Shown here: positions 1 to 37,066 of the stretch, in pieces
Position numbering within the stretch: position 1 is the stretch's first letter
Layout: each line of letters opens with the position of its first letter
Source: Elusimicrobia bacterium CG_4_9_14_3_um_filter_62_55
GTDB taxonomy: Bacteria; Elusimicrobiota; Elusimicrobia; UBA1565
Direction: 5' to 3'
DNA: 37,066 nt
NCBI GenBank assembly: GCA_002790095.1
Contig: PFUL01000147.1
Location: 7,579-44,644 of the forward strand
Notes under the pieces: model-generated
The model's database searches: none
Told to the model about the DNA's origin: nothing
The model's input: only the letters and a program-made list of their open reading frames with translations
Position numbers and translations under genes: made by a program

Positions 1-64
1 GGGCCTTACGCCCCTGAAATCCGGGCCCTCCGACCCCCATGCTATCGACATCGGAGGTGGTTTC

Positions 65-838
65 GTGATCATTCGAACGCTCGCGCTCTCTCTGTCCGCA
101 GTCCTCGCCGCAAGCCCCTCCTTCGCCGCAGTCAACTTCAACGGAGAACTGCTCGCCAAACTCGAACGCAGCCAAGGCCTCGAAGGCGCCGTCCCCCCCT
201 CCGTGCACGGCCGCGAAATCACGATGTCCGCCGAGGAAAGCCATTTCGCCGAACGCGCCATCCGGACCTACGGCTCCGGCGCGGCGCTCTACCAGAAGTG
301 CAAGGACACCCAGTACGGCCAGACCCGCTCGGACGCCTGCGTCGCCGTCGACATCGTCAAGCGGCATATCCGGACTCTGACCGGGACGAACTGGAAAATG
401 GTGCAGGCGATCGCGTTCACCGAGAATCGGCTCAACGACGCTTCCGAGGAGGTGAACACCTCGGTCAAGTCGCACGCCGACGCGAAGGGCCTGATGCAGG
501 TGACGAAACTGATCTGGAACTACTTCGTGAATTCCACCTACGAGAACGGAAAACCCCGCGAGGACGGCCACCGCGCGCTGGGGCCCCGCGCGCTGAGCTT
601 CGACGGCCAGGCCCCGTACGGGCTCGACAACAGCATCCTCGTCGCCAACGCCTACCTCGTCGAACTGAAGGGGAAGTACTGCGGCAAGACCGAAACCGCC
701 GGCTGCCGCACCTTGATCGCCGCGGCCTACAACGCCGGTGAAACGGCCGTCAATAAGGCAGGCAAGAAGGTCCCCAACTTCAAGGAGACCCGCCAGTACG
801 TGCGGATCTTCCAAGACAAATACGCCTCGGTCGACTGA
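65..838 (+). CDS. Secreted lytic transglycosylase (SLT-domain) protein
   Basis: The 257-residue product should cleave peptidoglycan glycan strands in the periplasm. It starts at GTG 65, seven bases after a GGAGG at 53-57. The first 21 residues form a Sec signal peptide ending near SFA. The SLT signature is visible: a candidate catalytic Glu120 in FTENRLN, the GLMQV motif, and AAYNAGE near the C-terminus. Four Cys residues could form disulfides, consistent with export. It is about the size of single-domain SLT enzymes, with an N-terminal extension of roughly 90 residues that I cannot assign. Its stop codon directly abuts the stop of the small minus-strand gene at 839. The family call is firm; the substrate and physiological role are inferred. 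Confidence 0.85.
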   Translation: MIIRTLALSLSAVLAASPSFAAVNFNGELLAKLERSQGLEGAVPPSVHGREITMSAEESHFAERAIRTYGSGAALYQKCKDTQYGQTRSDACVAVDIVKRHIRTLTGTNWKMVQAIAFTENRLNDASEEVNTSVKSHADAKGLMQVTKLIWNYFVNSTYENGKPREDGHRALGPRALSFDGQAPYGLDNSILVANAYLVELKGKYCGKTETAGCRTLIAAAYNAGETAVNKAGKKVPNFKETRQYVRIFQDKYASVD

Positions 839-973
839 TTATTCTTTGACGAAACGGTCGCCGTCGAGCCGAAGCCCGAAGGCCTGGTAGAGCAGGCGCT
901 TGAAGGCGGCCCGCTCCCGTTTTGGGGCGGTTTCGCGGCGTTTGGAAGGGCGAACGGGCGAATCGGGGTTCAT
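839..973 (-). CDS. Small basic protein, 44 aa, unknown function
   Basis: This short minus-strand frame starts at ATG 973 behind a strong AGGAGG (spacer GCGCC) and ends with TAA at 839-841, immediately after the stop of the convergent transglycosylase gene. The peptide is rich in Arg and Lys in its first half, followed by a helix-like segment FKRLLYQAFGLRLDG and the end RFVKE. No signal peptide or membrane segment is seen and I do not recognise a family. Support comes from the ribosome binding site and the tight convergent packing; there is no homology evidence. Confidence 0.5.
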   Translation of the reverse strand: MNPDSPVRPSKRRETAPKRERAAFKRLLYQAFGLRLDGDRFVKE

Positions 974-1053
974 GGCGCCTCCTGGGCGGCCGCGGACGCG
1001 GTGGCCGACCTCCTTATTATCGGATGAAGTCGACGCAACTTCGCACGGTCGGA

Positions 1054-1083
1054 GGACCGGTTTCGGTCCGGGTCCTAGGACCC
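1054..1083. repeat. Hairpin plus 14-bp perfect palindrome
   Basis: GGACCG (1054-1059) pairs with CGGTCC (1064-1069). It is followed directly by the palindrome GGGTCCTAGGACCC (1070-1083). The pair lies just after the stop of the minus gene at 1088, so it may fold in that transcript's 3' end. There is no T tract, so intrinsic termination is doubtful. The rest of the 974-1087 gap shows nothing else clear. Confidence 0.4.
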
Positions 1084-1087
1084 CTGA

Positions 1088-1264
1088 TTAGTGGAAGTGC
1101 ACCAGGCTCGCGGCGATGGTCTCGCGCAAGCCTGCGAAGACGGTCAAGGAAGACAGCAGCATCAAGGTGCAGTAGGCCGAGAGCAGGACGGTGTGCGCGC
1201 GGTAGACGGCTGGGGAGGCCTCCCATCCGGCGTAGCGCTCTTCGGCGTGCGATGCGTTCGTCAT
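1088..1264 (-). CDS. Small single-pass membrane protein, 58 aa
   Basis: This minus-strand frame starts at ATG 1264 and stops with TAA at 1088-1090. The 58-residue product has a soluble N-terminus with acidic and aromatic residues, then one hydrophobic stretch (about residues 26-46, VLLSAYCTLMLLSSLTVFAG) that should span the membrane, and a short tail ending VHFH. There is no Shine-Dalgarno sequence, but CACAAT lies six bases before the ATG, matching the leaderless spacing of other genes in this window. I do not recognise a family. It could form a two-gene unit with the 44-aa gene downstream. Confidence 0.5.
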   Translation of the reverse strand: MTNASHAEERYAGWEASPAVYRAHTVLLSAYCTLMLLSSLTVFAGLRETIAASLVHFH

Positions 1265-1270
1265 AGTCTT

Positions 1271-1276
1271 ATTGTG
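1271..1276 (-). promoter_or_regulatory. -10 box, leaderless spacing (CACAAT)
   Basis: CACAAT on the minus strand ends six bases before ATG 1264. It matches TATAAT at four of six positions, and no ribosome binding site is present. Confidence 0.35.
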
Positions 1277-1288
1277 GCCGGAACGAGT

Positions 1289-1325
1289 CCGCCGCTCCTG
1301 GGGCGACGGGTCCCGGGAGCGGCGG
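1289..1325 (-). terminator. GC-rich hairpin 3' of the two-repeat secreted protein gene
   Basis: CCGCCGCTCC (1289-1298) and GGAGCGGCGG (1316-1325) form a perfect 10-bp stem, with a further GGG/CCC pairing inside the loop. It lies about 40 bases beyond the stop of the minus gene at 1366. No T run follows on the minus strand, so it may act as a 3'-end stabiliser or a factor-assisted terminator. Confidence 0.4.
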
Positions 1326-1365
1326 AATAGGGCCTAGGCGGATTTAGGTCCGCGGGGCCGTCCGG

Positions 1366-2466
1366 TTACTTCCGAGCGGCCGCCTTCCGCAGATACGTGG
1401 CATAAATCCGCTTTTGGATGCCCTCGAACTGAGCCGCCGTGAGCTTCTTTGTGGGGTAGAAGGAACGCGAGCCCATAAGGGATACCGCCTTGACGAGCGA
1501 ACCGTTGCGATCCATCTGGAAAATGAAATAGTCCGCCCCCGGTTTCAAGACGCGGACCAAGAGGACGGTCTCAATACGACCGTCCGCCGCCAGGCGAGCT
1601 AGCAGGATCCAGCCCTCCGGATCCGAGTTGTAGGAGATGAACTTCCCGCTCGTCGGCGCGATGCCGAAGAGGCGCGCGAAGTGAGAAAACCAAGGGCTCG
1701 TCGTCGTTGACGGCATCTTCTCGAGCGACCCGATCATGCCCCCCCAAAGCTTCGCGAAGGGGACCTGGGCTTGGGCTCTCTGAACGTCCGGATGGAAAGC
1801 ACCCGCGTCCTCGTAAGGAAGCCAAAACATGCCCGCAACCAAGTCCGCCTCCATCAAGGCCTTCAGCGCTTGAAACTCGCGGTCGAACTCCTGTTGGGAC
1901 GCGGAGGCAAGACGGTTCCTCACGACCTTCACGGATTTCAGAATGTTTCCGTTGCGGTCCAGGTGAAACCCAACCCAACTGCCCCCCGCGGCCGTGTCTT
2001 TAATGGAGACCAAAATGATCTCCGCCGTGCGGCCGTCCGGCGTGAGGCGCACCATTAACCCATGCCTGCCCGATAGTCCCGATGTCGCGGCGACCCGGTC
2101 GGAGGTATCCGCGAAACCGAATGCCGATCCCAAGTTATTGAATACGCGCGTATTACCCGACTCAACCCTGCCATATTCTTCAAGGTAATCCATGTAGCCC
2201 GAGAACAATTGCGAAAACGACGGTTTCTGCTTCGCTTTCGTCCCCGGGGAGTAAACGACCTGCGGTCGCGCGGCGGGCGCAGGCGAGTTCTGCACATCGG
2301 CCACCGGGACGACCCCGACGGGGGCCCCGCCGGTCCAGCCGGCCTGGCGGATGGTCTCGGCATGCGCCCCGAGGGTCTTGCCCAACGCGGGGACCCCGGC
2401 AACAGCGGGAGAGCCGCCGAGCAGCACGGCGAGTGAAATTGAGGAAAAGGCAGATTTAGGCGTCAT
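1366..2466 (-). CDS. Secreted protein with two tandem homologous domains, unknown function
   Basis: I set the start at ATG 2466 rather than the longer frame from 2505. A GGAG sits upstream, and the first 23 residues (MTPKSAFSSISLAVLLGG then SPAVA) make a Sec signal peptide. The 366-residue product has two related halves of about 120 residues. The first contains LMVRLTPDGRTAEIILVS and FHLDRNGNILKSVKVVRN, then an F-rich amphipathic helix. The second contains ILLARLAADGRIETVLLV and FQMDRNGSLVKAVSLMGS, then AQFEGIQKR. Each half therefore ends in two beta-type segments, a DRNG turn and a helix. No catalytic motif or known family is recognised. It is divergent from the kinase gene at 2665. Confidence 0.7.
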   Translation of the reverse strand: MTPKSAFSSISLAVLLGGSPAVAGVPALGKTLGAHAETIRQAGWTGGAPVGVVPVADVQNSPAPAARPQVVYSPGTKAKQKPSFSQLFSGYMDYLEEYGRVESGNTRVFNNLGSAFGFADTSDRVAATSGLSGRHGLMVRLTPDGRTAEIILVSIKDTAAGGSWVGFHLDRNGNILKSVKVVRNRLASASQQEFDREFQALKALMEADLVAGMFWLPYEDAGAFHPDVQRAQAQVPFAKLWGGMIGSLEKMPSTTTSPWFSHFARLFGIAPTSGKFISYNSDPEGWILLARLAADGRIETVLLVRVLKPGADYFIFQMDRNGSLVKAVSLMGSRSFYPTKKLTAAQFEGIQKRIYATYLRKAAARK

Positions 2467-2664
2467 ATTATCGTTCTCCGGCCGGAGCCGCACGGCCGCA
2501 TCCATTATCGCTCACACGCGCTCATTCCTTATGAAGCGAACGGTCCCCACGTGCGCCGGAAAAGGTCCCAGACGAACCTGGGCCCTAGGCTCGCCGGACT
2601 CTCCGCAGCCCTTGATTTTTTTAGAAGCGGGGTTATCCTCAAGGAGTCCGACCCCGAGATCCCT

Positions 2665-4905
2665 ATGAGACTCTCCCTCCCTATTTTGGCGTTGCTTCTA
2701 CTCGCGACGCCGCTGCGCGCGGACCTGCAGGCCGGGGACGGCGGCCAGGAGACCGTCCAGAAACGGGAAGCCGACGAAAACGAGACCGCCAAGAAAACCA
2801 ACGACGATGAAGATGTCGACCCCAAGGCCGTTGCGATCAGAGAAACCGCAGGGACCATCGGCAACGCAGTCGGCAACGTAGTCGGCGACGAGGTTGACAA
2901 CACGCTCCCCGAAATCGAACTTGTCGGAAAGACGATAGAAACAAAACTTCCGGAACTAGCCGAACCCGGCTCCATAAATCGGCTCGAGGATTTTAACAGG
3001 GTCAACTCTGATCTGGATGCCCCGACGCCCCTACCGGAAAGTCCCCTCCCCGAAGTGATCACCCCAAACTTCCCGCCGGGGTTCAAAGAAGTTGCCCAAG
3101 CCATCGGCTGGATCCCCAAAGAAGATACAAAGCGCGTCGTAACGGAAACCGAACGCATTATCGAAGAATACCCCGACGAACCCGCCAGCTATTGGCTCGG
3201 CGCCTGGGCCCAAAACCGGGTCGGCCGCCGCGAAGAGGCGCTCGACATTCTCGAGCGCGGACTCGAAATCGCCCCCGAGGACAAAAGCCTAACGAACCTG
3301 CAGAAGCTTCTCACCCCCAAGGCCTCGGAGATGGCGCAAAAAGAGGTCGACCGCCGCCGCGAAGCCCTGATGGGCCGCCTGCAAAGCGGCGACGCCGCCG
3401 CCGATTTCGGCGCGGGCTTCGCCGGCCGCGCGACCGCCGAACAAGCCCCGCAGATGGCCGGCATGGTCAATCCGGCGATGTTCTCGCAAACGGCCCGCCA
3501 GGCGCCGAACCCGCGCGCCCTGGCCGGCATCCAAGGCGGCCTCTCCGCGCTGAAGGTCGGCGACGCGAAGGCTGCGGTGTCGCATTTCACCGAGGCGATC
3601 CGCCGCGATCCGCAAAATCCCGTGCCGTGGCGCTTTCGAGCGATGGCGCTGCATCAGGCCGGCGCGAACGAATTAGCCGTCAAGGACGCCAACCGCGCGG
3701 TGTCGCTCGACCCCAAAGACCACTGGGCGTTTTTAGTCCGCGCGAAGGCGCTAACCGGCCTCAAGCAGTACGAGACCGCGAAGATCGACATCCAGGCGGC
3801 GCTGGAACTTGATCCGAAAAGCGCCGACGCCTACGCGACGCGCGCGCGTCTGCACCACGTGCAGGGCGAACACGCACAGGAACTGCAGGACTACCGCACC
3901 GCGGTCAATTTGGACCCGGCCTTCGCCGACCTATTTCGCGGCGCGATGCGAGAGGCCGAGCGCCTGGCCGGGAAGTCCGCGCCGCCCAAGACCCCGCTCT
4001 CCAGGAATCTGCTGTACCCCGGCGCGGGACTGCTCGGACTCGGCTTTTTCGCCGCGGCGCTTTTGCGTCGCCGCGGACAGACGACGATCACGCAAGGCAA
4101 CGCCCAGGGCGTCGGCGGCTTCGACATCGTACGCCGCATCGGCCGGGGCGGGATGGGCGAGGTATGGGAAGGCCTCGACCGCGCGCTCGAGCGCCGGGTC
4201 GCCATCAAGAAACTGGTTCCGGAGATCGCCTCGGTCCCGCGCGAACGCCAGCGCTTCCTTAAGGAAGCCCGCACCGTCGCGGCGCTCAAGCACCCGAACA
4301 TCATCGAAATCCATCAGGTCGTTGAAACCGGGGATGATCTCTATCTCGTGTTCGAATTCGTCGACGGGGTCTCGCTCGATTCGGTGCTCGCGGAGAAGGG
4401 GCGCCTTTCGCCGCCTGAAACGCTCGAAGTCCTGCGCCAAAGCGCGCTCGCGCTCGATTTCGCCCACGGCCGCGGGGTGATCCACCAGGATTTAAAGCCC
4501 GCCAACATCATGGTGGAAGGCGAGACCGTCAAGGTGATGGATTTCGGCATCGCCCGCCGGGTCGCCGAAACGATGGGGGCCGTGACCCGAGTCGAAGTGG
4601 TCGGAACCCCTTCCTACATGGCGCCCGAACAGGCGTTCGCACAGGCCTCACCGGAAACCGACATCTTCGCGCTCGGGGCGACGCTCTACGAGATGCTCTC
4701 CGGACAACGACCGTTCGGCGGCGCCGCCGGCGATTTTTCGAAACTCCAGAAGGCCTTCGTCCCCCTCTCCCGCACGGTTCCTGAGATTCCGGAAGCCGTC
4801 GACGCGGTGATCGCCCGCGCGCTCGATCCGGACCCGAAACTCCGTTTCCACTCGGCAGGGGAGTTGTTCACCGAACTCGAAGCCGCCGTGGGCGCCCGCG
4901 CCTGA
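2665..4905 (+). CDS. Membrane TPR protein with C-terminal Ser/Thr protein kinase domain
   Basis: ATG 2665 gives a clear signal peptide (MRLSLPILALLLLATPLRA); the longer frame from 2551 has none. An AAGGAG lies 18 bases upstream, further than usual. The 746-residue product has an acidic linker, several TPR units (about residues 150-440), one transmembrane segment (about 448-467) and a Hanks-type kinase domain (about 485-745). Kinase motifs are intact: GRGGMGEV glycine loop, VAIKK with Lys515, HQDLKPAN with Asp609, DFG with Asp626, and SYMAPEQ. The catalytic loop is HQD rather than HRD, as in non-RD kinases. The topology suggests periplasmic TPRs sensing a partner and a cytoplasmic kinase. The gene is followed by a paralogue that has lost key residues. 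Confidence 0.88.
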   Translation: MRLSLPILALLLLATPLRADLQAGDGGQETVQKREADENETAKKTNDDEDVDPKAVAIRETAGTIGNAVGNVVGDEVDNTLPEIELVGKTIETKLPELAEPGSINRLEDFNRVNSDLDAPTPLPESPLPEVITPNFPPGFKEVAQAIGWIPKEDTKRVVTETERIIEEYPDEPASYWLGAWAQNRVGRREEALDILERGLEIAPEDKSLTNLQKLLTPKASEMAQKEVDRRREALMGRLQSGDAAADFGAGFAGRATAEQAPQMAGMVNPAMFSQTARQAPNPRALAGIQGGLSALKVGDAKAAVSHFTEAIRRDPQNPVPWRFRAMALHQAGANELAVKDANRAVSLDPKDHWAFLVRAKALTGLKQYETAKIDIQAALELDPKSADAYATRARLHHVQGEHAQELQDYRTAVNLDPAFADLFRGAMREAERLAGKSAPPKTPLSRNLLYPGAGLLGLGFFAAALLRRRGQTTITQGNAQGVGGFDIVRRIGRGGMGEVWEGLDRALERRVAIKKLVPEIASVPRERQRFLKEARTVAALKHPNIIEIHQVVETGDDLYLVFEFVDGVSLDSVLAEKGRLSPPETLEVLRQSALALDFAHGRGVIHQDLKPANIMVEGETVKVMDFGIARRVAETMGAVTRVEVVGTPSYMAPEQAFAQASPETDIFALGATLYEMLSGQRPFGGAAGDFSKLQKAFVPLSRTVPEIPEAVDAVIARALDPDPKLRFHSAGELFTELEAAVGARA

Positions 4906-4933
4906 CGCCCTTGCGGAGCCTCTCCGCGTGCTT

Positions 4934-4939
4934 TATCCT
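4934..4939 (+). promoter_or_regulatory. -10 box before the pseudokinase gene (TATCCT)
   Basis: TATCCT lies seven bases before ATG 4947 and no Shine-Dalgarno sequence is present. A near-leaderless transcript is likely, although read-through from the upstream kinase gene is also possible. Confidence 0.4.
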
Positions 4940-4946
4940 TACCCCG

Positions 4947-6797
4947 ATGGCCCGCAATTCATGGATTCTCGCGTTCGCGCTGCTCGCCTCGCCCGCGCCG
5001 TCCTTCACGGCGGAAGGCCAAGGCGCGCTCGCCGACCTGACGACGCAAGCCGAATCGGCGCTTAAATCCGGGGACTACGCGGCGGCCGAAGCCGTGGGCC
5101 GGGACATCATCGCGCGCGACCCCTCCAACCCGCTGGGCTGGCGCATCGTGGCGCTGGCGCAGGACCAGCAAGGCGACCGGGCCGGCGCCCAGGCGACCGT
5201 CGAGGAAGGGCTGGCCCATGCCCCGCAGGATGACGGCCTGCAGGGATTAAAGCGCGTCCTCGCAAAAACCGCACCGAGCATGACGCTCGACACCAGCAAG
5301 CTTAAGAAGGATTTCAAGGACAAGGAAGACGATCTCCAGAAGCCGAAATCGCGGCGTCCGGACTCAACGGGCATGTCCGCGAAAGGCCCCGGAGCGGAGA
5401 AGATGCTCCCGGCCCAGATGGGCGAGCACGCGACGCCGATGTCCTTCGCCCGGCCGGAACTGCATACGGGGTTCACCCGCCGCGGCTTGGAACTAATGCA
5501 GTCCGGCGAATTGATCGGCGGGATCAAGGAACTCACCCGCGCGATCTCGCAAAACCCGAAGGATAACGCCGCGCTGCGCTGGCGGGCGCTCGCGCGCGAG
5601 AAGGCGGGCGATCACGAGGGGGCGATCGAGGACGCCGACCGCGCTTTGGCCGTCGACGACAAGGACGCCTGGGCGCTGAAGACGAAGGCGCTCGCCCTGC
5701 TCGCGCTGAAAAAGGCGGAGCCGGCCTTGACCGCGGCGAACAAAGCGATCGAGGCGAACGCGACCGACGGCGACGCGTTCCGGGCCCGCGCGATGATCCG
5801 CAAGGCGCTCGGCGACGACGCCGCGATGATCCAGGACCTCGCCCAGGCCGCCGCGCTCGACCCGGCGTTCGCGGCGCTTTACCGCCGCGAACTCGCGCGC
5901 GTGGAGAAGGGAAGCTCCGCGGAAGACCCCGAAGAACAGGGCGGAAACACCGCGATGGGGACGATGGTCGCGCTCGGGGCGCTGGTTTTGGGCGGAGGCC
6001 TGGCCGCGGCCTTCGGACGCAAAAAGAAAGCGGCACCGACCCCGTCGCAGGAAGGATTCAGCGTTACCGGATTCGACGTCACGGCCAAACTCGGGCAGGG
6101 CGGCATGGGAGAGGTTTGGCTGGCGACCGACCGCGCGCTTAAGCGCCAGGTAGCGATCGAGCGCCTGCGCTCGGAAATCGTCGGAGATCCCGGGATGCGC
6201 GAAAAATTCCTCAAAGAAGCACGCGCTGCGGCGGGGCTCAAGCACCCGAACATCGTCGAGATTTATTCGGTGATCGAGGAAGGCCCGGAATTGCTCTTGG
6301 TCTTCGAACACCTCGACGGACAATCCCTCGACGCGATTTTAGCCGAACACGGGAAGCTGACGCTTGAACAGGCGCTGGAGATCGTCCGGCAAACCGCCGC
6401 CGCGCTCGACTACGCGCACGCGCAAGGCGTGATCCACCAAGACCTCAAGCCCGGCAGCATCATGATCGCCGGCGACGCCGTCAAGGTGATGGACTTCATC
6501 GTGGCCCGCCGCGTCGCCGCCGCCCACCGGTACACGGCGCCGGAACAGGAAAGGGGCGACCCGCGCCCGCAAAGCGACGTCTACGCTTTGGGCGCTTGCT
6601 TCTACGAGATGCTCACCGGCGTCCGGGCCCGCCCCGCACAGGGATGGACCCCGCTGAGGCAGCTGCTCCCGGGCTGTCCGCCCGCGCTGGACGGGGTGCT
6701 CGCCTATACCTTCGATCCCGATCCGGCGAAACGCTACCCCAGCGCGGGACAACTGGCCGCGGCGATCTCCCAGGTCGCCGGATCCTCCCCCGCCTGA
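4947..6797 (+). CDS. TPR membrane protein with degenerate Ser/Thr kinase (pseudokinase) domain
   Basis: ATG 4947 gives a signal peptide (MARNSWILAFALLASPAPSFTA); the frame from 4911 does not. The 616-residue protein repeats the layout of its upstream neighbour: TPRs (about 25-110 and 180-320), a membrane segment (about 338-358) and a kinase fold (about 375-610). Three hallmark residues differ. The VAIK lysine is Glu405, the HQDLKPxN asparagine is Ser504, and DFG reads DFI (Ile518). The HQD Asp499 and the first Asp of DFx (Asp516) remain, and the glycine loop GQGGMGEV is intact. The APE motif is present, but the activation segment is shorter than in the paralogue. It is probably a pseudokinase that scaffolds or regulates the active paralogue; that role is inferred from the tandem pairing. 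Confidence 0.82.
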   Translation: MARNSWILAFALLASPAPSFTAEGQGALADLTTQAESALKSGDYAAAEAVGRDIIARDPSNPLGWRIVALAQDQQGDRAGAQATVEEGLAHAPQDDGLQGLKRVLAKTAPSMTLDTSKLKKDFKDKEDDLQKPKSRRPDSTGMSAKGPGAEKMLPAQMGEHATPMSFARPELHTGFTRRGLELMQSGELIGGIKELTRAISQNPKDNAALRWRALAREKAGDHEGAIEDADRALAVDDKDAWALKTKALALLALKKAEPALTAANKAIEANATDGDAFRARAMIRKALGDDAAMIQDLAQAAALDPAFAALYRRELARVEKGSSAEDPEEQGGNTAMGTMVALGALVLGGGLAAAFGRKKKAAPTPSQEGFSVTGFDVTAKLGQGGMGEVWLATDRALKRQVAIERLRSEIVGDPGMREKFLKEARAAAGLKHPNIVEIYSVIEEGPELLLVFEHLDGQSLDAILAEHGKLTLEQALEIVRQTAAALDYAHAQGVIHQDLKPGSIMIAGDAVKVMDFIVARRVAAAHRYTAPEQERGDPRPQSDVYALGACFYEMLTGVRARPAQGWTPLRQLLPGCPPALDGVLAYTFDPDPAKRYPSAGQLAAAISQVAGSSPA

Positions 6798-6822
6798 CTT
6801 GGGGGAGCGGGGCGAAAAGCGA

Positions 6823-6833
6823 TAGAATAGACT
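6823..6833 (+). promoter_or_regulatory. -10 region before the 2Fe-2S protein gene
   Basis: Overlapping hexamers TAGAAT (6823-6828, ten bases before ATG 6839) and TAGACT (6828-6833, five bases before it) sit where a leaderless or very short-leader promoter would be. No Shine-Dalgarno sequence is seen. Confidence 0.45.
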
Positions 6834-6838
6834 CCACT

Positions 6839-7141
6839 ATGGAGACCCATTCCGTGCCGTACAAACGCACCGTCTTCGTCTGCACCCACGCCCGAACGGA
6901 CGGCCGCGCCGCCTGCGCCAACGCCGGCAGCGACGGCGAGGCGATCTGCTCGGCGCTTAAAAAAGAAATTTACGACCGCGGGCTCAAAGGAAAAATCCGC
7001 GTCGCGGCCTCCGGCTGCCTGGACCTCTGCGAAAAGGGACCGAACGTTTTCATCTATCCCGGAGAAGAATGGATCAGCGGCGTCACCCAGGCCGACATTC
7101 CGGCGCTGATCGAACGCATCGCCGCGAATTCTAAATTATAA
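6839..7141 (+). CDS. (2Fe-2S) ferredoxin-like protein with thioredoxin-like fold
   Basis: The 100-residue product resembles the small thioredoxin-like 2Fe-2S ferredoxins and the NuoE-like electron carriers. It opens with KRTVFVCTHART, has further Cys residues in AACANAG and EAIC, and ends with the SGCLDLCEKGPNVFIYP block typical of this family, where CxxxC supplies cluster ligands. The start at ATG 6839 follows from the family N-terminus and the -10 box just before it; the longer frame from 6596 runs through the kinase gene. Its TAA stop is embedded in the -10 box of the next gene. It is probably a cytoplasmic electron carrier whose partner is unknown. Confidence 0.8.
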   Translation: METHSVPYKRTVFVCTHARTDGRAACANAGSDGEAICSALKKEIYDRGLKGKIRVAASGCLDLCEKGPNVFIYPGEEWISGVTQADIPALIERIAANSKL

Positions 7142-7142
7142 T
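7137..7142 (+). promoter_or_regulatory. TATAAT -10 box overlapping a stop codon
   Basis: A perfect TATAAT overlaps the TAA stop of the 2Fe-2S gene and ends seven bases before ATG 7150. It also contains the alternative ATG 7141, which argues for the later start. Confidence 0.55.
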
Positions 7143-7149
7143 GCCCCCG

Positions 7150-7521
7150 ATGAACCCCGCTTTCTGGACCCGGATCGGCGCCGTGCTGATGCTGCTTTCG
7201 GTCGCGGCCGGAGCGTTCGGCGCCCACGCCCTAAAAGCGCGGCTTTCCCCCGAAATGCTCGCCGTCTTTGAAACCGGAGCCCGCTATCACGCCTATCACG
7301 GGCTCGGCGTCCTCGCGGCGGCGTGGGCGGGGACTCATTTCGGCGGCCGTCTTCCGGGCCTCGCGGCCGCCTGTTTTACGCTCGGCGTCGTCTTGTTCTC
7401 CGGGAGCCTGTACGCGCTGAGCCTGACCGGCGCGCGCAAACTCGGAATGATCACCCCCTTCGGGGGACTCCTGTTTCTGGCCGGATGGGCGCTCTTGGCC
7501 CTTGCCCCGGCGCGCGGTTGA
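7150..7521 (+). CDS. DUF423-family small integral membrane protein
   Basis: The 123-residue product has about four hydrophobic segments and family hallmarks: AGAFGAHAL near the N-terminus, then ETGARYHAYHGLGVLA and FSGSLYAL, ending with TPFGGLLFLAGWALLAL. Such proteins (YgdD/YwdK-like) are inner-membrane proteins of unknown function. I chose ATG 7150 over ATG 7141 because the earlier codon lies inside the TATAAT box and the family N-terminus matches MNPAFWTRIGA. Its stop overlaps the ribosome binding site of the next gene. Confidence 0.85.
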   Translation: MNPAFWTRIGAVLMLLSVAAGAFGAHALKARLSPEMLAVFETGARYHAYHGLGVLAAAWAGTHFGGRLPGLAAACFTLGVVLFSGSLYALSLTGARKLGMITPFGGLLFLAGWALLALAPARG

Positions 7522-7530
7522 GGTGAGCTC

Positions 7531-8289
7531 ATGACTCAAGAAACTCAAACTCCGGCACGGCGCGGCGGACCGCCGAAATTGGACCCGCCGGATCTGACGG
7601 AAAAAGGCGGCGTCAAAGAAGGCGTCCGGCAAACCTCCGACCGTCGGCTGTTTATGCAGCTGCAGGCCTTCGGCGGCGCCGGAGATCCGGCCCCGCTCGC
7701 GAAAACGCTCGCCGACTCGCAAATCGCAGGCGTGCTCTACAGCGAACTGGGCGACCCGCGCGGCGCCGCGGTCTTGACCTACTCCGAAGACGAGGCGCAT
7801 TTTATCGAGACCGTCGCGCCGGTGCTTCGATCGGGCCCCTTCGCCGAACTGACGCAGAAGCCCGAGTACGCGATGTTCGGCCGCACGTATGCGTTGGGAT
7901 ACGAGCCCAACCTCGAGGATTGGCTTCTCAAGAAACCGGTGCGAAACGTCCTCGACGAGACGATGCCGTGGGCGGTCTGGTATCCGCTGCGCCGCAAAGG
8001 GGAATTCGCGACGCTCCCCGAAGACGAGCAAAAGAGCATCCTGCGGGAACACGGAACCATCGGCATGCAGTTCGGCCAGTCCGGTCTCGCGCATGACGTC
8101 CGTCTCGCCTGTCACGGGCTCGACAAAAACGACAACGACTTCGTGATCGGCCTGATCGGCGGGAAGCTGCATCCGCTCTCGGCGCTGGTCGAACGCATGC
8201 GCAAGACGCGGCAGACCTCCACGCTCATGGAAAAGATGGGGCCGTTCTTCGTCGGGCGCGCGGTATGGCGCTCCGGAGAAGCGGCGTGA
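7531..8289 (+). CDS. Chlorite dismutase / HemQ-family heme protein
   Basis: The 252-residue product belongs to the chlorite-dismutase-like family, whose members decarboxylate coproheme (HemQ) or act on chlorite. Family blocks include WAVWYPLRRKGEFATLP, SILREHGTIGMQFGQSG, then ACHGLDKNDNDFVIG and MRKTRQTSTLMEKMGPFFVGR near the end. The proximal heme His cannot be assigned without alignment. ATG 7531 has an AGGTGAG at 7521-7527. The first 30 residues are low-complexity and charged, with no export signal. Choosing between HemQ and another family role needs the rest of the heme pathway, which is outside the window. Confidence 0.75.
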   Translation: MTQETQTPARRGGPPKLDPPDLTEKGGVKEGVRQTSDRRLFMQLQAFGGAGDPAPLAKTLADSQIAGVLYSELGDPRGAAVLTYSEDEAHFIETVAPVLRSGPFAELTQKPEYAMFGRTYALGYEPNLEDWLLKKPVRNVLDETMPWAVWYPLRRKGEFATLPEDEQKSILREHGTIGMQFGQSGLAHDVRLACHGLDKNDNDFVIGLIGGKLHPLSALVERMRKTRQTSTLMEKMGPFFVGRAVWRSGEAA

Positions 8290-8705
8290 GCGGCTCGCGC
8301 ACGTTCAAGATACGGATGTCGGAGCGGTGCTACCGCTTCAAACCGGACGCCCTGATGCCGCACGCCCCCCGCAAGTCCGGGGTGTACGAATTCGTGACCT
8401 TCGACTCCGAAATGAAGCCCGAAGTGCTCTTCATCGGACTCGCGATTCCCGGCGAGGGCGGTTCCATCTACGAGGCGGTCGCCGCCCATTTGATGGGCAA
8501 CGTCCGGCCGACGACCGAGGATTTGTTCAAGGCGGCCAAGGACGTGTATTTCGACTACGTCGACGGCGCCGACGTCGACGACGACCAGGATTTCAAAGAC
8601 ATCGCCGGAGCGCTGATTCGCAAGCACAGCCCACGGCTCAACCCCTCGACGCCGCCTCCCGCTTCCGGAAAGTACGGGACGGTCGCGATTGAGGAAACGG
8701 ATTGA
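8286..8705 (+). CDS. Small protein, possibly a divergent GIY-YIG-like domain
   Basis: I place the start at GTG 8286. It overlaps the previous stop as GTGA and sits seven bases after GGAG 8275-8278; the alternative ATG 8265 has no such signal. The 139-residue product contains SGVYEFVTF then EVLFIGLAIP, reminiscent of the GIY...YIG strand pair. It also has SIYEAVAAHLMGN, DVYFDYVDGADVDDDQDF and IRKHSPRLNPST, similar to the helix-and-KxNPxxN end of GIY-YIG proteins. The catalytic Arg and Glu are not clearly identifiable. It is translationally coupled to the HemQ-like gene. The fold assignment is tentative. Confidence 0.45.
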   Translation: MSGSRTFKIRMSERCYRFKPDALMPHAPRKSGVYEFVTFDSEMKPEVLFIGLAIPGEGGSIYEAVAAHLMGNVRPTTEDLFKAAKDVYFDYVDGADVDDDQDFKDIAGALIRKHSPRLNPSTPPPASGKYGTVAIEETD

Positions 8706-8734
8706 TTCCCGAAAGGGCAGGGAGGACGGTACGC

Positions 8735-9148
8735 ATGGCGAGGAACAAACAAACGGCGAAAAAGAAGGCGAAGAAAGCGACAAAGGCGCTGGCGCGGATT
8801 ACGAAATCCAAGAAGCCGGATTTTGTGGATGAACTCGCGGCTCTGGGACGGCGCGTCGAGGGCGCGTTGAAATCCGCCGTTAAGAGCAAGGAAGCGCGGG
8901 CGGTGCAGGAAGAGGTCTCCAAGAGCATCAAGACCGTCGGGATGAAGCTTCTTTCCGCCGTCGAAGCGGCTCGAAAAAGCGAGGACGCGCAGGGACTCGA
9001 AGAGCAGGCGAAGAAAGTATTTCGCACCGGCACGAAGAGCGGACTCGACACGGCCAAGCAGGCTCAGGCGAATCTGTCCGCCGGATTGAAGGGGATTTCG
9101 AAGGAGCTCGAAAAGCTCGCGCAGAAGGTCAAGAAGGGAAAGCGCTGA
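8735..9148 (+). CDS. Lys/Ala-rich helical protein, histone H1-like or phasin-like
   Basis: ATG 8735 follows GGAGG at 8721-8725. The 137-residue product begins with a strongly basic tail (MARNKQTAKKKAKKATKA) and continues as an amphipathic, Ala/Lys/Glu-rich helix predicted to be coiled coil, ending VKKGKR. No signal peptide or Cys is present. Such proteins may bind DNA (histone-H1-like) or granule surfaces (phasin-like), and I cannot distinguish these. A strong intrinsic terminator follows. The longer frame from 8702 overlaps the previous gene. Confidence 0.6.
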   Translation: MARNKQTAKKKAKKATKALARITKSKKPDFVDELAALGRRVEGALKSAVKSKEARAVQEEVSKSIKTVGMKLLSAVEAARKSEDAQGLEEQAKKVFRTGTKSGLDTAKQAQANLSAGLKGISKELEKLAQKVKKGKR

Positions 9149-9161
9149 TTCTTTGGAATGG

Positions 9162-9193
9162 AAAAAAGCCCCCGCGCCCGCAGGGGCTTTTTT
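9162..9193. terminator. Intrinsic (bidirectional) terminator
   Basis: AAAAAAGCCCC (9162-9172) and GGGGCTTTTTT (9183-9193) form an 11-bp stem with a 10-base loop and a T run. It lies 14 bases after the stop at 9148 and 13 bases before ATG 9206. It is the clearest Rho-independent terminator in the window. Confidence 0.88.
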
Positions 9194-9205
9194 CCTCCGG
9201 ACACG

Positions 9206-10612
9206 ATGAAGCGACTTGCTCTCGTCTGCGTGTTTTTGTCGGCCCCGGTTCTGGCCCGCGAGGGATTCTTCCCCGTCGGAGCGTACCATGCGCTCGCCGA
9301 AGCGGATATCCCGCCTAAAACGCTCGTCGCCGCGCTCCCGTTCGTCGGATCGCTCGGCATCGAAATCGAACAAAACGCCGGATGGAAGGAGATGGATGCG
9401 CTGCGCACCACGACCTGCGGCAGCGACCTGGCCCGAGCCTGGAACCGCGAAACCTGCGCGTCGATGGGAGCCCCCTGCCGCCCCGACGGCATTTGCCGAG
9501 TGCCGCGGTATTCCGGCTGCGCGGGCGTCGCCGTCGACGGCTTCTTCGTGACGACCTCGGCCTGCGCGCGCGGGCTCGCTCAATCCCCCCGGGCGAAGTT
9601 CATCGGCGAGGACGGTCTTCCCCGAGAAGTCGCTCTGGAAGCGACCGCCCTGACCCAAGACGCCGGCTCCTCCCCCCTCTCGCTTTTGCGTCTGCCCGTC
9701 GAGCGGCCCTCGACCCCGATTCGCCGTCAAGAGCCCAAGGACGGGGAGCCGGTCTTCGCCGTAGGCTTCCCCCGCTTCGAGGATCGCGCCCGCAAACGCG
9801 CCGACTACAAAGCCGCCTGGGGCGAGCCCCGGATCGTCTTCGGGAGCGTCGTCGGACGGAGTCCCGAAACAGGCGCCGCCCTCAAGAATTTCTTCCTTGC
9901 CGATACCGACTCCCTTCCCGGGATGGCCGGAGCGCCGCTGTTCGACCGACGCGGCCGGTTGATCGGAATCGGTCTCGAAGCGGCGGAACGGCGCAACGCG
10001 GAGGAATACGATCCCGCCGCTCCCGCGCCCTTCGCGGGCGTGGAGGAAATTCGAAGCCTGATCGCGAGTCTCGCGGATGCCGAACGCAAGGCCGCCGCTC
10101 TCGCCCGAGCCGATGAGGCTCGATCGCGCTACGAAGAAGCGCGATCGCTGGAAGGCGCCGGACGCTGGCCGGAGGCGGAGGCCGCGTACCGAGAACTGAA
10201 AAACCGGTTCGGAAATCTCCCTGCCGGAGAAAGCGACTACGCCGCGGCCGCCGACAAAGCGCTCCGCTTCGTCGCCTGCGAAACCGGCCGGCACCGCCCG
10301 CGCCGCACCTTTCCGCGCCTGGAATACCTGGAATCGGTGGCGATCTCCGCGATCGCGGACGGCAGCCGCGAACGCCTGCTCGATCTTTTGCCTTGCCGCA
10401 CGCGCTCCGGCAACGGGGACGTGCACGCCGAAGACCTCTCCGACGCGCTTCTCGCCGCCCGCGTCAACGGCGTCCCGCCGCTCGTGCGCGCGCGCGTCGA
10501 AGTTGAAGGCGGACTTCGGGCGTCGCTTGAGGGCATGGCGCGTCCGACGACGCTGTTGTGGCGCAGAGACGGCGACCGCGGCTGGGCGTTCGCCGGCGCG
10601 GTTTTTAAATAG
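9206..10612 (+). CDS. Secreted trypsin-fold protein with missing catalytic residues (pseudoprotease)
   Basis: ATG 9206 gives a signal peptide (MKRLALVCVFLSAPVLA); the frame from 9158 would run through the terminator. The 468-residue product has an S1/V8-like beta-barrel in its first ~270 residues: SGCAGVAVDGFFVTTSAC where a protease has V-T-A-A-H-C, SLLRLPV where it has D-x-A-L-L, and DTDSLPGMAGAPLFD where it has GNSGSP. The His position is Ala119, the nucleophile Ser is Ala241 and the Asp position is replaced. A charged helical, TPR-like section follows (about 290-350), then a C-terminal domain with Cys residues. It is probably a non-catalytic periplasmic binding or adaptor protein. It converges on the CusF-like gene, eight bases apart. 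Confidence 0.75.
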   Translation: MKRLALVCVFLSAPVLAREGFFPVGAYHALAEADIPPKTLVAALPFVGSLGIEIEQNAGWKEMDALRTTTCGSDLARAWNRETCASMGAPCRPDGICRVPRYSGCAGVAVDGFFVTTSACARGLAQSPRAKFIGEDGLPREVALEATALTQDAGSSPLSLLRLPVERPSTPIRRQEPKDGEPVFAVGFPRFEDRARKRADYKAAWGEPRIVFGSVVGRSPETGAALKNFFLADTDSLPGMAGAPLFDRRGRLIGIGLEAAERRNAEEYDPAAPAPFAGVEEIRSLIASLADAERKAAALARADEARSRYEEARSLEGAGRWPEAEAAYRELKNRFGNLPAGESDYAAAADKALRFVACETGRHRPRRTFPRLEYLESVAISAIADGSRERLLDLLPCRTRSGNGDVHAEDLSDALLAARVNGVPPLVRARVEVEGGLRASLEGMARPTTLLWRRDGDRGWAFAGAVFK

Positions 10613-10620
10613 CCTAAGCG

Positions 10621-10938
10621 CTACTTTTCAATCTTTTTGATCTTCGTGATCGGCCAGCCGCCGGCCTTTTCGCTGACCGTAAAGCGAACCGTGTCGCCCT
10701 TCTTCAGTCCGGCGCCGAGCTTCGCGTCGTCGAGTTCGAAGGGCATCTGCATGGCGTCCATAAAGCCTTCGATCTTCTCGTGGTCGATCACCAGAACGCG
10801 GCCTTCCGATTTGACGCCGACGATCACGCCGACGGCCTCGTAGGAAGTCGTCTCGCCGGCCTCTTCCCCGGTTCCCGAGCCGCCCGTACAGGCGGCAAAC
10901 GCCGCGAGCGCGGCGACCATCATCAGCATGCGTCCCAT
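10621..10938 (-). CDS. CusF-like periplasmic copper-binding lipoprotein
   Basis: The 105-residue product starts with a lipoprotein-type signal (MGRMLMMVAALAAFAAC, lipobox FAAC) and a Gly/Ser/Thr/Glu linker. The remainder fits the CusF/CusB-associated OB-fold domain: VGVIVGVKSEG, LVIDHEKIEGFMDAMQMPFEL, GDTVRFTVSEK and a late Trp. In this family the His of the DHE-type motif, the Met residues of MxMxF and a Trp bind Cu(I)/Ag(I), and all are present. It lies 12 bases downstream of the MsrBA gene on the same strand. The pairing suggests a periplasmic oxidative or copper stress unit. Confidence 0.78.
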   Translation of the reverse strand: MGRMLMMVAALAAFAACTGGSGTGEEAGETTSYEAVGVIVGVKSEGRVLVIDHEKIEGFMDAMQMPFELDDAKLGAGLKKGDTVRFTVSEKAGGWPITKIKKIEK

Positions 10939-10944
10939 CGTTTT

Positions 10945-10950
10945 ATCCTA
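10945..10950 (-). promoter_or_regulatory. TAGGAT -10 box, leaderless spacing
   Basis: TAGGAT follows the MsrBA stop codon immediately and ends six bases before ATG 10938. No Shine-Dalgarno sequence is present, so the CusF-like gene probably has its own leaderless promoter. Confidence 0.5.
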
Positions 10951-12006
10951 TCACTTTCCCCAATGCCGCTTGATAAACCCTTCCCGCCCTGATCCCCGGC
11001 GGTAGAGTTTGTAGCGGATCGGATTCTTCTTGTAGTAATCCTGGTGATATTCCTCGGCCGGATAAAAATTCTTGAACTCGCGGATCGGAGTCACGATCGG
11101 CTTATCGAAACGATGCGACGCCTCGAGCGCCGCCTTCGACTTCTCCGCGGCCGCGCGCTGCGCCGCGTCGCGCACGAAGATCGCGCTCAGGTAGGATTCC
11201 CCCCGATCGCCGAACTGACCGCCGGCGTCGGTGGGATCGAACGAACGCCAAAACGCGTCGAGCAATTTCTCGTAGGTGATCTTCGACGGATCGTAGGCGA
11301 CCTGAACCGCTTCGACATGTCCCGTCTTTTTAGCGGTGACATCCTCATACGAAGGATTCGCCACGCTCCCTCCCGAGAAGCCGCTGACCGCCCCCACCAC
11401 CCCGTCGAGATGCTCGAACGGGCCCTCCATGCACCAAAAACAGCCGCCGGCGAAGGTCGCGAGGGCCGTCTTAGACGAGGCCGCCGCGGAAGCCGGTTTC
11501 ACCTCCTCCGCGTTCGCAAACAATTTCGCGTACGCCGCATATCCCTCTTTCTCCAAGTCGGCCGCGGGAATGAAGCGAAGCGACGCGGAGTTGATGCAGT
11601 AGCGCAGTCCCGTGGGTCGGGGACCGTCGTCGAAAACATGCCCGAGGTGGGAATCCGCCTTCTTGCTGCGGACCTCGGTACGGACCATTCCCCACTTGCG
11701 ATCCTTCTTTTCGACGATTTCGCCGCCGTCGATCGGCTTCCAGAAGCTCGGCCATCCGGTTCGGGATTCGAACTTCTCGGTCGAACTGAAGAGGGGCTCT
11801 CCCGAGACCACGTCCACATAAATCCCTGCCTCGTGATTATCCCAATAAGCGTTTTTGAAGGGGGGTTCGGTCCCGTTTTTCTGCGTGACCTCGTACTGCA
11901 TCGGAGTCAACCGGGCCTTGAGCGCCTCGGCACCCTCGCCCGCCTTCGGCGCCGCGCCGCATGCCGCCATGAACGCCGCCGCCAAGAACCACGATAGTTT
12001 ATTCAT
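10951..12006 (-). CDS. msrBA: Bifunctional methionine sulfoxide reductase MsrB-MsrA lipoprotein
   Basis: The 351-residue product repairs oxidised Met residues of both stereochemistries, probably in the periplasm. ATG 12006 has an AAGG five bases upstream and yields a lipoprotein signal ([16 protein letters not shown]). The MsrB domain comes first (about 30-165), with [36 protein letters not shown] and the catalytic Cys in [11 protein letters not shown]. Its zinc-binding CxxC pairs are absent. The MsrA domain follows (about 195-350), with catalytic GCFWC, then [20 protein letters not shown] and [10 protein letters not shown]-then-A order is less common than A-then-B. The frame from 12075 adds a non-signal extension and is rejected. 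Confidence 0.92.
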
Positions 12007-12057
12007 GTTGCCTTCTCGCCCATCAGTGCGCTTGCCCGCGAATCCGTTACGGCCCAT

Positions 12058-12068
12058 TATGATATATT
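12058..12068 (+). promoter_or_regulatory. -10 region for the cyclophilin gene
   Basis: Overlapping TATGAT (12058-12063) and TATATT (12063-12068) lie in the 87-base divergent gap. A start near 12070-12075 would leave a leader of about 20 bases carrying the GGAGGA at 12083-12088. Confidence 0.45.
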
Positions 12069-12093
12069 GAGCCATCTTATACGGAGGAACCCG

Positions 12094-12699
12094 ATGAAAG
12101 CACTGATGCTGCTGCCGCTTTTGACGCTTTTAGCCGCTCCCCTCAAGGCCGCGGGCTGGGACACCACGGCGGGACTCTACGCGATCTTCAACACCGGGAA
12201 GGGCGACATCATCTGCCGGTTGTTTGAAAAAGAGTCCCCCGTCACGGTCGATAATTTCACCGGACTTGCGCTCGGCACTAAGGAATACACCGACCCCCGC
12301 GACGGGAAGAAGAAAACCGGCCGCTACTACGACGGCACCGTCTTTCACCGCGTCATCGCCGGCTTCATGATCCAGGGAGGAGATCCTCTCGGGCAGGGTA
12401 CGGGCGGACCCGGCTACACCTTCGAGGACGAGACCTCCAACGGCCTCAAATTCGATCGCGACGGACTGCTTGCGATGGCCAACGCCGGTCCCAACACCAA
12501 CGGCAGCCAGTTCTTCATCACCGAAAACAGCACCGGACGGCTGCCGCGCCATCTCGACGGGAAGCACACGATCTTCGGAGAAGTCGTCGAGGGACAAAAC
12601 GTCGTGGTCGCGATCGCCAACGCCGAACGGGTTCCGCTGACGACGCTTCGCATCGTCCGTGTCGCCGGAAACGCGAAGTCTCCGATGAAAAAGAAATAG
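12094..12699 (+). CDS. Periplasmic cyclophilin-type peptidyl-prolyl cis-trans isomerase
   Basis: The product has 201 residues and a signal peptide ([20 protein letters not shown]), so it should speed proline isomerisation during folding in the periplasm. Cyclophilin motifs are clear: [50 protein letters not shown], then [18 protein letters not shown]. The catalytic Arg (FHRV), Gln (FMIQGGD) and Phe (QFFIT) are present. ATG 12094 is preceded by GGAGGA; the frame from 12067 is rejected. It is divergent from the msrBA gene, within an envelope-protein quality-control group. Confidence 0.92.
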
Positions 12700-12709
12700 G
12701 TTCCGGTGC

Positions 12710-12727
12710 GGGCTCCCGCGGGAGCCC
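12710..12727. terminator. 18-bp perfect palindrome after the cyclophilin gene
   Basis: GGGCTCCCGCGGGAGCCC is self-complementary and starts 11 bases after the stop. It should form a strong hairpin but lacks a T run. The rest of the 12728-12852 gap holds only the promoter below. Confidence 0.5.
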
Positions 12728-12825
12728 CCGGCGGCGATATGCCCTCTACCTCCCGGGACGGAAAGAACCCCGGCTGCTGCCCTCGGTTTTGACTCCGGGA
12801 CTGGCATCGGCCGCCCTCAGCGAAC

Positions 12826-12831
12826 TACAAT
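12826..12831 (+). promoter_or_regulatory. TACAAT -10 box for the redoxin gene
   Basis: TACAAT precedes ATG 12853 by 21 bases, leaving a short leader that contains GGAGG at 12841-12845. This is the leadered type of start, in contrast to the leaderless set. Confidence 0.45.
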
Positions 12832-12852
12832 GAGACGTTCGGAGGCCCCGAG

Positions 12853-13536
12853 ATGATTCGATTTCCGCTCGCCCTATTATTCTCTTTGCTGCTCGCGATC
12901 CCCGCCGCCGGTGTCCCTAACGGGGAACCCGCCCCCGACTTCACCCTCCCCGATACGAAAGGGGCGGAGCGTTCGCTTTCCGATTTCAAAGGGCAGACCG
13001 TGGTGCTGGAGTGGCACAACCACGAATGTCCGTTCGTGCGCAAGCATTACGACTCCGGAAACATCCCTAAACTGCAGCAGGCGTACACCGCGAAAGGCGT
13101 GGTCTGGCTCGCGGTTATTTCTTCCGCGGAGGGCAAGCAGGGGTTTGTGAGCGCCGACGAGGCGGAACGGAATAGGGTCGCGGACGATGCCGCGCCGACC
13201 CATATCCTCCTCGATCCCTCGGGCGAGGTCGGCCGCCTCTACGGCGCGAAAACGACGCCGCACATGTTCGTCATCGGACCCAGCGGGAAGCTTCGCTATC
13301 AAGGCGCGATCGATTCGATCCGCTCGACCGATCCCGCCGACATTTCCAAAGCCGAAAACTACGCCGCCCTCGCTCTCGACGCGGTGCTGGCGGGAAAATC
13401 GCCGGTGAATCCTATTACCGTTCCCTACGGCTGCTCGGTCAAATACGGCCCCGAGCCGGAAGCCGACGCCCCGACGGCAACCTCGAGCGCTCCCACCCGA
13501 AAAAAAGCGCCGTGGTGGAAATTCTGGGGGTCATAG
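12853..13536 (+). CDS. Exported thioredoxin-like (AhpC/TSA-type) redoxin
   Basis: The 227-residue product has a signal peptide (MIRFPLALLFSLLLAIPAAG) followed by a redoxin fold: PAPDFTLPDTKG, LSDFKGQTVVLEWHNHECPFVRKHY, then THILLDPSGEVGRLYGAKTTPHMFVI with the cis-Pro loop. The active-site region has a single Cys (ECPF) rather than CxxC, and a second conserved Cys lies in the late VPYGCSVKY motif. Both are typical of this exported subfamily. The C-terminus is a Pro/Ala-rich tail ending WWKFWGS. It is probably a periplasmic thiol-disulfide or peroxide-handling protein with unknown substrate. Confidence 0.82.
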   Translation: MIRFPLALLFSLLLAIPAAGVPNGEPAPDFTLPDTKGAERSLSDFKGQTVVLEWHNHECPFVRKHYDSGNIPKLQQAYTAKGVVWLAVISSAEGKQGFVSADEAERNRVADDAAPTHILLDPSGEVGRLYGAKTTPHMFVIGPSGKLRYQGAIDSIRSTDPADISKAENYAALALDAVLAGKSPVNPITVPYGCSVKYGPEPEADAPTATSSAPTRKKAPWWKFWGS

Positions 13537-13539
13537 GCA

Positions 13540-13634
13540 CCTCCAGGGCGGCGCGGACCTTGCTCAGCAGGTCGACCGGCGAGATCGAAACCGTTCCTTT
13601 GCGCCATGACGATGTCGGTTATGAATCGTTCCAT
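13540..13634 (-). pseudogene. Possible remnant of a response-regulator receiver domain
   Basis: Just downstream of the glycosyltransferase stop, one minus frame reads MERFITDIVMAQRNGFDLA, similar to the FxTDIxMPxxNGFxL block of receiver domains. The frame shifted by one base reads SPVDLLSKVRAALE, similar to the end of such domains (KPFSPxELLxKVRALLE). The region between these blocks would be missing. This may be a decayed, deleted gene or a coincidence in GC-rich DNA. Confidence 0.22.
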
Positions 13635-13646
13635 GATGCTTTTGAT

Positions 13647-14843
13647 TCAATAGAGGCGCTTTCGCACCGCTTCAAAGACGGCATCCACTCCAATCGCGCG
13701 CACGCACGCGTTGTCGCGGCAGGTCGAAGTGCGATGGTTGAACGCGCTCAAGCACGGACTGCAGGCGAAGTTTTCATAGAACACCGTCTTATCTTCGGTG
13801 AGCGGGCCGTAGAGAGACGGCGTTTCCGGACCGTAGAGCGCGACGACCGCGGCCCGGGTCAGCGTCGCCAGATGAACGACGCCGCTGTCGTGGCTGACCA
13901 CCGCCGTGGCGAGATCCAGCGTTCCGAGCAATTCCTCGAGAGTCGTCTCCCCCGAGAGATCGACGCTCCGCGCATGCGCCGGAGTTCCATTCCCGTCGCC
14001 GCGAATCTTCCCCACCCACGCGACGAACACGCCGTCGAGGGCCAGCAGACGGTCGGCCAATTCGCGGTATCGCGGCATCGGCCAGTTCCGAATCGGCAGC
14101 CGGCTTTCAAAATCCGCATGCAGACAAATGAACCCCTTGCGCCGGTCGAACCCGGGCAGCCTCGCGGACAATCGGGCGGACATCGCGTCCCGGTACGAGT
14201 CGAGACCCGGCGCGCGCGGCACGCTTGTCTCGATGATCGCCGACGGCGCCTTCAGGTGCGGGGCCTCGTCCGCGGGCCGCTTGAGCGCCTCGACCAGCGC
14301 GATAAAATTAGCGCTGATGTGCCGGTACGGGTTGTAGAGAACCGCACGGGTTTGAAGTTTTCCCCGGTACAAACCCTCCATCTCGTGGCGGTCGAAGCCG
14401 GTCCTTTGCGAGGCGCCGGTCAAAAAACTCAAGATCGCGGTGATACGGGAAAACAACTCCAGATCCACGACCGCGTCGATCCCTTCCCGCCGCACGCGCC
14501 GGAGTCCCGCCAGCGCGTCGACCATCACCGTCCAAACGCTGCGGGAACGAATCAAAAATACTTTCTCGGGATCGACCAATCCCTGCACCCGCAAAACGTC
14601 CGCGTTCTCCGCGAAAATCCAAAAATAGATCTCCGCCTCGGGCCAGCTTCGGCGAACGTGCCGCAACGCAGGCTCCGCCAGGATCGCGGCTCCGATTTCC
14701 GACAACTCGATGAAAAGGATTTTTTTCGGAGAAGAACCCGTCGATTCTTCCCGCCGCCCCAGGATCCGCCGGCTCGCGTCCAAGACGGCGCACAACACGC
14801 CCCCGATGAGCCGGTCGATAAGCCGCACGCGGGCTAAGTCCAC
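13647..14843 (-). CDS. Family 9 glycosyltransferase (heptosyltransferase-like)
   Basis: The 398-residue product resembles ADP-heptose:LPS heptosyltransferases, which add sugars to lipopolysaccharide core or related glycans on the cytoplasmic face. After a short basic N-terminal segment, KKILFIELSEIGAAILAEP is the Rossmann start of the GT-B fold. The C-terminal donor-site block VVSHDSGVVHLATLTRA and ALYGPETPSLYGP is well conserved. Three late Cys residues (FACSPC and TCRD) are also common in the family. It starts at GTG 14843, six bases after TAGCCT, with no Shine-Dalgarno sequence. It is divergent from a YfhO-like gene and shares the promoter region. Confidence 0.85.
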   Translation of the reverse strand: MDLARVRLIDRLIGGVLCAVLDASRRILGRREESTGSSPKKILFIELSEIGAAILAEPALRHVRRSWPEAEIYFWIFAENADVLRVQGLVDPEKVFLIRSRSVWTVMVDALAGLRRVRREGIDAVVDLELFSRITAILSFLTGASQRTGFDRHEMEGLYRGKLQTRAVLYNPYRHISANFIALVEALKRPADEAPHLKAPSAIIETSVPRAPGLDSYRDAMSARLSARLPGFDRRKGFICLHADFESRLPIRNWPMPRYRELADRLLALDGVFVAWVGKIRGDGNGTPAHARSVDLSGETTLEELLGTLDLATAVVSHDSGVVHLATLTRAAVVALYGPETPSLYGPLTEDKTVFYENFACSPCLSAFNHRTSTCRDNACVRAIGVDAVFEAVRKRLY

Positions 14844-14849
14844 GCAGAA

Positions 14850-14859
14850 AGGCTACCAT
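14850..14859. promoter_or_regulatory. Overlapping divergent -10 boxes with leaderless spacing
   Basis: Minus-strand TAGCCT (14850-14855) ends six bases before GTG 14843. Plus-strand TACCAT (14854-14859) ends six bases before ATG 14866. The two boxes share two bases, so RNA polymerase could open only one at a time. Confidence 0.45.
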
Positions 14860-14865
14860 TTACTC

Positions 14866-16857
14866 ATGAATTCCATGTCGCGGCCCGGTCTGGGGAGGCG
14901 GGACCTGTGGGTTCTTACGGCTCTGGCGCTTCCGCTGGCGGCCGTCGTTCTGCCCGCTTTGACCGGAAGAACCTATTTTTGGGGCGATCTGCTCTACCTC
15001 CATCATCCTTGGCGCGCCCTCCCGGCGGAAATGCTGCAGCGCGGGGCTTTGCCTCTTTGGAACCCGTACATCTACCTCGGCATGCCGCTGGCCGCCTCCA
15101 TGCAGGGAGCCGTCTGGTATCCCGGAACCGTCCCGTTTTACCTGTTCGGATTCGAGACCGCCCTCGCTCTGTTTCACGCGCTTCACTTCTGGCTCGCCGG
15201 CGCGGGAGCCTATCTATGGCTGCGAAGCATCGGCATGGGGAGGGCGGCCGCGGCGGCCGGCGGCGCGGCGTGGATGCTGTCCGGTCAGTTGGTTCGCGAT
15301 CTTCCGTTTCTCAACCACCTCAGCACGCTGGCCTTTCTGCCCGCGTTTCTCCTGCTCGGCAGGCGCCCCGCCTTTCTGGGACTCGCGTTGGCGTTGAGTT
15401 TCTTCTCCGGGTACCCTCAGATGCTCGCCGGCTCGGCCGCGGCCGCGTGGCTGATCGGGTCGGCCCGGCTTTGGGGCGCCTCCCTCTCCTGCGCGCGGGC
15501 CGTCTCCGCCATCGGATCGTTCACGCGACGATGGCTCCTCGCGGGTCTGTTCAGCTTGGCGCTCTCCGCCGCGCTGCTCGTTCCGGCGCTCGAACTCGCC
15601 GGCCGCTCCCGCCGCTCCACCGGAATCGACTCCTCCGAAACGCTCACCTTTTCCTTCGCGCCGAAAGACCTCGTTCAATTCAGTTCCCCGCTTCTCGTAA
15701 AACGGGGCGAGTTCTCACCCGCGTTTCAGTGGTGGAAAACCGTCTACTGGGGAATTCTCGGACTCGCTGCGGCCGGACTCGGCTTCTTTCGCCTCACCCG
15801 TGCGGCCGCATGCGCCGCGGCGGCCTACCTGCTCGGCTCGATTCTGCTGATGCTCGGAGGAAGCAATCCCCTCTCGAACGCCTTGTGGACCCACGCGCCT
15901 TTGCTCAACTATATCCGCTATCCCGGCAACACCTCCTTCCTGGCTTCTCCCGTTCTGATGTACCTGATCGCGCGGGGACTGTCCGGCAGGAAATGGGCCC
16001 CTTGGGCGGCGCTCGCCGTCATCGCCGAACTTTTCGCGTACTCCTGGTTCGCGCACCCCGCCGTTCCGCGCGGCTACTTCACTCAAGCGGGTCCTCTGGT
16101 TCGCAATCTTCAGAGAGAACTTGCGGGGCACCGCTACCTGCTCTCTCCCCTGGCGTTGAACTGGTCGCGCGGTCGGGGCGCCGATTTCGCGTCCGCGTCG
16201 CTCGATCTCAAGCAGAGACTCTACGGCGAAACGAATACGGCTTTCCATCTTTCCGCCGTGGGGAATTTCGGAGAACCGCTCGTTCCCAATGAAAATTACG
16301 CGGTCATGGACCATCTTTACAGCCGCCCGGGCCTCGCCGCGCTCGCCCCGTGGCTCCCTTGGGTCGACGCGAAAATCCTGCTGACGAAGGACCGCCTCGC
16401 TCCCGGTGATCTTCGCTATTTAGGCGACAGCCTGTGGCAGCTCTACGGCCCGGCCGTCCCGGTCGAGCGCGCCTACTGGATGGACGACGCGACGGCGGAA
16501 CAACTTCCACGCGGGCTCGATGCCGATCCGCCTTCGATGAAGGAAGTCGTTCCCGTCCCCGTCGAACGCCTCCGTGAGGACGCGCTGCGCGCGAGCGGAA
16601 ACTTCTCGCGTCCCGGATGGCTGTTCCTCTCCGAGCCGTTTTATCCGGGGTGGCGCTTCCGGCTCGACGCGGGCGGCGCGTCGTCGAACCCGGACTCGCT
16701 CCCGGCCCTCGGCGCGTTCCGGCGCTATCGCGTGCCCGCCGGCGCGTGGACGCTCGCGGCCCGCTACGCGCCCGGCAGTTGGACGCTGGGTCTTTCGATT
16801 TCCCTGCTCTCTTTGCTCGCCGGGCTCGGGGCGGCGTACGCGAGGCGCCCGCGGTGA
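14866..16857 (+). CDS. YfhO-like polytopic membrane protein (1 of 2)
   Basis: The 663-residue product has about ten to twelve hydrophobic segments over residues 10-430, then a large soluble C-terminal domain and a last membrane helix near the end. N-terminal motifs WGDLLYLHHPWR and LPLWNPYIYLGMP, and the late YPGWRFRLDAGG with a VPAG turn, are typical of the YfhO/GT-C-like family. Some members glycosylate lipoteichoic acid or handle polyprenyl-linked sugars. ATG 14866 is preferred over the long frame from 14710, which runs antisense into the glycosyltransferase; a TACCAT box lies six bases upstream. The neighbouring glycosyltransferase supports an envelope-glycan role. Confidence 0.75.
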   Translation: MNSMSRPGLGRRDLWVLTALALPLAAVVLPALTGRTYFWGDLLYLHHPWRALPAEMLQRGALPLWNPYIYLGMPLAASMQGAVWYPGTVPFYLFGFETALALFHALHFWLAGAGAYLWLRSIGMGRAAAAAGGAAWMLSGQLVRDLPFLNHLSTLAFLPAFLLLGRRPAFLGLALALSFFSGYPQMLAGSAAAAWLIGSARLWGASLSCARAVSAIGSFTRRWLLAGLFSLALSAALLVPALELAGRSRRSTGIDSSETLTFSFAPKDLVQFSSPLLVKRGEFSPAFQWWKTVYWGILGLAAAGLGFFRLTRAAACAAAAYLLGSILLMLGGSNPLSNALWTHAPLLNYIRYPGNTSFLASPVLMYLIARGLSGRKWAPWAALAVIAELFAYSWFAHPAVPRGYFTQAGPLVRNLQRELAGHRYLLSPLALNWSRGRGADFASASLDLKQRLYGETNTAFHLSAVGNFGEPLVPNENYAVMDHLYSRPGLAALAPWLPWVDAKILLTKDRLAPGDLRYLGDSLWQLYGPAVPVERAYWMDDATAEQLPRGLDADPPSMKEVVPVPVERLREDALRASGNFSRPGWLFLSEPFYPGWRFRLDAGGASSNPDSLPALGAFRRYRVPAGAWTLAARYAPGSWTLGLSISLLSLLAGLGAAYARRPR

Positions 16858-18695
16858 CCCGCAAAGACGCTCCCTTTCTTCTCGTCTTATTCGCCGCCGT
16901 GTTGGCGCTGTTCGCTCCCGGACTCGTCGATCCGTCCTTGCTCGCGGTGAACTTCGGCGATCTGCAGGGCTACCATTTCCCGCTGCGGTTTCTCGCGGCG
17001 GGACGCCTGCAGTCCGGAGCGCTGCCCTTTTGGAATCCCTATATCTTCGCGGGTCTCCCGATGTTCGCCAACCCGCAAACGGGAACGCTCTATCCCGGAT
17101 CCCTCCCGTTTTGGACTTTCCCCGTGGGATGGGCGTTTACGGCGTTCCTTACCGCTCATCTCCTTTGGGGGATTTTGGGGGCCTATCTTTGGGCGCGCGC
17201 CGAACGAATTGATCGGCTCGGCGCGTTCACCCTCGCGTGCGCATTCGGGTTTTCTCCGTTTCTGCTGTACCGGATACCCCAAGGCGTTCCGACGCATTTG
17301 GCCGCGCTCAGCTTCATCCCGTGGTGCTGGATGGCGCTTCGCGCGCGCAATGTTTGGATGTTGGGCGGTCTCTGGGGAGTCCAAGTACTCGGGACGCATC
17401 CCCAATTCCCCTTTCTCAACGCGCTCGCGATGGGACTCTACGCTCTCGGACGGCCCAAAGAACGCCTTCCCGTTCTCGTCAAAAGCGCCGCGCTCGCCGG
17501 CGCGCTGGCGGCCGTACAGCTGCTGCCGCTGCTGCGCTTCGCCGGCGAGTCGAGCCGCTCCGCGCTTCCGGAGTTCTTTTTCAACGCGTACTCCCAGCCT
17601 CTGCGGGCGCTGGGGACGATCGTCTGCCCGGGCCTTTGGGGAGACCCCCTGCGAGGGACGTTCGCCGGATTGCCCTCGGAGTTTTACGAAGAATACGCGG
17701 TTTCCATCGGACTCGCCGGACTCGTTCTCTCGTTGCTCGGACTACGTTCCAGACGCGCCTGGTTCGGCTGGGGACTCGCCGCCGCGGGAGCCCTGCTTGC
17801 CGCCGGGCGGAACAATCCGCTCGCGGGCCTGATCGGAGCGCTCCCCCTGCTCGGCTACTCGCGGGTTCCCGCCCGATTTTCCGTATGGATCGTCTGGGGC
17901 TTGATCCTCGCCGCCGCCGAAGGTTGGAGAGGACTTAAGAATCCGCGCTGGAAAGTCGGGCTGGCGGCGTTTCTTTTTCTCGATCTCGGATTCTGGGCCG
18001 TCCGAACGGTCTCCTTCGAAGACTCGGCTCCCTCGCTGAGTCCGAGCGTCATGATGCGGGAACGCCTCGCGGGAAAGCCGCTGCGCTTCGCCACCGATCC
18101 GAAAATCGCCAACCCGAACAAGGCCATGCTCTACCGCGCTTCGAACGTGAACGGCTACGACGCCTTCTTTCTAGGCCGCTTCGTGGAATTCGCCTACCGA
18201 GCGGAGGGAAAAGCCGCAGCCGATCCCAGCCGGTCCTACCTGACGCGCGTCGAATCGCCCCAACTCAAAGGACTCGGCGTCGCGCACACCCTCACGTTCG
18301 ACGGGGACAGGCCGGTGCTTCGCGAGAACCCAGGCGCGCTCCCGATCGCCCGTCTTAAAACCGCAAACGGCTGGACGCCGCTCGACTCCGCCGTCAATCC
18401 CCGGCCGGAGCGATGGGAGCTGAGCGGGACCGCGCCCGCCGGCGCGTCTCTCGTGCTCGCGGTACCGCGCTATCCCGGATGGACCGCGACTCTCGACGGG
18501 GTTCCCGTCGCGACCCGACTCCACGACGGCCTCACGCAGGCGGTCTCCGTCCCGCCGGGCGCGTTTCACGCGGTCTTCCGCTTCAGCCCGCCGGGTTGGG
18601 CGGGCCTCGCCGCGCTGGCGGCGCTTCTGTGGTCGGCGTGGATCGCCTCCGGATGCGCGTTCGCGCTGCGTTCTCTGCGCGCGCAGGCCCTATGA
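16854..18695 (+). CDS. YfhO-like polytopic membrane protein (2 of 2)
   Basis: The 613-residue product is a paralogue of the preceding gene. It shares GDLQGYHFPLRF, then GALPFWNPYIFAGLPMFANPQTGTLYPGSLPF near the N-terminus, many membrane segments, and a C-terminal beta domain with YPGWTATLDGVPV followed by a final helix. It begins at GTG 16854, overlapping the upstream stop as GTGA, so translation is coupled; the longer frame from 16617 lies inside the previous gene. Activity is unproven, and it may be a GT-C-type transferase or flippase-like partner. Its stop overlaps the start of the next gene as ATGA. Confidence 0.75.
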   Translation: MTRKDAPFLLVLFAAVLALFAPGLVDPSLLAVNFGDLQGYHFPLRFLAAGRLQSGALPFWNPYIFAGLPMFANPQTGTLYPGSLPFWTFPVGWAFTAFLTAHLLWGILGAYLWARAERIDRLGAFTLACAFGFSPFLLYRIPQGVPTHLAALSFIPWCWMALRARNVWMLGGLWGVQVLGTHPQFPFLNALAMGLYALGRPKERLPVLVKSAALAGALAAVQLLPLLRFAGESSRSALPEFFFNAYSQPLRALGTIVCPGLWGDPLRGTFAGLPSEFYEEYAVSIGLAGLVLSLLGLRSRRAWFGWGLAAAGALLAAGRNNPLAGLIGALPLLGYSRVPARFSVWIVWGLILAAAEGWRGLKNPRWKVGLAAFLFLDLGFWAVRTVSFEDSAPSLSPSVMMRERLAGKPLRFATDPKIANPNKAMLYRASNVNGYDAFFLGRFVEFAYRAEGKAAADPSRSYLTRVESPQLKGLGVAHTLTFDGDRPVLRENPGALPIARLKTANGWTPLDSAVNPRPERWELSGTAPAGASLVLAVPRYPGWTATLDGVPVATRLHDGLTQAVSVPPGAFHAVFRFSPPGWAGLAALAALLWSAWIASGCAFALRSLRAQAL

Positions 18696-20023
18696 CGACG
18701 CTGCTCGCCGTCCTGCTGCTGGCCGCCGTCGCCGCGACAGCGTATGCGCTGCGCATCGCTCCCGTCGGTTCGGGCTATAAAGCCAAGGTCGTCTGCAGCG
18801 CCGTCTTCGTCTGCGGCCGCGACCCCGAAGAGGTCGCCCGCCTCGACGTCTCCGCCGACAGCTACGCGATACTCCGTCCGTTTCGGGTTTCGGTCGATCA
18901 CGAGCGCCGGAGCGTGACGGCCTCGCTGTTCGGCGCGGGCGCGAAAACCGCGGTCTTTCGACCGGGCATCGGGACGACTCTCTCCGCCTCCCCTGCGGGA
19001 CCGGCATCCTTGCCCGAGGAGTGGACGCGTCCTCCCTTATCCTTCGTGGAAAAGAAACCCCGCGATCCGGCGCTTATGTCGCGCGCGCTCGACTCGGCGT
19101 TCGCGGAACCCTTCCCGAATAAGCGGCGGCGGACCCGCGCGGTCGTCGTCTTAAAGGACGGCGCCTTGGTCGCGGAACGCTACGCCCCCGGATTCTCCGC
19201 CGAACGGCGAATGCCCGGTTGGTCGATGTCGAAAAGCGTCGTCAACGCGCTGATCGGGATTCTCGTGGGCCAAGGCGCGCTCTCCACGCACAAAAAGGCG
19301 CTTTTCCCCGAATGGACCGACGGCCGGGCGGACATCACGCTCGATGATCTTCTTCGCATGCGAAGCGGGCTCGTTTTTCAGGAGGTCTACGAGGACCCTC
19401 TCAAGGACGTCACCCAGATGCTGTTTAACCGGGAGAACGCCGCGGCCTACGCGGCGGCCAAGCCGCTGGGCGCGCCGATCGGATCCGCGTGGTCGTACTC
19501 GAGCGGCACGACGAATCTGATTTGCCGCTTGATCCGGGAAACGATCGGAGAGCCGCTCGAGCGCTCGCTGTCGTTTCCCAAACGCGCGCTGTTTGATCCG
19601 CTCGGCCTGCGCGGGGCGTTGTTTGAACCCGACGGGTCCGGGACGCTTGTCGGGTCCTCCTTCGTCTTCGCGACGGCCCGCGAGTGGGCGCGATTTGGAC
19701 AACTCTACCTCGACGACGGGATCGCCGGGGACGCCCGGCTTTTTGGGCAGGATTGGGTCCGCTATACCACGACCCCGACGCCGCAATCGCCCGACGGACG
19801 CTATGGGGCCCACTGGTGGCTGAAGCTTCCCGAGATTTTCGGAGGCAAGACGGCTGCCGCGGCCAAGATTCCGCCGGACGCCTTCTACGCGCTCGGACAC
19901 GAAGGCCAGACGATTACCGTGATCCCGTCCCGGGGTTTGGTGGCGGTGCGCCTGGGCCTGTCGATCGTTCTCGACGCGTGGGATCAAGCGGCATTCGTCG
20001 CGGACCTGCTCGAAGCGATATAA
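18692..20023 (+). CDS. Serine hydrolase, class C beta-lactamase / penicillin-binding-protein fold
   Basis: The 443-residue product is membrane-anchored or exported by an N-terminal hydrophobic helix (MTTLLAVLLLAAVAATAYA). The beta-lactamase-type fold starts near residue 130. The nucleophile motif is SMSK (SxxK) in GWSMSKSVVNALIG. The second motif is YSS in SAWSYSSGTTNLI, where YxN is canonical, and a late HEGQ stands in place of KTG. Such proteins are esterases, peptidases or transferases of the cell envelope; a true beta-lactamase is unlikely. It starts at ATG 18692 in an ATGA overlap with the YfhO-like gene, so all three are one translationally coupled unit. Its last codons contain the TATAAT promoter of the next gene. 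Confidence 0.82.
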   Translation: MTTLLAVLLLAAVAATAYALRIAPVGSGYKAKVVCSAVFVCGRDPEEVARLDVSADSYAILRPFRVSVDHERRSVTASLFGAGAKTAVFRPGIGTTLSASPAGPASLPEEWTRPPLSFVEKKPRDPALMSRALDSAFAEPFPNKRRRTRAVVVLKDGALVAERYAPGFSAERRMPGWSMSKSVVNALIGILVGQGALSTHKKALFPEWTDGRADITLDDLLRMRSGLVFQEVYEDPLKDVTQMLFNRENAAAYAAAKPLGAPIGSAWSYSSGTTNLICRLIRETIGEPLERSLSFPKRALFDPLGLRGALFEPDGSGTLVGSSFVFATAREWARFGQLYLDDGIAGDARLFGQDWVRYTTTPTPQSPDGRYGAHWWLKLPEIFGGKTAAAAKIPPDAFYALGHEGQTITVIPSRGLVAVRLGLSIVLDAWDQAAFVADLLEAI

Positions 20024-20024
20024 T
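20019..20024 (+). promoter_or_regulatory. Perfect TATAAT -10 box before the DAHP synthase gene
   Basis: TATAAT overlaps the stop codon of the serine hydrolase gene and is separated from ATG 20030 by only CCCCC. No Shine-Dalgarno sequence is present, so the aromatic-pathway gene probably has its own leaderless promoter. Confidence 0.55.
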
Positions 20025-20029
20025 CCCCC

Positions 20030-21130
20030 ATGGTCATTCTCCTGGAACCCGATCGTCCCGATCACGCCGCCATCGTCAAGGCCGTACGCTCCGCCGCCGC
20101 CCGCTTCGCCGGCGTGAAGGTCAAGCCTTATGAATTTTCCGGAACGACGCACGCCTTCACCGAGGTGCATCTGGTCGGACGCACCGAAACCGTGCCCGCG
20201 GCCGATTTCGAAGCCATCCCCGGCGTTCTGCGCGTCGTGCGGGTTTCGAGCAAATACCGCATCATCGGACGCCATGGGGAAAAGGACAGTCCCGTCGGAT
20301 TCGACGCGAACGGGGTCCGCTTCGACGATTTTCACCTGACCGTCATCGCCGGTCTTTGCGCGGTCGACACGCGCCGGAACGTCGACGCCATGTTCTCGGC
20401 GCTGGCGAAGGAAGGCCTCACCGCGGCGCGCATGGGGGCGTACAAGCCGAGAACGAGTCCCTACGACTTCCAAGGTCTCGGGGCGAAATGCCTGCCGACC
20501 GTGTTCGAACTCGCCGGCAAGCGCGGAATTCGCCTCGTCGCGATGGAAGTCACCGACATCCGCCAAATCGACGAAGTCCACGCCGCGCTGAAGAAAGCCG
20601 GAGGCCCGACCCAGGTGCTCTTTCAGGTGGGAACGCGCAACGCGCAGAATTTCGAACTTCTCAAAGCCCTCGGCAAACAGAAAGCTCCGGTACTCTTCAA
20701 GCGCGGGATGGGAATCACGCTTGAAGAATCTCTCAACGCGTGCGAGTACATCGCCAGCGAGGGCAACCCGAACATCGTCTTCTGTTTGCGCGGGGTCAAA
20801 TCCCACCTCGGCGATCCGCACCGCAATCTCGTCGATTTCGCGCATGTTCCGGTCGTCCGGCGCCAAACCCGGATGCCCGTCTGCGTCGATCCCTCGCATT
20901 CGGTCGGCAGCATGCGGGCCAGTCCCGACGGGATCCCCGATGTGTTTCACGCGACGGCCCAAGGCGTGATTTCCGGAGCCTCGAGCGTGCTGGTGGATTT
21001 TCATCCCAATCCGAAAGAAGCCCTCTGCGACGGCCCCCAGGCCCTCACCCTCGACCGCCTCCGGCCCTTTCTCGACTACGTCGGGGCGGTTCGCCGCACT
21101 TACGAAGAGCTGGTTCGAATCGTATCGTAG
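20030..21130 (+). CDS. aroF: 3-deoxy-7-phosphoheptulonate (DAHP) synthase, type I beta
   Basis: The 366-residue enzyme condenses phosphoenolpyruvate and erythrose 4-phosphate in the first step of the shikimate pathway, in the cytoplasm. The first ~70 residues are a ferredoxin-like regulatory domain (MVILLEPDRPDHAAIV through RVVRVSSKYR), as in the Thermotoga-type enzyme. The barrel has RMGAYKPRTSPYDFQGLG, FQVGTRNAQNFELL, VLFKRGMGITLEE, FCLRGVK and DPSHSVGSM, covering the PEP- and metal-binding motifs. The N-terminal domain implies allosteric control by an aromatic end product. No other aro gene lies nearby. Its stop is four bases from the stop of the convergent DUF4143 gene. Confidence 0.93.
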   Translation: MVILLEPDRPDHAAIVKAVRSAAARFAGVKVKPYEFSGTTHAFTEVHLVGRTETVPAADFEAIPGVLRVVRVSSKYRIIGRHGEKDSPVGFDANGVRFDDFHLTVIAGLCAVDTRRNVDAMFSALAKEGLTAARMGAYKPRTSPYDFQGLGAKCLPTVFELAGKRGIRLVAMEVTDIRQIDEVHAALKKAGGPTQVLFQVGTRNAQNFELLKALGKQKAPVLFKRGMGITLEESLNACEYIASEGNPNIVFCLRGVKSHLGDPHRNLVDFAHVPVVRRQTRMPVCVDPSHSVGSMRASPDGIPDVFHATAQGVISGASSVLVDFHPNPKEALCDGPQALTLDRLRPFLDYVGAVRRTYEELVRIVS

Positions 21131-21134
21131 CCGC

Positions 21135-22298
21135 CTACACCGTCAATTCCCCGATCGCCCGCCATGACAGGAACACGCAGCCGGAGCGCTCGCCGCATTC
21201 CTCTCCGCCGTAGACGAGATAGGCCGGGCTCGCCTCGCCTCCGGCGAGCAGGCGCCAGCGCTCAAGTCCGATGAAGAAGTCGTTGTTGAGGGTACGCCCC
21301 GATTTGAACTCGACCGGAACGAGCGCGTCTCCTCGCTCGATGAGCGAGTCGACCTCGGCGCCGGCGCGCGAGCGCCAGTAGTACAGGTTCGACGTCTTTC
21401 CGGCGTTGAAGCGACTCTTGAGCAGTTCGCCGACGGCCCATGTCTCGAAAAGGGCGCCTCGCTGCGGATGCGCGGCGAGCTGCGCGGGATTCTGGATCCC
21501 CATCAGATGAGCGGCGAGGCCGCAGTCGATAAAGTAGAGCTTGGGCGTCTTGACGAGGCGCTTGCCGAAGTTCCGGTGATGCGGCCTGAGGAGATGGATG
21601 ACGTAGGCGGCCTGCAAAACCGAGAGCCACGCCTTGGCCGTGTTGTGCGTCACGCCGCAGTCGGCGGCGAGCGCGGAGAGGTTGAGCATCTGTCCCGTAC
21701 GGGCGGCGCACATGCGAAGGAAGGTGTCGAACGCGTCAAGGTCCCGGACATTGAGTATTTGGCGCACGTCCCGCTCGAGGTAGGACGCCGCGTAATTGGC
21801 GTGCCAAATCTCGGGCGACAACGCGCGGTCGTAGATGGGGGGATAGGAGCCGGTGAAGAGCAAAGACTCGAGGTCGGCCGGAGCCTTGCCGCCGGCGGCG
21901 AGCTCGGAGAAGCTGAACGGCAGCAGGGGAACAAGGGCCGCCCGTCCCGAAAGGCTTTGCGTGACGCGTGAGAGCAGGCCCAACTGCTGGGAGCCGGTCA
22001 GGACGAACAGCCCCATGCGGCCGTCTTCGTCGACTCGGGTTTGCAGATAGGAAAAGAGCTCCGGCGCGCGCTGGGCTTCGTCCAAGACGGCGCCGTCTGG
22101 GAAGCGATCGAGGAAGCCGACCGGGTCGGCTGCCGCGTAGCGGCGCGTATCCGGATTCTCGAGCGAGACATAAGGCTTCGCGGCGAAGGCGGATTTCGCG
22201 AGGGTGGACTTGCCCGATTGCCGGGGTCCGGTCAGGACCAAAATCGGATAACCGCGGGCCAACTCGATCAATGTGTTTGCCGCGATTCTGCTTATCAT
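21135..22298 (-). CDS. AAA-family ATPase with DUF4143 domain
   Basis: The 387-residue product is of the common AAA_14/DUF4143 type. The P-loop is LTGPRQSGKSTLAK, the Walker B region DGAVLDEAQRAPELF, and FVLTGSQQ follows as a sensor-like motif. The middle has a helix-turn-helix-like stretch (AADCGVTHNTAKAWLSVL). The DUF4143 part contains FIDCGLAAHLMG, then a restriction-fold-like core (YYWRSRAGAEVDSLIER and VPVEFKSGR). The cellular role of this family is unknown and it is often found as an isolated, mobile-looking gene. The flanks suggest insertion: it sits between an intact gene and a 5'-truncated kinase gene, behind an AT-rich promoter unlike its surroundings. Confidence 0.88.
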   Translation of the reverse strand: MISRIAANTLIELARGYPILVLTGPRQSGKSTLAKSAFAAKPYVSLENPDTRRYAAADPVGFLDRFPDGAVLDEAQRAPELFSYLQTRVDEDGRMGLFVLTGSQQLGLLSRVTQSLSGRAALVPLLPFSFSELAAGGKAPADLESLLFTGSYPPIYDRALSPEIWHANYAASYLERDVRQILNVRDLDAFDTFLRMCAARTGQMLNLSALAADCGVTHNTAKAWLSVLQAAYVIHLLRPHHRNFGKRLVKTPKLYFIDCGLAAHLMGIQNPAQLAAHPQRGALFETWAVGELLKSRFNAGKTSNLYYWRSRAGAEVDSLIERGDALVPVEFKSGRTLNNDFFIGLERWRLLAGGEASPAYLVYGGEECGERSGCVFLSWRAIGELTV

Positions 22299-22304
22299 AG
22301 CGAT

Positions 22305-22333
22305 ATAATGAATGATTATTTGCTAATTGTCAA
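22305..22333 (-). promoter_or_regulatory. Sigma70-type promoter of the DUF4143 gene
   Basis: On the minus strand TTGACA (22328-22333) is separated by 17 bases from CATTAT (22305-22310), which ends six bases before ATG 22298. It has the best -35/-10 pair among the leaderless starts. Confidence 0.65.
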
Positions 22334-22356
22334 TTATATTACCAATTAGCCAATTA
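22322..22356. repeat. AT-rich inverted and direct repeats, possible operator
   Basis: GCTAATTG (22322-22329) and CAATTAGC (22343-22350) form a perfect 8-bp inverted repeat overlapping the -35 box. CAATTA occurs three times, from 22331, 22343 and 22351. Autoregulation of the ATPase gene is possible. Confidence 0.45.
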
Positions 22357-22365
22357 CATTAATGC

Positions 22366-22821
22366 TTGCTGAAAGCGTCAGACCGTGCGGTGGCCGAGGA
22401 CCCTGAGCTGCGCGTGTCGCTGGACCCTTTGATCGAGGAGCGCTACCGCAGCGTCTTCGAGGATTACCTGGTCTCGGCGGTCGGAAAAGCCGTCATCGTG
22501 GGACGCGGAGGGAATTTTCTGAAGCGCGGCTTCCCGCGCGGCGTGCACGTCAGGCTCGTCGCCCCTCTCGAACTCCGGATTCGCACGGTCGCCGATCAGA
22601 CGGGCGCATCGGAAGCGGAGACGAAAAAGAAAATCGCGGCGATCGACCGCGACCGCGCCCGGCTCGTGAGGGATTACTTCAATGCGGATATCGACGACCC
22701 TCTTCAATACGACGCGGTTTGGAACACCTCAACGGCTCCGATCGATTTCATCGCCGCGGCGCTCGTGGAGATGATCCGTCTGAAGGCGGAGATGGAGGTC
22801 GGAGAGTCGGCCTCCGCTTAG
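22366..22821 (+). pseudogene. Cytidylate-kinase-like protein lacking its N-terminal P-loop
   Basis: The remaining frame (up to 151 residues) matches the C-terminal two thirds of the cytidylate-kinase-like family: AVIVGRGGNFLKRGFPRGVHVRLVAPLELRIRTV is the core, followed by a lid-type DRDRARLVRDYF, then DIDDPLQYDAVWNT. The family's N-terminal phosphate-binding loop (a SREYGSGG-type motif) is absent. The upstream sequence is AT-rich promoter DNA of the divergent ATPase gene, and only TTG 22366 or GTG 22390 can serve as starts, without a ribosome binding site. This looks like a gene cut by insertion of the DUF4143 segment. Its stop overlaps that of the convergent DUF502 gene (TTAG). Confidence 0.7.
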
Positions 22822-23432
22822 GACTCCGCGGCAGCCGCCGGTCCGGCCCTTCCTCCGGTGACGCCGCCGGAGACGGTAAACGTCATCATTTCGGCGCTCG
22901 AAACCCCTTCGAGCGCCGAGATTCGTTCCCGAGGAAGCAGCATGACGTGTCCCGAGATGTTGTAGGCATGCGGGACGTAAACGGCCGAGGAGCCCGGCAA
23001 CCCCAGAAACGAGAGGTCCTTGCGCGTGATAAACCCGACCAACTTCGTTGAGGAGTCCGCTCCGAAGGACACCAGAACCGGTTGATCGAACCGGCGGCGC
23101 TTGCCCACGAAGGTCAAGACGAGATCCCGGATGGAATCGTAGATCAGTTTGATCAGGGGGGCCTTGGCCATGAGACCTTCGGCCGCCTCCACCGCGCCGC
23201 GGACGAATACGTTCGAAGCGAAACGCCCCGCCAGCACGACAAGAACGAACGCCGAGAGCAACCCGAAGCCGGGAACGGGAGCGATGATCCACTTGTCGAG
23301 CGCGCGCAGCAGCAGCAGCAGCACATACGTCGTGACCGCCAACGGCCCCAAGAGAAACAAGCCTTGGACGAAAGACGTCGCCAGCGTTCTCGGAGCCAAC
23401 TCCGCCTTCACCGCATTCCAATTCCATTGCAT
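22818..23432 (-). CDS. DUF502-family membrane protein
   Basis: The 204-residue product has two membrane segments (about residues 20-42 and 52-75), then a soluble domain with APLIKLIYDSIRDLVLTF, QPVLVSFG, LVGFITRKD, then VYVPHAYNISGHVMLLPRE and VSSAEMMTFTVSGG, all typical of DUF502. The role is unknown. I use ATG 23432, which overlaps the stop of the release-factor-like gene as TGATG; the frame from 23621 runs through that gene. The last residues are Ala-rich. Confidence 0.83.
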   Translation of the reverse strand: MQWNWNAVKAELAPRTLATSFVQGLFLLGPLAVTTYVLLLLLRALDKWIIAPVPGFGLLSAFVLVVLAGRFASNVFVRGAVEAAEGLMAKAPLIKLIYDSIRDLVLTFVGKRRRFDQPVLVSFGADSSTKLVGFITRKDLSFLGLPGSSAVYVPHAYNISGHVMLLPRERISALEGVSSAEMMTFTVSGGVTGGRAGPAAAAES

Positions 23433-23827
23433 CAGAATTCCCCCCGCGGCCGGGACCGATTCCGCTTTGTTTCGGACCGGCGCTTCTTCGTTTCCAGAAT
23501 CCGTTCGCGAACCCGCCGCGGCTTCGGACGCGAGCGGCGGATCTCCTTTTGGATGGCCTGCTTGCGCTTCTCCCTCGCCTCGTCGCGACGGCGCTCCAAC
23601 GCCAGAGCGAGCCGCTCCCAAGCGAGTTCGCGGTTGCGGGACTGACTGCGCGTGTCCGAACAGCGCACGACGACCCCAGAGGGCGGATGGCTTAGCACCA
23701 CGCCGGTCGAAACCTTGTTGACGTTCTGGCCGCCCTTGCCGCCCGAGCGCGCGAAGGATTCCCGCACCGATTCGGGCGCGACGCCCAGCGCCCGCAAGCG
23801 GGCGAGAACGGCCTCGCCCGGGGTCAT
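23432..23827 (-). CDS. Peptide chain release factor-like (ArfB-type GGQ) protein
   Basis: The 131-residue protein has the class-I release-factor catalytic domain, with the peptidyl-tRNA hydrolysis motif in ARSGGKGGQNVNKVST. It then has GVVVRCSDTRSQSRNRELAWERL and a strongly basic tail with Arg/Lys-rich helices. It lacks codon-recognition domains, as in ArfB/YaeJ-type rescue factors that free stalled ribosomes. ATG 23827 overlaps the upstream stop as TGATG; the frame from 23857 is less likely. It sits in the middle of a three-gene coupled operon (DUF1499, this, DUF502). Confidence 0.85.
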   Translation of the reverse strand: MTPGEAVLARLRALGVAPESVRESFARSGGKGGQNVNKVSTGVVLSHPPSGVVVRCSDTRSQSRNRELAWERLALALERRRDEAREKRKQAIQKEIRRSRPKPRRVRERILETKKRRSETKRNRSRPRGEF

Positions 23828-24288
23828 CAGGAACGCGGCTCCAGACGCGAAAGCCACGCGTCGATTCGTTTTTTGTTCATGCCCAGATCCGAATGCCCGT
23901 ACAGCGCCCGGCTGTAAACGGCAATCGCCGATTTTCCGTCTTCCAGTTCGATAAAACGGACCGTCACGAGATCGGGAAAGCGCCAGAACCAGGAACGGGT
24001 CGCGATCGTGTCGCGCGACCGCCTCGAGGAGCGCGGATTCGAGAGCGCGATTTCAAAGAAACGGCGCTCCAGTTCCTCGGCGGGCATTTCGAATACGGGA
24101 CTCTCGCGATGGGGCTTCTCCGCGCCCCAACCCGCGGGAAGCACGAGGTACTGATTGGGCTTGGGTCCAAGCCGCACGCTTTCCAACGACGCGTCCGGCT
24201 CCTTAGGGAGGCTGAAAACGCGATCGAACACCGGGTTCTTCGCGAGAACCAGCGCGGCAGCAGCGGCGGCGGCGAGAGCGGTGACCAT
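23827..24288 (-). CDS. DUF1499-family protein with N-terminal membrane anchor
   Basis: The 153-residue product begins with an Ala/Leu-rich hydrophobic segment that may anchor it or serve as a signal. The rest fits DUF1499: NQYLVLPAGW, SPVFEMPAEELERRFFEIAL, RSWFWRFPDLVTVRFIEL, SAIAVYSRALYGHSDLGMNKKRIDAWL. The function of this family is unknown. It is first in the coupled operon, with TATGAT six bases before its ATG. Confidence 0.78.
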   Translation of the reverse strand: MVTALAAAAAAALVLAKNPVFDRVFSLPKEPDASLESVRLGPKPNQYLVLPAGWGAEKPHRESPVFEMPAEELERRFFEIALSNPRSSRRSRDTIATRSWFWRFPDLVTVRFIELEDGKSAIAVYSRALYGHSDLGMNKKRIDAWLSRLEPRS

Positions 24289-24294
24289 CGTACC

Positions 24295-24300
24295 ATCATA
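24295..24300 (-). promoter_or_regulatory. TATGAT -10 box, leaderless spacing
   Basis: TATGAT on the minus strand ends six bases before ATG 24288. The divergent -10 box for the peptide-binding-protein gene lies 50 bases away. Confidence 0.5.
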
Positions 24301-24350
24301 GCAGACCTGCCTCGGAGCACACCCAACTGGAAAAATTCGCCGCGAGAGGG

Positions 24351-24356
24351 TATGCT
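24351..24356 (+). promoter_or_regulatory. TATGCT -10 box, leaderless spacing
   Basis: TATGCT ends six bases before ATG 24363, the start of the out-of-frame signal-peptide ORF. This supports ATG 24363 as a real translation start. Confidence 0.45.
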
Positions 24357-24362
24357 TTCCGA

Positions 24363-24521
24363 ATGCGCGCCATTTCGCTTCTGCTCATCGCCTTGCTCGC
24401 CTTGCTCGCCTTGCCCCGCCCCGCGGAGGCCGCTCGCGGCTTCCGGAGCCTCTTGCATGCCTCTTGCTCCCCGCCGCGTGCGGACGGGGTCATCAATCGA
24501 TGCGTATCGCCTATTCGCTAA
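24363..24521 (+). CDS. 52-aa ORF with signal peptide: frameshifted SBP start or small Cys peptide
   Basis: The frame begins MRAISLLLIALLALLALP and continues PRPAEA, a good Sec signal peptide. It goes on for 29 residues including ASCSPPR and INRCVSPIR before TAA at 24519-24521. It overlaps the 5' end of the peptide-binding-protein frame in a different register. The simplest reading is that this is the signal peptide of that protein, separated from it by a natural or sequencing frameshift. Alternatively it is a separate small secreted peptide with two Cys and several Ser residues, conceivably a YcaO substrate. Confidence 0.4.
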   Translation: MRAISLLLIALLALLALPRPAEAARGFRSLLHASCSPPRADGVINRCVSPIR

Positions 24522-25870
24522 ATGTATTGGGGCCCGCCGACTCTCCGATTCGGCCCGGCCAGACCGAATTTGTCCCCCAATATTACCTGCTTGAGAATTT
24601 AACCGTCGGGCTCGTACAGGACGACAGCACCTCGCCGTCAGGATACGCGCCCGGTCTAGCGGAGTCTTGGAAACGCCCATCCCCTAGCGTTTGGACGTTC
24701 CATTTACGGAAGGGACTGCTCTGGAGCGACGGAACCGAAATCCTGCCCGAACAGATTGCGGAATGCCTTTACAGGATTCGAGAGGGAAATGGGCCGCATA
24801 TCGGTTCACTGAAACTTCTCAAACGAGTCGAATTCCAGGATAGTACGCTGCGGCTCTCGTTCGGCGCCCCCGTCGGACCCGGGCTTCTTCACGAATTAAG
24901 CCTTGCGGACGCAGGCATCGTCCACCCAAAGAACTTCGCCGGGGATTGGAGCGTCGTTTCCGGACCCTATAAGATCCTTTCCTATATGCCTCGCAGAAGT
25001 CTCATGCTAGGAAAGAATAAGAAATTCATTGGTTCTGAAGATTTCCCCGAGACAGTTGAGTTGCTCCCGATGTCCGCGGAGAACCTCCTTGGCTTCTTCG
25101 ATACGATAGACATCGACGTTATCAAAGTTCCCATGAGGGTGCGCGCGACGCACTTCGGACCGATTTTCGAACGAGCACCTCAAACCTATGCTGGCTATCC
25201 TACGGAAATACACTTTCTCTCCTTTTCCTCGAACTCCTGGCTGGTCGAAGATCTGCCCGCCCGAACGGCCTTCGCGAAAATCTCCCAGCGGGAGTTGCAG
25301 GCCTCCGTTTCAGGCTCCTTCTCGACCGAAGACCAGTTCATTCCCGAAGGCTTTCGCGGGCGACTTCCGTCAAAGGTCGAATTATCGGCGTCTTCGGAGG
25401 AAGCGCTTCGCGGAAAGGCGATTAAGATCGTGCTATCCGATTCTTACAAGGGCCTGGAGGCCGCTTTCTCGAAAATAGTCGCGGCGCTCCACGCCTTAGG
25501 CTGCAATGCCGAGATCCGGTTCGTGGGTTACTCCGGCTCTAGTACAGCGGACGGAGACGTGCGCATGATATCGTTCATCGGGAATCAACGCGATCCGTCG
25601 GGTAGTTGGCGATTTCTGTTCTCTGAGGATGGCGGATTGGCCCCGTTCCGGCAAAGGGCAGCCGCACACCTCAATCTTCTCGCTCTCGCTCAACCTAACC
25701 GGGAGACGCGGGAAACTCTCGACTCCCTCCACCGCGCGGCGATCGCCGAAGCGTTCGGCGTACCCATCTTCGTCGATTCCTCCGCGATCCTCGCCAGCGA
25801 TCGGGTCGACCTGTCACGCATCAACCGATTCGATATGCGGATGCGCTTTTATGAAATGCGATGGCGATAA
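24464..25870 (+). CDS. ABC-type peptide/solute-binding protein (SBP_bac_5), start uncertain
   Basis: The frame of 468 residues matches extracytoplasmic oligopeptide-binding proteins: MRIAYSLNVLGPADSP at the mature start, YYLLENLTVGLV, APGLAESWKR, VWTFHLRKGLLWSDG, then VVSGPYKI and a late Asn/Arg-rich lobe. No signal peptide lies in this frame. TTG 24464 gives only a short lead containing LLPAACG, which is weakly lipobox-like, whereas a good signal peptide lies in another frame just upstream. No permease or ATPase genes are adjacent, so it is an orphan binding protein. Its 3' end overlaps the YcaO-domain gene by 20 bases. Codon use is visibly less GC-biased than most neighbours. Confidence 0.75.
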   Translation: MLPAACGRGHQSMRIAYSLNVLGPADSPIRPGQTEFVPQYYLLENLTVGLVQDDSTSPSGYAPGLAESWKRPSPSVWTFHLRKGLLWSDGTEILPEQIAECLYRIREGNGPHIGSLKLLKRVEFQDSTLRLSFGAPVGPGLLHELSLADAGIVHPKNFAGDWSVVSGPYKILSYMPRRSLMLGKNKKFIGSEDFPETVELLPMSAENLLGFFDTIDIDVIKVPMRVRATHFGPIFERAPQTYAGYPTEIHFLSFSSNSWLVEDLPARTAFAKISQRELQASVSGSFSTEDQFIPEGFRGRLPSKVELSASSEEALRGKAIKIVLSDSYKGLEAAFSKIVAALHALGCNAEIRFVGYSGSSTADGDVRMISFIGNQRDPSGSWRFLFSEDGGLAPFRQRAAAHLNLLALAQPNRETRETLDSLHRAAIAEAFGVPIFVDSSAILASDRVDLSRINRFDMRMRFYEMRWR

Positions 25871-26726
25871 TGCTTGGCGGCCCGATCTGGAAGTGCTCCA
25901 AAATGGTTGCGGCAACGTCCGCGACGCCGCTGAACGCTTACACCCGATTCGTTGGGCGTTCCGACGGTTCACTATTCCCTTTTTTCCCTTAACCGTCGTC
26001 GAGTGCCGAATGACCGGATTCGGAAGGACGGAATTCGGGTTCGGCGATTCAATTCTCTATAAAAACTCCGTCGTCCAAGCTTTCGCGGAAGCATGGGAGC
26101 GCATTTGCGCATTCACGCACCCCGGTTCATTTCGCGCGGAAAACTCCTCTCGAAGGAACAGCAACGGTTGCGCGTCTGGGATATCGCAGTCCGACGCAAG
26201 CCGACGCGCCCGCGGAGAACTTCTGGAACGCGCTCTCGTCCTTCAGGCCTGGGAGCAGCGCCGCGGATGGAAGACGATGCGTCCCGCGTGCGCCGAATCC
26301 CGATTGCTCAGCTTCTTTCTGCGTGCGAACGGGTGGGAAGCCCGAATCTACGAAATCGCAGACGGGAGCGACGGACGAGCCGTCTGCCTCGTCGCCGAGC
26401 ATGAGGCTTTGGGAACAGTCTTCGACAGTCATTACGCTGAGAATCCATCCGACGCATGCTCCGCTCAGGCGAAGGTTCTTAAGAGCGTCATGCGAATGGC
26501 TGCCGCGGCGGCAGACGGCGCCCCCGCCGCGGACGATCTCCCCGAGGTGGGATCTCCCCACGACCACGTCTTGTTCTATCGGCGCGACGGTTCTCGAAGG
26601 GCCTTTGACTTTCTACGAACCCCGGAGGCCGCAACACCGCTGAATTTCGTCGGCTTGCGGAGATTCGGCGCCAGGCAGTCACTTTGTCACTTTCAGGAAA
26701 TCGTCGCTGCAAAAGTGACAAAGTGA
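25851..26726 (+). CDS. Minimal YcaO-domain protein
   Basis: The 291-residue product shows the two paired YcaO ATP-binding signatures. The first is FGDSILYKNSVVQAFAEAWER with Glu80 and Glu83. The second is NSNGCASGISQSDASRRARG followed by ELLERALV with Glu123 and Glu126. YcaO enzymes use ATP to activate peptide amide bonds, making azolines, thioamides or amidines. This one is shorter than typical heterocyclase YcaO proteins, has no obvious Pro-rich C-terminus (it ends IVAAKVTK) and has no fused E1-like partner. I start it at ATG 25851, overlapping the binding-protein gene by 20 bases; the frame from 25629 is antiparallel-free but lies wholly inside that gene. Its last codons form one arm of a 16-bp inverted repeat. 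Confidence 0.65.
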   Translation: MKCDGDNAWRPDLEVLQNGCGNVRDAAERLHPIRWAFRRFTIPFFPLTVVECRMTGFGRTEFGFGDSILYKNSVVQAFAEAWERICAFTHPGSFRAENSSRRNSNGCASGISQSDASRRARGELLERALVLQAWEQRRGWKTMRPACAESRLLSFFLRANGWEARIYEIADGSDGRAVCLVAEHEALGTVFDSHYAENPSDACSAQAKVLKSVMRMAAAAADGAPAADDLPEVGSPHDHVLFYRRDGSRRAFDFLRTPEAATPLNFVGLRRFGARQSLCHFQEIVAAKVTK

Positions 26727-26727
26727 C
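26678..26727. terminator. 16-bp perfect inverted repeat built from 8-bp tandem units
   Basis: The left arm is (GTCACTTT)x2 at 26678-26693 and the right arm is (AAAGTGAC)x2 at 26712-26727, with an 18-base loop. The YcaO stop codon lies inside the right arm. This would be the most stable hairpin in the window and may end or stabilise transcripts from both sides. Confidence 0.65.
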
Positions 26728-26729
26728 GC

Positions 26730-26759
26730 CCTGACACTCAGGCCTGACACTCAGGCCTG
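26730..26759. repeat. Tandem 13-bp quasi-palindromic repeat
   Basis: CCTGACACTCAGG occurs twice in direct tandem (26730-26742 and 26743-26755), followed by CCTG. Each copy folds on itself (CCTGA/TCAGG around CAC). It fills the gap between the YcaO-type gene and galE. Confidence 0.65.
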
Positions 26760-26763
26760 CAGC

Positions 26764-27774
26764 CTAACGGTAGCCGGAGGGGTTTTTCGACTGCCAGCGC
26801 CAATGGTCGCGGCACATCGCGTCCAGGTCCCGTTCGGCGGTCCACCCGAGCTTTTCCTTCGCCCGGGAAGGGTCCGCCCAGCATTCGGCCGCGTCCCCGG
26901 GCCGCCGCGGGGAGAGGGTCCTGGGAATCTCGCGGCCGACGGCCTTCGAGGCGGCGGCCAACACCTCAAGCACCGAACGGCCCTTGCCGGTCCCCAAATT
27001 CACGGGCTCGGCTCCTTTAAAGGAATCGATGCGCTCAAGCGCCGCCGAGTGGGCCTTCGCCAGATCGACCACGTGGATGTAATCGCGTATTCCCGTCCCG
27101 TCCGGCGTGGGGTAGTCCGTTCCGAAAACCTTGACCGAATCGTGCTTGCCCACCGCCGTCTGCATCACGAACGGCATCAGATTGTTCGGAATCCCGGAAG
27201 GATCCTCCCCGATTTCACCCGATTCATGGGCGCCCACCGGATTGAAATAGCGCAGCAGCGCGATGTTCCACCCCGGCTCGGAGGCGGCGAGGTCCCGGCA
27301 GATGTCCTCGATGATCAGCTTCGTGCGGCCGTAGGGATTGACCGCGGAAAGCGGAAACGATTCGGTGATCGGGCAGCGCTCGGGGGCCCCGTACACCGTC
27401 GCGGAAGAGGAGAAGACGAGTTTGCGGCAGCCGCCCGCCTGCATCGCGCGCAGCAGGTTCGCCGAACCCGAGACGTTGTTGTCGTAGTAGAGCAGCGGCT
27501 TCTCCACGGATTCGCCGACGGCCTTCAGCCCCGCGAAATGAACGACCGCGTCGTAGGCCCCGTTCCCGAGAAGCCGCTCCAGCGCGGGGGCGTCCCGCAA
27601 ATCCCCCTCGACGATTTCCGCCGCCTTTCCGGTGAGCCGCGCGACGCGAGCGAGCGACGCCGGCGAGGAGTTCGCATAATTGTCGAAGGAGACGACATCG
27701 TGCCCCGCCGAAAGCAGTTCCAGCGCCGTGTGGCTTCCGATGTAGCCGGCGGCGCCGGTCACGAGGACCTTCAC
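26764..27774 (-). CDS. galE: UDP-glucose 4-epimerase
   Basis: The 336-residue enzyme interconverts UDP-glucose and UDP-galactose, supplying sugar nucleotides for envelope glycans. It has the NAD-binding GAAGYIGSH glycine motif at its start, FDNYANSS, VVHFAGLKAVGESVEKPL, SSSATVYG, the catalytic YGRTK, LRYFNPVGAH, and the end GWTAERDLDAMC. The start is GTG 27774, placing the Rossmann fold at residue 1; the frame from 27846 adds an Arg-rich extension not found in the family. This GTG overlaps the stop of a 21-codon ORF as GTGA, suggesting translational coupling. Confidence 0.93.
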   Translation of the reverse strand: MKVLVTGAAGYIGSHTALELLSAGHDVVSFDNYANSSPASLARVARLTGKAAEIVEGDLRDAPALERLLGNGAYDAVVHFAGLKAVGESVEKPLLYYDNNVSGSANLLRAMQAGGCRKLVFSSSATVYGAPERCPITESFPLSAVNPYGRTKLIIEDICRDLAASEPGWNIALLRYFNPVGAHESGEIGEDPSGIPNNLMPFVMQTAVGKHDSVKVFGTDYPTPDGTGIRDYIHVVDLAKAHSAALERIDSFKGAEPVNLGTGKGRSVLEVLAAASKAVGREIPRTLSPRRPGDAAECWADPSRAKEKLGWTAERDLDAMCRDHWRWQSKNPSGYR

Positions 27775-27836
27775 GGCATCCGGCCCGCGCCGGCGGCGCC
27801 GCCCAGCAGCACGACAAGGAGGAAAAGTTTTTTCAT
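27771..27836 (-). CDS. 21-aa hydrophobic mini-ORF coupled to galE
   Basis: ATG 27836 opens a 21-residue frame, MKKLFLLVVLLGGAAGAGRM plus Pro, that looks like a short signal or membrane peptide. Its TGA overlaps the galE GTG. It could be a leader peptide that controls galE translation, or the remnant of a lost secreted protein. Confidence 0.4.
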   Translation of the reverse strand: MKKLFLLVVLLGGAAGAGRMP

Positions 27837-27980
27837 CAGCGATCATCCCACCGGAGCTTCGCAGCCGCGAGCGATTTCAACTGCACGAGCCATTCTACCT
27901 CATCGCGCAGATCGAAGAGCGCCTTGCAGCAGCAGCTCCGAGACAACGACCGGCGGGATGAGAAGGATCAAGGCGACCGC
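27836..27980 (-). pseudogene. Frameshifted small ORF upstream of galE
   Basis: One minus frame (27980 down to about 27923) reads AVALILLIPPVVVSELLL, membrane-helix-like. The frame one base over reads ALFDLRDEVEWLVQLKSL then AAAKLRWDDR and stop, which ends at 27836 in a TGATG overlap with the next mini-ORF. The switch falls in a CTGCTGCTG run. This looks like a small membrane protein broken by one slip, or a sequencing error. Confidence 0.3.
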
Positions 27981-27991
27981 CCGGCAATTGC

Positions 27992-27997
27992 TAGTAT
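27992..27997 (+). promoter_or_regulatory. TAGTAT -10 box, leaderless spacing
   Basis: TAGTAT ends six bases before ATG 28004 and no Shine-Dalgarno sequence is present. Confidence 0.5.
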
Positions 27998-28003
27998 AGG
28001 CGC

Positions 28004-29227
28004 ATGACGCACCCCTCCCCCTTCGGGGTCTCGGTTTCCAACGAAGCGGCCAAGCTCCTCGCGAGCGGCAAGGACGCAAATCAGATCGCGAACATTCTGC
28101 TTCAGCGCGATCCCGAGGGACGCAATTACGGCATCGGAATCGTGCTCGACGGCCGCGGCAACCCGGCGAAGACCTCGGCGACCTTATTGAAGGCGTCGGC
28201 GCGGGAACTGCGCAAAAGCGGCGCGGGGAACTACATGAACTCGGCCAAGCGGTACGCCGAACTGAAGGAAAGCGCCCTTGCCTGGCAGCGCATCCCGAAG
28301 AAATACCTCGACCGCTTCGAGCTCGCGGTTCCCTCGGACGCGGGGACGGGCGCGATCCAGACGGCGGTTCAGGCCGCGCTGATCCTCGACAGCGACGTTG
28401 AAAGGCTCGCCTTCGAGGAAATGAGCTGGCCCGCGTACAAAACGATCGCGAAAGTCCTCGGCCTGCGCGCGGAGGAATTCGCTCTCGGCGCCGCCTCGGC
28501 GAAGGCCCGGACGCTGAGCGTGTATCAGGCCGGCCCCCACAACAGCTCCGGGCGCACCCCCCGCCTCGACGAAACGCGCGCCCGCGCGGCGTGTGCGGCG
28601 AAGTCGGGCGGGTGGACCTTGCTCGACCGCGCCTATTCGGGATTCGAATACGCGTCGTCCTTGAAAACCGATTCCTACGACGCGGTGATGCGGCGTTCCT
28701 ACGAGAACCAGATCCGGCCGTTTATCGACGCGGGCGCTCCGTTTTTTCTCGCGATCAGCCCGACCAAGTCGTTTGCGACCTTCGCGCTGCGGCCGTGCGG
28801 GCTGCTGCTCGCCTACTGTCCCGAGGAAAATACGCGCAAATCCGTGGCGGGCGCGTTCACCGCGGCGCTGCGCGCGCGCGGCTCCGCCTTCGAACACCCG
28901 GTGACGCGAGCCTTCATCGGCGCGATGATCGAGGAGCGCGAGGGGCTCGAACGGGCGCACGAAAGCGGACTGCGTAGGCTCGCCCAAGCCGAACGCGCGT
29001 GGAGAAAGCACGCCCGCAAAACCCCGCTTGCGGACGCCTTCTCAGAGGATTACGCGGGCCTGTTCCGGAATCTGCGCGTGAAGGACGGCGCGGATGCGGC
29101 GCTCTACGGGGAACACCTCTACCCCGTTTTTACGCCGGGCCGCTGCCGACTCAACGTCACCGGGCTTCCGGCCGACCCGGAACGGGCGGCCAAGGACGCC
29201 GCGCTCTTCGCGGAGGCTTGCTTGTGA
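28004..29227 (+). CDS. Class I/II (aspartate/aromatic-type) aminotransferase
   Basis: The 407-residue PLP enzyme resembles AspC/TyrB-type aminotransferases. It has LAVPSDAGTGAIQTAVQAAL (cofactor-phosphate region), MSWPAYKTIAKVLGL, GPHNSSGRTP where NPTG is usual, and LLDRAYSGFEYAS. The PLP-binding Lys is likely in FLAISPTKSFATFALRPCG, and the end has LNVTGLP. Several blocks deviate from the consensus, so the amino-acid specificity is uncertain. It is followed by the split YeeE/YedE genes with a GTGA stop/start overlap, so the three genes are cotranscribed. Confidence 0.72.
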   Translation: MTHPSPFGVSVSNEAAKLLASGKDANQIANILLQRDPEGRNYGIGIVLDGRGNPAKTSATLLKASARELRKSGAGNYMNSAKRYAELKESALAWQRIPKKYLDRFELAVPSDAGTGAIQTAVQAALILDSDVERLAFEEMSWPAYKTIAKVLGLRAEEFALGAASAKARTLSVYQAGPHNSSGRTPRLDETRARAACAAKSGGWTLLDRAYSGFEYASSLKTDSYDAVMRRSYENQIRPFIDAGAPFFLAISPTKSFATFALRPCGLLLAYCPEENTRKSVAGAFTAALRARGSAFEHPVTRAFIGAMIEEREGLERAHESGLRRLAQAERAWRKHARKTPLADAFSEDYAGLFRNLRVKDGADAALYGEHLYPVFTPGRCRLNVTGLPADPERAAKDAALFAEACL

Positions 29228-29661
29228 CGGCGGTTCCCGACGAGCTGCTCCGCGCGTTGGCCGGCGGGGTTCTGATCGGCTTCGCTGGAATTCTTCTTTT
29301 GCTCACCGACGGCAAAATCGCCGGCGTCAGCGGGATCATGGGCGACCTTCTGCGCTCCGACGGGCGTTCTAACGATTGGCGCGTCGCGTTTCTTGCCGGC
29401 CTCGCTGCCGGAGGCTTCGCCCTCCATCTCGCCGGCGTCGCCGTTTTCATGCCCCTCGAAAACCGTTCGTTCGGCGCTTTGATCGCGGCGGGACTTTTGG
29501 TCGGCTTCGGAACCCAGCTCGGCTCGGGCTGCACCAGCGGACACGGCGTCTGCGGACTCGGACGATTTTCTGGACGCTCTTTGGCGGCGACTTTGACCTT
29601 CATGGCGACCGGCGCGTTGACCGTTTACCTCGTGGAGCACGCGCTCCGGGGAGGCCTATGA
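29224..29661 (+). CDS. YeeE/YedE-type sulfur transporter, first half
   Basis: The 145-residue membrane protein has about four helices and the family hallmark GSGCTSGHGVCGLGRFSGRS, with two Cys residues used to pass thiosulfate or related sulfur species through the pore. GTG 29224 overlaps the aminotransferase stop as GTGA. Full-length YeeE proteins are about twice this size; here the function is split between this gene and the next. The order and coupling match the known two-gene DUF395/DUF6691-type arrangement. Confidence 0.85.
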   Translation: MTAVPDELLRALAGGVLIGFAGILLLLTDGKIAGVSGIMGDLLRSDGRSNDWRVAFLAGLAAGGFALHLAGVAVFMPLENRSFGALIAAGLLVGFGTQLGSGCTSGHGVCGLGRFSGRSLAATLTFMATGALTVYLVEHALRGGL

Positions 29662-30089
29662 GGGCTCTCGCCGCCTTCGTTTCCGGACTTCTCTTCTCGG
29701 GGGGCCTCGTTCTCGGCGGGATGACGATGCCGGAGAACATCGTCGGCTTTCTCGATTTTTTCGGGCATTGGAAACCGGCTCTCGCCGGCGTGATGGGCGG
29801 CGCGCTCGGCGTCTACGCGCTGCTCTACCCTTTGGTCCTCAAGCGAAAGGTTCCGCTGTTCGCGCCTTCCTTCGATTTGCCCGGACCCGGGAAGCCCAGC
29901 GCGCGGCTGTTGACCGGGGCGGCCCTGTTCGGAGTCGGTTGGGGCTTGTCGGGGGTTTGCCCAGGACCGGCGGTCGCCGCCCTCGTCACCGGCGCTCGGG
30001 AAGCCGTCGTGTTCGCCGTCGCTTTGGCGGCGGGAATCAGCCTGTTTCATCTTGCCTTTCGCCCGGGAGACCCGGGCTCGTGCGGCTAG
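29658..30089 (+). CDS. YeeE/YedE-type (DUF6691) sulfur transporter, second half
   Basis: The 143-residue membrane protein has [26 protein letters not shown], then [11 protein letters not shown], and the conserved Cys in [19 protein letters not shown]. It pairs with the preceding half to make a complete transporter. ATG 29658 overlaps the upstream stop as ATGA. Its TAG stop overlaps the stop of the convergent GNAT-nitrilase gene in a CTAG. Confidence 0.85.
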
Positions 30090-31585
30090 ATTTCGATCGT
30101 CTCGCCGTTTTCCTTAAACGCAATCCTGTAAAGATCCTTGCGCCGGTCGTTCCAATTCGTCGTCGTCCCGCCATAGCGGTGCCGGCGCAGCAGTTCCAGA
30201 TCCAAGTCCCGCATGACGACGGTCTCGATGTTCGGCGTGCACTCGGCCGCGATCCCGTCGCGGGAGAACATGATGTCCGAAGGGGTGAAGATCCCGGATT
30301 GGGCGTAATGGACGTCGGCGTTCTCGACGGAGGGCAGATTCCCCACGCACCCCGAGGTCACCACGTAGATGTGGTTTTCGATGCAGCGCGCCTGAGCGCA
30401 GAGCCGCACGCGCAGATAGCCGTGGCGGTCGTCGGTATTGAACGGACAGAAGATCACCTGGGCGCCCTTCTTCACGGCCGCGCGAACCAATTCGGGGAAC
30501 TCGATGTCGTAGCAGATCAAAATCGCGACCTTGCCCTTGTCGGTGTCGAACACCTCGACGGAGTTCCCAGGCTCGACGCCCCACCAGCGGCGCTCGGACG
30601 GGGTTGTGTGTATTTTGTACTGCTTGCCGATCGTCCCGTCCCGGCGGAACAGATAGGAGATGTTGTAAAGCTTGCGCTTTTCCACGGCGAACTGTGAGCC
30701 CCCGACGATGTTGACGTTGTACTTGATCGCGAGCTTCGAGAACATCGTCAAATAGCGCTTGGTGAATTCGGCGAGTTTGCGCGCGGCGTCCCCCGGCCGC
30801 TTGGCCGGCGTAAACGAGAGCAATTGCGTAGAGAACAGCTCCGGGAAGACGACGAAGTCGCAGTGGTAGTCGCTGGCGGTATCGACGAAGAACTGAACCT
30901 GCCGCTCGAACTCCGAGAAGCCCTTCACGGCGCGCATTTCGTACTGCACGCTGCACACCCGCAGCGCCTGCACCATCTCGATGCGCCGCGACGGGTCCGG
31001 AACGTAGTGCGGGTTGTTCCAAACCAAAAAGGTCGCCCAACCCGCGGAGTCCTCGTCGGAGGGCATGTACTCGGGGATGAGGCTGCGCAGGGAGAAGCCG
31101 TTGGCCAACTGGGCGGTCAGCTCCTTCTTGTATTTCGCGTAGCCGGGAATACGGCCTCCGACGACGATGCGCATCAGGTTGTGCTTCTCCGCGACCTTCT
31201 TGCGCGCCTCGTAGAGACGACGCGCGAGCTTCATCCCGCGAAAATCCGGATGGACCTGAATCTCGATGCCGTAGAGGGTATCCCCGCCCGGCTTGTGATT
31301 GCGGATAAAGCCGCTATCGGCGATCGTGCGCCAATCATGCCAATCCGAGTGCATGTCGAAATCCAGGATCAAACTGGCGCTCGACGCCGCGAGACGCTTG
31401 TCCACGGTCACGGCAAGCTGACCCTCGGGAAACCGTTCCAGCATGCTGGCAAATTGCTCCTTCGTCCACGGAAGCATCCCGGGGAAGCATGTCCGCTGCA
31501 GCGCCACCACCGCCTCGAAATCCGAACTCTTGAGCTTGCGGACCCTTAAGCGTTTTTCAAACTCCGCTAAATCGATGTTCTCCAT
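30086..31585 (-). CDS. GNAT acetyltransferase - carbon-nitrogen hydrolase fusion
   Basis: The 499-residue protein has an N-terminal GNAT domain (about 10-200), with [22 protein letters not shown] as the acetyl-CoA loop. A nitrilase-fold C-terminal domain (about 215-490) follows. Its triad is Glu in VVFPELFS, Lys in [12 protein letters not shown] and Cys in [12 protein letters not shown]. Proteins of this two-domain type are known in many bacteria, but the substrate is unknown. ATG 31585 has a GGAGG four bases upstream; the frame from 31660 extends into the divergent promoter region. Confidence 0.88.
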
Positions 31586-31655
31586 GCTGCCTCCAGACGC
31601 GCCGAAACCGCGTCCCCGGGATGATAACCTAGGTTCGCCGCGGCGCGCAAATTTA

Positions 31656-31661
31656 TACACT
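31656..31661 (+). promoter_or_regulatory. TACACT -10 box, leaderless spacing
   Basis: TACACT, within an AT-rich TTTATACACT, ends six bases before ATG 31668. The overlapping TTATAC (31653-31658) is an alternative -10. Confidence 0.4.
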
Positions 31662-31667
31662 CCCGCG

Positions 31668-32150
31668 ATGAGCGGCGAAGATCACGCCCCCGCCCGCACG
31701 CGCATCGGTTGGCGGGAATACATCGGCTTGCCGGACCTCGGACTGCCGCAGGTCAAGGCCAAGATCGATACCGGCGCGCGAACCTCGGCGCTTCACGCGG
31801 AAGACCTTCGCGTGTTCCGCGGCGTCGCGTCTAAAAAGCCCAAACGCGTCGAATTCACCGTCCCGATTCCGGGGGAGAAGCGCGTACGCCGCGTGCGCTG
31901 CAGCGCGGCGATCGTCAACCGCCTAAAGGTGACCGATTCCGGCAACCACTCGGAACTCCGGTATGTGATCCGGACGACGCTGCGGCTTGCGGAAGATTCC
32001 TGGCCCGCGGAAATCACGCTGACCGACCGCACGGGCATGCACTTTCCCATGCTGCTGGGCCGCACGGCGATGCGCGGGCGCTTTCTCGTCGATACGGCGC
32101 ACTCCTTTCTTGTCGGAAAAAATCCGAAGCGCAAATCCCGCCTCCGCTGA
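31668..32150 (+). CDS. RimB-like (ATP-dependent zinc protease family) protein
   Basis: The 160-residue product belongs to the retropepsin-like family annotated as RimB or ATP-dependent zinc protease. It has [30 protein letters not shown] with the candidate catalytic Asp in KIDTGARTS, and [15 protein letters not shown] near the end. In Pseudomonas RimB modulates the glutamate ligase RimK, and here a RimK-type gene follows 11 bases downstream. The frame from 31443 is rejected because it runs antisense through the upstream gene. Confidence 0.83.
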
Positions 32151-32161
32151 CCGAGACCTCC

Positions 32162-33313
32162 ATGAAGATTTTGATCCTTTCCTGCAGTCCCAAATGCTAC
32201 AGCACGCGACGCCTTCGCGAGGCCTCGCTCAAAGCGGGGCATCGGCCGCAAGTGCTCAATACGCTGAAATTCTCCATTTTCGTCGAACGCGCCTCGCCGC
32301 AGCTGAAGTACAACAACAGGCCGCTCTCCCGCTACCACGCCGTCATTGCGCGCATCGCGCCCTCGATCACGTTTTTCGGGACTTCCGTCGTGCGCCAACT
32401 CGAGCAAATGGGGGTGTTCTGCCTGAACACCTCGCAGGCCATCTCCGTCTCGCGCGACAAGCTCCGCGCCAGCCAGATTCTCAGCCGCCACAATGTCGGC
32501 CTTCCCGCCACCGCCTTCGTGCGCAATCCCGAGTCCATTCTTCCGGCGATCGAATCCGTCGGGGGCGCCCCGGTGATCGTGAAACTGCTCGAGGGGACGC
32601 AGGGCATCGGCGTCATCCTGGCCGACACCGTCCGGGTGGCGCAGGCGATCGTCGAAACCTTTCAGAGCACCAAACAGAACGTTCTGATCCAAAAATTCGT
32701 CAAGGAAAGTTCCGGAAAAGACCTCCGCGCCTTCGTCGTCGGAGATCGGGTGGTCGCGGCGATGCGCCGCAAGGCTTCCGGTGATGATTTCAGGAGCAAC
32801 GTGCACCGCGGAGGAACGGTCGAAAAGGTGACCTTGGATCCCGAGACCGAGCGCATGGCGGTAACCGCGGCCCAGATTATCGGCCTGCGCGTCGCCGGCG
32901 TCGACATGCTCGAAGCCTCCGACGGCCCGCAAATCATGGAAGTCAATTCCTCTCCCGGACTTGAGGGCATCGAGGCGGCGACCGGCAAGGACGTGGCGGG
33001 TGAAATCATCGAACACCTCGCCGAGCAAGTGCTCGCCCCCGAGGTCGACCTGCGCAAACGGCTGTCGCTGGGAAGCGGATACAAGGTCGTCGAGATCCCG
33101 ATCGTTCGAAAATCCCCGCTGGCGGGCCTCAGCGTCCGCAATTCCGGTCTGCGCGCGAAAGAGGTCATGATTTTGAGCATACTCCGGGGAGGTCTGATCC
33201 TTCCCAGCCCCGCCGCCGACGAACACATCCTGGTTGGCGACACCTTGGTCTGCTTCGGGAAAGCGAACACCCTCCAGAGCCTCGCTGCGCGCAGCGGCAA
33301 GAAGTCCCGCTGA
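32162..33313 (+). CDS. rimK: RimK-type alpha-L-glutamate ligase with C-terminal TrkA_C domain
   Basis: The 383-residue protein has an ATP-grasp ligase part (about 1-295), with PSITFFGTSVVRQLEQMG, ISVSRDKLRASQILSRHNV, VIVKLLEGTQGIGVIL, VLIQKFVKES, then GVDMLEASDGPQIMEVNSSPGLEGIE at the metal site. A separate C-terminal domain (about 310-378), VVEIPIVRKSPLAGLSVRNS through VGDTLVCFGK, matches the TrkA_C/RCK_C ligand-binding domain. Escherichia coli RimK lacks such an extension. RimK enzymes add glutamates to ribosomal protein S6 or other targets. The TrkA_C part could sense a small ligand; that role is inference. Confidence 0.85.
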   Translation: MKILILSCSPKCYSTRRLREASLKAGHRPQVLNTLKFSIFVERASPQLKYNNRPLSRYHAVIARIAPSITFFGTSVVRQLEQMGVFCLNTSQAISVSRDKLRASQILSRHNVGLPATAFVRNPESILPAIESVGGAPVIVKLLEGTQGIGVILADTVRVAQAIVETFQSTKQNVLIQKFVKESSGKDLRAFVVGDRVVAAMRRKASGDDFRSNVHRGGTVEKVTLDPETERMAVTAAQIIGLRVAGVDMLEASDGPQIMEVNSSPGLEGIEAATGKDVAGEIIEHLAEQVLAPEVDLRKRLSLGSGYKVVEIPIVRKSPLAGLSVRNSGLRAKEVMILSILRGGLILPSPAADEHILVGDTLVCFGKANTLQSLAARSGKKSR

Positions 33314-33343
33314 GCCGTCCCGAACCCCGCGGCGTTTCTTTCG

Positions 33344-33349
33344 TAGAAT
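33344..33349 (+). promoter_or_regulatory. TAGAAT -10 box, leaderless spacing
   Basis: TAGAAT ends six bases before ATG 33356; no Shine-Dalgarno sequence is present. It lies 31 bases after the RimK-type stop. Confidence 0.5.
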
Positions 33350-33355
33350 CCCCGT

Positions 33356-34141
33356 ATGCCCCGTCCGCCCCGCAAACCGCGGCCCCTGGACACCTCTTGG
33401 CAGAAATCCAAGAAGTGGTACAGCCGTTCGGTCGGAGAGAAGGGCCATCACTACCACCAGAGCGTCGTCATTCCCGGAGTCGTACGCCTGCTCGCCCTGG
33501 AGAAGGATTCGTCCTTGCTCGATCTCGGCTGCGGGCAAGGGGTTCTCGCGCGGGCGATCGGGCCCGCCGTCGCCTACCACGGCGTCGACTCGGCCCCGGC
33601 CCTGCTCGACGAAGCCCGGCGGCTGACGCCGGGGGGCTCTCGTCGGTGGACGAAGGCCGACGCGTCCAAACCGCTGCCGTTTGAATCCGCGAACTTTTCG
33701 CACGCCGCCGTCGTCCTCGCGCTGCAGAACATGGAAAACGGAAAGGGAGCGATCGAAAACGCGGCGGCGCGGCTTCGCCCGGACGGCCGGCTCGTCGTCG
33801 TGTTAAACCACCCCTGCTTTCGCATTCCCCGCCAATCCTCCTGGGGCACCGACGAGAAAAACGGAGGACAGTACCGCCGTCTGGACCGCTACGCGACTCC
33901 CATGAAAATCCCGATTCGGATGAATCCGAGTCTCGGGGATAAATCGCCGACGACCTGGACCTTCCATGCCTCCCTTTCCGACCTCTTTTCCTGGCTCTCG
34001 GACTCCAGGTTTCTTGTCGAGCGTCTGGAAGAATGGCATTCCGACAAGCACAGCGAGGGCAAGGAAGCCAAACGCGAAAATCGCGCCCGCTCGGAATTTC
34101 CGCTGTTTCTCGCGCTGGCCGCGCGCAAGGACTCGCGGTGA
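33356..34141 (+). CDS. SAM-dependent class I methyltransferase
   Basis: The 261-residue product has the Rossmann-fold motifs LLDLGCGQGVLARAIG (motif I), YHGVDSAPALLDEAR (motif II), ALQNMENGKGAIENAAARLRPDGRLVVVLNHPC (post-motif region) and a basic N-terminus. The substrate cannot be told; the family includes tRNA, small-molecule and quinone methyltransferases. Its stop overlaps the start of the SpoU methyltransferase gene as GTGA, so the two are translated together. Confidence 0.82.
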   Translation: MPRPPRKPRPLDTSWQKSKKWYSRSVGEKGHHYHQSVVIPGVVRLLALEKDSSLLDLGCGQGVLARAIGPAVAYHGVDSAPALLDEARRLTPGGSRRWTKADASKPLPFESANFSHAAVVLALQNMENGKGAIENAAARLRPDGRLVVVLNHPCFRIPRQSSWGTDEKNGGQYRRLDRYATPMKIPIRMNPSLGDKSPTTWTFHASLSDLFSWLSDSRFLVERLEEWHSDKHSEGKEAKRENRARSEFPLFLALAARKDSR

Positions 34142-34932
34142 AAGTCGTCACGTCCCGCGGCAATTCCTTTTTCAAACAGCTGCTCAAGCTGACCGACAGC
34201 GCCTCCCGGCGCCGACTGGAAGGCCTGACTGTGCTCGACGGCTCCCATCTGATCGAAGCCTACCGCGCCGCAATCGGCCTTCCGCGCGGCCTGATCGTGA
34301 GCGAATCGGGCCTTGAGAACGGCGAGATAAAATTCCTGCTCCGGCGGATGGGAATCGAAGGGGCGCCGCCGCCGACGGTGTTCGGCGACGCGCTGTTTCG
34401 TGAAATCTCCCCCTTGAAAAATCCCAGCGGCGTCATGGCGCTGATCGCCGTCCCGGCGCACGCCGCGATCCGCGTCCACCCGGGCCCGGATTTTCGCGTT
34501 CTCCTCGAAGCGATCCAGGATCCGGGCAATATCGGCTCGATCCTGCGCTCCGCCGCCGCCGCCGGCGTGCAGGACGCCTATCTCTCCGCCGGCTGCGCCG
34601 ACATGTGGTCGCCGAAGGCGCTGCGCACGGCGATGGGCGCGCATTTTCGCCTTCGCATCCACGAACACGCCGACCTGATCCAAGTCGCCCGGGAGTTCGA
34701 CGGAACGGTGTTCGCGACGACGCTGAGCGCCAAGAAAAGCCTTTACGCGGCGAAACTGACGGGACCGGTCGCCTTCGCGTTCGGCAACGAAGGCGCGGGT
34801 CTCTCGCGGGAACTCCTTAAGGCCGTCGACGAACAGATTCTCATTCCGATGCCGGGCAAGATGGAATCGCTCAACGCCGCCGCGGCGGCGGCCGCGTGCT
34901 TTTTCGAGCGCGTGCGCCAGCTTCAGGCCTAG
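34138..34932 (+). CDS. SpoU/TrmH-family RNA 2'-O-methyltransferase
   Basis: The 264-residue enzyme should methylate ribose in rRNA or tRNA. The N-terminal substrate-binding part starts SRGNSFFKQLLKLTDSASRR with VLDGSHLIEAY. The SPOUT knot has LEAIQDPGNIGSILRSAAAAGV, AFGNEGAGLSREL and IPMPGKMESLNAAAAAA, the three family motifs. GTG 34138 overlaps the previous stop as GTGA. Its stop shares CTAG with a putative minus-strand gene remnant. Confidence 0.92.
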   Translation: MKVVTSRGNSFFKQLLKLTDSASRRRLEGLTVLDGSHLIEAYRAAIGLPRGLIVSESGLENGEIKFLLRRMGIEGAPPPTVFGDALFREISPLKNPSGVMALIAVPAHAAIRVHPGPDFRVLLEAIQDPGNIGSILRSAAAAGVQDAYLSAGCADMWSPKALRTAMGAHFRLRIHEHADLIQVAREFDGTVFATTLSAKKSLYAAKLTGPVAFAFGNEGAGLSRELLKAVDEQILIPMPGKMESLNAAAAAAACFFERVRQLQA

Positions 34933-34985
34933 CGTTCCCGCCGGTACAAGTAGAACGGCTGTCCGAACGCGGCGGGAATTAAACC
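34929..34985 (-). pseudogene. C-terminal remnant of an unidentified minus-strand gene
   Basis: A minus frame reads LIPAAFGQPFYLYRRER followed by TAG, whose CTA complement overlaps the SpoU stop in CTAG, as at 30086. The coding-like end stops making sense where the lower-GC higBA region begins. It may be the tail of a gene cut by insertion of the toxin-antitoxin module. The family is not recognised. Confidence 0.3.
34935..34978 (+). terminator. 9-bp inverted repeat after the SpoU gene
   Basis: TTCCCGCCG (34935-34943) and CGGCGGGAA (34970-34978) can pair around a 26-base loop just beyond the stop. It has only a short downstream TTAAA and it also overlaps the gene remnant. Confidence 0.35.
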
Positions 34986-34988
34986 TTT

Positions 34989-35062
34989 GGTAAACGGGGA
35001 TTCCTGGGACTTGCGAAGGCAGCGCCGGGAAGGTATAATTTCATTAACCTCATGGGTAAACG
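34989..35062. repeat. Direct repeats flanking the higBA promoter, possible operator
   Basis: GGTAAACG occurs at 34989-34996 and at 35055-35062, on either side of the promoter. Antitoxins of the HigA type usually repress their own promoter, so these are candidate binding sites. Confidence 0.35.
35011..35039 (+). promoter_or_regulatory. Sigma70-type promoter of the higBA module
   Basis: TTGCGA (35011-35016) and a perfect TATAAT (35034-35039) are 17 bases apart. ATG 35074 follows after about 27 bases of leader. Confidence 0.7.
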
Positions 35063-35073
35063 AAATTTTTCCA

Positions 35074-35415
35074 ATGGAAATTTTCTACTCCTCAGCCAAG
35101 CTTGCGAAAGTTTGCAATTCACAGTTATCTCGTCGCAAAAAGCTCGGACCTCGCGAGGGCGATTTACTTGGGAGGAGATTAGATGATCTTGATGCCGCGG
35201 ACACGCTCGCTGATGTTCGCCCACCGTTCCCTGGACGCTGCCGCGAGCTAAGAGAAAACAGACGGGGTCAACTTGCGATGGATTTGGTTCATCCAAGACG
35301 ATTGATTTTTTTACCGGCGAACGATCCGGTTCCCCGCAACGATGCCGGCGGCCTCGATTGGAGCAGAGTCACTAAGATTTTGATTGAAGAAATTGGAACG
35401 GATTATCATAAATAG
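35074..35415 (+). CDS. higB: HigB/RelE-type toxin
   Basis: The 113-residue product matches ribosome-dependent mRNA interferase-type toxins. It has MEIFYSSAKLAKVCN, KKLGPREGDLLGRRLDDLDAADTLADV, PGRCRELRENRRGQLAMDLVHPRRLIF then DPVPRNDAGGLDW. I chose ATG 35074 because upstream in-frame residues (from 34987) do not fit the family and overlap the promoter. The stop is one base before the antitoxin ATG. The A+T-rich composition contrasts with the flanks, which suggests horizontal acquisition. Confidence 0.82.
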   Translation: MEIFYSSAKLAKVCNSQLSRRKKLGPREGDLLGRRLDDLDAADTLADVRPPFPGRCRELRENRRGQLAMDLVHPRRLIFLPANDPVPRNDAGGLDWSRVTKILIEEIGTDYHK

Positions 35416-35416
35416 C

Positions 35417-36496
35417 ATGGCGACCATAAAATATGAACCGGACTTCGTAAGCCCTCCGGGAGCAACCCTTCAGGATGCCCTGGACGAACGCGGCATGAGC
35501 CAAGTTGAGCTTGCCGAGCGCACCGGACACGCACCCAAAGTGATCAATGAGATTGTGAAAGGGAAGGCCGCGATCACGCCCGAAACTGCGATCCAACTGG
35601 AACGCGTATTAGGCATCGGCGCTCGATTCTGGAGCAATCGCGAAAGCCGCTATAGAGAGTTCCTGGCGAGGCAGCAGGAAGCATTGAACTTAAAACCTCA
35701 TCTCGCCTGGGCAAAACAATTTCCAGTTCGGGAAATGAAGAAGTACGAATTTATCGACGCACCGGAAACAGACATTAAACTCGTTGGGCAGATGCTTGAT
35801 TTTTTCGGTGTTGCCTCACCGCATCAATTTGATGCCGTTTGGAGCGAGAAGCAGCCTGCCTTTCGAAAATCTTCCGTATATTCGGTGGACCGTTTAGCTC
35901 TTATCGCCTGGCTTCGACAAGGTGAGCGTGAAGCCCAAGCGGTCGCATGTGAAGATTACGCCCACGAGAAATTCTTTGCTGCTTTACTTGCAGCTCGGAC
36001 GCTCACGACGAAAAAACCTAATGAATATGGTCCCAAACTCAAAGCTCTTTTTAGCCATGCGGGAGTTGCGATTGTTTTTGTCAGAGAACTTCCTCGAATT
36101 CGAACCAGCGGCGCGACTCAATGGATTTCTTCAAAGAAGGCAATGATTCAGCTAAGTCTTAGGTACAAAACCAGCGATCATCTGTGGTTCACTATTTTTC
36201 ATGAAGCCGCACATATTCTCAAGCATCCAAAACGCAGGATGTTTGTTGAGAAGATTGAATACGCGATTGATCCGGAACTGGAACTGGAAGCAAATCAATT
36301 TAGCGCTGATCTCTTAATTCCGCCTGATTCCTGGAGAGCTTTTCTCCAGCAAGACCGATTTTCGGCGCCAAGTGCCGTTAGATTCGCTCAATCGATCAAA
36401 ATTGACCCCGGCATAGTCATCGGGCGACTTCAACATGAAGGCAGGTTAAGACGAGATCGTCTCAACCATCTGAAGACTCGCCTGGAATGGGTTTGA
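35417..36496 (+). CDS. higA: HigA-type antitoxin with ImmA/IrrE metallopeptidase domain
   Basis: The 359-residue protein has an N-terminal XRE helix-turn-helix (about 18-75, TLQDALDERGMSQVELAERT, then VINEIVKGKAAITPETA). A linker and an ImmA/IrrE-type zinc peptidase domain follow, with HEAAHILKH (HExxH, near residue 262) and a downstream ELEANQFSADLLIP glutamate motif. It should neutralise HigB and repress the promoter, and the peptidase part may act on the toxin, itself or another regulator. Fused antitoxins of this kind are known. ATG 35417 directly follows the toxin stop. Confidence 0.87.
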   Translation: MATIKYEPDFVSPPGATLQDALDERGMSQVELAERTGHAPKVINEIVKGKAAITPETAIQLERVLGIGARFWSNRESRYREFLARQQEALNLKPHLAWAKQFPVREMKKYEFIDAPETDIKLVGQMLDFFGVASPHQFDAVWSEKQPAFRKSSVYSVDRLALIAWLRQGEREAQAVACEDYAHEKFFAALLAARTLTTKKPNEYGPKLKALFSHAGVAIVFVRELPRIRTSGATQWISSKKAMIQLSLRYKTSDHLWFTIFHEAAHILKHPKRRMFVEKIEYAIDPELELEANQFSADLLIPPDSWRAFLQQDRFSAPSAVRFAQSIKIDPGIVIGRLQHEGRLRRDRLNHLKTRLEWV

Positions 36497-36535
36497 TCGG
36501 GAAGGAAGGGCTATGCTGAACAAACCGCTGCAGTA

Positions 36536-36562
36536 AAATGCCCCCGCGGGGCGGGGGCGTTT
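36536..36562. terminator. Intrinsic-type terminator between higA and tRNA-Val
   Basis: AAATGCCCCCGC (36536-36547) and GCGGGGGCGTTT (36551-36562) form a 12-bp stem with one G-T pair and a three-base loop. It sits 40 bases after the higA stop and just beyond the 3' end of the convergent tRNA, and could end both transcripts. Confidence 0.75.
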
Positions 36563-36574
36563 CAAAAGGGGTTT

Positions 36575-36645
36575 GGGCAGTATAGGGATTGAACCTATGA
36601 CCTTTCCCGTGTGAAGGGAACGCTCTACCGCTGAGCTAACTGCCC
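36575..36645 (-). tRNA. tRNA-Val (anticodon CAC)
   Basis: The 71-base cloverleaf is complete. The acceptor GGGCAGT pairs with ACTGCCC, the D arm is GCTC/GAGC with loop AGCGGTA, and the anticodon arm TTCCC/GGGAA has loop TTCACAC with anticodon CAC. The T arm is ATAGG/CCTAT with loop TTCAATC. The 3' CCA is not encoded. It reads Val GTG codons. Confidence 0.95.
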
Positions 36646-36654
36646 GACGCCGAT

Positions 36655-36660
36655 ATTATA
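36655..36660 (-). promoter_or_regulatory. TATAAT -10 box of the tRNA-Val gene
   Basis: On the minus strand TATAAT lies nine bases before the mature tRNA 5' end, consistent with a start very close to it. No good -35 is seen. Confidence 0.5.
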
Positions 36661-36688
36661 GCAACCTTCGCAAGGCGCGCGATCTTCG

Positions 36689-36916
36689 CTACTTGCCTTC
36701 GCAGCACTTCTTGAACTTCTTGCCGCTGCCGCAGGGACATGGATCGTTGCGGCCGACCGTCGCGCCCGTATGGACGAACGGCTTGCGTTCTCCCGTCGGG
36801 GCGGTCTCGGCAGCGTCCTTTTCCTTCGGTTTCGCGGCCCAGTCCTTCGCCTTCGGTTCTTTCCCTTTCGGGGCGCCCCCGATTTTTCGCGGCAGCTTCG
36901 TGTTCGGATCTCGCAT
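36689..36916 (-). CDS. Small SEC-C zinc-motif protein
   Basis: The 75-residue product has a basic, Lys/Pro-rich N-terminus and ends in the SEC-C motif [17 protein letters not shown], a zinc-binding module first seen at the C-terminus of SecA. Stand-alone SEC-C proteins are common and mostly uncharacterised; they bind ribosomes or partner proteins in some cases. The start at ATG 36916 is six bases after TAGGAT. The larger overlapping minus frame is a shadow. Confidence 0.82.
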
Positions 36917-36922
36917 ATGAAT

Positions 36923-36928
36923 ATCCTA
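36923..36928 (-). promoter_or_regulatory. TAGGAT -10 box, leaderless spacing
   Basis: TAGGAT on the minus strand ends six bases before ATG 36916; no Shine-Dalgarno sequence is present. Confidence 0.5.
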
Positions 36929-36953
36929 ATTATTTTAGGCCCTTTTCGTCGAT

Positions 36954-36982
36954 TTGTCCGATCGGCCCAGGTTTGGTAAAAT
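36954..36982 (+). promoter_or_regulatory. Orphan plus-strand promoter near the right edge
   Basis: TTGTCC (36954-36959) and TAAAAT (36977-36982) are exactly 17 bases apart. No start codon with a ribosome binding site follows in the remaining 84 bases, which are GC-rich and contain GGGCCCGCGGGTCCC. It may drive a non-coding RNA or a long leader that extends past the window. Confidence 0.5.
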
Positions 36983-37066
36983 AGGGCTTCCAACGACTGT
37001 CCTCGGGGCCCGCGGGTCCCATCGGCGAACGCCGCATTAGACTTCTCGCGCAGTACCATGACCGCA

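Follow-up and report, generated by a model that had tools for sequence, protein, structure and literature searches.

Two overlapping genes in a 37,066-nucleotide stretch of the genome of Elusimicrobia bacterium CG_4_9_14_3_um_filter_62_55 (contig PFUL01000147.1; hereafter the window), encoding a solute-binding protein (SBP) and a YcaO protein, appear from sequence comparison to be the decayed remnant of a larger conserved operon rather than a minimal cassette, a conclusion that is well supported. The intact module found in other Elusimicrobiota consists of a 2'-dG-II riboswitch, a gene for a 46-64 aa peptide with a membrane leader, the SBP and YcaO genes in either order, and a histidine kinase gene. 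On balance we favour the reading that this operon works as a 2'-dG-gated modified-peptide signalling module, of which the window retains the remains.

The gene pair of the window and its probable decay

The features of the pair are as follows.

24363..24521, + strand: ORF of 52 aa with a signal-peptide-like start, MRAISLLLIALLALLALPRPAEA; by frame comparison, the SBP body lies in another frame
24464..25870, + strand: body of an SBP_bac_5 (PF00496) solute-binding protein, 67.4 bits (cut-off 32.4)
25851..26726, + strand: divergent YcaO protein (PF02624) of 291 aa, C-terminally truncated, 30.7 bits (cut-off 25.7, E 2.7e-7)
26672..26733, strand not assigned: dispersed palindromic repeat, an inverted repeat with 22-nt arms at 26672-26693 and 26712-26733
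26730..26755, strand not assigned: two tandem copies of CCTGACACTCAGG, 3' of the palindrome

Both proteins exceed the curated cut-offs of the families to which the preliminary description had assigned them, and the 20-base overlap given there is borne out by the coordinates, the YcaO gene starting with the ATG at 25851 and the SBP stop codon ending at 25870. The glutamates Glu80/Glu83 and Glu123/Glu126 named for the YcaO protein are present and are invariant in three close relatives, and the less GC-biased composition ascribed to the pair is reflected in a GC3 of 0.64-0.65 vs 0.73-0.84 for neighbouring genes. Genes encoding a permease, as had been stated for the SBP, and likewise a RiPP partner or a kinase were not detected adjoining the pair within the window, nor was an E1-like partner found in the window; the gene downstream, on the opposite strand, is galE. 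The window copy is the single YcaO found in this genome. Elsewhere in the window, between 35000 and 37000, GC drops to about 50% beside a tRNA-Val gene on the minus strand (36574-36645), which may mark the edge of an island.

Other parts of that description did not hold. The SBP, which is 39-41% identical to the SBPs of three relatives (genomes G180, G226 and G159), had been called complete, but its homology to them begins near position 24500 and it lacks the in-frame export signal that relatives have as a membrane or lipoprotein leader, because the ATG at 24363 is not in frame with the SBP body. The 52-aa ORF opened by this ATG is either a lost or frameshifted SBP leader or the fragment of an unrelated gene; it does not visibly resemble the peptides conserved in the relatives and is not claimed as a precursor peptide. 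The YcaO protein had been called minimal, but its intact relatives are 318 aa long; homology of the window protein to them extends to about residue 275, beyond which the protein continues into the palindrome, which encodes its last 16 residues and stop codon. The loss amounts to about 42 residues, among them the PxPxP of the C-terminus. This palindrome (fold z-score -6.1) has two more copies with an exact core, CACTTTGTCACTTT...AAAGTGACAAAGTG, in the same genome (C125:69410 and C160:34015), both intergenic, the loop sequence varying between copies. The hairpin at 26672-26733, proposed as a common terminator of the pair, is rejected as an operon-end terminator, being a dispersed repeat without a T-tract.

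With the leader out of frame and the YcaO protein truncated, a complete stand-alone cassette is rejected for the window. Regarding the other parts of the module, the sensor region of the kinase was detected in three of the 56 genomes in the order, the same three that have an intact type A cassette; the window genome is not one of them. The 2'-dG-II riboswitch is absent upstream of the pair, an Rfam scan of its surroundings at low threshold yielded nothing credible, the conserved small peptide gene was not found 5' of the pair in the window, and weak DNA matches used to seek an empty site in family members revealed no synteny. Decay must be recent or partial, because the window ORFs are still open with conserved motifs; an assembly fault at the window junctions is a possible alternative to real decay. 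Another broken YcaO, of type C, was seen at L149 (G331:C175), with no SBP or kinase beside it, and decay of the module thus appears to be recurrent.

The conserved operon in Elusimicrobiota

A scan of contigs by sequence identified the two nearest relatives, JACPOW010000011.1 and CP096137.1, which are Elusimicrobia/Elusimicrobiota MAGs of the window's order, and a PF02624 search of the phylum returned further weak YcaOs, including seven loci (L067-L073) in all of which SBP_bac_5 adjoins YcaO; at L074, selected for its SBP, a YcaO adjoins as well. As an independent check, 235 genomes of the class were searched with type B and type C profiles, which gave the new intact loci L147, L148, L150 and L151 plus L123, a locus noted earlier as a riboswitch site, before its YcaO was recognised. 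SBP, YcaO, kinase and 2'-dG-II are present in all five of these loci, which had not been used to form the hypothesis, and a peptide ORF is present in each except L123.

Altogether, 18 divergent YcaO loci were found. An adjacent SBP is present in 17, the exception being L149 with its fragmented YcaO; a histidine kinase in 15, the loci without a counted kinase being the window, L149 and L072, whose contig ends inside the YcaO gene; 2'-dG-II at gathering score in 12; and a small peptide ORF, the short precursor looked for near the relatives' pairs, in 13, none being found at L067, L074 or L123. Neither outcome named beforehand as refuting the pairing, a lack of any significant YcaO match or of co-occurrence in related genomes, was observed: the window YcaO matches significantly, and the SBP adjoins YcaO in all 17 unbroken loci. 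This last finding, with the identical 20-base overlap in the three type A relatives (L029, L030 and L027), leads us to reject chance adjacency. Divergence of the SBP follows that of YcaO (Mantel r 0.97, as high in none of 2000 shuffles), much of this correlation reflecting the division into types. The type A relatives have 2'-dG-II, a 46-49 aa peptide, SBP, YcaO and a membrane histidine kinase; the gene order is SBP-YcaO-kinase in types A and B and YcaO-SBP-kinase in type C.

Around the module, sigma-54 activators are the neighbouring response regulators in L071, L073 and L148. Two loci, L068 and L030, have a ThiF/E1-like gene upstream (frame-split in L030), in both cases together with a transporter-like gene, the two transporter-like genes being homologous, so that the reported lack of usual RiPP partners stands for the window and fails for these two relatives; L029 has an MFS gene. 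No dedicated protease was seen at module loci, and no immunity gene or transporter is conserved across them. Upstream of the L030 cassette (CP096137.1), a pair of secreted-protein and TPR genes (3796-6029) is duplicated at 14050-16268, with transposase-like ORFs between the copies.

Regarding the identity of the YcaO proteins, the PF02624 cut-off is also exceeded by L029, L030, L073, L071 and L148, while L027, L150, L151, L074 and L147 individually fall below it; since this is so, the calls for L150, L151, L074 and L147 derive from the type B and C profiles, and L123 is recognised by the type C profile alone (E 2.6e-10). Type A proteins have motif 1 (AEAWER) and motif 2 (SNGxAxG...ELLER) without variation, and motif 2 is also matched when canonical YcaOs from this phylum are aligned by profile. 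The glutamate of the third motif is present in types B and C and missing in type A. The C-terminal PxPxP, which marks azoline-forming YcaOs (PMC12338566), is found in the three intact type A relatives (GGNPWPHPLA); types B (VPHFYG) and C lack it in this form. From these motifs, YcaO activity appears most doubtful in type A, in which the third-motif glutamate is missing though PxPxP is present. The type A profile had no match in the PDB, and an AlphaFold model of the L029 YcaO built from three sequences had a pLDDT of 42.

The module peptides have one N-terminal hydrophobic segment and a conserved leader specific to the type; type B, for example, has FQEKLGKS and type C TVFDxxG. Their C-termini are variable and polar, containing Ser, Thr and in some cases Cys, and the peptide family differs by YcaO type. 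In the five pairs compared, dN/dS was 0.12-0.29, and the peptides of these pairs are therefore coding.

All 2'-dG-II (RF03165) matches upstream of the module are above the gathering score, and in 12 of 12 cases the start of a hairpin with a T-rich tract behind it lies within the final 7-11 nt of the aptamer; the hairpin at L148 is weak. As the terminator hairpin overlaps these nucleotides it competes with helix P1 for the same strand, so that 2'-dG should switch transcription on. Following the logic of purine riboswitches, the element should be an ON switch in which the ligand keeps P1 and prevents termination; judging from the Rfam family, this ligand would be 2'-deoxyguanosine.

The window genome (G000) has at least seven 2'-dG-II riboswitches above the gathering score (among them C41:44862, C173:30563, C121:34555, C125:63415, C136:267, C22:5282 and C101:49836), of which C22:5282 lies 2.3 kb left of the window, and several other Elusimicrobiota genomes have four to seven each. 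Many sites are followed by uncharacterised families of lipoproteins or secreted proteins (L111-L114, L117, L120), and a large 2'-dG regulon is possible. In G087, a c-di-GMP-I riboswitch (L073 153-245) lies about 5 kb upstream of the 2'-dG-II cassette.

Operons with a radical SAM enzyme in the place of YcaO were also detected. In the window genome itself, L110 (G000:C125:63300-68500) has, consecutively, 2'-dG-II, a radical SAM gene, a small peptide ORF, SBP_bac_5 and a histidine kinase, and by its gene content is taken as a sister module in which YcaO is replaced by radical SAM. In L125 (G275), 2'-dG-II is followed by genes for a peptide, a radical SAM protein, a GNAT-like protein, an SBP-like protein without a Pfam match and a kinase, the radical SAM protein having its best NCBIfam match, below the cut-off, to the YydG peptide epimerase. 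L124 has genes for a peptide, a beta-lactamase-family protein and an SBP-like protein.

A proposed signalling role and alternative explanations

The gene content of the intact operon suggests a sequence of events that would begin with binding of 2'-deoxyguanosine to the 2'-dG-II riboswitch and lead to read-through, since P1 competes with the intrinsic terminator for one strand. The 46-64 aa peptide would then be made, with its N-terminal membrane or signal segment, conserved leader and variable C-terminus, and would be modified in the cytoplasm by the divergent YcaO, or by the radical SAM enzyme in the sister operons. After export via its own leader or a nearby transporter, the modified peptide would be bound by the extracytoplasmic SBP, which may act through the co-encoded membrane histidine kinase on a response regulator, in several loci perhaps the sigma-54 activator encoded next door. 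A peptide is unlikely to be captured first and modified afterwards, since the SBP lies outside the cytoplasm and YcaO within it; an order in which modification precedes export and sensing fits better. A broader proposal, held tentatively, is that Elusimicrobiota use a family of 2'-dG-gated RiPP-type pheromone systems with interchangeable YcaO and radical SAM enzymes, the window being a degraded copy.

Small regulators of kinases, such as MgrB, which acts on PhoQ, generally have one hydrophobic segment and a short polar tail. The module peptides share this form and their gene adjoins a membrane kinase in 13 loci, so they could be membrane regulators of the kinase instead of YcaO substrates, with YcaO acting on the SBP or the kinase, for example. 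We regard this as unlikely, as the peptide family changes with YcaO type, two unrelated RiPP-type enzyme families (YcaO and radical SAM) occur with such peptides, and the leaders are conserved while the C-termini vary, as in RiPP precursors. Still less probable is a modified antimicrobial peptide (bacteriocin) as the operon product, with the SBP and kinase serving self-sensing or immunity: bacteriocins are common among RiPPs, and YcaO, E1-like and transporter-like genes lie near some loci, yet a dedicated protease, an immunity gene and a transporter are not conserved, and the partners that are conserved are a receptor and a kinase.

The suggestion that the window pair is itself a functional, self-contained two-gene system agrees with both ORFs being open and with the retention of the motif glutamates and the 20-base overlap, but the export signal of the SBP and the C-terminus of YcaO are gone, the latter replaced by a repeat; peptide, kinase and riboswitch are missing at the window, where composition is shifted, and the two proteins would work in separate compartments. 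We consider it very improbable, and the pair is better described as the truncated remains of the larger operon.

Relation to known systems

LuxP-LuxQ combines a periplasmic binding protein with a membrane hybrid kinase, and the module similarly encodes an extracytoplasmic binding protein beside a membrane histidine kinase, although its receptor is SBP_bac_5 and not of the LuxP family, and a peptide and a modifying enzyme are encoded in the same operon. In the Gram-positive Agr and ComQXPA systems a precursor peptide, a modifying enzyme (AgrB or ComQ) and a histidine kinase are encoded in one operon, a combination resembling the precursor-like peptide, putative modifying enzyme and histidine kinase of the module; the module differs in that its enzymes are not AgrB or ComQ, an SBP and a 2'-dG riboswitch are present, and the hosts are not Gram-positive. 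The module carries the aptamer family of the known 2'-dG-II regulon (RF03165), while the genes listed downstream of the riboswitch in the published regulon do not include operons that combine a peptide and an SBP with YcaO or radical SAM and a kinase.

TOMM and azoline RiPP clusters contain a YcaO cyclodehydratase with an E1-like/RRE partner (PMC10634744, PMC12338566). Like these, the module has a YcaO gene adjoining that of a short precursor-like peptide, a C-terminal PxPxP in type A and an E1-like ThiF gene near two loci. Unlike them, its YcaO diverges strongly and scores near or below the Pfam cut-off, neither a dehydrogenase nor an E1-like partner is conserved, the conserved partners are an SBP and a histidine kinase, and the operon is under 2'-dG-II control. 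No description of this arrangement was found in the open-access literature searched; as far as could be checked, the families of the parts are known and their combination and its control are new.

With this module, 2'-dG-II, a little-understood riboswitch class, gains a recurrent operon context in which RiPP-type enzymes, either YcaO or radical SAM, are joined to a sensing pair of SBP and histidine kinase. If the peptide is modified and sensed, this would amount to signalling by a modified peptide in a phylum of which almost nothing has been cultured and, should the pheromone reading be true, would link a signal of DNA turnover to peptide communication in mostly uncultured bacteria.
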